This document shows, in pieces, positions 1-64,000 of a DNA stretch of 64,000 nt. The position numbers and the translations under genes are program-made. Origin of the DNA: Methyloversatilis thermotolerans (lineage in GTDB: Bacteria > Pseudomonadota > Gammaproteobacteria > Burkholderiales > Rhodocyclaceae); the NCBI RefSeq assembly GCF_000372885.1, contig NZ_KB889967.1, positions 2,476,655 to 2,540,654 on the forward strand. Direction: 5' to 3'. The first letter of the stretch is position 1. Each line of letters begins with the position of its first letter. The notes beneath the pieces were generated by a model, which saw only the letters and a list, made by a program, of their open reading frames with translations, made no database searches and had not been told where the DNA came from.

Positions 1-933
1 CATGACCTCGGCCAGCACATCGACAGCGGTGCGCCGGGCATACTGGAGGCGACGTGGCGAATAGTGGTGACAGGCGATCAGTCCCCACAGCCGACCTTCG
101 CGTACCAGCGACGCGACCAGGGTCGCGGTGACGCCCATATTGGTGAGGTACTCGATGTGCAGGGGCGACATGCTGCGCAAATGACACATCGACATGTCGA
201 GTTCGCGGCCGGTGTCCGGCCGCAGCCGCGGATGCAGCGCGGACGGCCGGTAAGCTGCGTCGACCAGCACGCGTACCCGGTTGCGCAGGTACAGTTCGCG
301 CGCGCGCTGCGGGATGTCGCTCGCCGGATAGCGGTGGCCGAGCAGGGTATCGAGCCCGGGATCACGCGATTCGGCGATGATTTCGCCGTGCCCGTCGGCA
401 TCGAAGCGATACACCATGACGCGGTCGTATCCAGTGAGCGCCCGGATGTCCTCGGTCACCACCTGCGCCAGCGTCTCGACCGTGGTCGCTTCGCTGAATC
501 GGTGTACCGAGGCCGACAGCAGTCTGTGCATGTCGGCATTCGCCCCGTCGTTGGATGCAGCTTCCAGTTCGAGCACCAGCGCATCGTTGTCGACCCGATG
601 CAGCAGCGCCTCGAAAGCCCTGGCATGGAGTCCCAGGCCGGCCCGGCACTGAAAGGCGGTCAGCTCGTCGCCGCGGACCCGGTACAACTGGGTCGCCAGC
701 ATGCGTGCCACATCGCCGCCGATCACCGACAGCGGTCTTCCCAGCATGTCCGCGGCGTCGATACCCAGCCAATCGCGCACCGACTCGCTCGCCTGCAGCA
801 CGCTCAAATCACTTTCGCGCAGCAGGATCAATGCGCCATGAGGCTGCACGGAACCCGCCAGATGTATCAGCTCACGTTCGCAATTGGTGAGGTCGGCCTC
901 GCCGAACGGCGGTTCGAAATCAGTGCCTGTCAC
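1..933 (-). CDS. bphP: Bacteriophytochrome, N-terminal part (cut by window start)
   Basis: Red/far-red photoreceptor that binds biliverdin; 311 residues are visible and the PHY and output domains lie outside the window. Reading leftward from a GTG at 933, the N-terminal PAS region has the motif LTNCERELIHLAGSVQPHGA with the biliverdin-binding Cys at residue 18. The GAF domain has the phytochrome motif YPASDIPQRAR, with Asp206 matching the chromophore-binding Asp, and the conserved His259 in SPLHIEYLTNMG. The GTG is chosen because GAGG stands 6-9 bases upstream and the gene begins 8 bp after the end of the PpsR-like gene. Context: in several phototrophs BphP photoreceptors act on PpsR repressors, and here the partner would be the neighbouring HTH-less PpsR paralogue. 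The output domain cannot be judged. Confidence 0.93.
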   Translation of the reverse strand, partial: MTGTDFEPPFGEADLTNCERELIHLAGSVQPHGALILLRESDLSVLQASESVRDWLGIDAADMLGRPLSVIGGDVARMLATQLYRVRGDELTAFQCRAGLGLHARAFEALLHRVDNDALVLELEAASNDGANADMHRLLSASVHRFSEATTVETLAQVVTEDIRALTGYDRVMVYRFDADGHGEIIAESRDPGLDTLLGHRYPASDIPQRARELYLRNRVRVLVDAAYRPSALHPRLRPDTGRELDMSMCHLRSMSPLHIEYLTNMGVTATLVASLVREGRLWGLIACHHYSPRRLQYARRTAVDVLAEVM

Positions 934-941
934 AGGCCGCC

Positions 942-2126
942 TCAATGCACCTGTGCAACATCCTGACGTTCACCACCGCCGCGACTGGCCGTGCGGATGA
1001 TGAAACCGACTGCGTGAGTGTCGCCGTGGTGAATGAGTACTGCGGTAAGTTCGACCGGAACGTCCTGCCCGAACTGCGGGCGAATGCGCGCCTGTACGCG
1101 CAGCGCACCGCTTTTCGACAGCGAGCGCAGCAGCCCGTCCAGCCCGCCATCCACCCCGAGCAACCAGTCCGACAGCGGACGATTGCGCAGCGCGGCGACA
1201 TCGCCGACCTGGATCAAGGCGCTGAAAGCGGGGTTGGCATCGATCACGCGTCCGTCGTCGTGCGTGAATGCGACCGCGTCCGGTGTGAGCCGGACCAGCT
1301 CCGGCAGCATGTCCTCGTCCACTGCGGGCCATTGCCGCTCCTGGCCTGCACGCATCAGCAACAGGGTGCTGCCTTCATCGCGGAACAGCGCGATGCGCAC
1401 GTGAACCGGTCCGCCGCCATGCGCCAGCTCGCATATCATTTCCGCCGGGCGCTCCGACATGCGCACAGCGCCAAGCAATGCCTCGAGCGAGCGTCGCGAG
1501 GCGTCAGTGAGCCCGATGCCGGCCGGCCGGCCGTGCATGTCCGACACCACGGCGCCGAACAGCCTGCCTGCCGCCCGGTTGGCATCGACGATGCGCAGGC
1601 TTTCGGCATCGATCACCACCACCGCATCGGTCGCGATCTGGAACAGCAGGCGATAGCGGGTTTCCGCCTGCCGCATGCGCCAGTAGTCGCGCTCCATGGC
1701 CTGCTGGGCGTCAACCAGCCGTTGCTGCATCGCCGCCACCGCGCGCAGATCGCGTCCGACCACCAGGGTCGGTCCCTGGGTGCCCAGGCGAACAGCGGTA
1801 TAGGCCACCGGAACATCGGCCCCCTGAGCGGAAGGATGATTGATGTGACGGGTGCGCGACACGCCCCCCTGCCCCGCCTCGGCGAGCAGTTCGGCCACCT
1901 TGTCGCGCGTATCGTCGCTCGCGGTGTCGCGCATCTGGCGACCCAGCCATTCGCTGGCGGTGGTGCGCATGGGTTCGCTGCCGCCCAGCGCCACGCTGCG
2001 GATCACTCCGTCGTCGTCGAGCACGAGCGCGATGTCGCTGGCCACCGACACGAGCATGTCGGCAAGCTCCGGTGCAACATCGGAGAAGGCACTCAGATCC
2101 GCCTGATCTTGAGGAAGTCTGGTCAC
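942..2126 (-). CDS. PpsR-like PAS-domain protein without a DNA-binding domain
   Basis: Paralogue of PpsR (the gene at 6360-7847), about 394 residues. It shares the PpsR layout: an N-terminal PAS-like region (SDIALVLDDDGVIRSVALGG), the linker LVVGRDLRAVAAMQQRLVDAQQAMERDYWRMRQ written here only by its key features (AMQQRLVDAQQ coiled helix), a PAS domain starting RYRLLFQIATDAVVVID, and a last PAS domain (LTPDAVAFTHDDGRVIDANPAFSAL). It stops at ...ASRGGGERQDVAQVH, where true PpsR continues into a Fis-type helix-turn-helix, so it should not bind DNA by itself. Start is uncertain: GTG at 2126 gives an N-terminus of PpsR length; in-frame starts also exist at 2207 and 2279. It lies between tspO and bphP in the same direction, 8 bp from bphP. 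Likely role (inference): protein-protein modulator of PpsR or BphP partner. Confidence 0.85.
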   Translation of the reverse strand: MTRLPQDQADLSAFSDVAPELADMLVSVASDIALVLDDDGVIRSVALGGSEPMRTTASEWLGRQMRDTASDDTRDKVAELLAEAGQGGVSRTRHINHPSAQGADVPVAYTAVRLGTQGPTLVVGRDLRAVAAMQQRLVDAQQAMERDYWRMRQAETRYRLLFQIATDAVVVIDAESLRIVDANRAAGRLFGAVVSDMHGRPAGIGLTDASRRSLEALLGAVRMSERPAEMICELAHGGGPVHVRIALFRDEGSTLLLMRAGQERQWPAVDEDMLPELVRLTPDAVAFTHDDGRVIDANPAFSALIQVGDVAALRNRPLSDWLLGVDGGLDGLLRSLSKSGALRVQARIRPQFGQDVPVELTAVLIHHGDTHAVGFIIRTASRGGGERQDVAQVH

Positions 2127-2334
2127 GTCATAACCTGCTTGCCGGCTGCGCAGCCGCAGCGCGCATCCTGCGTCAATCGGTGCTGTCCGCTCGGCGACTC
2201 CGCCCATGCGGCTCGGAATCGCGCTTGCAGGCCGTTTCGGCGTCGGGGACAAAATCCTTCGGCCGGCCTTTACCGGCATGCTACGGCAAGTTCGTCCTGG
2301 ACGGCGTTGCCAGACGAAAAAAAGAGAGGTCCGT

Positions 2335-2826
2335 TCAGCCGAACGGACCGTTCAGGGACACCACCGCACCGTTGAGCGCCGCCGCGAACGCGACCCACAG
2401 CGCATAGGGGAGAAGGAGGGCGGCGGCGCGCGCCGACCAGGGCCGCAACATGTGCATCAGCAGCAGGATGGACAGCCAGAGCAGCCCCACTTCGTACAGC
2501 GCCAGGTCCGGTCGGCGCGCCAGAAAGAACAGTGCGCTCCACGACACGTTCAGTGCGCCATTGAGCGCAAACGCGCCAAGCAGCCACATGCGATGCCGGT
2601 GCGAAGGCATGGCGCGCCAGCCCAGCACCCCGGCCGCCGCCGCCAGGCCGAAAATGAGCGTCCAGGCCGGACCGAAAGCCCAGTCCGGTGGTTGCCAGGA
2701 CGGTTTGACGAGCGACCGGTACCAGTCGTCGATCCGCGTGACCGCGCCCCCCGCAGCGGCGACCGCAAACGCGGCAAGCGCCGCCGTCGCAACCGGCTTG
2801 AGCCGACCGGGGCGCGCCGCGTTCAT
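2335..2826 (-). CDS. tspO: TspO/MBR family tryptophan-rich sensory protein
   Basis: Membrane protein of 163 residues with five predicted hydrophobic segments and the tryptophan-rich family signature (YRSLVKPSWQPPDWAFGPAWT, shown here as its key part; NVSWSALFF). TspO proteins bind tetrapyrroles; in Rhodobacter sphaeroides TspO negatively influences photosynthesis gene expression in response to oxygen. The start ATG overlaps the stop of bchP by 4 bp (ATGA), indicating translational coupling. Its position directly before the HTH-less PpsR paralogue and bphP suggests a regulatory more than a metabolic role here, which is inference. Confidence 0.95.
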   Translation of the reverse strand: MNAARPGRLKPVATAALAAFAVAAAGGAVTRIDDWYRSLVKPSWQPPDWAFGPAWTLIFGLAAAAGVLGWRAMPSHRHRMWLLGAFALNGALNVSWSALFFLARRPDLALYEVGLLWLSILLLMHMLRPWSARAAALLLPYALWVAFAAALNGAVVSLNGPFG

Positions 2827-4004
2827 GGCGACACGATGCCGAACAGGTGGGCGAGATCCTTGAAGAATATGCGGACGTGAGCAAGCGGGCGCGCGCGCAC
2901 CAGTCGCTTGTGCATATAGGCCTGCCAGGTCAGATGCTGCACATCGGGATCGCGGCAGATGCCGACGAATCGCTCGCGCCGCGCGTCGCTGCGGTACCAG
3001 AAGCGCTGCATCATGCCGAGCACCATGAACACCCGCCCGTGCGCCTTCATGAAACGCCGCCTCGCCTGCGCCAGTGCGCGCGCGTCACCGGTACTCAGAA
3101 ACTCGTGCACGGCGTCGGCCGCCAGCCGGCCGCCGCTCATCGCGTAATAGATGCCTTCACCGGATGCCGGCGCCACCACCCCGGCCGCATCGCCGGCGAG
3201 CAGCACGTCGCGGCCGTTGTCCCAGCGGCGCAGCGGGCGCATCGGAATGGGGGCGCCTTCGCGGCGCAAGGTGTCGGCCGAAGCCAGTCCGCTCAAGCCG
3301 CGCAGCAGCGCGGTGGCTCCGCGTATCGAGAACCCGCGCTGCGCGGTACCGACACCCACGCTCACCGTGTCGCCATGCGGAAACACCCAGCCGTAGAAGT
3401 CGGGGGACACCCGTCCCTGGTAGTACACATCGCATCGGCTGCCATCGAAGTCCTGGCGCGGCGTGCGGACGATCTCGTGATAGGCGAAGACACAGGGCAC
3501 ATGGTCCGCGCCGGGCACGCACTGGCGCCCCACTTCGGACAGCGCGCCATCGGCGCCGATGACCGCCCGTGCCCGCACCCGCAGGACCTGCGGACAGGCC
3601 TCATCGTGATGCAGGGTCAGCCGGACGATGGCCGCCCCCGCGCCATCGCGCTCGACGCGATCAAAGCGCGCGCGCAGACGGCGGGCGCCTGAGGACTCCG
3701 CCCGCCGGCGTAGGAACTCGTCGAAGTGTTCGCGATCCACCAGGCCGACAAAGCCATGGTCGATCGGCATGTCCACGCAGCGCCCGGACGGCGCCACCAT
3801 GCGCGCCGAGCGCGCGCGGGCGACCAGCAGATGCTCGGGAATCGCGAAATCATCGATGGCGCGAGGCGGAATCGCTCCGCCACAGGGCTTGATCCGCCCG
3901 CCGCGGTCGACGAGCAGCACGGAATGGCCGCGCGCCGCCAGATCGTTCGCCGCGGTTGCGCCCGCCGGACCACCGCCCACCACCACTGCATCGTATGTTT
4001 CCAT
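2823..4004 (-). CDS. bchP: Geranylgeranyl diphosphate / bacteriochlorophyll reductase
   Basis: Flavoprotein of about 393 residues that reduces the geranylgeranyl tail of bacteriochlorophyll a to phytyl. The N-terminus has the FAD dinucleotide fold YDAVVVGGGPAGATAA, followed by the KPCGGAIPPRA segment typical of geranylgeranyl reductases and a second FAD motif, DVLLAGDAAGVVAPASGEGIYYA. ATG at 4004 is chosen because it places the FAD motif 5-10 residues in, as in the family; an in-frame ATG at 4028 is the alternative. It sits 42 bp after the pucC-like gene and overlaps tspO by 4 bp, the usual bchG-pucC-like-bchP order. Confidence 0.96.
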   Translation of the reverse strand: METYDAVVVGGGPAGATAANDLAARGHSVLLVDRGGRIKPCGGAIPPRAIDDFAIPEHLLVARARSARMVAPSGRCVDMPIDHGFVGLVDREHFDEFLRRRAESSGARRLRARFDRVERDGAGAAIVRLTLHHDEACPQVLRVRARAVIGADGALSEVGRQCVPGADHVPCVFAYHEIVRTPRQDFDGSRCDVYYQGRVSPDFYGWVFPHGDTVSVGVGTAQRGFSIRGATALLRGLSGLASADTLRREGAPIPMRPLRRWDNGRDVLLAGDAAGVVAPASGEGIYYAMSGGRLAADAVHEFLSTGDARALAQARRRFMKAHGRVFMVLGMMQRFWYRSDARRERFVGICRDPDVQHLTWQAYMHKRLVRARPLAHVRIFFKDLAHLFGIVSP

Positions 4005-4046
4005 GAACGTCCCCGCTTGCCACCGCATCGGTGTGGCTTTCGAGCT

Positions 4047-5408
4047 TCAGGTCGATTGACCGTGGCGATGTCCGATCAATGCGGCATCGATCACCCCGAG
4101 GGCTGCAGAGTCCCGCGTGACGGCCGGATCCAGACCGGCAATGCGCACGGCCATCGCAGCCGACACCACGAAGAGCAACGCTTCACCCGCAAACACGGTC
4201 GCGTAGGCGGTGCCGGCCGGCACCGACAGCGCGCGCAGCAGGTCGAATACCACGGTGCCCGCAAAGCCGCCCAGCGCAAATGCGATCGCCTGCGCCGCAC
4301 CCCACAGACCCATGCGCACACCCTCGCGTCCGGCACCACCGCACCCCGCGAGGCGCATCATGGCGGCGATGGCAGCTACCGCGAAAGCACCGTTGGCGAA
4401 GCCGAGCAGGAACACGTTCTGTCGCAACGGCCAGTCGGCGAGCAGACCGCCGAGCACCAGACCGGCCAGGGCCAGCGCCGACAGCAGGCATCCGCCGGTC
4501 ATCCACAGCTTGAGCGAGGCCATGCGCCCGGCGGCGCGCAGACTGCCGCAGACCGCGACCGCCATCATGCCGAGCAGGACGCCGCCATGCTGCACGCCGG
4601 ACAGACGTGTGGATTCGCCGGGTGTGTAAGCGAACACGGTGCCGGCGAAAGGTTCGAGAATCAGGTCCTGCGCGCTGTAAGCCAGCATGGACATGAATAC
4701 GAACAGCGTAAAAAGCCGCGCGGACGGCTCGGCCCATACCTGGGCGAGCGCCGCGCGGAATGGGGTGCTCTTGTCAGGGTAGCCCCCAAGTACATGCGAA
4801 GGTCCGCCCGCCGGTACGCGCCTCTCCACGCCGCGCACAGCCCAACAGGCCAGCACGAAGGCGAGTCCGCAGGTGACCGCAACCACCCTGAGCAGACGCT
4901 CGACGCTGAACGGATCCAGCAGGCGTCCGGTCACGCCCGCGGTCAGCGCGAAACCCAGGATCATCATCATCCACACCAGCGTTGCGGCAGCAGGCCGCCG
5001 CGCATCGTCCACCTGCTTGGCCAGCAACACCAGCAAGGAAGTGCCGGCAGCACCGACACCGGCGCCGATCGCGACGAAGGCGACAAGCGACAGCGCAATG
5101 CCGGCCCGCGGCGAATGCGCCATCCAGACAGTACCGATTGCCGCCAGCAGGCCACCGGCGCACAGCAGCGCCATGCCACCGATGATCCATGGCGTGCGCC
5201 GCCCGCCCAGATCGGAACCGTGACCCATGCGCGGGCGCAACATCTGCACCGCATAATGCAGTGCGACGAGAGCGCCGGGCAGCATGGCAGGCATCGCCAT
5301 TTCGACCACCATGACGCGGTTGAGCGTGGAGGTGGTCAGCACGACGACCGCGCCCAGCGCGGTCTGCACCAGCCCGAGTCGAACGATGCCACCCCAGCCC
5401 AGAGTCAT
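4047..5408 (-). CDS. PucC/LhaA-family MFS protein (Bch2/ORF428 type)
   Basis: Integral membrane protein of 453 residues with about 12 hydrophobic segments, of the BCD/PucC branch of the major facilitator superfamily. It contains the family's TLNRVMVVEMAMPA segment and a PRMGHGSDLGGRRTPWI loop. Members are chlorophyll delivery or light-harvesting assembly factors; the copy between bchG and bchP is a standard companion of these genes and is distinct from lhaA at 17874-19316. Start codon overlaps the bchG stop by 4 bp. Substrate is not known from the sequence. Confidence 0.93.
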   Translation of the reverse strand: MTLGWGGIVRLGLVQTALGAVVVLTTSTLNRVMVVEMAMPAMLPGALVALHYAVQMLRPRMGHGSDLGGRRTPWIIGGMALLCAGGLLAAIGTVWMAHSPRAGIALSLVAFVAIGAGVGAAGTSLLVLLAKQVDDARRPAAATLVWMMMILGFALTAGVTGRLLDPFSVERLLRVVAVTCGLAFVLACWAVRGVERRVPAGGPSHVLGGYPDKSTPFRAALAQVWAEPSARLFTLFVFMSMLAYSAQDLILEPFAGTVFAYTPGESTRLSGVQHGGVLLGMMAVAVCGSLRAAGRMASLKLWMTGGCLLSALALAGLVLGGLLADWPLRQNVFLLGFANGAFAVAAIAAMMRLAGCGGAGREGVRMGLWGAAQAIAFALGGFAGTVVFDLLRALSVPAGTAYATVFAGEALLFVVSAAMAVRIAGLDPAVTRDSAALGVIDAALIGHRHGQST

Positions 5409-6292
5409 GACGCAATACCCCCGACGGTGCGCAGGGCGTGCGCGCTGATCATCATGCCGGTCACATACAGCGTCACACCGGTCGCGTTGTACCAGGGCGC
5501 ACGCCCTCTGGGGTCATCCAGCAGCCGGGTCATCAACATCATCTGCGCACCCAGCACGGCGCCGACGGCCGCCGCGTGCGCCATTGCGCCCCATTCGGCA
5601 AGCAGCACGCACACCACGAGCTGCGGCAGCACCATGACCACGCAGGCGAGCCGGCCAGCCCTGGCAATGCCCAACTGGACCGGCAGGGACGCGATGCCCA
5701 TGCGGCGATCGCCCTCGACCGACTTGAAGTCGTTCAGGGTCATGATGCCGTGCGCACCGGCGCTGTAGAGGCCGGCGAGGATGAGGCTGCGCAGGTCAGG
5801 CATGGCGCCGCCGGCCATGACCGCCGCGCCGGTGACCCAGGCGAGCCCTTCGTAACACAGGGCGCAGGCGGAATTTCCCCACCAGCCGTTTGATTTCAGG
5901 CGCAGCGGCGGAGCGCTGTAGGCCCAGGCGAGCACCAGCCCGAGCGCGGCCGCACCGAATCCCCAGGGGCCAAGCGAGGACGACACCGCAAGCGAAAGCA
6001 GCGTCCAGGCGATGGCGATGAACAAGCCCCAGCGGCCCGGCATGCGACCTGAAGGTATCGGTCGCTGCGGTTCGTTGATGGCGTCGACATGGCGATCGAA
6101 CCAGTCATTGACCGCCTGGCTGGTCGCACAGACCAGCGGCCCTGCCAGCAGCACGCCAACCAGCACGATCTGCCAGCGATCACCGGCCGGCAGGCCCGAT
6201 GCCACAACGCCGCAGGCAAAGGCCCACATCGGCGGAAACCAGGTGACGGGCTTGAAAAGTTCGGCGACGGTGGCGAGGGCTGGACGTGTCAT
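5405..6292 (-). CDS. bchG: Bacteriochlorophyll synthase
   Basis: UbiA-family prenyltransferase of 295 residues that esterifies bacteriochlorophyllide a with geranylgeranyl diphosphate, the last assembly step before BchP. The first Asp-rich motif is NDWFDRHVDAINEPQRPIP at about residues 62-80 and the second is NDFKSVEGDRRMG; nine or so hydrophobic segments are visible. The N-terminus LFKPVTWFPPMWAFACG is the conserved family start, so the ATG at 6292 is credible even though no good ribosome binding site precedes it and the predicted -10 box ends only 6 bases upstream, which would give a leaderless transcript. Confidence 0.96.
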   Translation of the reverse strand: MTRPALATVAELFKPVTWFPPMWAFACGVVASGLPAGDRWQIVLVGVLLAGPLVCATSQAVNDWFDRHVDAINEPQRPIPSGRMPGRWGLFIAIAWTLLSLAVSSSLGPWGFGAAALGLVLAWAYSAPPLRLKSNGWWGNSACALCYEGLAWVTGAAVMAGGAMPDLRSLILAGLYSAGAHGIMTLNDFKSVEGDRRMGIASLPVQLGIARAGRLACVVMVLPQLVVCVLLAEWGAMAHAAAVGAVLGAQMMLMTRLLDDPRGRAPWYNATGVTLYVTGMMISAHALRTVGGIAS

Positions 6293-6298
6293 GACCTA

Positions 6299-6327
6299 AC
6301 ACTAGGCACGACAGCACCACTAGTCAA
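6299..6327 (-). promoter_or_regulatory. Predicted bchG promoter
   Basis: Leftward sigma70-like promoter: -35 TTGACT (6322-6327), 17-bp spacer, -10 TAGTGT (6299-6304). The expected transcription start falls at or next to the A of the bchG ATG (6292). The -35 box is part of a PpsR-type palindrome. Confidence 0.6.
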
Positions 6328-6364
6328 TACAAACTTACACTTTCAAAGTCAAAAACAAGTTACA
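6322..6364 (-). promoter_or_regulatory. Tandem PpsR-like operators upstream of bchG
   Basis: Two 18-bp sites in the same orientation, 25 bp apart: TGTAAGTTTGTATTGACT (6339 to 6322 on the minus strand) and TGTAACTTGTTTTTGACT (6364 to 6347). Both fit TGT-N12-ACT, one base from the TGT-N12-ACA consensus of PpsR/CrtJ, and resemble the bchC site. The distal site contains the ppsR stop codon; the proximal one overlaps the -35 box. Confidence 0.65.
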
Positions 6365-7847
6365 CACCCCCTGCGTCATTGCCCTCATCCCCACCGAGGT
6401 CTCCGATGCCGTAGCGCCGCAGCTTGACGTACAGACTCTGTCGGCTCAGACCGAGCATTTCGGCCGCCGAAGCCCGGTTATCGCGGGTCAGTTCGAGCGC
6501 CGCCTCGATGCACAGCTTCTCGATCAGGTCGGTCGACTCGCGCACCAGATCCTTCAGCGACACGCGTCCGACCAGGCTGGTGAGTTGTTCCACCGAGCGC
6601 GGCAGCGCGGCACGCGAGGCCGGCTCGGCCTCCAGCCTTCGCCCCACGCTGCGCACGGTGAAACCGATGCGCGCCCGGCCGCCCTGCGGCAGCATGCGGG
6701 CGGACACCTCGATGTCGACGTCCGAGCCGTGCTCGCCGCGCAGCACGCTGGAAAACAGATGCACGCTGCCATGCTGGCGCAGGCTGACCATCAGCACCTT
6801 GAAGTCCACGCCTGGCCGCCCCAGCCATCGTTCCAGAGGCTGCCCTTTCACCTGCACCCGGCTCGCCAGTTGGGCAAGATCGAGGAAAGCCTGATTCGCG
6901 TTCGTCACGAGGCCCGCGTCATCGGTGAGCACGAAGCCATCCGGCACCATTTCGACCGCGTCGCTGACCACCAGCTGATCCTCGCCGCTGTCGGTGGCGC
7001 GTCGACCGATCGGCGCCAGCCGGACCAGGAACAGCGCACTGCTGTCCTGGCGTACCAGCGACGCCGCCACGCGCATCTCGCCACCATCGGTCCGGCGCAC
7101 GCGCACGTCCTCGGCGCGGCCGGCAGTGCGCACCGCGGCGAACAGGCCCTGCACCGCCTGCACACCCGCTTCATCCAGCCCTTCCGGAAAGGTCCGCCCG
7201 ATGACGGCGCGGCCATCGCCCGCAAGCAGACGCGCTGCCGACTCGTTCGCCTCGACAATGCGTTGCGACGTCGAATCGACCATCAGCACGGCTTCGGTCG
7301 TCATCTGGAACAGCAGCCGATAGCGCGCCTCGAGCTGCCGCAGCCGGGCATAGTCGCGCTCGATGGATTGCTGCGCGTCGACCAGCCGCTGCTGCATGAG
7401 CGACAGCGCCGAAAGATCGCGCCCCAGCGCCACGACCGGCCCGTCGCTGCCCACGCGCACCGCGCTGTACAGCACCGGCAGATCGGCACCGTCGCCCAGG
7501 GCATGGTTCAGATGCCGCGCCTGTCCGCTCACACCTGACAGCGCTTCCTGCAGCAGCTCGGCCACCTTGGATCGGCTCTCGACCGTCACGACATCGGCCC
7601 AGGGCAACCCTATCCAGCCATCGGCAAGGGTAGGCGGCAGGCTGCGGCCCGCGATCGAAACGTCGCGGACCAAGCCAGAGGCATCGATGATGAGTGCAAT
7701 ATCGGAGGATGACGACGCCAGCTTCGCCGCCGAAGCGGCATCGATGTCCTGCAAGAACTGCAGTGGAAAATCGAAGGGCTTCACCCGAGGGGATTCCAAT
7801 CCTGCGTCAATCTTCGCGAGATACTCGCGTCCCTGCTCCAGACCCAA
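6360..7847 (-). CDS. ppsR: Transcriptional repressor PpsR/CrtJ
   Basis: Full-length repressor of photosynthesis genes, 495 residues: N-terminal PAS-like region (SDIALIIDASGLVRDVS), a glutamine-rich linker helix (LMQQRLVDAQQSIERDYARL), two further PAS domains (RYRLLFQMTTEAVLMVD; MVPDGFVLTDDAGLVTNANQ), and a C-terminal Fis-type helix-turn-helix (about residues 440-480, ending NRASAAEMLGLSRQSLYVKL). Cys446, just before the helix-turn-helix, is the only cysteine in the protein, so the intramolecular disulfide described for Rhodobacter PpsR cannot form. The start is TTG at 7847, supported by GGAGG seven bases upstream. It follows ppaA by 26 bp. Confidence 0.96.
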   Translation of the reverse strand: MGLEQGREYLAKIDAGLESPRVKPFDFPLQFLQDIDAASAAKLASSSSDIALIIDASGLVRDVSIAGRSLPPTLADGWIGLPWADVVTVESRSKVAELLQEALSGVSGQARHLNHALGDGADLPVLYSAVRVGSDGPVVALGRDLSALSLMQQRLVDAQQSIERDYARLRQLEARYRLLFQMTTEAVLMVDSTSQRIVEANESAARLLAGDGRAVIGRTFPEGLDEAGVQAVQGLFAAVRTAGRAEDVRVRRTDGGEMRVAASLVRQDSSALFLVRLAPIGRRATDSGEDQLVVSDAVEMVPDGFVLTDDAGLVTNANQAFLDLAQLASRVQVKGQPLERWLGRPGVDFKVLMVSLRQHGSVHLFSSVLRGEHGSDVDIEVSARMLPQGGRARIGFTVRSVGRRLEAEPASRAALPRSVEQLTSLVGRVSLKDLVRESTDLIEKLCIEAALELTRDNRASAAEMLGLSRQSLYVKLRRYGIGDLGGDEGNDAGGV

Positions 7848-7873
7848 ACCCCATCCTCCACATCACGTTTCAG

Positions 7874-8701
7874 TCAGCCATGCGCGAAGCGCACCGGCAA
7901 CAAGGCTTCCGCCACATCGAGCGCGGTCGCCGCATCGCAGGCCCCCGCGTCAGCCCCCACGCCTGCGGCCAGATCGGCGCGCTCGGCAAAGAGCGGCCCG
8001 CCCACCATCACCACCAGATCGCGACGCCTCGACACACGGCGCGCCTGGGCGATCCAGGACCCGAGCTCGTCCAGCCGCGTCTCGCTGCCCAGCGAAACCC
8101 CCAGCAGATCGAATGATTCGCGCTGCAGGGCTGCCAATGTATCCGAAGGATGTGTCGGGCAATCCAGCCTGACATCCCAGTGCCGATGCCGGAAGAAATC
8201 GGCCAGCATTGACACGCCGAAAGTGTGCTGGTCGCCCGGAAGCGTACAGAACAGGGCCCTGCGACCATGCTCGTGGGCATGCACGTCCAGCCGGAAACAG
8301 GCGGCGACATCATGCTGCACCTGCTGCAGGCGCCACAAGCCCAGCGTTACCTGGGTGAAGTCGCACTCGTCGGCCACCCACAGCTCTCCCAGCCGGCGCG
8401 CCGCAGGCGCCAGCAGATCGAGACAGATCCGGCGCGGATCGATGCCGCGCGCCCTCACCCCATCGATCCAGTTGCGAACGACCGAGGCATCCTGCGCCAG
8501 AACAAGATGGGCGAATTCGCACACTTCCGCTTCGCAAATGACCGGATACGCCCGCAATTCAGTCGCCGGCGGCGCAGGTGCATGCTGCTGCACCAGCCGC
8601 GGAATCACGTCGACCTCGACCGAATGCGAGAGGTCGAGTATCCATCCGGACTTCCATTGAACCGGAACATCGCCCGCATCGGGTCTTGATGTGTGTGCCA
8701 T
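7874..8701 (-). CDS. ppaA: PpaA/AerR-type cobalamin-binding antirepressor
   Basis: Regulator of about 275 residues in the AerR/PpaA family, which bind cobalamin and modulate PpsR/CrtJ according to light. The N-terminal half holds the helical B12-binding region (RRLGELWVADECDFTQVTLGLWRLQQ by its key part ELW...E) and the C-terminal half a Rossmann-like cobalamin domain with a complete base-off motif D157-Q-H159-T-F-G162. ATG at 8701 is preferred: AAGGAGG lies 5-11 bases upstream; an upstream in-frame ATG (8722) lies before that site. It is the first gene of the leftward regulatory operon ppaA-ppsR, the same pairing seen in other purple bacteria. Confidence 0.94.
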   Translation of the reverse strand: MAHTSRPDAGDVPVQWKSGWILDLSHSVEVDVIPRLVQQHAPAPPATELRAYPVICEAEVCEFAHLVLAQDASVVRNWIDGVRARGIDPRRICLDLLAPAARRLGELWVADECDFTQVTLGLWRLQQVQHDVAACFRLDVHAHEHGRRALFCTLPGDQHTFGVSMLADFFRHRHWDVRLDCPTHPSDTLAALQRESFDLLGVSLGSETRLDELGSWIAQARRVSRRRDLVVMVGGPLFAERADLAAGVGADAGACDAATALDVAEALLPVRFAHG

Positions 8702-8883
8702 CCCATCCTCCTTCCGCCCCATTTTTGTCGTCAGGTCAGATCCGATCCACCCCACGCCGGGTGCTGGCCTGTACCGCGTGCGACCGGGTTGCCGTGATCG
8801 CGGAGAAGGAAGGGCCCGCGCACTGCAGCACGAGTCGCACCATCTCATGTGATCGGTACAAGAGCTTTACCGACCATGCCCTA

Positions 8884-8912
8884 GGAATAGCTACGGCGAA
8901 CGAGAATGTCAA
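8884..8912 (-). promoter_or_regulatory. Predicted ppaA promoter
   Basis: Leftward: -35 TTGACA (8907-8912), 17-bp spacer, -10 TATTCC (8884-8889). Perfect -35 and ideal spacing; the -10 is weak. The leader to the ppaA ATG would be about 175 bases. Confidence 0.55.
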
Positions 8913-8986
8913 GAAAAGTTGGCGCCAAGTGTACTGGACAAACTGACGCATTTTGACGCAACGGCGGGACTGGACGTCATCGAACA

Positions 8987-9015
8987 TTGACACATTCCAC
9001 TCGAGCGTCTAGATT
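8987..9015 (+). promoter_or_regulatory. Predicted bchF promoter
   Basis: Rightward: -35 TTGACA (8987-8992), 17-bp spacer, -10 TAGATT (9010-9015). Expected transcription start near 9022, about 70 bases before the bchF ATG at 9092. Confidence 0.65.
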
Positions 9016-9046
9016 TCCTGACACAGCATCTGTCAAATCAATGACA
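9006..9046. promoter_or_regulatory. PpsR-like operator cluster at the bchF promoter
   Basis: Three overlapping palindromes: CGTCTAGATTTCCTGACA (9006-9023), which has the -10 box at the same offset as the crtE operator TGTCTAGAGTAAATGACA; TGACACAGCATCTGTCA (9019-9035); and TGTCAAATCAATGACA (9031-9046). None is a perfect TGT-N12-ACA site, but the first differs only in its first base. Position over -10 and +1 fits repression. Confidence 0.5.
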
Positions 9047-9091
9047 ACATCGCTGCCCGGCAGCGCCGGGCCCACAGCGTCGGGGGACACC

Positions 9092-10896
<1,805 letters not shown>

Positions 10897-10905
10897 GAGA
10901 CCGGC

Positions 10906-12454
10906 ATGCAGCTCACACTCTGGACCTACGAAGGACCGCCCCATGTGGGCGCAATGCGCGTCGCCGCCTCCATGCTCGACGTGCACTACGTGCTGCATGC
11001 CCCGCAGGGCGACAGCTATGCCGATCTGCTGTTCACGATGATAGAGCGCAGCGGCCGCCGGCCACCGGTGAGCTACACCACCTTCCAGGCACGCGATCTC
11101 GGCGGCGACACGGCGGACATGGTCAAGCGCACCGTGGCGGCCGCCTGGGAACGCTTCCACCCGGCCGCGCTGCTGGTGGGTGAATCCTGCACGGCCGAAC
11201 TGCTGCAGGACCAGGCCGGGGCACTGGCGCTGTCCATGCAACTGCCGGTACCGGTCGTACCGCTGGAACTGCCCGCCTACTCGCGCAAGGAAAACTGGGG
11301 TGCCTCGGAAACCTTCTACCGTCTGGTCCGCAGTGCGCTGAACGAACGGATCGCCGCAGGCCGGGGACGCGAGCGCATGCCGGGCGAAGCGCCGGTCGCC
11401 AACATTCTCGGTCCCACTCTGCTCGGCTTCCGTTGCCGCGACGATGTGCAGGAGATCCGCCGCCTGCTGGAATCGCTCGGAGTGACGGTGAATGTGGTCG
11501 CGCCGCTGGGCGCGCACTACGCCGATCTGCAGCGCATCGCGGATGCCGACTTCAATGTCGACCTCTATCCCGAGGTATCCAGCCTCACCTGTGGCTGGCT
11601 GCAGCGCACCTTCGGTCAGCCGCACACGCACACGGTGCCGATGGGTGTCGGCGCCACGCGCGACTTCATCGACGAGGTGGCCGCTCTGGCGGGTCTGGAC
11701 GGCACCGACCGCCTGCTCGATGCGGGCCTGCCCGGCGCCGGCGCACCCGCCGACTGCCGCCTGCCCTGGTATGCACGCTCGGTCGACTCGACCTATCTGA
11801 CCGGCAAGCGCGTCTTCGTCTTCGGCGATGCCACGCATGCCATCGCCGCCGCCCGCATCGCCAGCGAAGAAATGGGATTCACCGTCGCCGGCCTGGGCTG
11901 CTACGGCCGCGAGTCGGCGCGGGAGCTGCGTGCGGCGGCTGCGCGCTACGGCGTCGCCGCGCTGATCACCGACGACTACCTCGAGGTCGAACGCGCCATC
12001 ACCGAGGCCGCGCCTGAACTGATCCTGGGCACGCAGATGGAACGTCATATTGCGAAGCGCCTGGGCATCGCCTGCGCGGTGATTTCCAGTCCCATCCATG
12101 TGCAGGACGTTCCAGCCCGGCACAGTCCGGTATTCGGCTTCGAAGGGGCGAATGTCCTGTTCGACAGCTGGATCCACCCGCTGGTCATGGGGCTGGAGGA
12201 ACACCTGCTGCAGATGTTCCGCGATGACTTCGAATTCAACGACGCCGCACCGGCTTCCCACCTGCCCGCGGTCGTGCGGCAGACCATGGCGGTCGCCGAT
12301 GTGGCCGCAGACAAGGACTTGCCGACGTGGACCGAGGAAGGCGAACGCGAGCTGAAGAAGATTCCCTTCTTCGTCCGGGGAAAGGCACGCCGCAACACCG
12401 AAACGTTCGCCCGCAGCCTGGGCCTGAGTTGCATCACGGTGGAGACACTTTACG

Positions 12455-12480
<26 letters not shown>
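10906..12480 (+). CDS. bchB: Dark-operative protochlorophyllide reductase subunit B
   Basis: Second NB-component subunit, 524 residues. Asp36 ([13 protein letters not shown]), the unusual Asp ligand of the NB cluster, is present, as is Cys95 ([15 protein letters not shown]). The C-terminal region ([23 protein letters not shown], here summarised by PFFVRG) is the small helical domain unique to BchB. GGAG precedes the ATG. The gene overlaps bchH by 26 bp. Confidence 0.98.
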
Positions 12481-17180
<4,700 letters not shown>

Positions 17181-17181
17181 C

Positions 17182-17877
17182 ATGGATACACACTATCTGC
17201 AGCGACGCGGCCAGATTGCCACCTATTTCGATCGCACGGCCGCCGACACCTGGGCCCGGCTGACATCGGATGCGCCGGTCGGTCGCATCCGCGCCACGGT
17301 GCGCGCAGGTCGTGATCGCATGCGCGAACTGCTGCTCGGCTGGCTGCCGCAGGACCTGCGCGGGCGGCGCCTGCTCGATGCCGGCTGCGGTACCGGTGCC
17401 CTGGCGGTCGAGGCGGCGCGCCGCGGTGCTTCAGTGGTCGCGGTGGACCTGTCGCCGACACTGATCGGCATCGCCGCACAGCGCGTGCCCGCCGGACTGA
17501 GCCGTCACATCGAATACATCGCCGGTGACATGCTGGACGCGTCGCTGGCCGAGTTCGACCACGTCGTCGCGATGGATTCGCTGATCCACTATGCACCAAC
17601 CGAGGTGGTGCAGGTACTGGCCGGCCTTTCGGCACGCTGCCGGCACAGTCTGCTGTTCACCTTCCCGCCGCGCACGCGCGCCCTGGCGGCCATGCACTTC
17701 GTGGGCCGCCTGTTCCCGCGTGGTGAGCGGGCGCCGGAAATCGCACCGGTCAGCGAGCGCCGACTGCGCCACCTGCTCGACACGACTCCGGGGCTGCTCG
17801 ATGTCGGCGTCGGCCGCACGCAGCGCGTGGCCAGTGGCTTCTACACCTCGCAGGCAATGGAACTGATCAGGCCATGA
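17182..17877 (+). CDS. bchM: Mg-protoporphyrin IX methyltransferase
   Basis: SAM-dependent O-methyltransferase of 231 residues that makes Mg-protoporphyrin IX monomethyl ester, the substrate of AcsF encoded further down the same unit. SAM motif I is LLDAGCGTGALAVEAARRGA (about 65-84). Its stop overlaps the lhaA ATG by 4 bp. Confidence 0.97.
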   Translation: MDTHYLQRRGQIATYFDRTAADTWARLTSDAPVGRIRATVRAGRDRMRELLLGWLPQDLRGRRLLDAGCGTGALAVEAARRGASVVAVDLSPTLIGIAAQRVPAGLSRHIEYIAGDMLDASLAEFDHVVAMDSLIHYAPTEVVQVLAGLSARCRHSLLFTFPPRTRALAAMHFVGRLFPRGERAPEIAPVSERRLRHLLDTTPGLLDVGVGRTQRVASGFYTSQAMELIRP

Positions 17878-19316
17878 CTGCCGGCCACGCCCATTCTCCG
17901 GTCAATCGCGTCGCGCGCCTGTGGCTGGGTGTAAGCACACGCTTCCTGCCGTTCGCGGATGCGGCGAGCGACCAACTGCCGCTGGGCCGCCTGCTGCGCC
18001 TGTCGCTGTTCCAGGTGTCGGTGGGCATGTGCACCGTGCTGCTGATCGGGACGCTGAACCGCGTCATGATCGTGGAAATGGGTCTGGCCGCCACCCTGGT
18101 TGCGGTCATGGTATCGCTGCCACTGCTGTTCTCGCCGTTCCGCGCGCTGCTGGGCTATCGCTCGGACACGCACCGCTCGGCGCTGGGCTGGCGTCGCGTA
18201 CCCTATCTGTGGATGGGCTCGCTGCTGCAGTTCGGCGGTCTCGCCATCATGCCCTTCGCGCTCATCCTGCTGTCGGGCGACAGCCAGGGCCCGGCCTGGG
18301 TGGGTCAGGCGGGCGCCGCACTCGCCTTCCTGCTGGTCGGCGCCGGCATGCAGACGGTACAGACCGCCGGACTGGCGCTGGCCGGCGACCTGGCGCCTGC
18401 GGAAAATCGTCCGCGCGTGGTGGCGCTGATGTACCTGATGCTGCTGGTGGGCATGGTGGGCAGTGGCCTGGTGTTCGGCTGGCTGCTGTCGGATTTCAGC
18501 CCGCTCAGGCTGATCAAGGTGGTGCAGGGTGCCGCGTTGCTCACCATGGCGCTGAACATCGCCGCGCTGTGGAAGCAGGAGCCGCGCGGGCGGACTGTGG
18601 ACGACAGTCCGCCCCTCCCCTTCCGCACCATGTGGTCGCAGTTCGCCACGCATGCGCGTGCCGTGCGCTATCTGCTCGCACTCGGTCTGGGGACCGCAGC
18701 CTTCAGCATGCAGGACATCATCCTCGAGCCCTATGGCGCCGAAGTGCTGCACATGGGCGTGGGTTCGACCACGGCACTGACCGCGCTGATGGCGGTCGGT
18801 GCGCTGCTCGCGTTCGCGCTGGCCGCGCATGCGCTGGCCTCCGGCGTGCATGCATGCCGGGTTGCCGCGCTGGGTGCGCTGACCGGCATCGTCGCCTTCT
18901 CCGCCGTGGTATTCGCCGAACCGATGCATTCGACCGCGCTGTTCCGCGCCGGCGTCGGCCTGATCGGCTTCGGCGGCGGGCTGTTCTCGGTCGGCATGCT
19001 GACTGCCGCGATGGGCCTGGAGGACGGCGGGCTGCACGGACTGGCCCTCGGCGCCTGGGGCGCGGTGCATGCGAGCACGACCGGACTGGCCATCGCGCTC
19101 GGTGGCACGCTGCGGGACGCCGTGTCCGCACTGGCCATGACCGGCGCCCTGGGCACCGCGCTGGAGTCGCCAGCGACCGGCTACAGCTTCGTCTATCACA
19201 TCGAAATCTACATGCTGTTCGCCTGCCTGGTCGCCCTCGGACCGCTGGTGCGCAGCACCCCGCCCGCGTCGGCACGCACCGGCGCGAAATTCGGACTGGC
19301 CGATCTACCCGGCTGA
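17874..19316 (+). CDS. lhaA: Light-harvesting 1 assembly protein LhaA (PucC family)
   Basis: Integral membrane protein of 480 residues with about 12 hydrophobic segments, of the PucC/LhaA MFS branch; contains the family segment GTLNRVMIVEMGLAATLVA and the SDTHRSALGWRRVPYLW loop. Required in Rhodobacter for LH1 assembly. Lies in the standard place between bchM and puhA. Confidence 0.96.
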   Translation: MTAGHAHSPVNRVARLWLGVSTRFLPFADAASDQLPLGRLLRLSLFQVSVGMCTVLLIGTLNRVMIVEMGLAATLVAVMVSLPLLFSPFRALLGYRSDTHRSALGWRRVPYLWMGSLLQFGGLAIMPFALILLSGDSQGPAWVGQAGAALAFLLVGAGMQTVQTAGLALAGDLAPAENRPRVVALMYLMLLVGMVGSGLVFGWLLSDFSPLRLIKVVQGAALLTMALNIAALWKQEPRGRTVDDSPPLPFRTMWSQFATHARAVRYLLALGLGTAAFSMQDIILEPYGAEVLHMGVGSTTALTALMAVGALLAFALAAHALASGVHACRVAALGALTGIVAFSAVVFAEPMHSTALFRAGVGLIGFGGGLFSVGMLTAAMGLEDGGLHGLALGAWGAVHASTTGLAIALGGTLRDAVSALAMTGALGTALESPATGYSFVYHIEIYMLFACLVALGPLVRSTPPASARTGAKFGLADLPG

Positions 19317-19336
19317 ATACCTGCAGGAGGAAAGAC

Positions 19337-20107
19337 ATGGGCACCGGCGCATTCACACAGTATTTCGACGTGGCACAGGTGGTTCTCTACCTGTTCTGGA
19401 TATTCTTCGCGGGACTGATCTATTACCTGCACCAGGAGAGCAAGCGCGAAGGCTATCCGCTCGAGTCCGACCGCTCAGGGCATATCCGGGTCCAGGGCTT
19501 TCCCGCCATTCCCGACCCGAAAACCTTCCGGCTGCAGGACGGACGCACGGTCACGGTTCCCAATGACAGGCGCTCACCGCAGGAACTGAAGGCGGTGCCG
19601 AGCGCACCCTGGCCCGGTGCGCCGCTCGAACCCACCGGCGACCCCATGCTCGATGGCGTCGGGCCGGGCGCATGGTCGGATCGCGCCGACCTGCCCGACC
19701 TCACCTACAGCGGCGAGCTGAGACTGGTGCCGCTGCGTGATGCACCGGCCTACGGCGTCGCGCACCAGGACATCGATCCGCGCGGCCTGCCGGTGCTTGG
19801 CGCCGACGGCGGGCAGGGCGGCGTGGTGCGCGATCTGTGGGTGGATCGTTCGGAAGCAATGTTCCGCTACCTCGAACTCGATGTCGCGGTCGGTGGCGGA
19901 ACCCGCTCCGTACTGTTGCCGATGAACTTCTGCCGCGTCGGTCGCGACGCGGTGCGCGTGCAGTCCATACTTGGACACCAGTTCGCCAACGTGCCCCAGC
20001 CCAAGGCGAACGACCGCATCACGCTGCTGGAAGAGGAAAAGGTGATGGCCTATTACGGCGGCGGCACGCTGTATGCCGAGGCCTCTCGCCGGGAGCCGCT
20101 GCTGTGA
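19337..20107 (+). CDS. puhA: Photosynthetic reaction centre subunit H
   Basis: RC-H subunit, 256 residues: one N-terminal transmembrane helix (VVLYLFWIFFAGLIYYL, about 15-31) and a large cytoplasmic domain that caps the quinone sites of L/M. ATG at 19337 follows AGGAGGAAAGAC. The stop overlaps the puhB GTG. Confidence 0.98.
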   Translation: MGTGAFTQYFDVAQVVLYLFWIFFAGLIYYLHQESKREGYPLESDRSGHIRVQGFPAIPDPKTFRLQDGRTVTVPNDRRSPQELKAVPSAPWPGAPLEPTGDPMLDGVGPGAWSDRADLPDLTYSGELRLVPLRDAPAYGVAHQDIDPRGLPVLGADGGQGGVVRDLWVDRSEAMFRYLELDVAVGGGTRSVLLPMNFCRVGRDAVRVQSILGHQFANVPQPKANDRITLLEEEKVMAYYGGGTLYAEASRREPLL

Positions 20108-20784
20108 GCGCGCCGCGCCCGGTCGCGAGCCATGGGCATGAACACGAGTTCGAGCCGGCGCTCGGCCTGCCGGAAACACTGCCGGCTGGCGAGACCGTCC
20201 TCTGGCAGGGGTCGCCATGCTGGCGCCGCCTCGCCCGCGAGCGCTTCCACCTGCGCGCCATCGCCGCCTACTTCGCACTGATCCTGCTGCTGCGCGCAAG
20301 CTATGTGTACGGCGAGGGCGGCAGTGCGCAGGATGCGCTGCTCGCGGCAGCGCTGCCACTGCCGCTGATGGCGGCCGCGACCGGCATGCTCGCGCTGATC
20401 GCCTGGCTGAGCGCACGCACCACGGTCTATACACTGACCGACCGGCGCATCGTGATGCGCATCGGCATCGTGCTCAGCCTCACCTTCAACCTGCCCCTGG
20501 CGCGCATCACCGCCGCCGATGTGCGGCGCCTGCGCGACGACTGCGGCCATATCGCGCTGCACATCGGTGAGCCCGACCGCATCGCCCTGGTTCATCTGTG
20601 GCCGCATGCGCGTCCCTGGCATTTCGCGCGTCCGCAACCCATGCTGTGCTGCATCGCCGATGCGGAAGGCGTGAGTGCATTGCTGTCGCGGGCCTGGCTG
20701 GCGGTGCATGCACGCACCGGTCAGATCGGACAGCCTGCCGCCGCACCGGTACGCACGCTGCCTGGCGGTCTGGTCGCATCGTGA
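20104..20784 (+). CDS. puhB: Photosynthetic complex assembly protein PuhB
   Basis: RC assembly factor of 226 residues with a PH-like domain (TVYTLTDRRIVMRIGIVLS) after two hydrophobic segments near 50-100. Starts at GTG 20104 overlapping the puhA stop (GTGA); no ATG is available in frame upstream of the conserved region. Its own stop overlaps the puhC GTG in the same way. Confidence 0.95.
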   Translation: MSAPRPVASHGHEHEFEPALGLPETLPAGETVLWQGSPCWRRLARERFHLRAIAAYFALILLLRASYVYGEGGSAQDALLAAALPLPLMAAATGMLALIAWLSARTTVYTLTDRRIVMRIGIVLSLTFNLPLARITAADVRRLRDDCGHIALHIGEPDRIALVHLWPHARPWHFARPQPMLCCIADAEGVSALLSRAWLAVHARTGQIGQPAAAPVRTLPGGLVAS

Positions 20785-21269
20785 GCGCCGCCATGAAAGC
20801 CCATGCACATGACGATCCCGGCCTTGCGCGAGGTCCGCTGCTGGCCATCGGTGGGCTGCTGTGCGGCGTCATCGTCGCGGTGGCCGGGGTGCGCCTTTCC
20901 GGCGCCGACATCCGGGTGCCGGACGCGCCGGCCACCGAAGTCCGTTCCCTGCGCTTCGAGGACCGGGCGGATGGCAGCATCGTCGTGATCGATGCCGCCA
21001 ACGGCGCGCAGATCGACCGCTTTGTCGGTGAGCACGGCTTCGTCCGCGGCGCGCTGCGCGGCCTGGTGCGCGAGCGCCGTCGCCAGCAGATAGGCGCCGC
21101 AGAACCTTTCCAACTGGTCGCCCGCGCCGACGGACGACTCACCCTGATGGATCGCAGCACCGGTCAGCGCGTGGACCTCGAGTCCTTCGGACCGGTCAAC
21201 GCCGCTGACTTCGGGCGGCTGCTGCGCGCATCGCCCGACCGAGCTATCGCTCAAGGAGTCCAGCCATGA
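20781..21269 (+). CDS. puhC: Photosynthetic complex assembly protein PuhC
   Basis: RC/LH1 assembly protein of about 162 residues with one N-terminal membrane segment ([20 protein letters not shown]) and a periplasmic domain. GTG 20781 overlaps the puhB stop; ATG 20793 is an alternative start. Overlaps acsF by 4 bp. Confidence 0.93.
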
Positions 21270-22330
21270 GTCACGCACCGACCGTTCCGCTGTCCATCGA
21301 AGCCACCGACCGCGCGCGTACCAGCACGGTACTCAGCCCGCGCTTCTACACCACCGACTTCGCCGCCATGGAGCGCATCGACGTGAGCGCGGTGCGCGCC
21401 GAGTGGGACGCCACCATGCAGGAGTACGAGGGCGACAACAACCATGACCACTTCCAGCGTACCGCCGACTTCGCCGAGCAGATCCGCGAACTGCCGCCCG
21501 AACTGCACCGCGAATTCATGGACTTCCTGATCAGCTCGATCACCTCGGAATTCTCCGGCTGCGTGCTGTACAACGAAATCAAGAAGCAGGTCGACAACCC
21601 GGACATCAAGGCGCTCATGGGTTTCATGGCCCGCGACGAGGCGCGCCACGCCAATTTCCTGAACATGTCGCTGAAGGACTACGGACTGGGCGTGGATCTG
21701 GGCAATCTGAAGCGGACCAAGCGCTATACCTACTTCAAGCCCAAGTACATCTTCTACGCCACCTACCTGTCCGAGAAGATCGGTTACGCGCGCTACATCA
21801 CCATCTACCGGCAACTGGAACGTCATCCGGAGCTGAGATTCCATCCGATCTTCCGCTGGTTCGAACGCTGGTGCAACGACGAATTCAGGCACGGCGAATC
21901 GTTTGCGCTCATCCTGCGCGCTCACCCTCACCTTCTGCGCGGCGCCAATCTGCTGTGGGTGCGCTTCTTCCTGCTCGCCGTCTACGTCACGATGTATGTG
22001 CGCGACCACATGCGGCCGGCGCTGCACGATGCGATGGGCCTGGATGCGGACGACTATGATTTCCGCGTGTTCCGCATCACGTCCGACATTTCCAGGCAGG
22101 TGTTCCCGCTGACGCTGGATACCGACAGTCCCGCCTTCCGTGCCGGCCTGCGCAAGCTCTTCCTGACCGCGCAGGCGCATGAGGCGGCGCGCCAGCGCGG
22201 CGGGGTGGCCGGTCTGCTCACGCGGGCACGCTGCATCGCGTCGGCGGCCCTCACCTTCGGCCGGCTCTATCTGCACCCGGTGCGGCGCAACGAGCTGCCC
22301 GCGACGGTGCGCGTGGCACCGGCATGGTGA
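21266..22330 (+). CDS. acsF: Mg-protoporphyrin IX monomethyl ester cyclase, aerobic
   Basis: Oxygen-dependent di-iron cyclase that forms ring E of (bacterio)chlorophyll. 354 residues; di-iron ligands are in the E/ExxH motifs of [28 protein letters not shown] and [14 protein letters not shown]. Located between puhC and puhE as in many purple bacteria. No anaerobic BchE is encoded in the window, nor any recognisable Ycf54/BciE-type auxiliary subunit. Confidence 0.97.
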
Positions 22331-23124
22331 TGATGGACGGCATCACGGTCGGCCTCGTGCTGCCAGGCCTGTTCACTCTGGCGCTGTGGTGGCTGAGCAC
22401 GGGGCTGATCCTCTACCTCGACGGACTCCATCCGCGGACCTTCCGCGCCAGCATGGGCGTCGTGACCGTGCTCGCGCTGTGCGCACTGGCGCTGACCGGA
22501 CATGCGGCCGATCTGAGCGGTCCTTCCGCGGCCTATCTCGGCTTTGCGTGCGCGCTGACGCTATGGGGATGGATGGAGCTGAGCTTCCTGACCGGCTGGA
22601 TCACCGGACCGGTACGACAGGCGGCGCCGCCCGGCTGTGCCGCATCCGCGCACTTCGTGCGCGCGGTCCAGGTGGTGCTGCACCACGAACTGGCCATCGC
22701 GACCGGTGCGCTGCTGCTATGGGTGCTCACCCGTGACACGGCCGATCCGGTGGCGCTGCACGCCTACCTGCTGCTGTGGGTGATGCGGGTCAGCGCCAAG
22801 CTCAATCTGCACTTCGGGGTACGCAATCTCGGCGACGCCCTGCTGCCGCCGCATCTGCACTATCTGCGCAGCTACTTCCGGCAACGCCGCATGAATGCAC
22901 TGTGGCCGTTTTCGATGATCGGCTGCCTGCTGCTGACCGCGCATCTGGTCGATGGCGCCGCGCGCGCGCCCGCCGGCAGCGCGGAACAGGTGTCCGCGGC
23001 GCTGCTCGCCACACTGGCCGGGCTGGCCGGGCTGGAGCATCTGTTCATGATGCTGCCGGTACCACTGGACGGATTGTGGAAGTGGGGCACGCGATCGCGT
23101 GCCGCCATGCGTCGTACCGGCTGA
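22324..23124 (+). CDS. puhE: Photosynthetic complex assembly protein PuhE
   Basis: Membrane protein of about 266 residues with seven or so hydrophobic segments, DUF3623/PuhE family; conserved features include [22 protein letters not shown] (key part NLHFGVRN). Role in modulating photosynthetic complex formation. The ATG at 22324 overlaps the acsF stop; ATG 22330 is equally possible. Last gene of the rightward unit; 229 bp without a recognised gene follow before the oppositely oriented CBS gene. Confidence 0.94.
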
Positions 23125-23353
23125 CACGCCGCTGCATGATACGGGGGAACGCGCCGTACAGCCGGCAACGCAGTGTCCCTTGTCTGCGCACACCGCACAC
23201 CAGGTTTCCTTTGATCTTCAGCCGTTCTGACACCCGTGCCGGCACCCGGAGCGCCCGCTGACGCCCGCCGGAAATCGTTGCCCCGGGGCCGCTGGCACAA
23301 TCGCGTGATGATCCGGCACCGGCGCGCGATCACGCCGGGCACCCGCCGCCGCG

Positions 23354-23809
23354 TCACCCCCCGCTGCGCACGCGCGCAAAGAACAGGCCGCGATTGATGT
23401 CGCCGATGCTCACCATGCCCACCAGCCTTCCGTCCTGCGCGACCGGCATGCGCCGGAAGTTCTTCACACCCATCAGCGAGGCCGCTTCGAGCACCGGCGT
23501 TTCCGGCGCCAGCGCGAGCGGGTTGCGGGTCATCACCTGCTCGGCCTTCATCGCCAGCACCGCATCGTAGCCTTCCTCCATCGCCAGGAAGTCCCGCGTG
23601 CCGACATTGTCGTGGATGTAGTCGCCCAGCTTCGGATACATGGGCAGCATGATGTCGCGCACCGATACGATGCCTATCAGCTCGTGCTGCGTGCCCACGA
23701 CCGGAATCGCGCCGCAATGACGGCTCAGCATGTGGATCACGACCGAATGCACGCTGTCGCCGGGGGCGGCGCACAGTACGCCGGTTGACATGACCTGTTG
23801 GACTTGCAT
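23354..23809 (-). CDS. CBS-domain pair protein
   Basis: Soluble protein of 151 residues made of two CBS domains (VQQVMSTGVLCAAPGDSVHS at the N-terminus; AEQVMTRNPLALAPETPVLE from about residue 78), the second ending RRMPVAQDGRLVGMVSIGDI. Such stand-alone CBS pairs bind adenylates and often act as energy-state regulators. ATG 23809 has GGAGAGG upstream. It lies 177 bp downstream of pufC in the same direction, so it may be expressed as the tail of the puf operon or from its own promoter. No known role in photosynthesis. Confidence 0.88.
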   Translation of the reverse strand: MQVQQVMSTGVLCAAPGDSVHSVVIHMLSRHCGAIPVVGTQHELIGIVSVRDIMLPMYPKLGDYIHDNVGTRDFLAMEEGYDAVLAMKAEQVMTRNPLALAPETPVLEAASLMGVKNFRRMPVAQDGRLVGMVSIGDINRGLFFARVRSGG

Positions 23810-23986
23810 GACCCTCTCCTCCGCGCAGTGCTCGCGGGGCGGCCAGGCCGGGCGGAACTGCACGCCGTGGTGTCCGGTACCGCCCCCGCGGATACGCTGT
23901 CTGGCCCAGCGCGGAGGAGAGAGCCGCGGTGACGGCCCGGACGAGGTAGCCGGGCGGCTCGGGCCGCCTGGTTCAGTGCGCGTGGA

Positions 23987-25048
23987 TCACTGGCCGGGCG
24001 CCGCGCCGGCGGCAGGCTGCGGCGGAAGGGCCGCCTGGGCACCGGCCGCGCTGAGGGCCATGTAGTCCTTCAGCATGGAGCTGCCATAGAGCGGCTTGTA
24101 CGCCCCCTGATGACAGGTTGCGCAGTTCACCTTCGCGACATCGCCCTCGCTGCCCTTGCGATGCGGCGGAAAGGTGTCGGTCAGCGGCTCCATATACGTC
24201 GTATTGAGATCCCGTGCCATGCGTATGCCGTGCCAGGCGGTCACCCGCTGTGGCGTGCTCTCCTTCCACGGTGCGAAGGCGCGGCTGTTGTGGCAGTAGG
24301 TGCAATTCACGCCCAGTCCGTCGGCCATGTGCATCATCAGTCCGTAAGTGGCCTCGGTGGCTGCCATGGAACCATAGGGCGCGGTCGGCAATGCGGTGCT
24401 TGTGTTGACGCGGATGTCCTCGGCTTTCAACAGATAGCGATTGAACGCGTCATAGGGGAGCGAGGCATAGGCCACCGCCGCGTCCGGCGTGTTCTGCGCC
24501 ATCTTGTTGCCTGCTGCGCGCAGCGCATGCTTCTGTGGTGCCGGCTGGAACCACACCTCGGCCGGTACCGGCATGCCGCGATGACAGGTGTAGCAGGTGA
24601 CGCCGGTATCGGCGACATGCGCCTTCCAGTCGGCATTGATGTGCTGCGTCATCTGTATCATGCGCCGCGCCACCACCTTGGTGTACAGACTGTCGTCGGC
24701 CAGGTTCTGCAGATTGTGGCAGTAGGCGCACCCCTGCTGCGGCGCTACCCAGCCGGTCATGGCCACCATGAGCCGGGTGAACTCGGCCACGCTGACATCG
24801 CCCAGCACCTTCACGTTCTGGTACACCTCGGACGCCTTCTGGCCTTCGCGCGGGGCCGCTGGCGTCGCGGCCGGCACGACGTTCTTCTCCTGCTCGCCTT
24901 CGAGGATGCGCGGGTTGTAGACCTCGACCATCGCGGTGCCACGGAAGCCGCGCTGCACCGTGTCGATCGGCGGCCGTTCGCAGGCCGACAGCAGCAGGCC
25001 AGCCCCCAGCATGGACATCACACGCAGTGCCGCATTCAGCGTACTCAT
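23987..25048 (-). CDS. pufC: Photosynthetic reaction centre tetraheme cytochrome c subunit
   Basis: Donates electrons to the photo-oxidised special pair. 353 residues with a lipoprotein signal (LLLSAC, acylated Cys23) and four CxxCH haem sites: CAYCH, CYTCH, CTYCH and CATCH. The C-terminus is Ala/Pro rich. The ATG overlaps the pufM stop (ATGA). Confidence 0.97.
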
Positions 25049-26022
25049 GGTTGCGCTCCTTGCACGGTGGCCGGATCGACGACGGTGCCGAACACGGCCG
25101 GATACATCGGTGCGACGTGATGCTTGACCGCCCACAGATACCAGTTGTCCACCACGGTGCCGGTGAGCAGGATGCCGATGCCGCCGGTCAGCGGGCACAG
25201 CACGGCGAACCACCAGGCCCAGCGGTGTATCGATTCCATCGATGCGTTGAATCCCATGGTCCAGCGCCAGAACAGCGCGGCACGCTCGCTTGCCGTGCCG
25301 CGATCGACGATCTGCTCGATCTCGCGCTCGCCGCCGAAGCGGCTGACCGCAAGTATGGTGGCGCCGTGCATCGCGAACAGCAGGGTCGAGCCGTAGAGGA
25401 AGGCGATGGACAACATGTGGAAGGGGTTGTAGAACAGGTTGCCATAGCGGATGGAGAACGCCGCCGTCCAGTCAAGGTGGGGAAAGATGCCGAAGGGCAC
25501 CGCCTCGGACCACGACCCCATCAGCACCGGCCGGATGAAGCCCAGCACCAGATAGAGCCAGATCGCCGCGGCGAATGCCCACGCCACATGCGTACCCATG
25601 CCCAGCGCACGCGCCCGGCGGTACATGCGTACCCACCACAGCAGGATGGACACGGTCAGGAAGAAGCCGGCCATCAGCCACCACCCGCCCTCGTTCAGAG
25701 GCGGCAAGGACAGGCCGTAGTGCGCGGGCGGCGGCTCCAGCGCCAGCCAGAACAACTGGCGGACGAATTCGCGCGGATCCCAGTTCACCGAAGCCATCAT
25801 GTTGAGGCCGATGATTTCGAAGGCGATGAAACCGCAGATGAGCGACGCCAGTCCGAACCAGCCAAGGTAGATGGGACCGATCTGGGCGTCGCCCAGCCGG
25901 CCGAACAGATGCACATCGGTCGGCGTGCCGACCCGTTCGCGATCGTCGCGCCCGGTCGATACACCGGGAAACAGGGGTCCATGGACCTGGACCTGGGTAA
26001 ACAGATTCTGGTACTCGGCCAT
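25045..26022 (-). CDS. pufM: Photosynthetic reaction centre subunit M
   Basis: RC core subunit, 325 residues, five transmembrane helices. Bacteriochlorophyll and iron ligands are seen in [30 protein letters not shown] and ESIHRWAWW. The C-terminal tail (about residues 305-325) extends to bind the cytochrome subunit, as in species with PufC. 19 bp separate it from pufL. Confidence 0.98.
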
Positions 26023-26041
26023 GACGCTCTCCTTGTGTTTG

Positions 26042-26866
26042 TCAGCGCCACACGGGCAGGTTGAGCCACCAGGTCCACCACTCGGGCCATCCGCGTGTCC
26101 AGAACGGACCGCTGATGACGATGCACACGGCGCTCCAGAAACCTGCGGACAGGGCCAGGAAGAGGCCCAGGCGGTGCACGCCCAGCGTGCCGATGGAGTA
26201 GCCGATGGCGTCGCGGAAGAAGGTGTTCTCGTGATCCGGCGTCTTCACCACGCCGTCATCGGGTGGATTGGTGGCCGACAGGATGAGGGCGCCGTGCAGC
26301 GACAGCGCCAGCGTGGTCGCGAAGAAGCAGCTCACCGCGATCATGTGCGCCGGGTTGTAGTGGAAGTGCAGGTACTGATAGCCGGTATTCGACACCCAGT
26401 CGAGATGGCTCATGATGCCGTACGGAAAGCCGTGTCCCCAGGCGCCCAGCAGCAGCGGACGGAACACCACCAGCGTCACATAGGCCAGTATCGCGACCGA
26501 GAACGCCACCGGCACGTGGTAGCCCATGCCCAGCTTGCGGCATATTTCGACCTCGCGCAGCGCCCAGGACACGAAGGCACCGATCGCGCACACCGTGATG
26601 AGCTGCCACAGGCCGCCTTCCATCAGCGGTGCCATGCCCAGCCCGTACTTCAGGTCGGGGGGCGCGATATTGATCTGCCAGAGATTCCAGGTCGGCCCCT
26701 GAGAGGCGCCCCAGATGATGAGCAGCGTGCCCAGCAGCGCGAAGAAGATGCTGGTGACGCCGAAGAAGCCGACATAGAAGGGGCCGACCCAGAAGTCGAA
26801 CAGGTCGCCGCCAATCAGGGTCCCCCCCCGTATGCGGTATTTTTTTTCGAAACTGAGCATGGACAT
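26042..26866 (-). CDS. pufL: Photosynthetic reaction centre subunit L
   Basis: RC core subunit, 274 residues, five transmembrane helices; ligand region [20 protein letters not shown] and [10 protein letters not shown]. Starts 108 bp downstream of pufA, beyond a strong hairpin. Confidence 0.98.
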
Positions 26867-26929
26867 GCCGGGCCTCCTTACTTATGTCGTTTCTTGTGCA
26901 TGTGCCGCAGATGCCAGCGGGCCCGCAGT

Positions 26930-26958
26930 CACGAGGCCGGGCGGACCCGGTCCTCGTG
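26930..26958 (-). promoter_or_regulatory. pufA-pufL intercistronic hairpin
   Basis: Inverted repeat CACGAGG-CCGGG / CCCGG-CCTCGTG with one bulged base and a 4-base loop, 12 base pairs of stem, not followed by a U-run. It lies between the stop of pufA and start of pufL, where purple bacteria carry hairpins that protect the pufBA message and give excess LH1 over RC transcripts. That function is inferred by position. Confidence 0.75.
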
Positions 26959-26974
26959 CGCGTGCGCGACTTCG

Positions 26975-27175
26975 CTACTGCACCTGCCGCATCGCCACCG
27001 GAGCTGGCATCGCGTGCTGCGCGGTTGCCGCCGGCTTCTTGCTCGGGCCTTCTATCCAGTTGAAGCGATCGGTGCTGAGCAGGATGAAGTGGATCAACAG
27101 CGCCAGCACCATGAGGAAGGTGAACAGCGCCACCAGCGATCTGCGGGGATCGAAGAGCAACCACATACGCCACAT
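26975..27175 (-). CDS. pufA: Light-harvesting 1 alpha polypeptide
   Basis: LH1 antenna apoprotein, 66 residues with one transmembrane helix ([20 protein letters not shown], about 14-33) and bacteriochlorophyll-ligating His29 followed by the usual [11 protein letters not shown]-terminal Ala/Pro-rich tail of about 20 residues follows. 10 bp from pufB. Confidence 0.96.
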
Positions 27176-27185
27176 ATCGGATCTC

Positions 27186-27419
27186 CTATGCCTGATAGAT
27201 GTACGGAACGACCGCGTGCGCCGCCGCCTTTGCGCTGTCGATCAGCGATGCATAGCCGTCCACGCCGGGGAACCAGGGACGCCAGTTCCAGACGAGGATG
27301 TGGGCGATGATCGCGACCACCAGAAAGACGATGAAGCTGGTCATGAATATGGCGTGGAATTCCCGCGCCTCGGACTCTGTCAGACCTGACAGCGATCCGC
27401 TTCTATTGCCATCATCCAT
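27186..27419 (-). CDS. pufB: Light-harvesting 1 beta polypeptide
   Basis: LH1 antenna apoprotein, 77 residues from ATG 27419, which has GGAGG eight bases upstream. One transmembrane helix ([20 protein letters not shown], about 25-44) with bacteriochlorophyll-ligating His40, and the membrane-interface motif [10 protein letters not shown] tail of about 20 residues after WFPG is longer than in Rhodobacter PufB. The upstream in-frame start at 27521 is rejected because it has no antenna-like sequence. Confidence 0.96.
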
Positions 27420-27539
27420 TGCTGTTACCTCCTGATGGGCCTTTCGGCCTGCGCCGCGCACCTCCCGCGCGGCGGGGACTTGCGGAGCAGACGACGCCCC
27501 GGAAGACGGTTGATCCGGCACAGGGCGCGTACGGCGGCC

Positions 27540-28976
27540 TCATGTCGTTTCCAGTACTTGGCGCAAGCGCGCCTCGGTCACGCGCGCCTCGTCGGCGGCG
27601 CGGGCATCGCGCTCGACGCGATCGCGCAGTCTTTTCGCGGCGGAGATGCGCACCAGGAAAGGCTGTTGTTCGAGGTGCAGGTCGAGCAGCCGGCGAGCGG
27701 CCTCGTCCCACGGACGCGCATCGTCCGAGCCGCGCGCCGGCGTGGCCTCGACCCGGTCCAGTTCGGTCGCCAGCGGCAGGATGTGGAACAGCGCATCGAA
27801 CAGCGCGTTGCACACCTCCTGCACCAGATAGGTGGCGCCGGCATAGCCCATGAACGGCGTGCCGGTATGGCGGCGGATGAGGGCGCCAGGAAAGGACGCC
27901 GGTATGTAGCTTCCGCGCCCGCCGCACTCGGCCATGTACATGCGCTCGTTGTAGCTGCCGAACATGACCAGCGGCGCATGCCGGCGCACCAGCGCGCGCA
28001 CCGCGTCGTTGTCGGTCTTGGTTCCTGCCGTGCGCGACACGGCGAAGGCGCAGGGCAGTCCCATGTCCTCCTCCAGGAAGCGGCGCACGCCGCGCGCATA
28101 GGTATCGCCCGCAACCACGGCGAAACTGGCGGTACCGAAGAAGTCCTGCGTGACCGAGCGCCACAGATCCCACAGCGGCTTGATCGTGGTGTGCTTCTCG
28201 CGCTCGATGAAGGGCTCGGGGTCGAGCCCGGTCAGCTCCCCCAGCGTGCGCAGGAAGCGCGTGGTCGAGTGCAGGCCGATCGGCGCCCGCAGCCACGGAC
28301 GCTCCAGCGACTCGCACAGCAGTTCGCCGAATTCGCGATACATGCAGACGTTGACATCGGCATCGACCAGCTTCGGCACATCGGCAAGATGACTGCCGAG
28401 CGGGAACACCATGTTCACGTCGCACCCGACCCCTTCGACCAGGCGGCGGATCTCCGCCAGATCGCTGGGCATGTTGAAGGTGCCGTAGATCGGCCCGATG
28501 ATGTTCACCCGTGGCCGGCAGCCGGCGGCGCGCGGCGGGCGCGGCGGAATGCGCTTCGCGCCGTATTGCGTCCACAGCCAGTTGATCGCGCGGTTCGCGC
28601 TCTGCCACTGGTCCTCGTCTATCGTGCGCGGCAGGAAGCGCTGGATATTGCTGCCTTCCGGCGTCACGCCGCCGCCTATCATTTCGGCGATGGATCCGGT
28701 CACCACCACCGCCGGCAGATCCGGATCCAGCACGGTGTGGGCGCGTCGCATGCTGGCTTCGGTCCCTTCGCGGCCAAGCTGTTCCTCGGCCAGCCCGGTG
28801 ACCACGATGGGCAGTTCGTGCGGCGGCAGGCCATCGGTGTAATGCAGCACCGAAGTGACCGGCAGGTTCTCGCAACCGACCGGACCGTCGATCACCACCT
28901 GCAGGCCCTTGATCGCGGTGAAGGCATACACCGCGCCCCAGTAGCCACCTGCACGATCGTGGTCGAGTATCAGCAT
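27540..28976 (-). CDS. bchZ: Chlorophyllide a reductase subunit Z
   Basis: Catalytic subunit of the nitrogenase-like chlorophyllide a oxidoreductase that reduces ring B, giving the bacteriochlorin ring. 478 residues; N-terminus [20 protein letters not shown], cysteine [15 protein letters not shown] 28976 follows GGGAG. 120 bp of hairpin-rich spacer precede pufB, so puf genes can be read through from bch genes. Confidence 0.97.
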
Positions 28977-29019
28977 GATGCACTCCCGGCGCGCGGCGAC
29001 ATGGCATTCGGATGCAGCG

Positions 29020-30552
29020 TCATACCGCCTCCTCGACATTGCGCTGCTTCGCCATGCGCGCGAGCTTGGCGCGATAGGCGGCGCGGTATTCCGGGCGGTC
29101 GCGCGGCACGTCCTGCCACACGCCGGCGGCATGTCCGCTGCCCACCCCGGCGAAGAAATCATTCATCGCGTCGAAGCGATGCCGGTTGCCGATCGCGCCA
29201 TTGATCACCGCGGCGAGCGACGCTGCGCCGGCCGGTCCCATCAACGGACGTGCGGAAATGAGGTTGGTGAAGTACAGCGCCGGCGTGCGCGCCTCCTTCG
29301 CCGCCTGCACCACCGGCGTAGTGCCGATGGCCAGATCCGGCTTGAACTCACGGAAAGCGGCAATATCCTGTTCCAGCGAGGCGCGGTACTGCACATGCAC
29401 ACCGTGCGCGCTCAGCCACTCGAGGTCCGCGGCGCTGTGCGGGGTCTGCGGGCAGGCGGTGCCGACATAGCGCAGATCGGCGCCGCATTCCACCAGCAGG
29501 CGCGCCACCAGCAGCTCCGAGCCCTCATAGCCGGACAGCGTGATGCGCCCCCTGACCGGATTGGCCGCCAGCGCGCCGCGTATCGCGGGCAGGAAGCGGT
29601 TGCGCGCCGCGTCGATCCGCTCCTGGCCGATATTGGCGGCGCGACCTATGGCCTGCAGCCAGGCATCGGTGCCGTCATGCCCTATGGGCGCCGAGCCGAC
29701 CACCGGCCGTCCCGCCGCCTCGAACTCGCGGAAGCTGGCGGTGTAGAAAGGATGAATGGCGCCGGCGACGGCACAGTCCAGCGCCGCATACAGCTCGCGC
29801 CATTCGCGCGTCGGCACCACCGGTCCGGCCGCCAGTCCCATCGGTTCGAGCAGCGCACCTATCGTGACCGGATCGACCGGGAACATTTCGCCCACCAGCG
29901 CGACGGTGGGGCGGTCCGCCACACCGTTGCGCGGCGCCTGCACCGGCCCCTGCTCCGCCTCGTGCCGCGCGTAGCGCAGCATCGCGCCGGCCAGCACGTC
30001 CTTGGCCTCGGCATGCGTCGGCACCCCGAAGCCGGGCACGTCTATGCCGATGATGCGTACCCCGTCGATCTCCTTCGGCAGCAGTTGCAGCGGCACGCCG
30101 CTGGCCGTCGGCACGCACAGGTTGATGATGACCACCGCGTCGTACTGCGCCGGATCGGCCAACTTGTAGACCGCTTCACGGATATCCTCGAACAGCTTGC
30201 CGGTGACCAGGGTTTCGCTGTTGAACGGCACGTAGCCGACGCTGCGTCGTGCACCGTAGAAATGAGACGTGAAGGTGAGCCCATAGACGCAGCAGGCGGA
30301 GCCGGACAGCACGGTGGCGGTGCGACGCATGCGCAGTCCCACACGCAGCGAGCCGAAGGCAGGACACATGCTCTGCGGCTGGTCGTGCGGCCCCTTCGGG
30401 TAGTCGGCCGCGTAGCCATCCAGCGCCGCGCTCTTGCCGGCGGCGCGCGCGGCGGCCTCCATCTGTTCGCGTCCCGCGTGACAGCCGTGACCGTCGCCCT
30501 TCAATGCGGCGGTGTTGATGATGTGTGTATCAGCGGTGCCGGAAAGTGTCAT
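29020..30552 (-). CDS. bchY: Chlorophyllide a reductase subunit Y
   Basis: Partner of BchZ, 510 residues. Conserved cysteine-containing segments include [20 protein letters not shown] (key Cys in SMCPAFG) and [19 protein letters not shown]. Starts 10 bp after bchX. Confidence 0.97.
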
Positions 30553-30562
30553 GACCGCCGCC

Positions 30563-31582
30563 TCACACCGTGTCGTACACGACTTCGAGCGAGGGCCTGG
30601 CGATCACGTCGCGGCCCAGCATGTCGGCCGCCGTCGCTGGCGTCATGACGTAGTCGCGTCCAGTCACGTCGGCCGAGAACAATCCGAGCAGCCCGTCCTG
30701 GGACAGCGGCGCCGGACGCACCGGCTGCGACTCAGCGACATTCAGTGCGAGCGCCTCGAACAGGCCGCCCCACTGTCCGCCGGGACGACCGATGATTTCG
30801 TAACTGGCGCTCTTGCGGCGGATGTCATCGTGCGCCGGAATGGAAGCGAGCACCGGGATGCCGACCGACTGCGCGAAGGCCTGCGCCTCGCCGGTGCCGT
30901 CGTCCTTGTTGATCACCAGACCGGCCACGCCGACGTTGCCGCCGAGCCTGCGGAAATACTCGACCGCGCTGCACACATTGTTCGCCACATACAGCGATTG
31001 CAGGTCATTGCTGCCGACCACGATCACCTTCTGGCACATGTCGCGTGCGATCGGCAGACCGAAACCGCCGCACACCACGTCGCCAAGAAAGTCGAGCAGC
31101 ACGTAGTCGAAGCCCCAATCATGGAAACCGAGCTTCTCCAGCGTCTCGAAGCCGTGGATGATGCCGCGGCCGCCGCAGCCCCGCCCCACCTCGGGACCAC
31201 CCAGCTCCATCGCGAACACGCCGTCGCGCTTGAAGCAGACATCGCCGATGCTGACCTCTTCGCCAGCCAGCTTCTTGCGCGAGCTCGTCTCGATGATGGT
31301 GGGACAGGCCTTGCCGCCGAACAGCAGGCTGGTGGTGTCGCTCTTCGGGTCGCAGCCTATCAGCAGCACCTTCTTGCCCTGCTGCGCCATCATGTAGCTC
31401 AGATTGGCGAGCGTGAAGCTCTTGCCTATGCCGCCCTTGCCGTAGATCGCGATGATCTGTGTCCGCTTCCCCGCCTCGCCGGTGGGTACCGCATCGGGTT
31501 CGATGGCCGCTTCCGCCCGCAGGGCCTCTAGACGGTCGAACCGGACCGGGTGCACCGGTGACGTGCCGCACGCTTGGCTCAT
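30563..31582 (-). CDS. bchX: Chlorophyllide a reductase iron protein
   Basis: NifH-like ATPase that supplies electrons to BchYZ, 339 residues. P-loop [24 protein letters not shown] switch, and cluster cysteines in GRGCGGRGI and DVVCGGFGLPI. The ATG overlaps the bchC stop by 4 bp. Confidence 0.98.
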   Translation of the reverse strand: MSQACGTSPVHPVRFDRLEALRAEAAIEPDAVPTGEAGKRTQIIAIYGKGGIGKSFTLANLSYMMAQQGKKVLLIGCDPKSDTTSLLFGGKACPTIIETSSRKKLAGEEVSIGDVCFKRDGVFAMELGGPEVGRGCGGRGIIHGFETLEKLGFHDWGFDYVLLDFLGDVVCGGFGLPIARDMCQKVIVVGSNDLQSLYVANNVCSAVEYFRRLGGNVGVAGLVINKDDGTGEAQAFAQSVGIPVLASIPAHDDIRRKSASYEIIGRPGGQWGGLFEALALNVAESQPVRPAPLSQDGLLGLFSADVTGRDYVMTPATAADMLGRDVIARPSLEVVYDTV

Positions 31583-32514
31583 GACATCTTTCTCCAGTCG
31601 AGAATCATCTTCAGGCAGGATGGATCGGCGAATGCCACCGGGTAGGCCTCATCCGCGGACTGGGCGTCGCACTGGTGGGTGATCAGGTCGTCCAGCGACA
31701 GGCGGCCGGTGGCGGCGAGATTGCGTACATGCAACAGGTCCTGCGGCTGCCACTGCGCGGCGACGCGCAGCCGCGCCTCGCGCATGAAAGCGGGTGGAAA
31801 GGCAAAGGACAGCGGCTCGTCGTAGAAGCCGGCGAGCACAATGTCGCCGCGCGGCGCCAGGCGGGCGATCAGCACGTCCAGCATGCCCGGATCGCCGCTT
31901 GCATCGACGATGCAGGCATAGTCACGACGGGTATCGAGTTCGGGTGGCATCACCATGTAGCCGCTGCCGCCACCGGCGCGCATCGGATTGCGCTCCCACA
32001 CCACCGGCTCGCCGCCGGCGATCACGGTCAGTCGGGCGAGAAGGCGGCCGAGCACGCCGTGGCCGATGATCAGTTCCGGCAGGCGCGGCGCATCGTCGAT
32101 GGCATGCCAGGCGGTCGCGGCGAGTGCCAGCAGCACGCCGCGCTCGGCCATGGATTCGGGAATGTGCAGCGCGCGTTCTTCCGGCACCACGAGTGCGGAC
32201 GCCGAGCCGCCGAACAATCCGCGCACCTCGCCGAAGCAGCGCGCCCCGGGCACGAACACGCGCTCGCCGATGCGATGCGCTGCGCCCTCTCCCGCCGCCG
32301 TGACGCGACCGACGGCCTCATAGCCGGGGACCAGCGGATAGCCCATGCCGGGAAACGGCGGCATGCGGCCGGACCACAAGAGTTTCTCGGTGCCGGTACT
32401 GATGCCGCTCCAGTCGACCTCCACCTGCAGGTCGCCCGGTCCCATGGGATCGAGTTCGAGTCGCCGCAGCGCGATCTGCTGGGGTTGCTGCAACACCACC
32501 GCCAAGCCGTCCAT
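31579..32514 (-). CDS. bchC: Bacteriochlorophyllide a dehydrogenase
   Basis: Zinc-type alcohol dehydrogenase family enzyme that oxidises the C3 hydroxyethyl group to acetyl. 311 residues from ATG 32514 (GGAG six bases upstream), normal for BchC. Motifs: GISTGTEKLLWSG, PGYEAVGRV, and IIGHGVLGRLLARL for the nucleotide fold. Longer frames starting at 32559 or 32577 overlap the predicted promoter and are rejected. Confidence 0.97.
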   Translation of the reverse strand: MDGLAVVLQQPQQIALRRLELDPMGPGDLQVEVDWSGISTGTEKLLWSGRMPPFPGMGYPLVPGYEAVGRVTAAGEGAAHRIGERVFVPGARCFGEVRGLFGGSASALVVPEERALHIPESMAERGVLLALAATAWHAIDDAPRLPELIIGHGVLGRLLARLTVIAGGEPVVWERNPMRAGGGSGYMVMPPELDTRRDYACIVDASGDPGMLDVLIARLAPRGDIVLAGFYDEPLSFAFPPAFMREARLRVAAQWQPQDLLHVRNLAATGRLSLDDLITHQCDAQSADEAYPVAFADPSCLKMILDWRKMS

Positions 32515-32557
32515 GGTCCACTCCGTCGTGGTCACTGCGTCAAGACACCGATACGTC

Positions 32558-32585
32558 ATTCTATGTTGACCGTTCAATATGTCAA
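32558..32585 (-). promoter_or_regulatory. Predicted bchC promoter
   Basis: Leftward: -35 TTGACA (32580-32585), 16-bp spacer, -10 TAGAAT (32558-32563). Expected start near 32551, about 37 bases before the bchC ATG. Confidence 0.65.
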
Positions 32586-32597
32586 CTAAAAATTACA
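32580..32597 (-). promoter_or_regulatory. PpsR operator over the bchC -35 box
   Basis: TGTAATTTTTAGTTGACA on the minus strand, a perfect TGT-N12-ACA site. The TTGACA end is the -35 box, the same register as the proximal bchG site. It begins right after the crtF stop codon (crtF ends at 32593), inside the crtF-bchC junction. Confidence 0.75.
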
Positions 32598-33801
32598 CTC
32601 CGCCTGTTTGCCCACAGGGACGCGCCACCAGTACCGAGGTCTGCATCGGGATGCGGGTGGGCAGGCGGCCGATCTGGCAATAGCCGGCCGCGCGCAGCAT
32701 CGCGGCCAGTTGTTCTTCGGTGCGGGGACGGCCACGACCCATGGCCATCAGGTAGAAGCCGAAGTAGGCATCGGCGACCGCTTCCGAGCCACTGACGCCG
32801 GCCAGCGGCTCGGCGATCAGCAGGGTGCCGTCGGCAGGCAGGCAGTCGCGCACCGCGCGCAGCAACTGCATCACCTCGGCATCGTCATGGTCGTGCAGCA
32901 CGCGTACCAGACTGACCAGATCGGCGCCCTGCGGCAGCGCATCGCTGAAGAAGGACCCTGCATGGACGCTGGCGCGGTGAGCCAGGCCGGACGCGGCCAG
33001 CCGGTCGCGTGCGCGCGCAACCACCGGCGGCAGGTCGAACAGTTGCAGTTGCAGGCGCGGCGCGCGTGCCGCCGCCGCAGTCAGGAAGCTGCCGTCGCCA
33101 CCGCCGACGTCGAGCAGGCAGCGATGCATGGCGACCGGGTAGACATCCAGCACCTGGCTGGACACCAGAGGCTGAGAAGCCGCCATCAGCGCGGTGTAGG
33201 CCGCCACCGCGTCGTCACCCAGACGCGTCGGGTCGGCATCTGACGCATAGGCCCAGTAGCCGGCAAGCTTGCTATCGGCACCCGCGCCGCGCAGCAGTGC
33301 CAGCGGGTCCTCGAAATCGCGATAGACGCGTCCGTGGTGCTCGATCATCGCAGCCAGCCCGGGCTGCGCGTGCAGCGCCGCCCCGCGCAGGGACAGGCCA
33401 TAGCGCCCGCCGCTGCGGCGCGACAGCAGGCGCAGTGCGACGGCGGCATCGAACAGGCGCGTCACGGCCTCCTGGCCAAGCCCGGTCAGGGCCGCCACCT
33501 CCGCGGCGGTACGCGAGCGCTCGGCCAGCAGCGCGAACACGTCCAGCCGTATGCAGGCCAGCAATATCTGCGAATAGATGAATCCCGCGCACAGATCGAA
33601 CAGCGCCGCCGCCTCGCGACGGGCCTTGCCGCGGGTGAGCGGCAAGGTGGTCAGCACCCGCTGCATGCGCGCGCTGAGCAGCAGCTTCGCCAGCGCATCG
33701 CGCAGCCGGTCGGCGACGCCGTCGCGCCGGGGTGGCTGCGACCAGGCATGCGGCGGCGGTCCGTCGCCCATGCCCAGGCGGTCGCCGGCTGCGGTAGACA
33801 T
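32593..33801 (-). CDS. crtF: Demethylspheroidene O-methyltransferase
   Basis: SAM-dependent carotenoid O-methyltransferase, 402 residues, acting on 1-hydroxy carotenoids toward spheroidene/spirilloxanthin. N-terminal dimerisation and winged helix-like region (LTGLGQEAVTRLFDAAVAL) and the C-terminal Rossmann domain with LLDVGGGDGSFL. ATG 33801 is chosen; a longer frame to 33888 overlaps crtE. Begins 7 bp after the crtE stop. Confidence 0.95.
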   Translation of the reverse strand: MSTAAGDRLGMGDGPPPHAWSQPPRRDGVADRLRDALAKLLLSARMQRVLTTLPLTRGKARREAAALFDLCAGFIYSQILLACIRLDVFALLAERSRTAAEVAALTGLGQEAVTRLFDAAVALRLLSRRSGGRYGLSLRGAALHAQPGLAAMIEHHGRVYRDFEDPLALLRGAGADSKLAGYWAYASDADPTRLGDDAVAAYTALMAASQPLVSSQVLDVYPVAMHRCLLDVGGGDGSFLTAAAARAPRLQLQLFDLPPVVARARDRLAASGLAHRASVHAGSFFSDALPQGADLVSLVRVLHDHDDAEVMQLLRAVRDCLPADGTLLIAEPLAGVSGSEAVADAYFGFYLMAMGRGRPRTEEQLAAMLRAAGYCQIGRLPTRIPMQTSVLVARPCGQTGGV

Positions 33802-33808
33802 GGCTGGA

Positions 33809-34702
33809 TCAGGCGGCACAGGCGACGATGTCCTGCGGCAGCAGCCGGCGCGCCTCGACCGCCAGCACGGCGCGCAGACCTTCGGCACCCGAGCAGGCGG
33901 GCACTGCGTCGATGGCGTTCTGCACCAGTTGCTGCAGATGGCGGATGGCCCCCCTCAGGCCCATTTCGCGTACCGCGCTGGGCCGCCCGAGCGCCGCATC
34001 GCGGCCGACCGGCTTGCCGATGCGTTCTTCGCTGGACGCCGCATCGAGCACGTCATCGGCGACCTGGAACGCTTCGCCCATGCAGTCACCGAGCGCGCGC
34101 CACGGTCCGGGGTCGGCCCCCGCGGCCGCCGCCCCCGCCATGGTCGCCGCCGCGAACAGGGCGCCGGTCTTGCTCTGCTGATAGGCGCGCAGATCGACTT
34201 CGCTCTCGCATTCCAGCGCCTGCCCGGCGACGATGCCCGACGGTACGCCCACGCCGCGGCCGATCACCGACAGCAGCGGCAGCAGTCGATAGGGCGCATG
34301 AGCCGCGCCGCGCGCCAGCGTCTGGAAGGCCAGCACGATGAGTGCGTCACCGGTCAGCACCGCGATGCGCTCGCCGAAAGCGCTGTGCACCGAAGGCCGG
34401 CCGCGACGCAGCGGCGAATCGTCGAAGCACGGCAGATCGTCATGCACCAGCGATGCGCAGTGCAGCAGTTCGATCGCGGCCGCCGCGTGATCCGCGATCG
34501 AGGTGTCGTCCTCGCCGCAGGCGCAGGCCACCGCCAGGCAGAGCCGGGGGCGCACGCGGGCGCCGCCCGGGAACACGGCGTGGCGTATGGCGCCTGCCAG
34601 CAGCGGCGGGCAGCCCGGACCGTCGACATGCGACAGCGCGCTGATCAGTGACTGTTCTATCGCCGTACTCAACGCTGTTTCGATGCGTTCGATGCCATCC
34701 AT
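33809..34702 (-). CDS. crtE: Geranylgeranyl diphosphate synthase
   Basis: Polyprenyl synthase, 297 residues, supplying GGPP for carotenoids and the bacteriochlorophyll tail. First Asp-rich motif VHDDLPCFDDSPLRRGRPSV, second FQVADDVLDAASS. ATG 34702 has GGGGGAGGG upstream; a longer frame to 34738 lies nearer the promoter. First gene of the crtEF-bchCXYZ-pufBALMC superoperon. Confidence 0.96.
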   Translation of the reverse strand: MDGIERIETALSTAIEQSLISALSHVDGPGCPPLLAGAIRHAVFPGGARVRPRLCLAVACACGEDDTSIADHAAAAIELLHCASLVHDDLPCFDDSPLRRGRPSVHSAFGERIAVLTGDALIVLAFQTLARGAAHAPYRLLPLLSVIGRGVGVPSGIVAGQALECESEVDLRAYQQSKTGALFAAATMAGAAAAGADPGPWRALGDCMGEAFQVADDVLDAASSEERIGKPVGRDAALGRPSAVREMGLRGAIRHLQQLVQNAIDAVPACSGAEGLRAVLAVEARRLLPQDIVACAA

Positions 34703-34737
34703 GACGCCCTCCCCCGGTGATGTGTCGCACGTCAACA

Positions 34738-34766
34738 TTGATTACCAACGCGACATGTCATTTACT
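34738..34766 (+). promoter_or_regulatory. Possible crtD promoter
   Basis: Rightward: TTGATT (34738-34743), 17-bp spacer, TTTACT (34761-34766). Weaker than the crtE promoter on the other strand; both would share the PpsR site at 34756-34773. Confidence 0.35.
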
Positions 34767-34773
34767 CTAGACA
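34756..34773 (-). promoter_or_regulatory. PpsR operator over the crtE -10 box
   Basis: TGTCTAGAGTAAATGACA on the minus strand, a perfect TGT-N12-ACA palindrome. The crtE -10 (TAGAGT) occupies positions 5-10 of the site. It can also cover the rightward crtD promoter region. Confidence 0.75.
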
Positions 34774-34792
34774 CTCAAACCGTCATCGTCAA
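34764..34792 (-). promoter_or_regulatory. Predicted crtE promoter
   Basis: Leftward: -35 TTGACG (34787-34792), 17-bp spacer, -10 TAGAGT (34764-34769), giving a leader of about 55 bases to the crtE ATG. Confidence 0.6.
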
Positions 34793-34803
34793 TCCCGCCT
34801 GAC

Positions 34804-36285
34804 ATGAACAGTCAACGCATCGCAGTGATCGGCGCCGGCATGGCCGGCCTGGTGGCCGCCCTGGAACTGGCCTGCCGCGGCCTGCAGGTCACGCTGCTGG
34901 AGCGCGCGGATACGCCGGGCGGCAAGCTGCGCGAACTGGAAATCGACGGCCGGCGACTGGATGCCGGTCCGACCGTACTTACGCTGCGCGAGGTGTTCGA
35001 CGAGGTCTTTGCGCGTGCCGGCAGCACGCTCGCGCAGCATGTGATGCTGCGGCCGCTCGACGTGCTGGCGCGCCATGCGTGGGCGGACGGCGGCGTGCTC
35101 GACCTGCACGCCGACGCCGGCCGTTCCGCGGATGCCATCGGCCGCTTTGCCGGCGCGGCCGAAGCCCGCGGCTTCATCGCATTCACGCGCGACGCGGCAC
35201 GCATACACCGTACGCTGGACGCCAGCTTCATGCGCGCGCAACGCCCCGATCCGCTGACGCTGAGCCTGCGCGCCGGGGTATCGATACTGGGCATCCGCCC
35301 GTTCTCCACGCTGTGGTCATCGCTGTGCGGCTATTTCCGCGATCACCGGCTGCGTCAGTTGTTCGGCCGCTACGCCACCTATTGCGGATCCTCACCTTTC
35401 GAGGCGCCCGCCACGCTCATGCTGGTCGCGCATGTCGAACAGCGTGGCGTATGGACCGTGGACGGCGGTCTGCACGCGCTTGCACGGGCACTCGCCACAC
35501 TGTGTGCGCAGCGCGGTGTGACGCTGCGCTACGGCAGTCATGTCGAGCGCATCGCACTGCGGGCGGGCCGGGTGACCGGGATCGAGCTGGCCGGCGGCGA
35601 AACGCTGCCGTGCGACGCCGTAGTGCTCAATGGCGACGTATCGGCACTCGCTGCCGGCTGTTTCGGCGACGCGGTGCGCCGCGCCGCACCCGCGGACGGC
35701 CCGCCGCCCGCGCGCTCGCTGTCCGCCCTCACCTGCAATCTGGTGGCGGAGACGCACGGCTTTCCTCTGCATCGTCACAACGTGTTTTTCTCGTCGGACT
35801 ACGCAGCGGAATTCAACGACCTCATGCAGCACCACCGGCTGCCGCGCCGGCCCACGGTCTATATCTGCGCCCAGGACAGACCGGATGGAGACGGTGAGCA
35901 CGGCGAACGGCTGTTCTGCCTGGTAAATGCGCCGGCCGACGCCGGGCGAGCCAGTGCGGACGATGCCGCGGTGCACCGTTGTGCGCGGGCCGCGCGCGCA
36001 CTGCTCGCGCGCTGCGGGCTGCGGATCGACCTCGACCCCGCCCGCTGCCAGGTCACCACGCCCCGCGATTTCGACCGACTGTTCCCGGCGTCAGCCGGTG
36101 CGCTGTACGGCGCCGCATCGCATGGCTGGCGGGCGGCCTTCCGGCGGCCCGGAGCGCGCAGCCGCGTGCCCGGACTTTATCTGGCCGGCGGCAGCGTGCA
36201 CCCGGGCCCCGGGCTGCCCATGGCGGCGCTGTCCGGACAGCTTGCCGCGGCATGCCTGCTGGACGACATCGGGAGAAAGACATGA
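34804..36285 (+). CDS. crtD: Methoxyneurosporene dehydrogenase (carotenoid 3,4-desaturase)
   Basis: CrtI-type FAD-dependent desaturase, 493 residues. N-terminal IAVIGAGMAGLVAALELACR dinucleotide fold and C-terminal GLYLAGGSVHPGPGLPMAAL signature. Assigned CrtD, not CrtI, by its pairing with crtC and presence of a separate crtI at 39327-40847. Its stop overlaps the crtC ATG. Confidence 0.93.
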   Translation: MNSQRIAVIGAGMAGLVAALELACRGLQVTLLERADTPGGKLRELEIDGRRLDAGPTVLTLREVFDEVFARAGSTLAQHVMLRPLDVLARHAWADGGVLDLHADAGRSADAIGRFAGAAEARGFIAFTRDAARIHRTLDASFMRAQRPDPLTLSLRAGVSILGIRPFSTLWSSLCGYFRDHRLRQLFGRYATYCGSSPFEAPATLMLVAHVEQRGVWTVDGGLHALARALATLCAQRGVTLRYGSHVERIALRAGRVTGIELAGGETLPCDAVVLNGDVSALAAGCFGDAVRRAAPADGPPPARSLSALTCNLVAETHGFPLHRHNVFFSSDYAAEFNDLMQHHRLPRRPTVYICAQDRPDGDGEHGERLFCLVNAPADAGRASADDAAVHRCARAARALLARCGLRIDLDPARCQVTTPRDFDRLFPASAGALYGAASHGWRAAFRRPGARSRVPGLYLAGGSVHPGPGLPMAALSGQLAAACLLDDIGRKT

Positions 36286-37226
36286 GCGCGCGACGGTTTG
36301 ACACCGAAGTGCCCGCTGGCGGCTATCGCTGGTGGTATATCGACGCCAACAGCGACGATGGCCGCTACGGACTGGTCATCATCGCCTTCATCGGCAGCGT
36401 GTTCTCGCCCTACTACGCGCGGGCGCGACGGCGCGAGCCAACGGCGGATCCGCATGCGCACTGCGCGGTAAACGTCGCGCTCTACGGCGACAACCGGCGC
36501 TGGACCATGACCGAACGCGGACCGCAGGCGCTGCAGCGGGACGCGCAGCATCTGCGCATCGGCCCCAGCCATCTGCACTGGGAAGGGGACGCACTGGTGA
36601 TCGATCTGGACGAGATCGGCGCACCACTGCCGCGCCGCGTATGCGGGCAGGTGCGGCTGTTCGCACCGACGCTGCGCGCCGACAGCTTTGCGCTGGACAG
36701 CGACGGCCACCATCGCTGGCAACCCATCGCTCCGTGCGCACGCATCGAAGTGCGCCTGGATGTGCCGGCCATGCACTGGCTGGGCGACGCCTACTGCGAC
36801 AGCAACAGCGGCGATCTGCCGCTTGAGCACAGCTTCAGCCACTGGCACTGGTCGCGCTGTACTTTGCGCGGCGGCGACACCGCGGTGCTGTATGACGTGA
36901 GCGGTCGCGATGGCGCGCGCACCGCGCTCGCACTGCACTTCGACGCGGATGGCGCGCAGCGCCGCTTCGACGCGCCCCCGGAATGCACACTGCCGGGCAC
37001 GCGCTGGGGCATCGCGCGCAGCACCCGCTGTGAGCGCGGCGCGCCGCCACAGGTGCGCACGCTCGAGGACACGCCGTTCTACGCGCGATCGCTGCTGCAC
37101 ACGCAACTGCTCGGCGAACCGGTGCGCGGCGTGCACGAGAGCCTGGATCTGACCCGCTTCAGCAGCGGCTGGGTGCAGATGCTGTTGCCCTTCCGCATGC
37201 CGCGGCGAGCACACTGGCATGGCTGA
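36282..37226 (+). CDS. crtC: Hydroxyneurosporene synthase (carotenoid 1,2-hydratase)
   Basis: Adds water to the psi end of neurosporene/lycopene. 314 residues; the lipocalin-like CrtC family motifs GGYRWWYIDANSDDGRYGLV (key WWYIDA) and the FSPYYARARR loop are present, with LGDAYCDSNSGDLPLE in the second half. Needed for spirilloxanthin-type carotenoids together with crtD and crtF. Confidence 0.95.
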   Translation: MSARRFDTEVPAGGYRWWYIDANSDDGRYGLVIIAFIGSVFSPYYARARRREPTADPHAHCAVNVALYGDNRRWTMTERGPQALQRDAQHLRIGPSHLHWEGDALVIDLDEIGAPLPRRVCGQVRLFAPTLRADSFALDSDGHHRWQPIAPCARIEVRLDVPAMHWLGDAYCDSNSGDLPLEHSFSHWHWSRCTLRGGDTAVLYDVSGRDGARTALALHFDADGAQRRFDAPPECTLPGTRWGIARSTRCERGAPPQVRTLEDTPFYARSLLHTQLLGEPVRGVHESLDLTRFSSGWVQMLLPFRMPRRAHWHG

Positions 37227-37251
37227 ACATGACTTCCTCGCCGGCGTGCGA

Positions 37252-37392
37252 TCATGAATCCCCGGACTTGTCCGGCGGCCGGTCGTGACGACGCTGCAGC
37301 CGCCTTACCGATATCAGCTGATAGATGGCGAACACCAGTGCGCCGCCGAAGATCAGACCCGCTTCGATGATTACCATGACCGTGGGACTCAT
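37252..37392 (-). CDS. Small single-span membrane protein, 46 residues
   Basis: Short frame on the minus strand between the rightward crtC and bchO. It has an ATG at 37392 preceded at four bases by GGAGG, and ends in TGA at 37252. The product begins MSPTVMVIIEAGLIFGGALV, continues as one hydrophobic helix through VFAIYQLI, and ends in a basic tail (VRRLQRRHDRPPDKSGDS). An N-out helix with positive tail inside fits an assembly or accessory peptide such as those of antenna complexes, but no family is recognised. Convergent with crtC (25 bp apart) and divergent from bchO (48 bp). Confidence 0.6.
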   Translation of the reverse strand: MSPTVMVIIEAGLIFGGALVFAIYQLISVRRLQRRHDRPPDKSGDS

Positions 37393-37440
37393 GACACCTC
37401 CGATTCAGGACACCTTGCGTACGCAGATGGCGGAAACACC

Positions 37441-38346
37441 ATGAACGCCCGCCTCGACTGGCTGCGCGACGGCACCGACTGGCCGCATCGCGAGCACAGC
37501 CGCTTCGTCGACGCGGGCGGCGTACGCTGGCATGTGCAGATCGCCGGCGACGGCCCGCCGCTCCTGCTGTTGCACGGTGCAGGCGCGTCCACCCACACCT
37601 GGCGCGATCTGCTGCCGCGGCTCACGCCGCGATTCCGGCTCATCGCACCCGACCTGCCCGGCCACGCGTTCAGCACTGCGCTTGCCGGATCGCGCCAGGG
37701 GCTGGTCGGCATCGCCCATGCGCTCGGCGAGCTGCTGCGCGTACTCGGCCTGACACCCGCACAGGCGGTCGGCCATTCCGCCGGCGCAGCGCTGATGCTG
37801 CAGATGCAGTTCGATGGCGCTCTGCGCGCCGCACACCTTGTCGGCATCAACGGCGCCGTGATGCCGCTGCCCGGTCTGCCCGGCCTGCTGTTCCCGCTGG
37901 CCGCGCGCCTGCTGGCTCAGACATCGCTGACCGCCCGCGTGTTCGCGTACCGCGCGCGGCGGCCCGGCGCGGTCGAGCGTCTGGTCGCCAGCACCGGTTC
38001 GATGCTGGACGCGCGCGGCCTCGATCTGTACACCCGCCTGGTGCGCAACCCGGCCCATGTCGAAGGCGTGCTGCGCATGATGGCGCACTGGGACGTCGCT
38101 CCCCTGCTGCAAGGGCTGCCGCGCATCGATGCACAGGTGACGCTGATCGCCAGCGCCGGGGACCGCACCGTACCACCCGACAACTCGCGGCGCGCCGCCC
38201 GCCTGCTTCGCCACGGCGAAGTGCGGCTGCTGGACAGCGGCGGACACCTTGCGCACGAGGAGCAGCCCGCCCTGTTCGCCACGCTGATCAGCGCAGCGGC
38301 AGATGCGCCCTGTCCTGACGTTCCAGCCGCTCGAACAGTTCGATGA
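37441..38346 (+). CDS. bchO: Alpha/beta hydrolase BchO (Mg-chelatase accessory)
   Basis: Alpha/beta-fold hydrolase, 301 residues, of the BchO family often encoded with bchI/bchD. Oxyanion region LLLLHGAGASTHTWRD, nucleophile elbow VGHSAGAAL, and C-terminal GGHLAHEEQP supply the expected Ser, and His positions. The enzymatic reaction is not established. Its last 59 bp overlap the end of crtB on the other strand. Confidence 0.92.
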   Translation: MNARLDWLRDGTDWPHREHSRFVDAGGVRWHVQIAGDGPPLLLLHGAGASTHTWRDLLPRLTPRFRLIAPDLPGHAFSTALAGSRQGLVGIAHALGELLRVLGLTPAQAVGHSAGAALMLQMQFDGALRAAHLVGINGAVMPLPGLPGLLFPLAARLLAQTSLTARVFAYRARRPGAVERLVASTGSMLDARGLDLYTRLVRNPAHVEGVLRMMAHWDVAPLLQGLPRIDAQVTLIASAGDRTVPPDNSRRAARLLRHGEVRLLDSGGHLAHEEQPALFATLISAAADAPCPDVPAARTVR

Positions 38347-39334
38347 GCCATTCCATGCGCTGCCGGGGCGTACGCACCGGCAGGCGCTCCAGCAGGGGCG
38401 CGATGCGGCTGGGTGGCGCGGTCACGACGGCATCTGCCAGATCGGCCACCTCGTCGAGCACGACATAGCGCCCCGCCGCCGGCTCACTCCCCTGCCGGAA
38501 GGCCTCGGCCAGCAGCAGCGCCTTGCGCCACGGCGACACGACGGCGCGCGTGGTAACCGAATCGTAGCCATTGGCGATGACGACGCGACCGATGTCGCGA
38601 TAGATGCTGCAGGCGGCGCGCATCGCCGGCCGGCACGCCGGCGGCAGTCGCTCGATGCCGGACGCCGCGCGTGCGTACAGCAGATCGGCGCAGCGCAGCA
38701 GGCGGTCGATGACCGGTACCAGCCTGGGGTCGAACACCGGATGCGCGAGCCAGGCATCCGGATCGAGCCCGGCCACGCGCATCCAGCCACGCGGCAGATA
38801 GAGCCGGCCGCGGCGCGCGTCCTCGCCGACATCGCGCGCGATATTGGTGAGCTGCATGGCCAGTCCGAGATCGCAGGCGCGCGCCGCCAGCTCGCGTTCG
38901 CGCACCCCCATCAGCGTGCCCATCATGGCGCCCACGGTACCGGCCACGCGCGCGCAGTAGTCATACAGCTCCGACAGCGTGTCGTACTGACGCGCCTGCG
39001 CATCCCACGCGAAGCCCTCGATCAGGGCATGCAGCAGTGCCGGCGCGATGCCGTGATGCGCCACCACGTCGGCCAGCATGCGGTCCTCCGGCAGCGCATG
39101 AGGGCGGCCGGCGCACGCCGCATCGACGCGATCGCGCAAGGCCGCCACCACGCCTGCGTCGGCCTCATGCGCATCGACCAGGTCGTCGGCCACGCGACAG
39201 AAGGCGTACAGCCCGCATGCCGGCTCGCGCAGCGGACGCGGGAGCAGCAGAGAAGCCGCATGGAAGGAGCGCGACCCATGACGCAAGCGCCACTGGCAGT
39301 GTGCGCGATCACCGTCGCGGGCGAATTCAGACAT
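38288..39334 (-). CDS. crtB: Phytoene synthase
   Basis: Condenses two GGPP to phytoene. 348 residues; Asp-rich motifs CRVADDLVDAHEAD and NIARDVGEDARRGRLYLP of the squalene/phytoene synthase family. ATG 39334 overlaps the end of crtI by 8 bp. Last gene of bchI-bchD-crtI-crtB. Confidence 0.96.
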   Translation of the reverse strand: MSEFARDGDRAHCQWRLRHGSRSFHAASLLLPRPLREPACGLYAFCRVADDLVDAHEADAGVVAALRDRVDAACAGRPHALPEDRMLADVVAHHGIAPALLHALIEGFAWDAQARQYDTLSELYDYCARVAGTVGAMMGTLMGVRERELAARACDLGLAMQLTNIARDVGEDARRGRLYLPRGWMRVAGLDPDAWLAHPVFDPRLVPVIDRLLRCADLLYARAASGIERLPPACRPAMRAACSIYRDIGRVVIANGYDSVTTRAVVSPWRKALLLAEAFRQGSEPAAGRYVVLDEVADLADAVVTAPPSRIAPLLERLPVRTPRQRMEWLIELFERLERQDRAHLPLR

Positions 39335-40847
39335 GGCGGACGTCCGGCACCAGGCGATCGAGCACGCGCGCCGACGACAGCACGCCGGGCAGACCGGCCC
39401 CCGGATGCGTGCCGGCACCAACCAGGTAGAGCCCGTCCAGTTCCTCGCTGCGGTTGTGCGGCCGGAACCAGGCGCTCTGGGTGAGCACCGGTTCCAGACC
39501 GAAGGCGGCCCCCTTGACCGACAGCAGGCGATCGCTGAAGTCCTGTGGCGTCATGACGCGCGACGTCACGATGTTGTCCGCCAGTCCTGGCATCAGTACA
39601 TCCTGCAGCCGGCGCTCCACCGCCCGTCGGTACGGTTCCGCCCGCTCCGCCCAGTCCACGCCGGCATCCAGGTGAGGCACCGGCGACAGCGCGTAGAAGG
39701 CGTCGCAACCCGGCGGCGCGAGCGAGGGATCGGTTGCGGTCGGCCGGTGCAGGTAGAGGCTGAAATCGTCGGCCAGCACATGGCGCTGGAAAATGTCCTT
39801 GAGCAGGCCACGATAACGCGGGCCTAGCGCGATCATGTGATGCGGCAGCGCATCGTAGCGACGCCGGGTACCGAAGTACCAGACGAAAAGACTCATCGAA
39901 TAGCGTGCCGCGGCCAGCCGCCGGTCGGTCCAGCGCTGTCGCGGCAGATCGGCCAGCAGTCGGCTGTAGGTATGGGCGGCGTCGGCATTCGACACCACGA
40001 CGTCGGCTTCCAGCGTGCGGCCATCGGCCAGACGCACGCCACTTGCCCGACCATCGCGCACGGTGATGGCGCTGACCTCGGCATTGCACTGCACGACATT
40101 GCCCTGGCCGCGGATGAGATCCACCAGACCGGTCACCAGACGGCCGGTGCCGCCCATCGCGAAATGCACGCCCCACCGCCTTTCCAGGTGCGCGATCAGT
40201 CCGTACAGCGAGGTGATGGTGAAAGGATTGCCGCCCACGAACAAGGGATGGAAGCTGAGCGCGAAGCGCAGGCGCGGATCGCGCACATGCCGCGCGACCA
40301 GGCTGTACAGGCTGCGGTAGCTGCGCAGCTTCACCATGTCCGGCAGCACGCGCGCCATGTCCTGCCAGCGATCGAAGGGCTGGTCGCCGAGCTGTTCGAA
40401 GCCGACACGGCAGATCGCTTCGCTTGCGCGCATGAATTTCTCATAGCCGGGTACATCGGCCGGCGACAGCCGTGCGACCTCGCGCCGCATCAGATCCGCG
40501 TCGCCGCTGCAGTCGAAGGTCGACCCGTCATCGAAGCGTATGCGATAGAAGGGCTGCATCGGCACCAGCGTGACATCGTCCGCCATGCGTCGGCCGCACA
40601 GCGTCCACAGTTCCTCGAACAGGAAGGGCGCGGTGATGATGGTGGGGCCGGCGTCGAAGGTGAAGCCATCCTGACGGAATACCGAGGCACGACCGCCCGG
40701 TGCCTCCAGCCGCTCCAGCACGGTGACCCGGTAGCCGCGCGCGCCCAGACGGATGGCCGCGGCCAGCCCGCCGAAGCCGCTGCCTATCACCACGGCATGA
40801 GGTGCTTCGGCCCAGCGACGGACGCCGGAGTCGGAAGGAATGGTCAT
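39327..40847 (-). CDS. crtI: Phytoene desaturase
   Basis: FAD-dependent desaturase converting phytoene to neurosporene/lycopene; 506 residues. N-terminal HAVVIGSGFGGLAAAIRLGA, substrate-domain GGRASVFRQDGFTFDAGPT, and C-terminal GLYLVGAGTHPGAGLPGVL. ATG 40847 is used; 16 bp separate it from bchD. Confidence 0.96.
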   Translation of the reverse strand: MTIPSDSGVRRWAEAPHAVVIGSGFGGLAAAIRLGARGYRVTVLERLEAPGGRASVFRQDGFTFDAGPTIITAPFLFEELWTLCGRRMADDVTLVPMQPFYRIRFDDGSTFDCSGDADLMRREVARLSPADVPGYEKFMRASEAICRVGFEQLGDQPFDRWQDMARVLPDMVKLRSYRSLYSLVARHVRDPRLRFALSFHPLFVGGNPFTITSLYGLIAHLERRWGVHFAMGGTGRLVTGLVDLIRGQGNVVQCNAEVSAITVRDGRASGVRLADGRTLEADVVVSNADAAHTYSRLLADLPRQRWTDRRLAAARYSMSLFVWYFGTRRRYDALPHHMIALGPRYRGLLKDIFQRHVLADDFSLYLHRPTATDPSLAPPGCDAFYALSPVPHLDAGVDWAERAEPYRRAVERRLQDVLMPGLADNIVTSRVMTPQDFSDRLLSVKGAAFGLEPVLTQSAWFRPHNRSEELDGLYLVGAGTHPGAGLPGVLSSARVLDRLVPDVRHV

Positions 40848-40863
40848 GATCGCGCGTCCGGAA

Positions 40864-42624
40864 TCATGCGGCGCGGGCGTACTCGCCGGCCTCGCGCACC
40901 AGACGGGAAATGCCGTGCGCATCTGCCCTGGGCAGCGGTGCATACAGCGCGCCCATGCGCTCGGCCAGGCAGCGCGCCGCCGGATAGGGACGCGGCGAGG
41001 TATCGATCAGTACCGCGTGCAGCAGCGAGGCGCGCACCCGCCGCGCCGCCTCGAGCGCATCGTGCTCGGCGCGCTGCCGCCCCCCCTGGCCATCGCGCGC
41101 AACGTTGCCGCGGCCATCGGTCAGCAGCACCAGCGTGGCCGAATCGCCCTGCCGGCGCACTGCATCGGCAAGCAGCCAGCCCGCTTCTATGCCCTGCGCC
41201 AGCGGCGTACCGCCACCGCCCGGCAAGCTCGACAGGCTGCGCCGCGCACGCACGAGGGAGCGGGTCGGCGGCAACAGAAGATCGGCAGCCGTGCCGCGGA
41301 ACGCGATCAGCGCGACCCGGTCGCGGCGCGCGTAGCACTCGGCGAGCAGCAGTTCGACCGCGCCTTTCGCTTCACCCAGCCGCTGCAGGGCGGTGGAACC
41401 GGATGCATCGACGACGAAAATCGTGGTGGTCCGGCGTCGCGGTTTGTGCAGCCGGATGCGGAAGTCATCGCTGTCGATCACCAGGCGCGCGCCTCCTTGC
41501 GCCGGCTGGCGCAGCGACTGCCAGGGTGCCGCCGCGCGCAAGGTATCGATCACGCTCAGCCGCATGCCGCGCTCCGGCTGACCGCGCCGCACGCAGACCG
41601 GTCGACCGCGCGGGCCCAGGGGCGCGGCTTCGCCGCTGCGGCCGTGACCGGTCGGCGGTATGCGCGAACGGCGGGCACGCGGCGTGCCAGCGAAAACATT
41701 TTCGGGCAGGGCGGCGCCCACCGCCTCAACGGCCTGCCCGTCCTCATCGCCACCCGAAGCGCCTTCCGCTCCGCTCTCCGGCCGCGCATCGTCACTGTCA
41801 CGCACGGGCGGGGGTGTGGCCGCGTCGGCGGACCTCGGCGCGGTGTCGGTCGATTGCAGGCGCGCGCGCGTCTGCAGCACCAGCCTGACCGCCAGCGCAA
41901 TGTCGTCGCCAGCGATGGCCGGGCGCCCGTCGAGCGCTGCCGCCGCGCGCGCGGCACGGGCGGCGAACAGCAGCGCGCGCGGATTGTGCACGCCCAGCCG
42001 CGCCGCGCGCGCGGCCAGATCGATCAGACTGTCCTCATCAAGCGCGACGGTAGCGAGCCGCTGTGCCGCGCCGGCGATGTCCTGCGCCGAGAACGGCAAA
42101 TCGGGCAGATCCGCCTGCCGCAGAGGATCGAGCATCACGTCGAAAGCAAGCCGCTCGGCCAGCACCGCCGGAGTACCGGTTTCGTCATCCTCCGCCTCGT
42201 CCAGCGCGATCACGGCGACACGCGCATCGTGCACCGCCTCGATCCCGTCGCGCAGCAGCGCGATGGATCCGCTGTCGAGGGCCGCAGCGACGCGCGCCGC
42301 GCTGTCCGCCCGCAAGCGTTCGGCCATGGCGAGCAGCAGCCAGCCGCCGTCGGCTTCGGCCAGCAGACCGCGCTGGCCGACCGGGCGCCCACCGGTGAGC
42401 GTGGCTTCGATGTCCAGGCCGCCGAGCAGCCGCGCGTCCGGCACGCCGAGCGGCACCTTGCGCACCGGCGTGTCGGGCGCGAGCAGCGCGCGCCATTGCG
42501 CGAGCCAGCGTTCACGCGCCGGACCGACGCGGGCACGCAGCCGCACCCCGCCCAGCCCGCGCGGATCCACCGCCGCGAGCGCGGCCGGCAGCATGGCCAG
42601 CACACCGCGTTCGCCGCTGGTCAT
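40864..42624 (-). CDS. bchD: Magnesium chelatase subunit D
   Basis: Platform subunit of Mg-chelatase, 586 residues: a degenerate N-terminal AAA+ region, an acidic/proline-rich linker near 255-300, and a C-terminal von Willebrand A domain with the MIDAS motif [10 protein letters not shown] (about residue 400) and [10 protein letters not shown]. The ATG overlaps the bchI stop by 4 bp. Confidence 0.96.
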
Positions 42625-43637
42625 GCGGGCAGCACCTCGTCCACCACGCGCGCGACCCGCACTCCCGACCCGGTCTCGTCCAGCGGATCACGCCGCATGC
42701 GATGGCACAGCGCGAGTGGCGCCATGCGCCGCAGGTGAACATCGCTCACCGCCACATCGCCCTCCAGCGCGGCCAGCGCGCGGGCCGCCCGTATCAGCGC
42801 CAGTTCGCCGCGCAGGCCATCGGTACCCAGCTGCATGCACAGCCTGGCCGCCTGTTCCAGCGCCGCATCCGGCACCACCACCCGCGCCAGCCGTCGACGC
42901 CCCGACACGATGCGGCGACGCAGGGCCGCGTCGGCGCGCGCCCAGTGCGCGCAGAAACCTGCGCGGTCGCGCTCGAACGCGTCGCGTCGCTTCACCACCT
43001 CGACCCGGGTCGGCAGATCGGTCGGCGTGGTCACATTGACCGCCAGGCCGAAGCGATCGAGCAACTGCGGCCGCAGATCGCCCTCCTCCGGATTGCCGCT
43101 GCCGACCAGCACGAAGCGCGCCGGGTGCCGCACGCTCAGACCTTCCCGCTCGACCACGTTCTCACCGGAGGCGGCGACATCGATCAGCAGGTCAACCAGA
43201 TGGTCTTCCAGCAGGTTCACTTCGTCGACATACAGGAAACCGCGATGGGCACGCGCGAGCAAACCGGGTTCGAACGCCTTTTCGCCACTGGACAGCGCGC
43301 GCTGCAGGTCGAGCGCACCGACCACTCTGTCCTCGGTCGCGCCGAGCGGCAGATCGACCACCGGCACCGGCTGACGGACCGCGCGCGGGCGTGCGCCGCC
43401 GCGACACGCGTCGCACAGCCCTGCGCCATCGGTCGGGTCGCAGTGGAAGGCGCAGCCCTCGGCCACCGGCATCATGGGCAACAGAGCCGCCAGCGCACGG
43501 ACCGTGGTCGATTTGCCGGTGCCCCGGTCGCCCAGTACCAGCACGCCACCGATGTCGGGATCGACCGCGGCCAGCAACATGGCCTGCTTCATGTCGTCCT
43601 GACCCACGATGGCGGAAAAGGGGAAAGCCAGCGCCAT
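42621..43637 (-). CDS. bchI: Magnesium chelatase ATPase subunit I
   Basis: AAA+ ATPase of Mg-chelatase, 338 residues. Walker [15 protein letters not shown], Walker [15 protein letters not shown], sensor [23 protein letters not shown] 43637 is preceded by GGAGG; the longer frame to 43670 is rejected. Confidence 0.97.
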
Positions 43638-43686
43638 GACACACCTCCTCGACGGCGATGTGGACGGCATGGGTCCACATGTCGAG

Positions 43687-43730
43687 TGTCACTCTAGGCT
43701 GACTTCAACGCGATGTCTACAAAGTTGACA
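43687..43730 (-). promoter_or_regulatory. Predicted bchI promoter with PpsR-like operators
   Basis: Leftward -35 TAGACA (43714-43719), 17-bp spacer, -10 TAGAGT (43691-43696). An 18-bp element TGTCACTCTAGGCTGACT (43687-43704; TGT-N12-ACT) covers the -10 and a second palindrome TGTCTACAAAGTTGACA (43714-43730, 17 bp) covers the -35. Confidence 0.5.
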
Positions 43731-44223
43731 CTTTTCGTGTCAGTCCGTCGAACACCAGGGGCAGCGCCCGTGTCGTGAACGCGTCCCCATAGCGCGTGCG
43801 GCGGGTTTCGAACAGGCTCACGACGCGACCGCGCGGCGTCGGCTGATCGAACGGGGTGTACATGTAGATGGACGTTTCAGGGGATTCGAAATGCACGCGC
43901 AAGGCCGGCTTGCGCGCGGCGTCGATCTCCGGTGGCAAGGCGATCCGGGCGGCCAGCACATAGGCGATCAGCCTTTCCTGCCAGGCCAGCTCGACCAGCC
44001 TGTCGTGCAGCATTTCATATTGCAGGTAATCCGGCAGCGGGTAATGCCTCGGTTCGGATTCAAGCGGATGCACATGTCCGGACGGCGTGACATAGATGCC
44101 GAACGGCCACACGGTGCCGAAACGCTCCAGTCGCTCGCGCGCCAGCCTGTTGCCACGGTCGAGCAGTTCGAGCAGATGCAGCTCAGGCCAGGGGGTGTCC
44201 GGGGCGAGAAGCGGAAGCGCCAT
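43717..44223 (-). CDS. Hypothetical protein, 168 residues
   Basis: No family recognised. From ATG 44223 (MALPLLAPDTPWPELHLLEL) the product is soluble, with a mixed alpha/beta look: ERFGTVWPFGIYVTPSGHVHPLE, a stretch ALRVHFESPETSIYMYTPFD and an ending ALPLVFDGLTRKVSTL. The pattern of an initial helix followed by 'YVTPSGHVHPLE' resembles small proteins that bind or report on a partner, but no function can be assigned. It reads toward bchI in the same direction with 79 bp between, and its end overlaps the bchI promoter region. A longer frame to 44361 exists. Confidence 0.7.
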   Translation of the reverse strand: MALPLLAPDTPWPELHLLELLDRGNRLARERLERFGTVWPFGIYVTPSGHVHPLESEPRHYPLPDYLQYEMLHDRLVELAWQERLIAYVLAARIALPPEIDAARKPALRVHFESPETSIYMYTPFDQPTPRGRVVSLFETRRTRYGDAFTTRALPLVFDGLTRKVSTL

Positions 44224-44419
44224 GATGTCGTCCTGTCTGAGTAAGGCGTGATCGCCGCGCGGGTGCAGTGCAATGCTATGCCAGTCGGCGGCCGCTGCCG
44301 CATCGCACAAGCAACTTGAAACACTTGCGGCCGGCAGCCGGGCCCGGGCCGTCCCATTCATACGTCATCGCAGCGCGAAAGCTTGAGCGCCGCCGCCTGC
44401 CTTCCGCATGCTCTTATAG

Positions 44420-44436
44420 GCGGGAATTCTTCCCGC
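44420..44436. promoter_or_regulatory. Palindrome upstream of the M48 peptidase gene
   Basis: Perfect 7-bp arms GCGGGAA / TTCCCGC around TTC. It lies about 83 bp upstream of the peptidase start, in the 295-bp non-coding stretch 44224-44518 between two divergent genes; a further motif TACTCCTCCGTATAACT follows at about 44473. Could be an operator or a short hairpin; not assigned. Confidence 0.4.
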
Positions 44437-44518
44437 GTCCATTCAGGCATTCGGCTGATTGCAGGTCTTAGGTACTCCTCCGTATAACTTTGGTCCAACT
44501 CCATCCGGGACCTCCGCC

Positions 44519-45640
44519 GTGCATCCGACACCGCGACAAAGACAGCTCAGACGCCGGCTCACCCTGCGCGCCGGAAGCGGATTTGCGGCGCTGGCAACGC
44601 TGTGGCTGGGCGCCTTCTTCACCTGCCTGGTCATGCTGTCGGCCCTGATGGCAGCGGTTGTTACCGATCACACGCTGCCGCTCCTCATGGCGGCGGCTGC
44701 CGCCTGCTACCGCCTCGGCGGCTGGATTCACGTTCCGCCGCCGGAAAATGGCGGCATCTGGCTGGACGAAGCGCTGATTCCCGGATTCCGCCGCCGGGTC
44801 GATCGCATCTGCATGCGGCTGGGCGCGCGCCGGATCGATCGCATCCTGATCACGCCGGACACCAATGCCGCGGTCGTGTGTCGCCCCCGCTTCGGTCTGT
44901 GGGGTCCGATGCGCACCACGCTGCTGCTGGGCATTCCGCTGACCCACGCGCTGAACGCCCGGCAACTGTGCGCGGTACTGGCGCACGAACTGGCGCACCT
45001 GGCGGTGCAGCGTCGGGGATGCGCCGCATGGCACGCCCATCTGCGCGCCTGGTGGCTCCGCTGCACCGAACGCATCGAGCACGAACGCAGCGCGGCGGCG
45101 CTTCTTGTGCGTCCGCTGCTGGCGCCGGTGGCGGCGCGCGATCTGCGCGACTCGGTCGAGCTGTCACGGCTGGACGAGTTCGAGGCCGACGCGGTGGCCG
45201 CCCGGGTCGTCGGCGGCGCGGCGCTGGCCGGCGCCTTGCTCGAACTGGCCATGAAGGACCGCTTCCTGCACGAGGACTACTGGGACAAGGTGATGGCGCA
45301 GGCGCGGGAGGCCCGACGCCCGCGCATGCGCCCGTTCCGCGAGATGGGCCTGGGGGTGCAGGTCGGTTTCGTGCGTCGCGAAGCGCTGGCCCGGCTGGAT
45401 CATCTGCTGCGCGCCAAGCCCGATCCTCTGGATACCCACCCCACGCTGGCGGAACGTCTGCGCGCGCTGCATGTGGGCCACCTCGGCGGCCTGCCGGTCG
45501 ACGTGGACGGCCCATCGGCAGCCCAGCACTATTTCGCGCGACTTCTACCTACGGTATCGCTGGTATTCGACCGCATGTGGTGGAGCGAATCGGCACGCGA
45601 GTGGCGGCGTGCCCATCGCGGTGCGATCTCCGGCCGCTGA
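44519..45640 (+). CDS. M48-family metallopeptidase
   Basis: Membrane-associated zinc peptidase of about 373 residues. Two hydrophobic segments near residues 23-68 precede the peptidase domain with zinc motif H156-E-L-A-H160 (VLAHELAHLAV) and the third-ligand region ELSRLDEFEADAVAARVVGG. The domain resembles HtpX/Ste24-type enzymes. GTG 44519 is taken as start; TTG 44459 would add 20 residues. No link to the photosynthesis or nitrilase genes can be shown; it separates the two. Confidence 0.85.
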   Translation: MHPTPRQRQLRRRLTLRAGSGFAALATLWLGAFFTCLVMLSALMAAVVTDHTLPLLMAAAAACYRLGGWIHVPPPENGGIWLDEALIPGFRRRVDRICMRLGARRIDRILITPDTNAAVVCRPRFGLWGPMRTTLLLGIPLTHALNARQLCAVLAHELAHLAVQRRGCAAWHAHLRAWWLRCTERIEHERSAAALLVRPLLAPVAARDLRDSVELSRLDEFEADAVAARVVGGAALAGALLELAMKDRFLHEDYWDKVMAQAREARRPRMRPFREMGLGVQVGFVRREALARLDHLLRAKPDPLDTHPTLAERLRALHVGHLGGLPVDVDGPSAAQHYFARLLPTVSLVFDRMWWSESAREWRRAHRGAISGR

Positions 45641-45667
45641 AGCCGCGCCCGTATCCACCCGCCGGGT

Positions 45668-45828
45668 CATTGATCGGGTGCATTGATCGCATCGCCGTGC
45701 CTCATGGCGGTGCGCACCCGGATTCCCTCTCGGCCGCAGCGCGGGCCCGGCGTCCGCTCCGCCCGGCCTGTCACCTCCCCTGACTCCGCATGGCAGTCCA
45801 TTGATCGCATGGAGACTGCAATCAATGG
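45668..45828 (+). repeat. CATTGATCG repeats upstream of the nitrilase cluster
   Basis: CATTGATCG occurs at 45668-45676, 45681-45692 (as CATTGATCGCAT) and 45799-45810 (CATTGATCGCAT). The last copy also forms an inverted repeat CCATTGAT (45798-45805) / ATCAATGG (45821-45828) with a 15-base loop. The set lies in the 275-bp non-coding region before 45916 and just upstream of a sigma54-like promoter, so activator binding sites are plausible. Confidence 0.5.
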
Positions 45829-45837
45829 ATGCGCTGA

Positions 45838-45853
45838 TGGCACACCGCATGCA
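45838..45853 (+). promoter_or_regulatory. Sigma54-like promoter of the Nit1C cluster
   Basis: TGGCACACCGCATGCA: GG (45839-45840) and GC (45851-45852) are 10 bases apart as required, and the hexamer TGGCAC is perfect; the -12 element reads ATGCA instead of TTGCA. Expected start near 45865, about 50 bases before the first gene. Confidence 0.55.
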
Positions 45854-45915
45854 ATCGGAACAGGGCGCGCATCCCATGACGCGCAGCCCACAACAGATCA
45901 CTTCCGGAGATTGCC

Positions 45916-46398
45916 ATGCCCAAAGTCACCCGCCCCGCCAACGAGAAAGGCGAGTTCCTGGTCGATTACGAAGAGAAGGTATTCGAGGACGTGAAGGCCG
46001 AACCGGGCGAGAAGGCCCTGGTCACCTTCCACACCGTCGCCTTCGAAGGGTCGATCGGCCTGGTCAATCTGCTGCAGGCGACGCGGCTGCAGCGCAAGGG
46101 CTTCGACACCTCGGTGCTGCTGTACGGTCCGGGCGTCACGCTGGGTGTCAAGCGCGGCTTTCCCACGCTGGGTGACGAAGCCTTCCCGGGCCATCAGAAC
46201 TTCAACAAGCAGATCGAGAAGTTCATTGCCGAAGGCGGCAAGGTGTATGCCTGCCGCTTCGCGCTGCAGGCGTTGTACGGCCACGGCGAAGGCTCGCTGA
46301 TCGAAGGCATCCGGCCGATCAATCCGCTCGACGTGCTGGACCTCATTCTGCTGCATCGCAAGGACAACGCCTTCATTCTCGACACCTGGACGCTCTGA
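45916..46398 (+). CDS. MSMEG_0572/Sll0783 family nitrogen starvation response protein
   Basis: Small soluble protein of 160 residues, first gene of the Nit1C cluster. It has a DsrE-like fold pattern ([39 protein letters not shown]) without a redox Cys pair. Members are found together with the Nit6803-type nitrilase and are linked to nitrogen starvation; the biochemical role is unknown. ATG 45916 has GGAG upstream. It is separated from the nitrilase by a 429-bp repeat region. Confidence 0.93.
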
Positions 46399-46827
46399 GA
46401 TGACGGCCCCCACGCTCACTGCGTTCGCACAGGGCCGGCTTTGCACAGCCGGCCCGTTCGGCCGGCGCGGCACAATGCGCCGCGAAACCCCTGCCTCACC
46501 CCCCCGAGGGGGCTGCGCTGACCCACGGTCGGCTTTGCACAGCCGACCGGTTGCGCAGGCGGCGAGCCATGCTCGCCGAAACCCCTGCTACACCCCCTGG
46601 GGCGGCCCTGCGGGCGGCGCCGCGACGGCCCCCACGCTCACTGCGTTCGCACAGGGCCGGCTTTGCACAGCCGGCCCGTTCGGCCGGCGCGGCGCAATGC
46701 GCCGCGAAACCCCTGCCTCACCCCCCCGAGGGGGCGGCGCTGGCGGCCTGTGCGCCAGCAACGACGCGCATGAGCTGATGACACGACTGTCTTGCGCCCT
46801 GGCGGACATCCTGATGGAGCCCCGGCC
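46399..46827 (+). repeat. REP-like repeat region: two 111-bp direct repeats
   Basis: Copies at 46403-46513 and 46625-46735 begin ACGGCCCCCACGCTCACTGC and differ in one base seen (ACAATG versus GCAATG). Between them, at about 46527-46620, is a diverged partial copy. Each contains the hairpin GCCGGCTTTGCACAGCCGGC and a CCCCCCCGAGGGGG element. A frame crosses the region but is a product of the repeats and is not taken as a gene. Such GC-rich units are common dispersed intergenic repeats in Betaproteobacteria. Confidence 0.9.
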
Positions 46828-47865
46828 ATGAGCGCGTCCCGCATCGTGCGTGCCGCTGCCATACAGATCGCGCCGGATCTCGAATCCGCCGACGGCACGC
46901 TGGCCCGCGTGCTGTCGGCGATCGACGAGGCAGCGGACCGCGGTGCGCAACTGGCCGTATTCCCGGAAACCTTCGTGCCCTACTACCCCTACTTCTCCTT
47001 CGTGCAGCCGGCAGCAAGGATGGGCGCCGACCACCTGAAGCTGTACGAACGGGCGGTTGCGGTGCCGGGCCCGGTGACGCAGGCAGTGGCGGACAAGGCG
47101 AAGGCGCGCGGAATCGTGGTGGTGCTGGGCGTGAACGAGCGCGACCACGGCAGCCTTTACAACACGCAGCTCGTGTTCGACGCGGACGGCCGGCTGCTGC
47201 TGAAACGGCGCAAGATCACGCCCACCTATCACGAGCGCATGGTGTGGGGTCAGGGCGATGCCTCCGGTCTGAAAGTCGTGGACACCGCGGTTGGCCGGCT
47301 CGGCGCGCTCGCCTGCTGGGAGCACTACAACCCGCTGGCGCGCTACGCGCTGATGGCCCAGCACGAAGAGATCCACTGCGCGCAGTTTCCGGGTTCGATG
47401 GTGGGCCAGATCTTCGCCGACCAGATGGAAGTGACCATACGCCACCACGCGCTGGAATCCGGCTGCTTCGTCATCAATGCCACCGGCTGGCTCAGTGACG
47501 CGCAGATCCAGTCGATCACGCCGGATGCCGGCTTGCAGCGCGCGCTGCGCGGCGGCTGCCACACCGCCATCGTGTCACCGGAGGGCGTTCACCTGGCGCC
47601 GCCACTGAGCGAGGGCGAAGGCATGGTGATCGCGGACCTCGACATGGCGCTGGTGACCAAGCGCAAACGCATGATGGATTCGGTCGGCCATTACGCGCGG
47701 CCGGAACTGCTGAGCCTCGCCATCAACGACCGGCCGGCGACCACCACGGTCGCCCTGCATGACACCTCACCCCGGAGCACCGCCGATGAGCACGATCACG
47801 ACACCCGACACCACCAGCCGGACACTGATGACGGAGCTGCAGTCGTACGGCTTGCGGCTGGCTGA
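46828..47865 (+). CDS. Nitrilase, Nit6803 family (Nit1C cluster)
   Basis: Carbon-nitrogen hydrolase of 345 residues with the catalytic triad Glu47 ([16 protein letters not shown]), Lys129 ([15 protein letters not shown]) and Cys163 ([11 protein letters not shown]). Hydrolyses nitriles to acids and ammonia; in Pseudomonas fluorescens NCIMB 11764 the Nit1C cluster nitrilase is required for growth on cyanide as nitrogen source. ATG 46828 follows GGAG. Its end overlaps the radical SAM gene by 80 bp. Confidence 0.96.
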
Positions 47866-48922
47866 TCCGAAAGCCGGCGCGCCGAGCCGCCGCGGTGGCG
47901 CCGGGCCGTCCGACCACAAGGCGGTGACGGTCGATGGCGTCACCATCATGGTGCCGGTGCATACCGGCAGCGCCTTCGCATCCCCCTTCAGCGCCGACGC
48001 GCCGGACGCCGACGGCCGCGTGCAGATCCGCCGCGGACACATTCCGATCGCGCTGGCCCGCTTTCCGCAACAGCCGCGCTTCTATGCGCTGCACACCGCC
48101 GAGGGCATTCCGTACTCGCACATCGCGACACTGCACGGCGCGGATGTGCTGGCGACCACGGTGCTGCAGACCTGCATCCGATATGAAAGCCGGCGCAAGG
48201 CCTGCAGGTTCTGTTCCATCGGCCAGTCGCTGGCCGCCGGCCGCACCATCGCGCACAAGACGCCGGCCCAGCTCGCCGAGGTGGCGCGTGCGGCGGTACA
48301 GCTCGACGGCGTGAAGCACATGGTCATGACCACCGGTACGCCGGCCACGCCGGACCGCGGCGCCCAGGTGCTGAGCGACTCGGCGTTCGCCGTGCGCCAG
48401 GCGGTGGATCTGCCGATACAGGGCCAGTGCGAGCCGCCGGATGACGACCGCTGGTTCGCGCGCATGAAGGCGGCCGGCATCGACACCCTGGGCATGCATC
48501 TGGAAGTGGTCACGCCGGCGCTGCGCGAACACATCATGCCGGGCAAGGCCACCGTGCCGCTGTCGCGCTACATGGACGCCTTCGCCGCCGCGGTCGAGGT
48601 ATTCGGCCGCGGTCAGGTCAGCAGCTACCTCCTGGCCGGGCTGGGCGACACGAAAGAGGCCATCCTCGACATGAGCGCGCAACTCATCGCGCTCGGCGTC
48701 TATCCCTTCGTCGTGCCCTTCGTGCCGATCAGCGGCACGCCGCTCGAGGATCACCCCGCCCCGTCGCCGGATTTCATGCGCTCGATACTGGAGCCGCTCG
48801 GCGCCATGGTGACCGAGGCCGGTCTGCGCTCGAGCGACATCAAGGCCGGCTGTGGCAAGTGCGGCGCCTGCTCGTCGCTGTCCTCGTTCGAACACGTGGA
48901 GACCGCCCATGCTGTCGGCTGA
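47786..48922 (+). CDS. Radical SAM protein, MSMEG_0568 family
   Basis: 378 residues from ATG 47786 (GGAG upstream); ATG 47759 is an alternative. Candidate [4Fe-4S]-SAM cysteines are Cys130, Cys140 and Cys143 in [17 protein letters not shown], a CX9CX2C spacing instead of the usual CX3CX2C. A C-terminal [11 protein letters not shown] supplies a further CxxCxxC that could hold an auxiliary cluster. Standard member of the Nit1C cluster; substrate unknown, possibly making or processing a nitrile. Confidence 0.93.
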
Positions 48923-49484
48923 CGCACACGATCCTTGCGAGCTGTCGCCGCGCTTCTCGCCCTGCGAGTTCCGCATCAAATGGGCGCATGGCCACTGGGA
49001 AAGCGAGCAGGCCATGTGGCTGCGACGCGCGGTGTTCTGTGTGGAACAAGGTGTGTTCCCGGGCGACGACCGCGATGCCATCGACGACCACGCCCAGCTC
49101 ATCGTCGCGCTGGCCTGTGTCGGCGGCATGCCGGACCAGGTCGTGGGCACGGTGCGCATCCACGAGGACCGCCGCAGTGATCCGGGCCTGTGGTGGGGAT
49201 CGCGTCTGGCGGTCCATCCGGCCTTCCGCAGTCACGGCCGGCTGGGTGCCACGCTGATCCGGCTGGCGGTGACCAGCGCACATGCGCGCGGCTGCCATAC
49301 CTTTCTCGCCCATGTACAGGCACAGAACCTGCCGCTGTTCCGCCGCCTGCACTGGACACCGCTCAAGCCGGAAACGCTGCACGGCCGGCCGCACTGGCTG
49401 ATGCAGGCGCAACTCGACCACTACCCGCCGTGCTATGACGTGCACACCGGCTTCGTCACGCGCGCCAGCGGGAGCGGCACATGA
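48909..49484 (+). CDS. GNAT-family acetyltransferase, MSMEG_0567 type
   Basis: 191 residues; N-acyltransferase core AMWLRRAVFCVEQGVFPGDD and WGSRLAVHPAFRSHGRLGATLI, the acetyl-CoA binding region. Overlaps the radical SAM gene by 14 bp and the next gene by 4 bp. Fixed member of Nit1C clusters; acceptor unknown. Confidence 0.92.
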   Translation: MLSADAHDPCELSPRFSPCEFRIKWAHGHWESEQAMWLRRAVFCVEQGVFPGDDRDAIDDHAQLIVALACVGGMPDQVVGTVRIHEDRRSDPGLWWGSRLAVHPAFRSHGRLGATLIRLAVTSAHARGCHTFLAHVQAQNLPLFRRLHWTPLKPETLHGRPHWLMQAQLDHYPPCYDVHTGFVTRASGSGT

Positions 49485-50473
49485 GGCTGCCCGACATCGC
49501 CGATGCGCTGCGCGGCAGCCCGGGCTTCGCGCACAAGCGCGACATATCGGACGTGATGGACGCCCTCGCACGATCCCTGCCCGGCGGTCTGGACGCGATG
49601 ACACAGGCGGTCGCCGTGGGCGACGACTGCGCCGCCATTCCCGATCCATCCGGCGACGGCTGGCTGCTGTTCGCGATCGAAGGCCTGGTCGAGGAATTCG
49701 TCGCGCGCATGCCGTGGTTCGCTGGCTACTGCAGCGTCATGGTGAATGTGAGCGATATCTGTGCCATGGGTGGCCGGCCGCTCGCAGTGGTGGATGCGCT
49801 GTGGAGCACCGACGCTGGCGCCTCGACTCCGCTGCTCGACGGCATGGCCCACGCCGCCGCGCGCTACGGCGTGCCCATCGTCGGCGGACACAGCAACCAG
49901 CGCGCTTCGCGCAGCCAGCTCGCCGTGGCCATACTGGGCCGCGCGAAATCGCTCATCACCAGCTTCAATGCGCGCCCGGGCGACCATCTGGTGGTGGCGG
50001 TGGACCTGCGCGGCGCGTTCGAGGAACCCTACCCGTACTGGAATGCCTCGACCACGGCCCCGGCCGACCGCTTGCGCGGCGACATCGAACTGCTGCCACG
50101 TCTGGCCGAAGACGGCCTGTGCGATGCCGGCAAGGACATCAGCATGGCCGGCGTCATCGGCACCACCCTCATGCTGCTCGAGTGTTCGGGTGTGGGCGCC
50201 TGCGTGAACCTGGATCGCCTGCCGCGACCGGAAGGTGTGCCGCTGCTGCGCTGGCTGCTGTCCTTTCCCAGCTTCGGCCATGTGCTGTCGGTGCGCCCGC
50301 AGCACAGCGCGGAAGTGGTCGCGCGCTTCCAGCGCCGGCACATCGCCGCGGCCATGGTCGGCACAGTGGATGCGGCGCCGCTGCTGTGGCTGCAGCAGGG
50401 AGGCGACCGTCTGCGCCTGTGGGATATCGCGGCCCGGCCCTTCATCCGCGGTACCGGGAACGGTCATGCGTGA
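49481..50473 (+). CDS. AIR-synthase-related protein, Sll0787/MSMEG_0566 family
   Basis: 330 residues, PurM-like ATP-binding fold: VAVGDDCAAIPDPSGDGWLL and the strand DICAMGGRPLAVVDALWST match the AIR synthase/HypE/SelD superfamily. In these proteins ATP activates a small substrate by dehydration or phosphorylation, chemistry compatible with nitrile handling, but the true substrate is not known. Overlaps its neighbours by 4 and 8 bp. Confidence 0.92.
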   Translation: MRLPDIADALRGSPGFAHKRDISDVMDALARSLPGGLDAMTQAVAVGDDCAAIPDPSGDGWLLFAIEGLVEEFVARMPWFAGYCSVMVNVSDICAMGGRPLAVVDALWSTDAGASTPLLDGMAHAAARYGVPIVGGHSNQRASRSQLAVAILGRAKSLITSFNARPGDHLVVAVDLRGAFEEPYPYWNASTTAPADRLRGDIELLPRLAEDGLCDAGKDISMAGVIGTTLMLLECSGVGACVNLDRLPRPEGVPLLRWLLSFPSFGHVLSVRPQHSAEVVARFQRRHIAAAMVGTVDAAPLLWLQQGGDRLRLWDIAARPFIRGTGNGHA

Positions 50474-51629
50474 ATCGCTGCGCATCGGACTGCTCACCCA
50501 TTCGGTCAATCCGCGCGGTGGCGTGGTGCATACGGTCGAGCTGGCCGAGGCACTGCACGCACTCGGCCACGCGGTCACGGTATTCGCGCCGGCCATGGCG
50601 GGCCAGACGCTGTTCCGTGCCTTGCCCTGCCGCTTCGAAGCGGTGCCGGTCGGCCCGGCGCCGCGCGACATGGCGGATATGGCAGCGCAGCGCATCGCCG
50701 CCTATTCGCGGCATCTGGCGCCCCGCCTGGCCGACGACGACTTCGATCTGCTGCACGCTCAGGACGGACTGGGCGCGAATGCGCTGGCCGACCTGCAGGC
50801 GCGCGGCCTGATCGACGGCTTCGTGCGCACCGTGCACCACCTCGATCCATTCACCGATGCGCGTCTGGCGCACTGGCAACTGCGTGGGGTAAGGGCCGCA
50901 CGCGCAGTGTTCTGCGTGAGCGGTCTGTGGCAGTCACGGCTGCGCGAAGACCTGGGCGTGTCCGCGCAGCGGGTGCACAACGGCGTCGATCTCGCGCGCT
51001 GGTCACGCCAGCCGGATGGCCGCGACCTGACGCTGGCGCAGCGGCTGGGGCTGCCCGCCGGTCCGCTGCTGCTGGCGGTCGGCGGCGTGGAGGAGCGCAA
51101 GAACACGGTGCGCGTGCTGCAGGCCTTCGCACAGCTCAAGCGCGAATTGCCGGACGCGGTGCTGGTGGTCGCCGGCGGTGCCAGCCTGCTCGACCATGAT
51201 CGCTACGCTGCGGCGTTCCGCGCCGAACTGCACGCCAGCGGACTGATGGAAGGACGCGACCTGGTGATCACCGGCACCGTGGATGATGCCGACATGCCGG
51301 CACTGTTCCGGCGCGCCGATGCGCTGGTGATGGCTTCCTTACGCGAAGGCTTCGGCCTGGTGGTGCTGGAGGCGCTGGCCTGCGGCACACCGGTGGTGGC
51401 CTCGCGCATCGCGCCATTCACCGAATACCTGGACGACGACACCGCCTGCTGGGCCGATCCGCTGGATGTCGCATCGATCGCCGGTGCGATGCGCGCGGCG
51501 CTTGCGCCGGCGCGCGCCGACCGCCTGCGCGACACGCCCGAGGTGTGTCACCGACATGGCTGGCACAGCAGCGCGCAGCGCCATGTCGAACTTTATCGCG
51601 CGCTGCTGCGCACACCCGCCCTGAACTGA
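50466..51629 (+). CDS. Glycosyltransferase family 4-like, MSMEG_0565 family
   Basis: GT-B glycosyltransferase, 387 residues from ATG 50466. N-terminal donor/acceptor loop HSVNPRGGVVHTVELAEAL and C-terminal GT1 signature REGFGLVVLEALACGTPVVA with E-x7-E. Its constant presence in Nit1C clusters suggests the pathway involves a glycosylated intermediate or product; this is inference. Confidence 0.93.
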   Translation: MRESLRIGLLTHSVNPRGGVVHTVELAEALHALGHAVTVFAPAMAGQTLFRALPCRFEAVPVGPAPRDMADMAAQRIAAYSRHLAPRLADDDFDLLHAQDGLGANALADLQARGLIDGFVRTVHHLDPFTDARLAHWQLRGVRAARAVFCVSGLWQSRLREDLGVSAQRVHNGVDLARWSRQPDGRDLTLAQRLGLPAGPLLLAVGGVEERKNTVRVLQAFAQLKRELPDAVLVVAGGASLLDHDRYAAAFRAELHASGLMEGRDLVITGTVDDADMPALFRRADALVMASLREGFGLVVLEALACGTPVVASRIAPFTEYLDDDTACWADPLDVASIAGAMRAALAPARADRLRDTPEVCHRHGWHSSAQRHVELYRALLRTPALN

Positions 51630-51640
51630 GGACGCCCACC

Positions 51641-51928
51641 ATGCCCGCCATGCATTTCACTGTCCGCTGGCCGGACGCCAGCGAAACCCGCTGCTATTCG
51701 CCGTCGCTGGTGATCAAGGACTACTTCGCGCCGGGTACACGCTATCCGCTGCCGGCCTTCATGGCATCGGTACGCGAGGCGCTGCACATCGCATCCGAGC
51801 GCGTGCGCGCGAAATACGGCTTCGCCTGTTCGGCGGCCATGGACCAGCTCGCCGAACTGGAACAGCTCGCCGCCCGCTGGGGCGACGATCCGCAACAGCA
51901 CATCGACCTGATCGCATTCGAAGAATGA
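51641..51928 (+). CDS. MSMEG_0570 family nitrogen starvation response protein
   Basis: Small soluble protein of 95 residues (HFTVRWPDASETRCYSPSLV; DYFAPGTRYPLPAFMASVREAL). Conserved only as a member of this cluster; function unknown. ATG 51641, with an alternative at 51650. 11 bp after the glycosyltransferase. Confidence 0.92.
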   Translation: MPAMHFTVRWPDASETRCYSPSLVIKDYFAPGTRYPLPAFMASVREALHIASERVRAKYGFACSAAMDQLAELEQLAARWGDDPQQHIDLIAFEE

Positions 51929-51947
51929 GCGTCACGAGGAGACTGCA

Positions 51948-53216
51948 ATGAACCCGCCCGAATCCATCCCCCATCTTCCGGTCATCATCGTCGGCGGCGG
52001 TCAGGCCGGCCTGTCGCTCAGCGCCTGCCTGCAGCAGCGCGGCATCGAGCATCTGGTGCTGGAGAAGCACAGCGCGATGCATGTGTGGCGCACCCAGCGC
52101 TGGGACAACTTCTGCCTGGTCACGCCGAACTGGCAGTGCGCGCTGCCCGGCCACCCTTACGACGGACCGGATCCGCACGGCTTCATGAAGAAGGACGAAA
52201 TCGTGCGCTACCTCGACGCCTTCCGCGCCAAGGTCAATCCGCCGATGCGCGAGGGCGTGACGGTGCACCGCGTGACGCCGCGACCGGATGGCGGCTTCCA
52301 TGTATCGACCTCGGTCGGCGAATGGACGGCCGGGCAGGTGGTGGTGGCGAGCGGCGGCTACCATGTGCCCATCGTGCCGCGCATGGCCGAGCGCCTGCCG
52401 GCCGCCATCGTGCAACTGCATTCCGAACAGTACCGCAGCGCCGATGCGCTGCCGCCCGGCGGCGTGCTGGTGGTGGGCTCGGGTCAGTCCGGCGCGCAGA
52501 TTGCCGAGGATCTGCACCTGGCCGGTCGCGAGGTCCATCTGGCGGTGGGTGACGCACCGCGCTGCGCCCGCTTCTACCGTGGCCGCGACGTGGTCGACTG
52601 GCTGGCGGACATGGGCTACTACGACATGCCGGTCACCGCCCACCCGCTGCGCGAGGGCGTGCGCGACAACACCAATCACTATGTGACCGGTCGCGACGGC
52701 GGGCGCGACATCGACCTGCGGCGCTTCGCGCTGGAAGGCATGAAGCTGTACGGCCTGCTGCAGGATTTCCGCGACGGCCATCTGCGTTTCGCGCCCGGCC
52801 TCGGCGAGGCGCTGGATCACGCCGACCGCATCTACAACGGCATCAATGCCGCGATCGACAAGCACATCGCCGAGCGCGGCATCGCCGCACCGCCGCCCTC
52901 GGTGTATGAAGCCGTGTGGCGACCGGAGGGCGAAACCGCCGAACTCGATCCGCTGGCAGCCGGCATTGGCAGCATCATCTGGTGCATCGGCTTCTCGCCG
53001 GATTTCCGCTGGGTCGACGCACCGGTATTCAACGGCCGCGGCGACCCGGTGCACCTGCGCGGCGTGACGCAGCAGGCCGGCTTGTACTTCCTCGGTCTGC
53101 CCTGGCTGCATACCTGGGGTTCCGGCCGCTTCTCGGGCATCGCGCGCGATGCGCAGTATCTGTGCGAACAGATCGCGCAGCACGCGGCAAGCACGCGCGA
53201 GGTGGTCGCATGCTGA
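51948..53216 (+). CDS. FAD-dependent oxidoreductase, MSMEG_0569 family
   Basis: 422 residues, flavin monooxygenase-like. FAD fold PVIIVGGGQAGLSLSACL (about 11-28) and NADPH fold GVLVVGSGQSGAQIAEDLHL near 175. Related to enzymes that oxidise amines or aldoximes, so a step toward nitrile formation is possible but unproven. Ends the classic Nit1C set; its stop overlaps the next ATG. Confidence 0.93.
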   Translation: MNPPESIPHLPVIIVGGGQAGLSLSACLQQRGIEHLVLEKHSAMHVWRTQRWDNFCLVTPNWQCALPGHPYDGPDPHGFMKKDEIVRYLDAFRAKVNPPMREGVTVHRVTPRPDGGFHVSTSVGEWTAGQVVVASGGYHVPIVPRMAERLPAAIVQLHSEQYRSADALPPGGVLVVGSGQSGAQIAEDLHLAGREVHLAVGDAPRCARFYRGRDVVDWLADMGYYDMPVTAHPLREGVRDNTNHYVTGRDGGRDIDLRRFALEGMKLYGLLQDFRDGHLRFAPGLGEALDHADRIYNGINAAIDKHIAERGIAAPPPSVYEAVWRPEGETAELDPLAAGIGSIIWCIGFSPDFRWVDAPVFNGRGDPVHLRGVTQQAGLYFLGLPWLHTWGSGRFSGIARDAQYLCEQIAQHAASTREVVAC

Positions 53217-54088
53217 TGGATGCGGCCGGACGGCTGCGCACCGCGCCGGCACTCGAACAATCGTACGTGGCGGGCATGCCCCAGCTCGGGCTGTACGGCC
53301 TGTCGGAAAACTGGCTGCTCAAGGAATGCGGCCATCTGCACTGGCTGTCCATCGCCCGCGCGCGCGGACAGGACGAGCCGGAGTTCGCCGACGCAGCCGG
53401 CCACAAGAGCTATGCCGCACTGACCGCGGTGCATCTGCGCGATGCGCGACTGGACCGGGTGGGCGAGCACACCCGCTTCGCGCTCGCGGTGCGCGCCCAT
53501 GCGCCGGGCCGGGCCCAGCACTACAGCCGGCAGACGCTGCTGACCGGCGGCGCGCGGCAGGTCACGGTGGACATGCTGTCCGCCTTCATCCGTCGCGAAC
53601 AGGCGGGCAATAACCGCAGCATCGTGAAGGCGCCGATGGACAGTCACGACGACGCGGCGGACGACGGCAACCTTGCCGATGCGGCGCTGTCACTGCAGGC
53701 GCGCGCCCGGCTGTTCCGCGCCGGCCAGTGCGTGCCGCGCATGGGGCTGTCGCCGGGCGCCGGCGCACTGCACTCGGTTACGCTGACGCCCTGCCCGCAC
53801 GGCGACTTCAATGGCGCGGGCCTGCTGTACTTCGCCAGCTTCCAGTCGCTGGCCGACCGCGCCGAACTGGCGCTGTGCGGGCATCAGCCCGCGCGCACGG
53901 TCGAGCGGGAACTGTATTTCTACGGCAACATCGATCCGGGCGAATCCGTCGTGGTCGAACTGCTGGCGCAGCGCGACAGCGGAGAAGGCAGCGAGGGCGC
54001 CGAATTCGCGCACTGGTGGCGGCTGCGCCGCGTCGCCGACGGCTGCCGCATCGCCGACCTGATCACGCGCAAACGCAGAGTGGGCTGA
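53210..54088 (+). CDS. Pnap_2097 family protein (LnmK N-terminal-like)
   Basis: 292 residues, two hot-dog-like halves (QLGLYGLSENWLLKECGHLHW; FNGAGLLYFASFQSLADR). The family is associated with biosynthetic clusters and resembles the acyltransferase/decarboxylase LnmK N-terminal domain. The ATG overlaps the flavoprotein stop by 7 bp, and its stop shares a base with the next ATG, so it is translationally coupled to the Nit1C genes. It is not one of the eight genes usually listed for Nit1C. Confidence 0.85.
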   Translation: MLMDAAGRLRTAPALEQSYVAGMPQLGLYGLSENWLLKECGHLHWLSIARARGQDEPEFADAAGHKSYAALTAVHLRDARLDRVGEHTRFALAVRAHAPGRAQHYSRQTLLTGGARQVTVDMLSAFIRREQAGNNRSIVKAPMDSHDDAADDGNLADAALSLQARARLFRAGQCVPRMGLSPGAGALHSVTLTPCPHGDFNGAGLLYFASFQSLADRAELALCGHQPARTVERELYFYGNIDPGESVVVELLAQRDSGEGSEGAEFAHWWRLRRVADGCRIADLITRKRRVG

Positions 54089-55479
54089 TGGACAAGACTT
54101 CGCAGATCTGGCTCAAACGCATACGGTCCAGCAACAAGCCGGCCTACCTGCTGATCGCCGACCTCATCGCCGAGGACGTGCGCAGCGGCCGGCTGAGCCC
54201 GCGCGACCGGCTGCCGGCGCTGCGCGACCTGGCCGATTATCTGGAACTGAACTACACGACGGTGGCGCGCGGCTATGCCGAAGCGCGCAAGCGCGGACTG
54301 ATAGACACGCGCGCCGGCATGGGCACCTTCGTGCGCGGAGGCAGCCCGTCGATACGGCTGCGCGGCGGCAGTGCCGCCGAAATGACCATGAACCTGCCGC
54401 CGGAACCGGCCGACCCCGGCCTGCTCGCACATCTGCGCGAGAGCGCGGCGCACGTGATGACACAGTCGGACTGGCACGATCTGCTGCGTTACCAGGATTT
54501 CGGCGGCTCGCGCGAGGACCGCGCAGCCGGCGTGCAGTGGTTGCGGCGGCGCCTGCCGCTGTGCGCGGTCGAACGCGTGCTGGTGTGTCCCGGCATACAC
54601 AGCGCGCTCACCGCGCTGGTATCCATGCTGGCCCGCCCCGGCGAGCTCATCTGCGTCGAATCACTGACCTATCCCGGCATCAAGGCGATCGCCGCACAGC
54701 TCGGCGTGCAGTTGCACGCGCTGCCGCTGGACGAGGACGGACCGCTGGTCGACGCCTTCGAACACGCCTGCCGCACCCTGAAGCCTCGAGCGCTTTACTG
54801 CAACCCGACGCTGCTCAATCCGACCACCGGCACGGTGACGCGGGCGCGGCGCGAGGCGCTGGCCGACGTGGCGCTGCGCTACGCGATTCCCGTCATCGAG
54901 GACGATGCCTACGCCATGCTGCCGGAGGAAACGCCAGCACCGCTCGCCACGCTGGCGCCCGCCCTCACCTACTACATCGGCGGCCTGTCCAAGTGCTTCG
55001 GCGCCGGGCTGCGCGCCGCCTGGGTGCACACGCCCGGACCGCGGCAGGCGGAAAGGCTGGCGGGCGCACTGCGCGCCACCACGGTGATGGCTTCGCCGGT
55101 CACCAGCGCACTGGCCACACAGTGGATACAGGATGGCACGGCCGATCGCATGCTGGACGCGATACGCGCCGAATCGGCCGCGCGGCAGAAGCTCGCCGTG
55201 CATCATCTGGGTAGCCATGCACTGCGCGCCCACCCGCACGGCTTCCACCTTTGGCTGCCACTGGGCGCCGACTGGTCCATGGTGGATTTCGCATCCAATC
55301 TGCGCGACCAGGGTGTGGCGGTGGTCGCCGCCGCCGCATTCAGCACCGACGGCACTCCGCCCGACGCGGTGCGCGTCTGTCTGGGTGGCCCGATGTCGCG
55401 CGAGGACTGCGACATCGCGCTGCGCCTGATCGCCGACACGCTGGAACATCCGGTACATCCGCACGCCAACGTGATGTGA
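54088..55479 (+). CDS. MocR-type transcriptional regulator (GntR/aminotransferase)
   Basis: 463 residues: N-terminal GntR winged helix (ADLIAEDVRSGRLSPRDRLP; LELNYTTVARGYAEARKRG) and a fold-type I aminotransferase domain with the PLP-binding Lys302 (IGGLSKCFGAGLR). MocR proteins sense an amine- or PLP-derived ligand and control neighbouring genes. One-base overlap with the preceding gene makes it a likely local regulator of the nitrilase cluster or of the Pnap_2097 gene. Confidence 0.92.
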   Translation: MDKTSQIWLKRIRSSNKPAYLLIADLIAEDVRSGRLSPRDRLPALRDLADYLELNYTTVARGYAEARKRGLIDTRAGMGTFVRGGSPSIRLRGGSAAEMTMNLPPEPADPGLLAHLRESAAHVMTQSDWHDLLRYQDFGGSREDRAAGVQWLRRRLPLCAVERVLVCPGIHSALTALVSMLARPGELICVESLTYPGIKAIAAQLGVQLHALPLDEDGPLVDAFEHACRTLKPRALYCNPTLLNPTTGTVTRARREALADVALRYAIPVIEDDAYAMLPEETPAPLATLAPALTYYIGGLSKCFGAGLRAAWVHTPGPRQAERLAGALRATTVMASPVTSALATQWIQDGTADRMLDAIRAESAARQKLAVHHLGSHALRAHPHGFHLWLPLGADWSMVDFASNLRDQGVAVVAAAAFSTDGTPPDAVRVCLGGPMSREDCDIALRLIADTLEHPVHPHANVM

Positions 55480-55527
55480 GAGGGGCCGTGTCGCGTGGAG
55501 CGAAGCCGTGCAGCGCGCGGCAGGGCG

Positions 55528-56934
55528 TCACGGGAACAGGAAGCGGCTGCGCTCGCTCGCCCGCTCGTCCGGTCGCGCATGCGGCGCGACCGCGATGTCC
55601 AGCGGCTGCGCGCCGCGCAGCATGCCGTCGTCCGGGGCCGACACGGTGAGCCGCAGACTGGCCACGCTGTCGGCAGCGACGCGCAGGCGGTCATTGCCGA
55701 CAATGGTCGCCCCCGGCACGCCCTCGACCTGCGCGACATACTCGACCTCGTCGCGCGTCAGGTTGGCCACCTTGAGCACATAGGCATTCTCGATGCGGCC
55801 ATCGGCGGTTTCGCGCATCAGCACGCCACGGTCGCGCAGCACATCCAGCCGCACCTCGGGACGCGTCGCGATCTGCCATGCGCCAAGCGCGCCGAACAGC
55901 AGCAGCAATGCCGCATACAGCGCAACGCGCGGCCGCAATATTGCCGCTGTGCGCCCCGCCAGTTCGCGCTCCGATGCGTAGCGGATGAGTCCGCGCGCGC
56001 GGCCGACCTTGTCCATCACCGTGTCGCAGGCGTCGATGCACAGACCGCAGTTGATGCAGGCGTACTGGGTGCCGTCGCGGATGTCGATGCCGGTCGGACA
56101 GACCTGCACGCAGATCGTGCAGTCCACACAGTCGCCGGCGCCAGCGCCGGCACTGCGCGCATGCGCGCGCGGCTCGCCACGCCGGCTGTCATAGCCGACC
56201 TGGCGCGTGTGCGCGTCGGTCATCACGCCCTGGAAGCGCGCGTACGGGCACATGTGCTGACATACCGCCTCGCGCGCGAAGCCAGCCTGCACATAGGTGA
56301 AGCTGGCGTAGAAGATGAGCCAGAAGCCTTCCCACATGCCCATATTCCACGTGCCCAGACGCGGCAGCAGATCGCGTATCGGTGTGAAGTAGCCGACGAA
56401 GGTGATGGCGGTCCACGCCGCCAGCGCCCACCAGAGCGCGTGCTTGGCGCCCTTGAGCGCGATCTTGCGCGGTCGCCAGGGCGCCGCATCCAGCGCGCGC
56501 CGCGCCGCCGGCTTGCCTTCGATGCGCGCCTCGATCCAGGTGAACATCATGGTGTACACCGTCTGCGGACAGGCGAAGCCGCAGAACAGCCGCCCCGCCA
56601 GCGCCGTCACGAAGAACAGCGCCAGCGCGGCAACGATGAGCACGAAGGCGAACAGCAGCGCGTCCTGCGGCCACAGCACATGGTCGAACACATAGAGCCG
56701 TTCGTGCGGAATGTCCATCCACAGCGCCGGCCGCACCGTGTCGCCGTCGCGCCAGGTCAGCCACACGCCGCCGTAGAACACGAGCTGGGTAAGCCACACC
56801 ATGGCCCAGCGCAAGGTATTGAAGCGACCGCCCACCGCGCGCGCATGCACGCTGTCCGGCCGGGGATGGAAAGTGAGCGGCATGGCGCGAACCGCGCCCG
56901 TGGCGCCGCCCGTCAGCGTCGTATCGGTGCTCAT
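55528..56934 (-). CDS. ccoG: Cytochrome c oxidase accessory protein CcoG
   Basis: Polyferredoxin-like membrane protein of 468 residues involved in copper handling for cbb3 oxidase maturation. Several transmembrane segments, CGFACPQTVYTMMF, VCQHMCPYARFQ, and two ferredoxin clusters CVDCTICVQVCPTGID and CINCGLCIDACD (about residues 270-310), then a C-terminal Ig-like domain. Convergent with the MocR gene; no cbb3 subunit genes are in the window. Confidence 0.95.
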   Translation of the reverse strand: MSTDTTLTGGATGAVRAMPLTFHPRPDSVHARAVGGRFNTLRWAMVWLTQLVFYGGVWLTWRDGDTVRPALWMDIPHERLYVFDHVLWPQDALLFAFVLIVAALALFFVTALAGRLFCGFACPQTVYTMMFTWIEARIEGKPAARRALDAAPWRPRKIALKGAKHALWWALAAWTAITFVGYFTPIRDLLPRLGTWNMGMWEGFWLIFYASFTYVQAGFAREAVCQHMCPYARFQGVMTDAHTRQVGYDSRRGEPRAHARSAGAGAGDCVDCTICVQVCPTGIDIRDGTQYACINCGLCIDACDTVMDKVGRARGLIRYASERELAGRTAAILRPRVALYAALLLLFGALGAWQIATRPEVRLDVLRDRGVLMRETADGRIENAYVLKVANLTRDEVEYVAQVEGVPGATIVGNDRLRVAADSVASLRLTVSAPDDGMLRGAQPLDIAVAPHARPDERASERSRFLFP

Positions 56935-57084
56935 CTGCAGGCTCCGGAATGGGATGCCGGCAGTACACCTGCCACCCGAAAACAGGAACAGATTCAGCGC
57001 AATTGAATCATGACAGGCACAGATGGACCTTGCCGCACCGGTGCTCCACGGCCGGGCGCCTTTCCGGACGCCCGCGCACGGGTT

Positions 57085-58518
57085 TCATCGGGCGACGCCA
57101 TCGTCGCGCATGCCTTGCATCACCAGATCGGCCAGGTCGCGCACCGCATTCCGCCGCGCATCCGTATCCGGATGCCCGAAATTCAGCCGCACGAAATTCC
57201 GGAATTCCCTCTGCGCAGAAAACATGGGCCCGGGCGCGATGCTGATGCCCTGCGCGAGCGCCTGCCGGTGCAGTGCCAGCGTGTCGCAGCCTTCCGGCAG
57301 TTCCAGCCACAGGAAGTAGCCGCCTCCGGGTAGCGCGAGACGGGTATCCGGCGGAAAACAGGCTTCGATATCGGCGAGCAGCGCGGCAAGCCAGGTGCGC
57401 AGGGTGAGGCGCAGCGCGCGCAGATGGCGGTCGTAGCCGCCCTGCTTCAGATAGTCCGCCAATGCGTGCTGCTGGGCGACCGGGGTGGCAAGACTGAATG
57501 ACAGCTTCTGCCGGCGGATCGCGTCGGCGTAGCGGCCGGCGGCGACCCAGCCGATGCGGAAGCCGGGCGCCAGGCATTTCGAGAACGACGACACATGCAT
57601 GACGCGGCCGGCGCGGTCCAGCGCCTTGCTGCACAGAGGCGGCTGTTCGCCGTGGTGCAGTTCGGCGTAGACGTCGTCCTCGATCAGCGGCACATCGTGG
57701 CGCTCCAGCAATTCGATCAGCGTGCGGCGACTGTCGTCGGGCACGCAGGCGCCGGTGGGATTGGCATAATTCAGCATGAACAGGCAGGCGCGCACCGGAT
57801 GTCTGGCGAGCAGTTGTTCCAGCGCCGACAGGTTCACCCCGGTACGCGGATGGCTGGGCACTTCCACTACCTTGAGCCCCAGCCGCTCCGCGGCCTGCAG
57901 ACCGGCGTAGAAGGTAGGCGATTCGACCGCGATCAGGTCACCCGGACGGGTGACCGCCTGCAGGCACAGGTTGAGCGCCTCCATCGCGCCATGGGTGATG
58001 ATGATGTCGTCGGGCGACACCTGCGCCCCGAGCCCGAGGTAGCGCAGCGCGATGAGCCGGCGCAGCTCCGGGTGACCGGGCGGCAGATCGGTCAGCGTGT
58101 CCTGCGGCCGGGCGCGGCGCGCGGCGGCGGCCAGGCAACGGCCGAGCCGGTCGAGCGGAAACAGCGCCGGCGAAGGAAAGCTCGACCCCAGCGGCACCAC
58201 CGCCGGATCGCGCACGCTGTCCAGGATCTCGAAAATGAAGTCGCTCACCTGCAGCGCGCTGGAACGCCGTCCGGGTGCGGTCATGGCGGGCTCCGGCAGC
58301 GCATGCCCGAGGCGCGCCCGCACATAGAAGCCGGAACGCGGCCGCGCCTCGATCAGGCCCCGGCTTTCCAGCAGCGCATACGCCTGGGTGACTGTGATCG
58401 GCGCCACGCCGTGCGCCTGGCACACCTGCCGCACCGAAGGCAGGCGATCGCCCGGGCGCAGCACGCCGTCAGCGATCTGCCGCGCGGTGCGCTCGGCGAG
58501 GTCCTGGTAGAGGGTCAT
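57085..58518 (-). CDS. MocR-type transcriptional regulator (PdxR-like), second copy
   Basis: 477 residues: GntR winged helix (RTARQIADGVLRPGDRLPSV; HGVAPITVTQAYALLESRG) fused to an aminotransferase-like domain with PLP Lys314 (VSSFSKCLAPGFRIGW). It differs clearly from the first MocR protein at 54088 and is on the other strand. Its target is not evident; neighbours are ccoG and ssb. Confidence 0.93.
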   Translation of the reverse strand: MTLYQDLAERTARQIADGVLRPGDRLPSVRQVCQAHGVAPITVTQAYALLESRGLIEARPRSGFYVRARLGHALPEPAMTAPGRRSSALQVSDFIFEILDSVRDPAVVPLGSSFPSPALFPLDRLGRCLAAAARRARPQDTLTDLPPGHPELRRLIALRYLGLGAQVSPDDIIITHGAMEALNLCLQAVTRPGDLIAVESPTFYAGLQAAERLGLKVVEVPSHPRTGVNLSALEQLLARHPVRACLFMLNYANPTGACVPDDSRRTLIELLERHDVPLIEDDVYAELHHGEQPPLCSKALDRAGRVMHVSSFSKCLAPGFRIGWVAAGRYADAIRRQKLSFSLATPVAQQHALADYLKQGGYDRHLRALRLTLRTWLAALLADIEACFPPDTRLALPGGGYFLWLELPEGCDTLALHRQALAQGISIAPGPMFSAQREFRNFVRLNFGHPDTDARRNAVRDLADLVMQGMRDDGVAR

Positions 58519-58526
58519 GGCAAATG

Positions 58527-58550
58527 AAAACGGCGCCCCTGAGGGCGCCG
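58527..58550 (-). terminator. Rho-independent terminator after ssb
   Basis: On the minus strand CGGCGCCC-TCA-GGGGCGCCG followed by TTTT, about 20 bases beyond the ssb stop and just before the MocR start. Confidence 0.85.
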
Positions 58551-58568
58551 CTCGCTTTCCTGGCCCGC

Positions 58569-59105
58569 TCAGAACGGAATGTCGTCGTCCATGCCGCCGA
58601 AGCCACCACCCGTCGAAGCGGGCGGTGCCGACGGCGCGCTCTGCGGGCGGGTGGGCGCCTGGCGCGGAGCCGACTGGCGCGGCGGCGCGGACTGGTCGAA
58701 ATCGTCGCCGCCATATCCGCCACTGCCACCGCCACCACTGTAACCGCCGCCTTCGCCACCGCCGGACCCCTGCCGGCTGCCCAGCATCTGCATCTGGTCG
58801 GCGCGGATTTCCGTGGTGTAGCGGTCCTGTCCTTCCTTGTCCTGCCACTTGCGCGTGCGCAGCGAGCCCTCGACATACACCGGCGAGCCCTTGCGCAGAT
58901 ACTGGCCGGCGATTTCCGCCAGCCGGCCGTAGAAGCTGATGCGGTGCCACTCCGTCTGTTCCTTGCGCTCGCCGGTCTGCTTGTCCTTCCAGCTGTCGGT
59001 GGTGGCCACCGTGATATTGCAGATCGCGTCGCCATTCGGCGCGTAACGGGTTTCCGGATCGCGGCCCAGGTTGCCGACGATGATCACCTTGTTGACTGAA
59101 GCCAT
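58569..59105 (-). CDS. ssb: Single-stranded DNA-binding protein
   Basis: 178 residues: OB-fold ([20 protein letters not shown] to about residue 110), a Gly/Ser/Pro-rich linker, and the acidic partner-binding tail MDDDIPF. ATG 59105. The block ssb / MFS transporter / divergent uvrA is conserved in Betaproteobacteria. Confidence 0.98.
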
Positions 59106-59190
59106 GGGTTCCTCCCGCAGATTGCTGTATTTCGAGATTGTAGCGGCGGAGCGCGCCGGGCAGGCGCATTCCATTATTCCATATGGATGA

Positions 59191-60561
59191 TCACGCTGTC
59201 GCTGCCGCATCCAGCAGCCGGCGCATGCCTTCTTCGTCCCACATTTCCAGATTGACCTTCAGGTAGGCCATGCGTCGGTCCTTCTCGACACTGGCTTCGC
59301 GCACGCCCGGCAGTTCGAGCAGGCGGTCGCGCAACCAGTCGAGGTCGACATGATCGCCTATTGCGTACTCGCGCAGTGCGACCACCGGCGGCGCCTGCAT
59401 GCTGCGCGCCCACAGCCACCAGACGACGGCCAGCGCCAGGCAGAACGCGAACACGCCGCCGGCGCCAAAGCGCAGCGCGATGGCCCCGCCTATCGCACTG
59501 CCGGTGGCCGCACCCATGGACTGCGCGGTGTTGAACACCCCGAGCGCCGCCCCCTTGGCCGCGGGCGGCGCGATGCGCGACACCAGCGACGGCAGCAGGG
59601 CTTCCAGCAGATTGAAGGCCGCGAAGAACACGAACAGGCCGCCCACAACCATCCACGCGCGGTCCGGCTGCAGCAGGAAAATGATCTGCGAGGCGATCAG
59701 GATGACGATGGAGGCCAGGAACAGCGGCTTCATGCGCGCACGCTTCTCGGCCCAGATGATGGCCGGCACCATGACGACGAAGCTGGCGAGCACGATGGGC
59801 AGATAGAGCGTCCAGTGGCGGCTGACCGGAATGTGCATCAGCTCGACCAGAGCCAGCGGCACGAGCAGGAACATGGCCATCTGCACCATGTGCACCGTGA
59901 ACATGCCGAAGTTCAAGCGCATGAGCTGGCCGTCGGCGATCACCCGGGCAAACGGCGTGGGTTGCACCGCCGGCGCGTGGTCCGGGTCCGGCACCACCTT
60001 GAGCAGCACCGGAATGGCCAGCAGCGCCAGCACGGCGATGAACAGGAACATGCCGTCCATGCCCACCCAGCCATACAGCGCCGGCGACAGCACCAGCGAA
60101 CCGGCGAAAACCAGGCCTATGGTGGAACCGATCATCGCCATCACCTTGGTGCGGTGCTGATCGCGCACCAGATCGGCGGCCAGCGCGGTCACCGCAGCCG
60201 AAATGGCGCCGGTACCCTGCAGCACGCGCGCGGCAATCATCCAGTGGATATCCGGCGCCCACATGGCCATCAGGCTGCCGGCCGCATACAGCAGCAGGCC
60301 GGACACGATGACCGGCTTGCGCCCGAAGCGGTCGGACGCGATCCCGAACGGAATCTGCATCACCGCCTGCGACAGGCCGAACACACCGAACGCCAGCCCG
60401 GCGAGGAAGATGTTGTCGCCACCCGGCAGCGTGCGCGCGAACACCGAAAACACCGGCAGCACCAGGAACAGGCCCAGCATGCGCAGGGCGAGTATGAAGG
60501 CAAGCGCAACGCCCGCACGCCGTTCGGCTGCGGTCATGCGGTCAGAGATCGGGGAAGTCAT
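59191..60561 (-). CDS. Major facilitator superfamily transporter
   Basis: 456 residues with 12 hydrophobic segments and the loop motif [21 protein letters not shown] soluble C-terminal stretch of about 60 residues ([20 protein letters not shown]) looks like a small ferredoxin-like/HMA-type domain fused to the transporter. Substrate unknown; located between ssb and uvrA. Confidence 0.93.
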
Positions 60562-60716
60562 GGCGGGACGGCGAAGGAACCGCCGGATTCTAGCAAAGCC
60601 GCAGCCACTGCCACGGCCTCTCGCTCATTGCCTCGTCGTCCCGGGCGGTGGCCAGCCCTCGCAATTCGCCCGGAAATGGGTTCTCATACCCGGTTTGCCC
60701 TGCCACCGGCCGGACC

Positions 60717-63557
<2,841 letters not shown>

Positions 63558-63719
63558 GCGGCCTTGTGCGCAAGCGGAGCCGGGGTTGGTGGTGCGGGCT
63601 TGCCCGCGATTGCAACCTTGAACGAAGCCGGCGGCCGGCATGCGCCGCATCGCGGCCAGAGGCCGCTCCCACAACAGTTCGCCCGAACCGGCATCGGAGC
63701 CGGGGTTTGGTGGGAGATT
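63558..63719. repeat. REP-like intergenic repeats between uvrA and the IS110 element
   Basis: Palindromes GCGGGCTTGCCCGC (63594-63607) and GCGGCCAGAGGCCGC (63652-63666), flanked by two near copies of GGAGCCGGGGTTGGTGG (63576-63592 and 63696-63713, the second with one added T). The pattern matches dispersed REP sequences with paired hairpins. Confidence 0.7.
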
Positions 63720-64000
63720 CTATGTTCGGCCGCAAGCGTTTTCGTGTTGTTTCGGGACATAGTCGGCCGCGTTCTTCATCACAGAGAAGGCAACGCGAGC
63801 GAGTTTTCTTGCCAGCGCAACCAGCGCCTGGGTGCGGCTGAATCCGCGCTGGAGCATGCGCTGGTAGAACGGCTGCCAGGTCGTGGATCTGCTGGCCGCC
63901 ATGGCGGCGTTGTAGAGCAGGCGGCGCATCTCCGAGTCCCCCTTCTTGCTCAGCGCACGGCGTCCGGTCTTCTTGCCCGAATCGCGCACGCTGACGTCCA
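63720..64000 (-). mobile_element. IS110-family transposase, C-terminal part (cut by window end)
   Basis: The C-terminal IS116/IS110/IS902 domain is read leftward from the window end: DVSVRDSGKKTGRRALSKKG, then EMRRLLYNAAMAASRST, WQPFYQRMLQRG and ALVALARKLARVAFSVMKN. The serine in MAASRST is the conserved region of the second catalytic part of DEDD/IS110 recombinases. The N-terminal half is outside the window; the stop at 63720 lies close to the REP-like repeats. Confidence 0.9.

Follow-up and report, generated by a model that had tools for sequence, protein, structure and literature searches.

A PpsR paralogue of 394 residues, encoded on the minus strand at 942..2126 of the window (the whole stretch of Methyloversatilis thermotolerans DNA analysed, 64,000 nucleotides), ends after its PAS2 domain and is followed by the gene for a bacteriophytochrome, bphP. 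Judged from its sequence, this PpsR2-type protein is missing the C-terminal Fis-type helix-turn-helix (HTH) for TGT-N12-ACA and is not classed as a DNA-binding PpsR. A far-red light sensor of a photosynthetic bacterium thus adjoins a copy of a pigment-gene regulator without its DNA-gripping part. Beyond the ppsR2-bphP cassette, which is known, what is new is the pattern of HTH loss; its repetition suggests that the protein works by binding other proteins and not DNA. No report of a natural HTH-less PpsR beside a BphP was found in the portions of open-licence PMC full text searched (subscription papers and preprints lay outside this scope).

The HTH-less PpsR gene and its neighbours

The open reading frame at 942-2279 (minus strand) contains the gene, and GTG 2126 was taken as the likelier start because the same start position is found in relatives of the genus. 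The product has the N-PAS, Q-linker, PAS1 and PAS2 architecture of the PpsR/CrtJ family, followed by the stop codon, and was matched by the NCBIfam PpsR-CrtJ model (TIGR02040) with 281.1 bits (cut-off 275.4) over model positions 1-366 of 442. Genome-wide, the cut-off was passed by two ORFs only, this one and the canonical PpsR. HTH_8 was not found in the 394-residue protein by domain search, and a model of the canonical HTH gave it -2.6 bits, against at least 105.6 bits for 39 canonical PpsRs. When the DNA after PAS2 was scanned in three frames, the HTH score did not exceed -0.6 bits for the window or 0.8 bits for 13 relatives; the canonical PpsR, used as positive control, gave 124.3 bits. Since the end point is shared by all ten second copies of the genus and no HTH appeared in any frame with a working control, a frameshift or assembly artefact was ruled out as the cause of the missing HTH. 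The first-pass annotation had described a short PpsR that keeps the PAS layout, ends before the HTH and lies 8 bp from bphP; each of these points was confirmed, and the HTH-restoring 3' frameshift that it had considered was absent from the scan of the window and the 13 relatives. In the AF2 model (pLDDT 87.8) a 39-residue helix lies between PAS folds, and PDB entry 4hh2, a PpsR without the HTH motif, is both its nearest fold and the top sequence match. PpsR sites (TGT-N12-ACA) were not found upstream of ppsR2 (2127 to 2334).

The bphP gene (minus strand; 5' part at 1..933) starts with GTG 933, separated from the ppsR2 stop by a spacer of 8 bases (934..941), and runs past the window edge (L009:12774-14933). 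It encodes a type-3 protein of 719 residues, the genome's single PHY match, with PAS-GAF-PHY-PAS domains and a short C-terminal tail; a histidine kinase domain was not found by domain search. The nearest PDB entry was 4gw9 (RpBphP1 without HOS; 521.3 bits), and the top score outside entries named BphP1 or a bacteriophytochrome of that type was 315.7 bits. The biliverdin cysteine (53 of 54 type-3 BphP rows, with one gap) and the DIP and PRxSF R/S motifs (54 of 54) are also present in the protein of the window strain. A C-terminal stretch of about 80 residues, a candidate for the two-helix HOS output domain, could be aligned among the 22 type-3 BphPs compared, the closest structure, 4gw9, being itself without HOS. 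Because BphP is a kinase-less receptor of the RpBphP1 type, the locus was assigned to the known ppsR2-bphP cassette; a type-3 bphP follows ppsR2 immediately on the same strand, and bphO is convergent.

The canonical PpsR, the proposed final target, is encoded at 6360..7847 (minus strand; 494.4 bits, model positions 2-442 of 442) and carries an intact HTH (HTH_8 at residues 442-479). It is adjoined by the gene for a B12-binding protein (7874..8848, minus strand), PpaA/AerR-like by position and domains. Upstream of ppsR2 lies tspO (2335..2826, minus strand), which the first-pass annotation had drawn into the circuit. TspO was rejected as a circuit partner on gene order: tspO occurs in only 9 of 46 cassette loci with a lost HTH, and follows bchP in 3 of the 11 single-PpsR neighbourhoods examined, stretches without bphP. 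In the window, a terminator-like hairpin after tspO (2328..2349, minus strand; 9-pair stem and T-run, 2349-2328) separates bchG-pucC-bchP-tspO from ppsR2-bphP, hairpin matches overall being near chance there (6, shuffle mean 4.3). The hairpin is weaker in L082, and none was found in L077 or L081.

Loss of the HTH across ppsR2-bphP cassettes

Among 80 named loci with an RpBphP1-type BphP, a PpsR lies upstream in 72. These were classed by HTH score and not by taxonomy. The HTH was intact in 26 (no beta- or gammaproteobacterial title among them) and gone or stripped of its recognition-helix residues in 46 (no alphaproteobacterial title among them), the latter spread over many genera. Locus titles that name a class agreed with this division except for L165 (Candidatus Binatia) and L169 (Frankia), two loci whose HTH is intact and whose matches are Hyphomicrobiales- and Bradyrhizobium-like. 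The HTH was lost at least twice independently (AU p 1.5e-5). In one tree the PpsR2 of the window grouped with other second copies (SH-aLRT 82), and in larger trees the beta/gamma clade and the alpha (RpPpsR2-type) clade of cassette PpsRs were not sisters, so that RpPpsR2 may not be an orthologue. The 67-row tree comprised 67 of 103 rows, near-copies being left out; L117 was left out of the BphP tree, and because its BphP lies in two frames its state "absent" is less sure. That the trait extends over many beta- and gammaproteobacteria and arose at least twice had not been part of that annotation.

Another PpsR match was present in 40 of the 41 genomes with an HTH-lost copy, 36 of these being full length to model position 442; the exception, G1140, is a MAG. 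Solo HTH-less PpsRs in G069, G189 and G220, where the best stretches end at 367-368, were dropped as candidates because BLAST extends to residue 488 of the canonical PpsR, which places an HTH behind a longer linker.

Within HTH-lost PpsR2 proteins the Q-linker was the best conserved region, and the equivalents of Q134 and E138 were invariant in 64 of 64 rows. PAS2 was the least conserved domain (0.50 vs 0.64 in canonical PpsR), and the R339/L340 tetramer contacts were unevenly kept. In remnant HTHs (42 distinct rows), ten columns were kept at 83-100%, and the recognition-helix letters were mostly lost (Y 0%, K 0%, Q 7%, R 19%). Lineages with such a dead HTH may preserve its fold as a bundle onto which HOS or PpsR docks.

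Of 13 Methyloversatilis genomes, ten encode a BphP and two PpsRs, the second of which lacks the HTH and has the common end point in every case. The frame is open in nine of the ten; an in-frame TAG splits the second copy of G767, which was left out of the trees and of the dN/dS analysis. A TGA was flagged within three second-copy matches; in G157 its coordinates identify it as the gene's own stop codon, near model position 365.

Selection, co-variation and the proposed role of PpsR2

For PpsR2, dN/dS was 0.031-0.309 in 8 genus pairs (7 genomes) and 0.046-0.208 in 3 non-genus pairs. Distances were compared for co-variation in the 30 genomes with all six proteins, out of 40 chosen. Those of PpsR2 and BphP remain correlated once two control genes are accounted for (partial r 0.43, reached by 0 of 2000 permutations), a result in which linkage and binding are inseparable and which may reflect no more than the linkage of adjoining genes. 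The partnership of PpsR2 with BphP is well supported. Co-variation of PpsR2 with PpsR was weak (partial r 0.14, 164/2000); in the 25 dead-HTH genomes it was 0.25 (12/2000).

The chances are roughly even that the HTH-less PpsR2 acts on the full PpsR in the manner of an Id protein, as a light-gated partner that does not itself bind DNA. Id proteins are HLH factors that lack the basic region for DNA binding; they and PpsR2 are alike as family members with dimerisation parts and without DNA contacts, although the folds are unrelated and mixed dimers are for PpsR2 a proposal. The PpsR of the cassette, with bphO convergent, would have given up DNA binding. Under far-red light (Pr state), by analogy with RpBphP1-RpPpsR2, the output helices of BphP would bind the Q-linker and PAS1 of PpsR2; binding in the Pr state has its precedent in RpBphP1 (PMC6899989) and would agree with the conserved Q-linker. 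PpsR2 and full PpsR would form mixed dimers or tetramers through their PAS domains, and DNA binding by PpsR would be lowered or altered. BphP would gate the amount of free PpsR2, and the light effect could have either sign.

Such a role is favoured by the HTH-less second copies, the repeated HTH losses, purifying selection, the BphP partnership and PpsR2-BphP co-variation, the intact PAS domains and Q-linker, the match to 4hh2, the lost recognition-helix letters of remnant HTHs, and an HTH-bearing PpsR in the same genome. Against it were counted the weak PpsR2-PpsR co-variation, PAS2 (needed for tetramers) as the least conserved domain, the uneven R339/L340, the TAG in G767, the lack of another PpsR in G1140, non-genus dN/dS above canonical, and the non-sister placement of the beta/gamma and alpha cassette PpsRs. 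The decoy circuit of the first-pass annotation survives in part: an HTH-less PpsR that is conserved in one operon with an RpBphP1-type BphP, is subject to purifying selection and retains its PAS domains and Q-linker could plausibly be a decoy or an adaptor; the share given to tspO is not supported. Slightly short of an even chance is given to the wider proposition, that beta- and gammaproteobacterial phototrophs evolved, at least twice, an Id-like, DNA-binding-dead PpsR paralogue which a far-red photoreceptor sets free or captures and which poisons or remodels PpsR oligomers.

Alternatively, BphP could act directly on canonical PpsR, with PpsR2 as a competing sink or buffer for BphP that sets the threshold and never touches PpsR. 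This would fit the high BphP-PpsR co-variation in the 25 dead-HTH genomes (partial r 0.53, 0/2000) and the conservation of the Q-linker, which is part of the BphP1-binding QPAS1 fragment (PMC13058837). It is nevertheless unlikely: over all 30 genomes BphP-PpsR is weak (0.17, 177/2000), BphP-PpaA is likewise elevated in the dead-HTH subset (0.24), and the N-domain and PAS2 are retained though a plain sink would need neither. Still less probable is a rewiring of BphP-PpsR2 to another output (a regulator, PpaA/AerR or an enzyme), the PpsR target genes being no longer controlled. Loss of DNA binding would free the protein for a new partner, 32 of the 46 HTH-lost loci have no canonical ppsR in the stretch examined, and the type-3 BphP of L131 comes after a LysR-type ORF, without PpsR2; against this, cassette and canonical PpsR are in the genus present together (10/13) or absent together (3/13), and PpsR2-PpaA co-variation is weak (0.16, 91/2000). 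Decay of a redundant PpsR2, its gene on the way to loss, is very improbable: the TAG in G767, an erosion series from dead HTH to none, and a PpsR2 dN/dS about three- to fourfold that of canonical PpsR in the 3 non-genus pairs would agree with it, but dN/dS is well under 1 in 11 of 11 pairs, nine of ten genus frames are open, constraint is seen even in the G029/G284 HTH remnant (dN 0.020, dS 0.49, 46 codons), and the gene is kept beside bphP in all 46 HTH-lost loci.

Relation to known systems

As an optogenetic pair, RpBphP1-PpsR2 is in use, and in nature it is assumed to work by light-dependent removal of a repressor from DNA. In many genera, the cassette partner is unable to bind DNA in the known way, and output would therefore run via protein contacts. 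RpBphP1-RpPpsR2 of Rhodopseudomonas palustris and BrBphP-PpsR2 of Bradyrhizobium share with the window the two genes, their order and a heme oxygenase gene that is convergent, as well as a kinase-less type-3 BphP and a second, canonical PpsR in the cluster (L176, L167). Their PpsR2, however, keeps an intact HTH and is described as a repressor in an excerpt of PMC10569730; in the HTH-lost loci, that of the window included, the HTH is dead or absent. Two ideas have reportedly been published for the hold of BphP on PpsR2, one through Q-linker and PAS1 (QPAS1) and the other, a SAXS-based model, through the HTH helices. HTH-less forms offer a direct test between them; lineages without any HTH would, if the reading holds, show the HTH-HOS contact modelled for RpBphP1-PpsR2 to be dispensable.

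The engineered 4hh2 has the domain content of the window PpsR2 (N-Q-PAS1-PAS2), and according to an excerpt of PMC3949515 this construct dimerises and tetramerises with a Kd of 0.9 uM, like full length. The QPAS1 fragment suffices for BphP1 binding (PMC13058837). Both are laboratory truncations, whereas the window PpsR2 is encoded and conserved in nature, a natural counterpart of the cut introduced manually in structural biology and optogenetic engineering. AppA-PpsR (PMC3949515) and LdaP-PpsR (PMC12654162) are likewise photoreceptor-based and, in the excerpts of these papers, the photoreceptor controls PpsR by binding; the window system differs in interposing a non-DNA-binding PpsR paralogue and has no BLUF or LOV domain. 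A crtJ homologue of Roseateles depolymerans, ORF350, is mentioned in an excerpt of PMC10037100 and might be a natural HTH-less PpsR beside a BphP.

The HTH-less PpsR gene of the window

The gene at 942-2126 on the minus strand (ppsR2) matches the NCBIfam PpsR-CrtJ model (cut-off 275.4 bits) with 281.1 bits over positions 1-366 of 442, and the gene at 6360-7847 on the same strand (canonical ppsR) with 494.4 bits over positions 2-442, HTH_8 being present. These are the only two ORFs above the cut-off in the genome, which has a single PHY match. The helix-turn-helix (HTH) is absent from PpsR2, as the first-pass annotation had it: all three frames behind the gene, where a frameshift could have hidden the domain, were scanned and no HTH was found in any. 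The GTG start at 2126 agrees with the start in genus relatives, and the stop lies 8 bases from the bphP start, the spacing noted earlier. BphP, taken as the whole gene from the genome, comprises 719 aa, with another PAS domain and a C-terminal tail after PAS-GAF-PHY, and no kinase domain was found in it. The solved structures closest to it are 4gw9 (521.3 bits), described as RpBphP1 without HOS (PMC6899989), and 5oy5 (BphP1, 456.2 bits), the next structure scoring 315.7 bits. A heme oxygenase gene faces bphP in convergent orientation.

The tspO gene upstream (2335-2826, minus strand) had been placed in the same circuit, a proposal that was not supported. Because tspO also follows bchP in three stretches without bphP (L063-L065), was seen in only 9 of 46 cassette loci with a lost HTH, and in the window has a terminator-like hairpin behind it, its adjacency to ppsR2 is regarded as gene order only and tspO was rejected as a circuit member. 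Among relatives, the hairpin is weaker in locus L082 and none was found after tspO in L077 and L081.

Distribution of the cassette and state of the HTH

PpsR was found in 49 of 399 genomes of the window's order and two PpsRs in 10; in all 10 the second copy lies directly upstream of a BphP gene convergent with heme oxygenase. No BphP was found beside the single PpsR in 11 fetched neighbourhoods (14-19 kb) from the 39 single-PpsR genomes of the order. In a phylum sample, PpsR was found in 31 of 398 genomes, and the only three with two PpsRs were from the window's order. Ten of 13 Methyloversatilis genomes carry both BphP and two PpsRs, the second always ending at model position 362-369, and three carry no PpsR. 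Gene order was constant across nine fetched genus relatives, except in G774, where tspO was not detected and a separate contig carries canonical ppsR.

Named genomes were scanned with a BphP C-terminal alignment, and the best 80 of 483 confirmed loci were analyzed. In 72 of them bphP is preceded by a co-directional PpsR gene; six of the other eight reach, or nearly reach, the end of a contig (L114, L120, L125, L149, L170, L172), and none was found upstream of BphP in L131 and L183. In L131 a betaproteobacterial type-3 (kinase-less) BphP is preceded, upstream of 7648, by an ORF for a LysR-type regulator; in L183 (7684-9876), a Gemmatimonadota-titled MAG, type-3 BphP shares the locus with bchP and tspO, with no PpsR2 within the available flanks.

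HTH scores separate the 72 loci into two sets that do not overlap, one of 26 loci (55.2-79.0 bits) and one of 46 (40.5 bits or less, or unmatched); the motif SRQ-x-L-[YH]-x-K-[LM] occurs in 23/26 and 0/46, respectively. Among the 26, no record title refers to a beta- or gammaproteobacterium. Two titles point to other phyla, those of L169 (Frankia sp. RB7) and L165 (Candidatus Binatia); these records have Bradyrhizobium-like and Hyphomicrobiales-like photosynthesis loci, respectively, and are probably mislabelled or misbinned. No title of the 46 names an alphaproteobacterium; they include Methyloversatilis, Nevskia, Rhodoferax, Variovorax, Ramlibacter, Rhizobacter, Rubrivivax, Roseateles, Piscinibacter, Ideonella, Aquabacterium and Methylibium. 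PpsR2 with a dead or missing HTH is real, conserved and more widespread than first noted.

In the order of G425, to which the genomes carrying one Hyphomicrobiales-titled and one Bradyrhizobium-like locus belong, PpsR was found in 75 of 397 genomes scanned, and all listed matches extend to model position 441-442. The cassette occurs there with an intact HTH, once in G1072 and twice in G1058. Ten fetched second PpsRs are of another kind, with intact HTH and divergent beside another phytochrome, of kinase type in 7/7 examined; this arrangement (L091, L092, L096, L097, L099, L101, L104) is a separate clade with different wiring. A model of the canonical HTH gave at least 105.6 bits in 39 canonical PpsRs (scored leave-one-out), 83.6-105.3 in the ten divergent copies, 62.4-72.5 in three alphaproteobacterial cassette copies and at most 34.5 in 18 cassette copies of the window's order (13 at 4.8 or less, or unmatched). 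The PAS2-to-HTH stretch of PpsR is unusually long in L049-L051 (G189, G220, G069), whose ORFs measure 538-553 aa from stop to stop.

The HTH tail is fully absent in 7 of the 46 loci and kept as a remnant in 39. In 42 distinct remnants, ten domain columns are kept at 83-100% (e.g., Ala 97%, Leu 100%, Gly 92%, Glu 90%), as is the buried Leu of the recognition helix (83%). Recognition-helix residues contact DNA in Fis-type HTHs; here the canonical letters are kept in 42 (S), 19 (R), 7 (Q), 21 (S), 0 (Y), 0 (K), 33 (R) and 47% (R) of rows. On average, helix 2 retains a share of 0.59 of the canonical letters, the recognition helix 0.24 and the first helices 0.35; the sequence of the first helices is thus also much changed. 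For the Rubrivivax albus protein (L132), the modelled remnant forms three helices, with pLDDT mostly above 90. Our reading is that DNA contacts were lost with the fold kept, and that some lineages afterwards dropped the whole domain.

Descent of the cassette

In a PAS-only PpsR tree (67 of 103 rows) the HTH state requires 2 changes (a single change in 0/200 bootstrap trees) and complete absence 4, one of which (L117) is less sure, its BphP frame being broken. A single clade forced on the 35 HTH-lost rows was rejected (p-AU 1.5e-5, for a grouping already known when the test was run). One lost group (G118, G157, G342, G254, G284, G029; six rows in one tree, four in the 67-row tree, own support 89/96) nests among alphaproteobacterial cassettes, as do the BphPs of four of its six genomes, which suggests that the cassette was transferred and the HTH lost a second time. 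Two larger trees do not place the large beta/gamma clade of cassette PpsRs as sister to the alpha clade, and their BphPs form one clade versus kinase-type BphPs; the window gene is therefore PpsR2 by position and partner, and a candidate orthologue of RpPpsR2.

Constraint and proposed action on PpsR

For 8 genus pairs (7 genomes), dN/dS was 0.031-0.309 for PpsR2, 0.023-0.340 for canonical PpsR and 0.069-0.403 for BphP, values that are rough in the wider pairs, where dS is about 1. PpsR2 exceeded canonical PpsR 1.2 to 2.5 times in the three closest pairs and three to four times in 3 non-genus pairs (0.046-0.208 vs 0.015-0.056). PpsR2 is under constraint, though weaker than that on canonical PpsR. 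An in-frame TAG splits one of the ten genus copies (G767, L080:9181-10458) with the downstream bphP open; it is either a strain-level loss or a sequencing error, and counts against PpsR2 being indispensable.

The PpsR2 model has an intact PAS/Q-linker fold (mean pLDDT 87.8); its top Foldseek match is 4hh2, "PpsR without the HTH motif", with a low global TM (0.33) because the domain arrangement differs. HTH-less PpsR is reported to form dimers and tetramers with a Kd as in the full protein, and its Q-linker is the AppA binding site (PMC3949515). In far-red light RpBphP1 binds RpPpsR2 via HOS, which the authors' model pairs with the PpsR2 HTH (PMC6899989); Q-linker and PAS1 alone (QPAS1) are described as sufficient (PMC13058837). 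In HTH-lost PpsR2 the Q-linker is the best-kept region (Q134/E138 invariant in 64/64 rows) and PAS2 the least kept.

The window's PpsR2 belongs to a branch of the BphP-PpsR2 switch that is dead for DNA binding. The claim that a natural HTH-less PpsR is encoded as a partner of BphP is supported by the conserved association, the constraint, the missing HTH and the predicted fold; the partnership itself is likely. No report of such a gene beside BphP was found in open-licence PMC full text. Another PpsR match was found in 40 of the 41 genomes searched for the 46 HTH-lost loci (the other five being copies of these genomes), 36 full length to position 442 and 4 partial; none was found in G1140. From these features together we infer, as a testable step, that PpsR2 would act on full PpsR in an Id-like manner, as a DNA-binding-dead partner, and that BphP would gate this action.

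Co-variation was computed for 30 of 40 genomes, in which all proteins were present, and for the 25 with a dead HTH (second value). Partial r was 0.43 and 0.57 for PpsR2-BphP, and a weak 0.14 and 0.25 for PpsR2-PpsR, which counts against Id-like action on PpsR. BphP might instead act directly on canonical PpsR, with PpsR2 a sink; a partial r of 0.53 between these two in the dead-HTH genomes hints at direct contact, but it is small over all 30 (0.17), and we consider this reading the less likely of the two. For comparison, the neighbouring-gene pair PpsR-PpaA gave 0.59 and 0.62.

The window holds 12 TGT-N12-ACA sites (shuffle mean 6.09; 0/100 shuffles reach 12), two of which fall within the ppsR2 coding region (1844, 2033).
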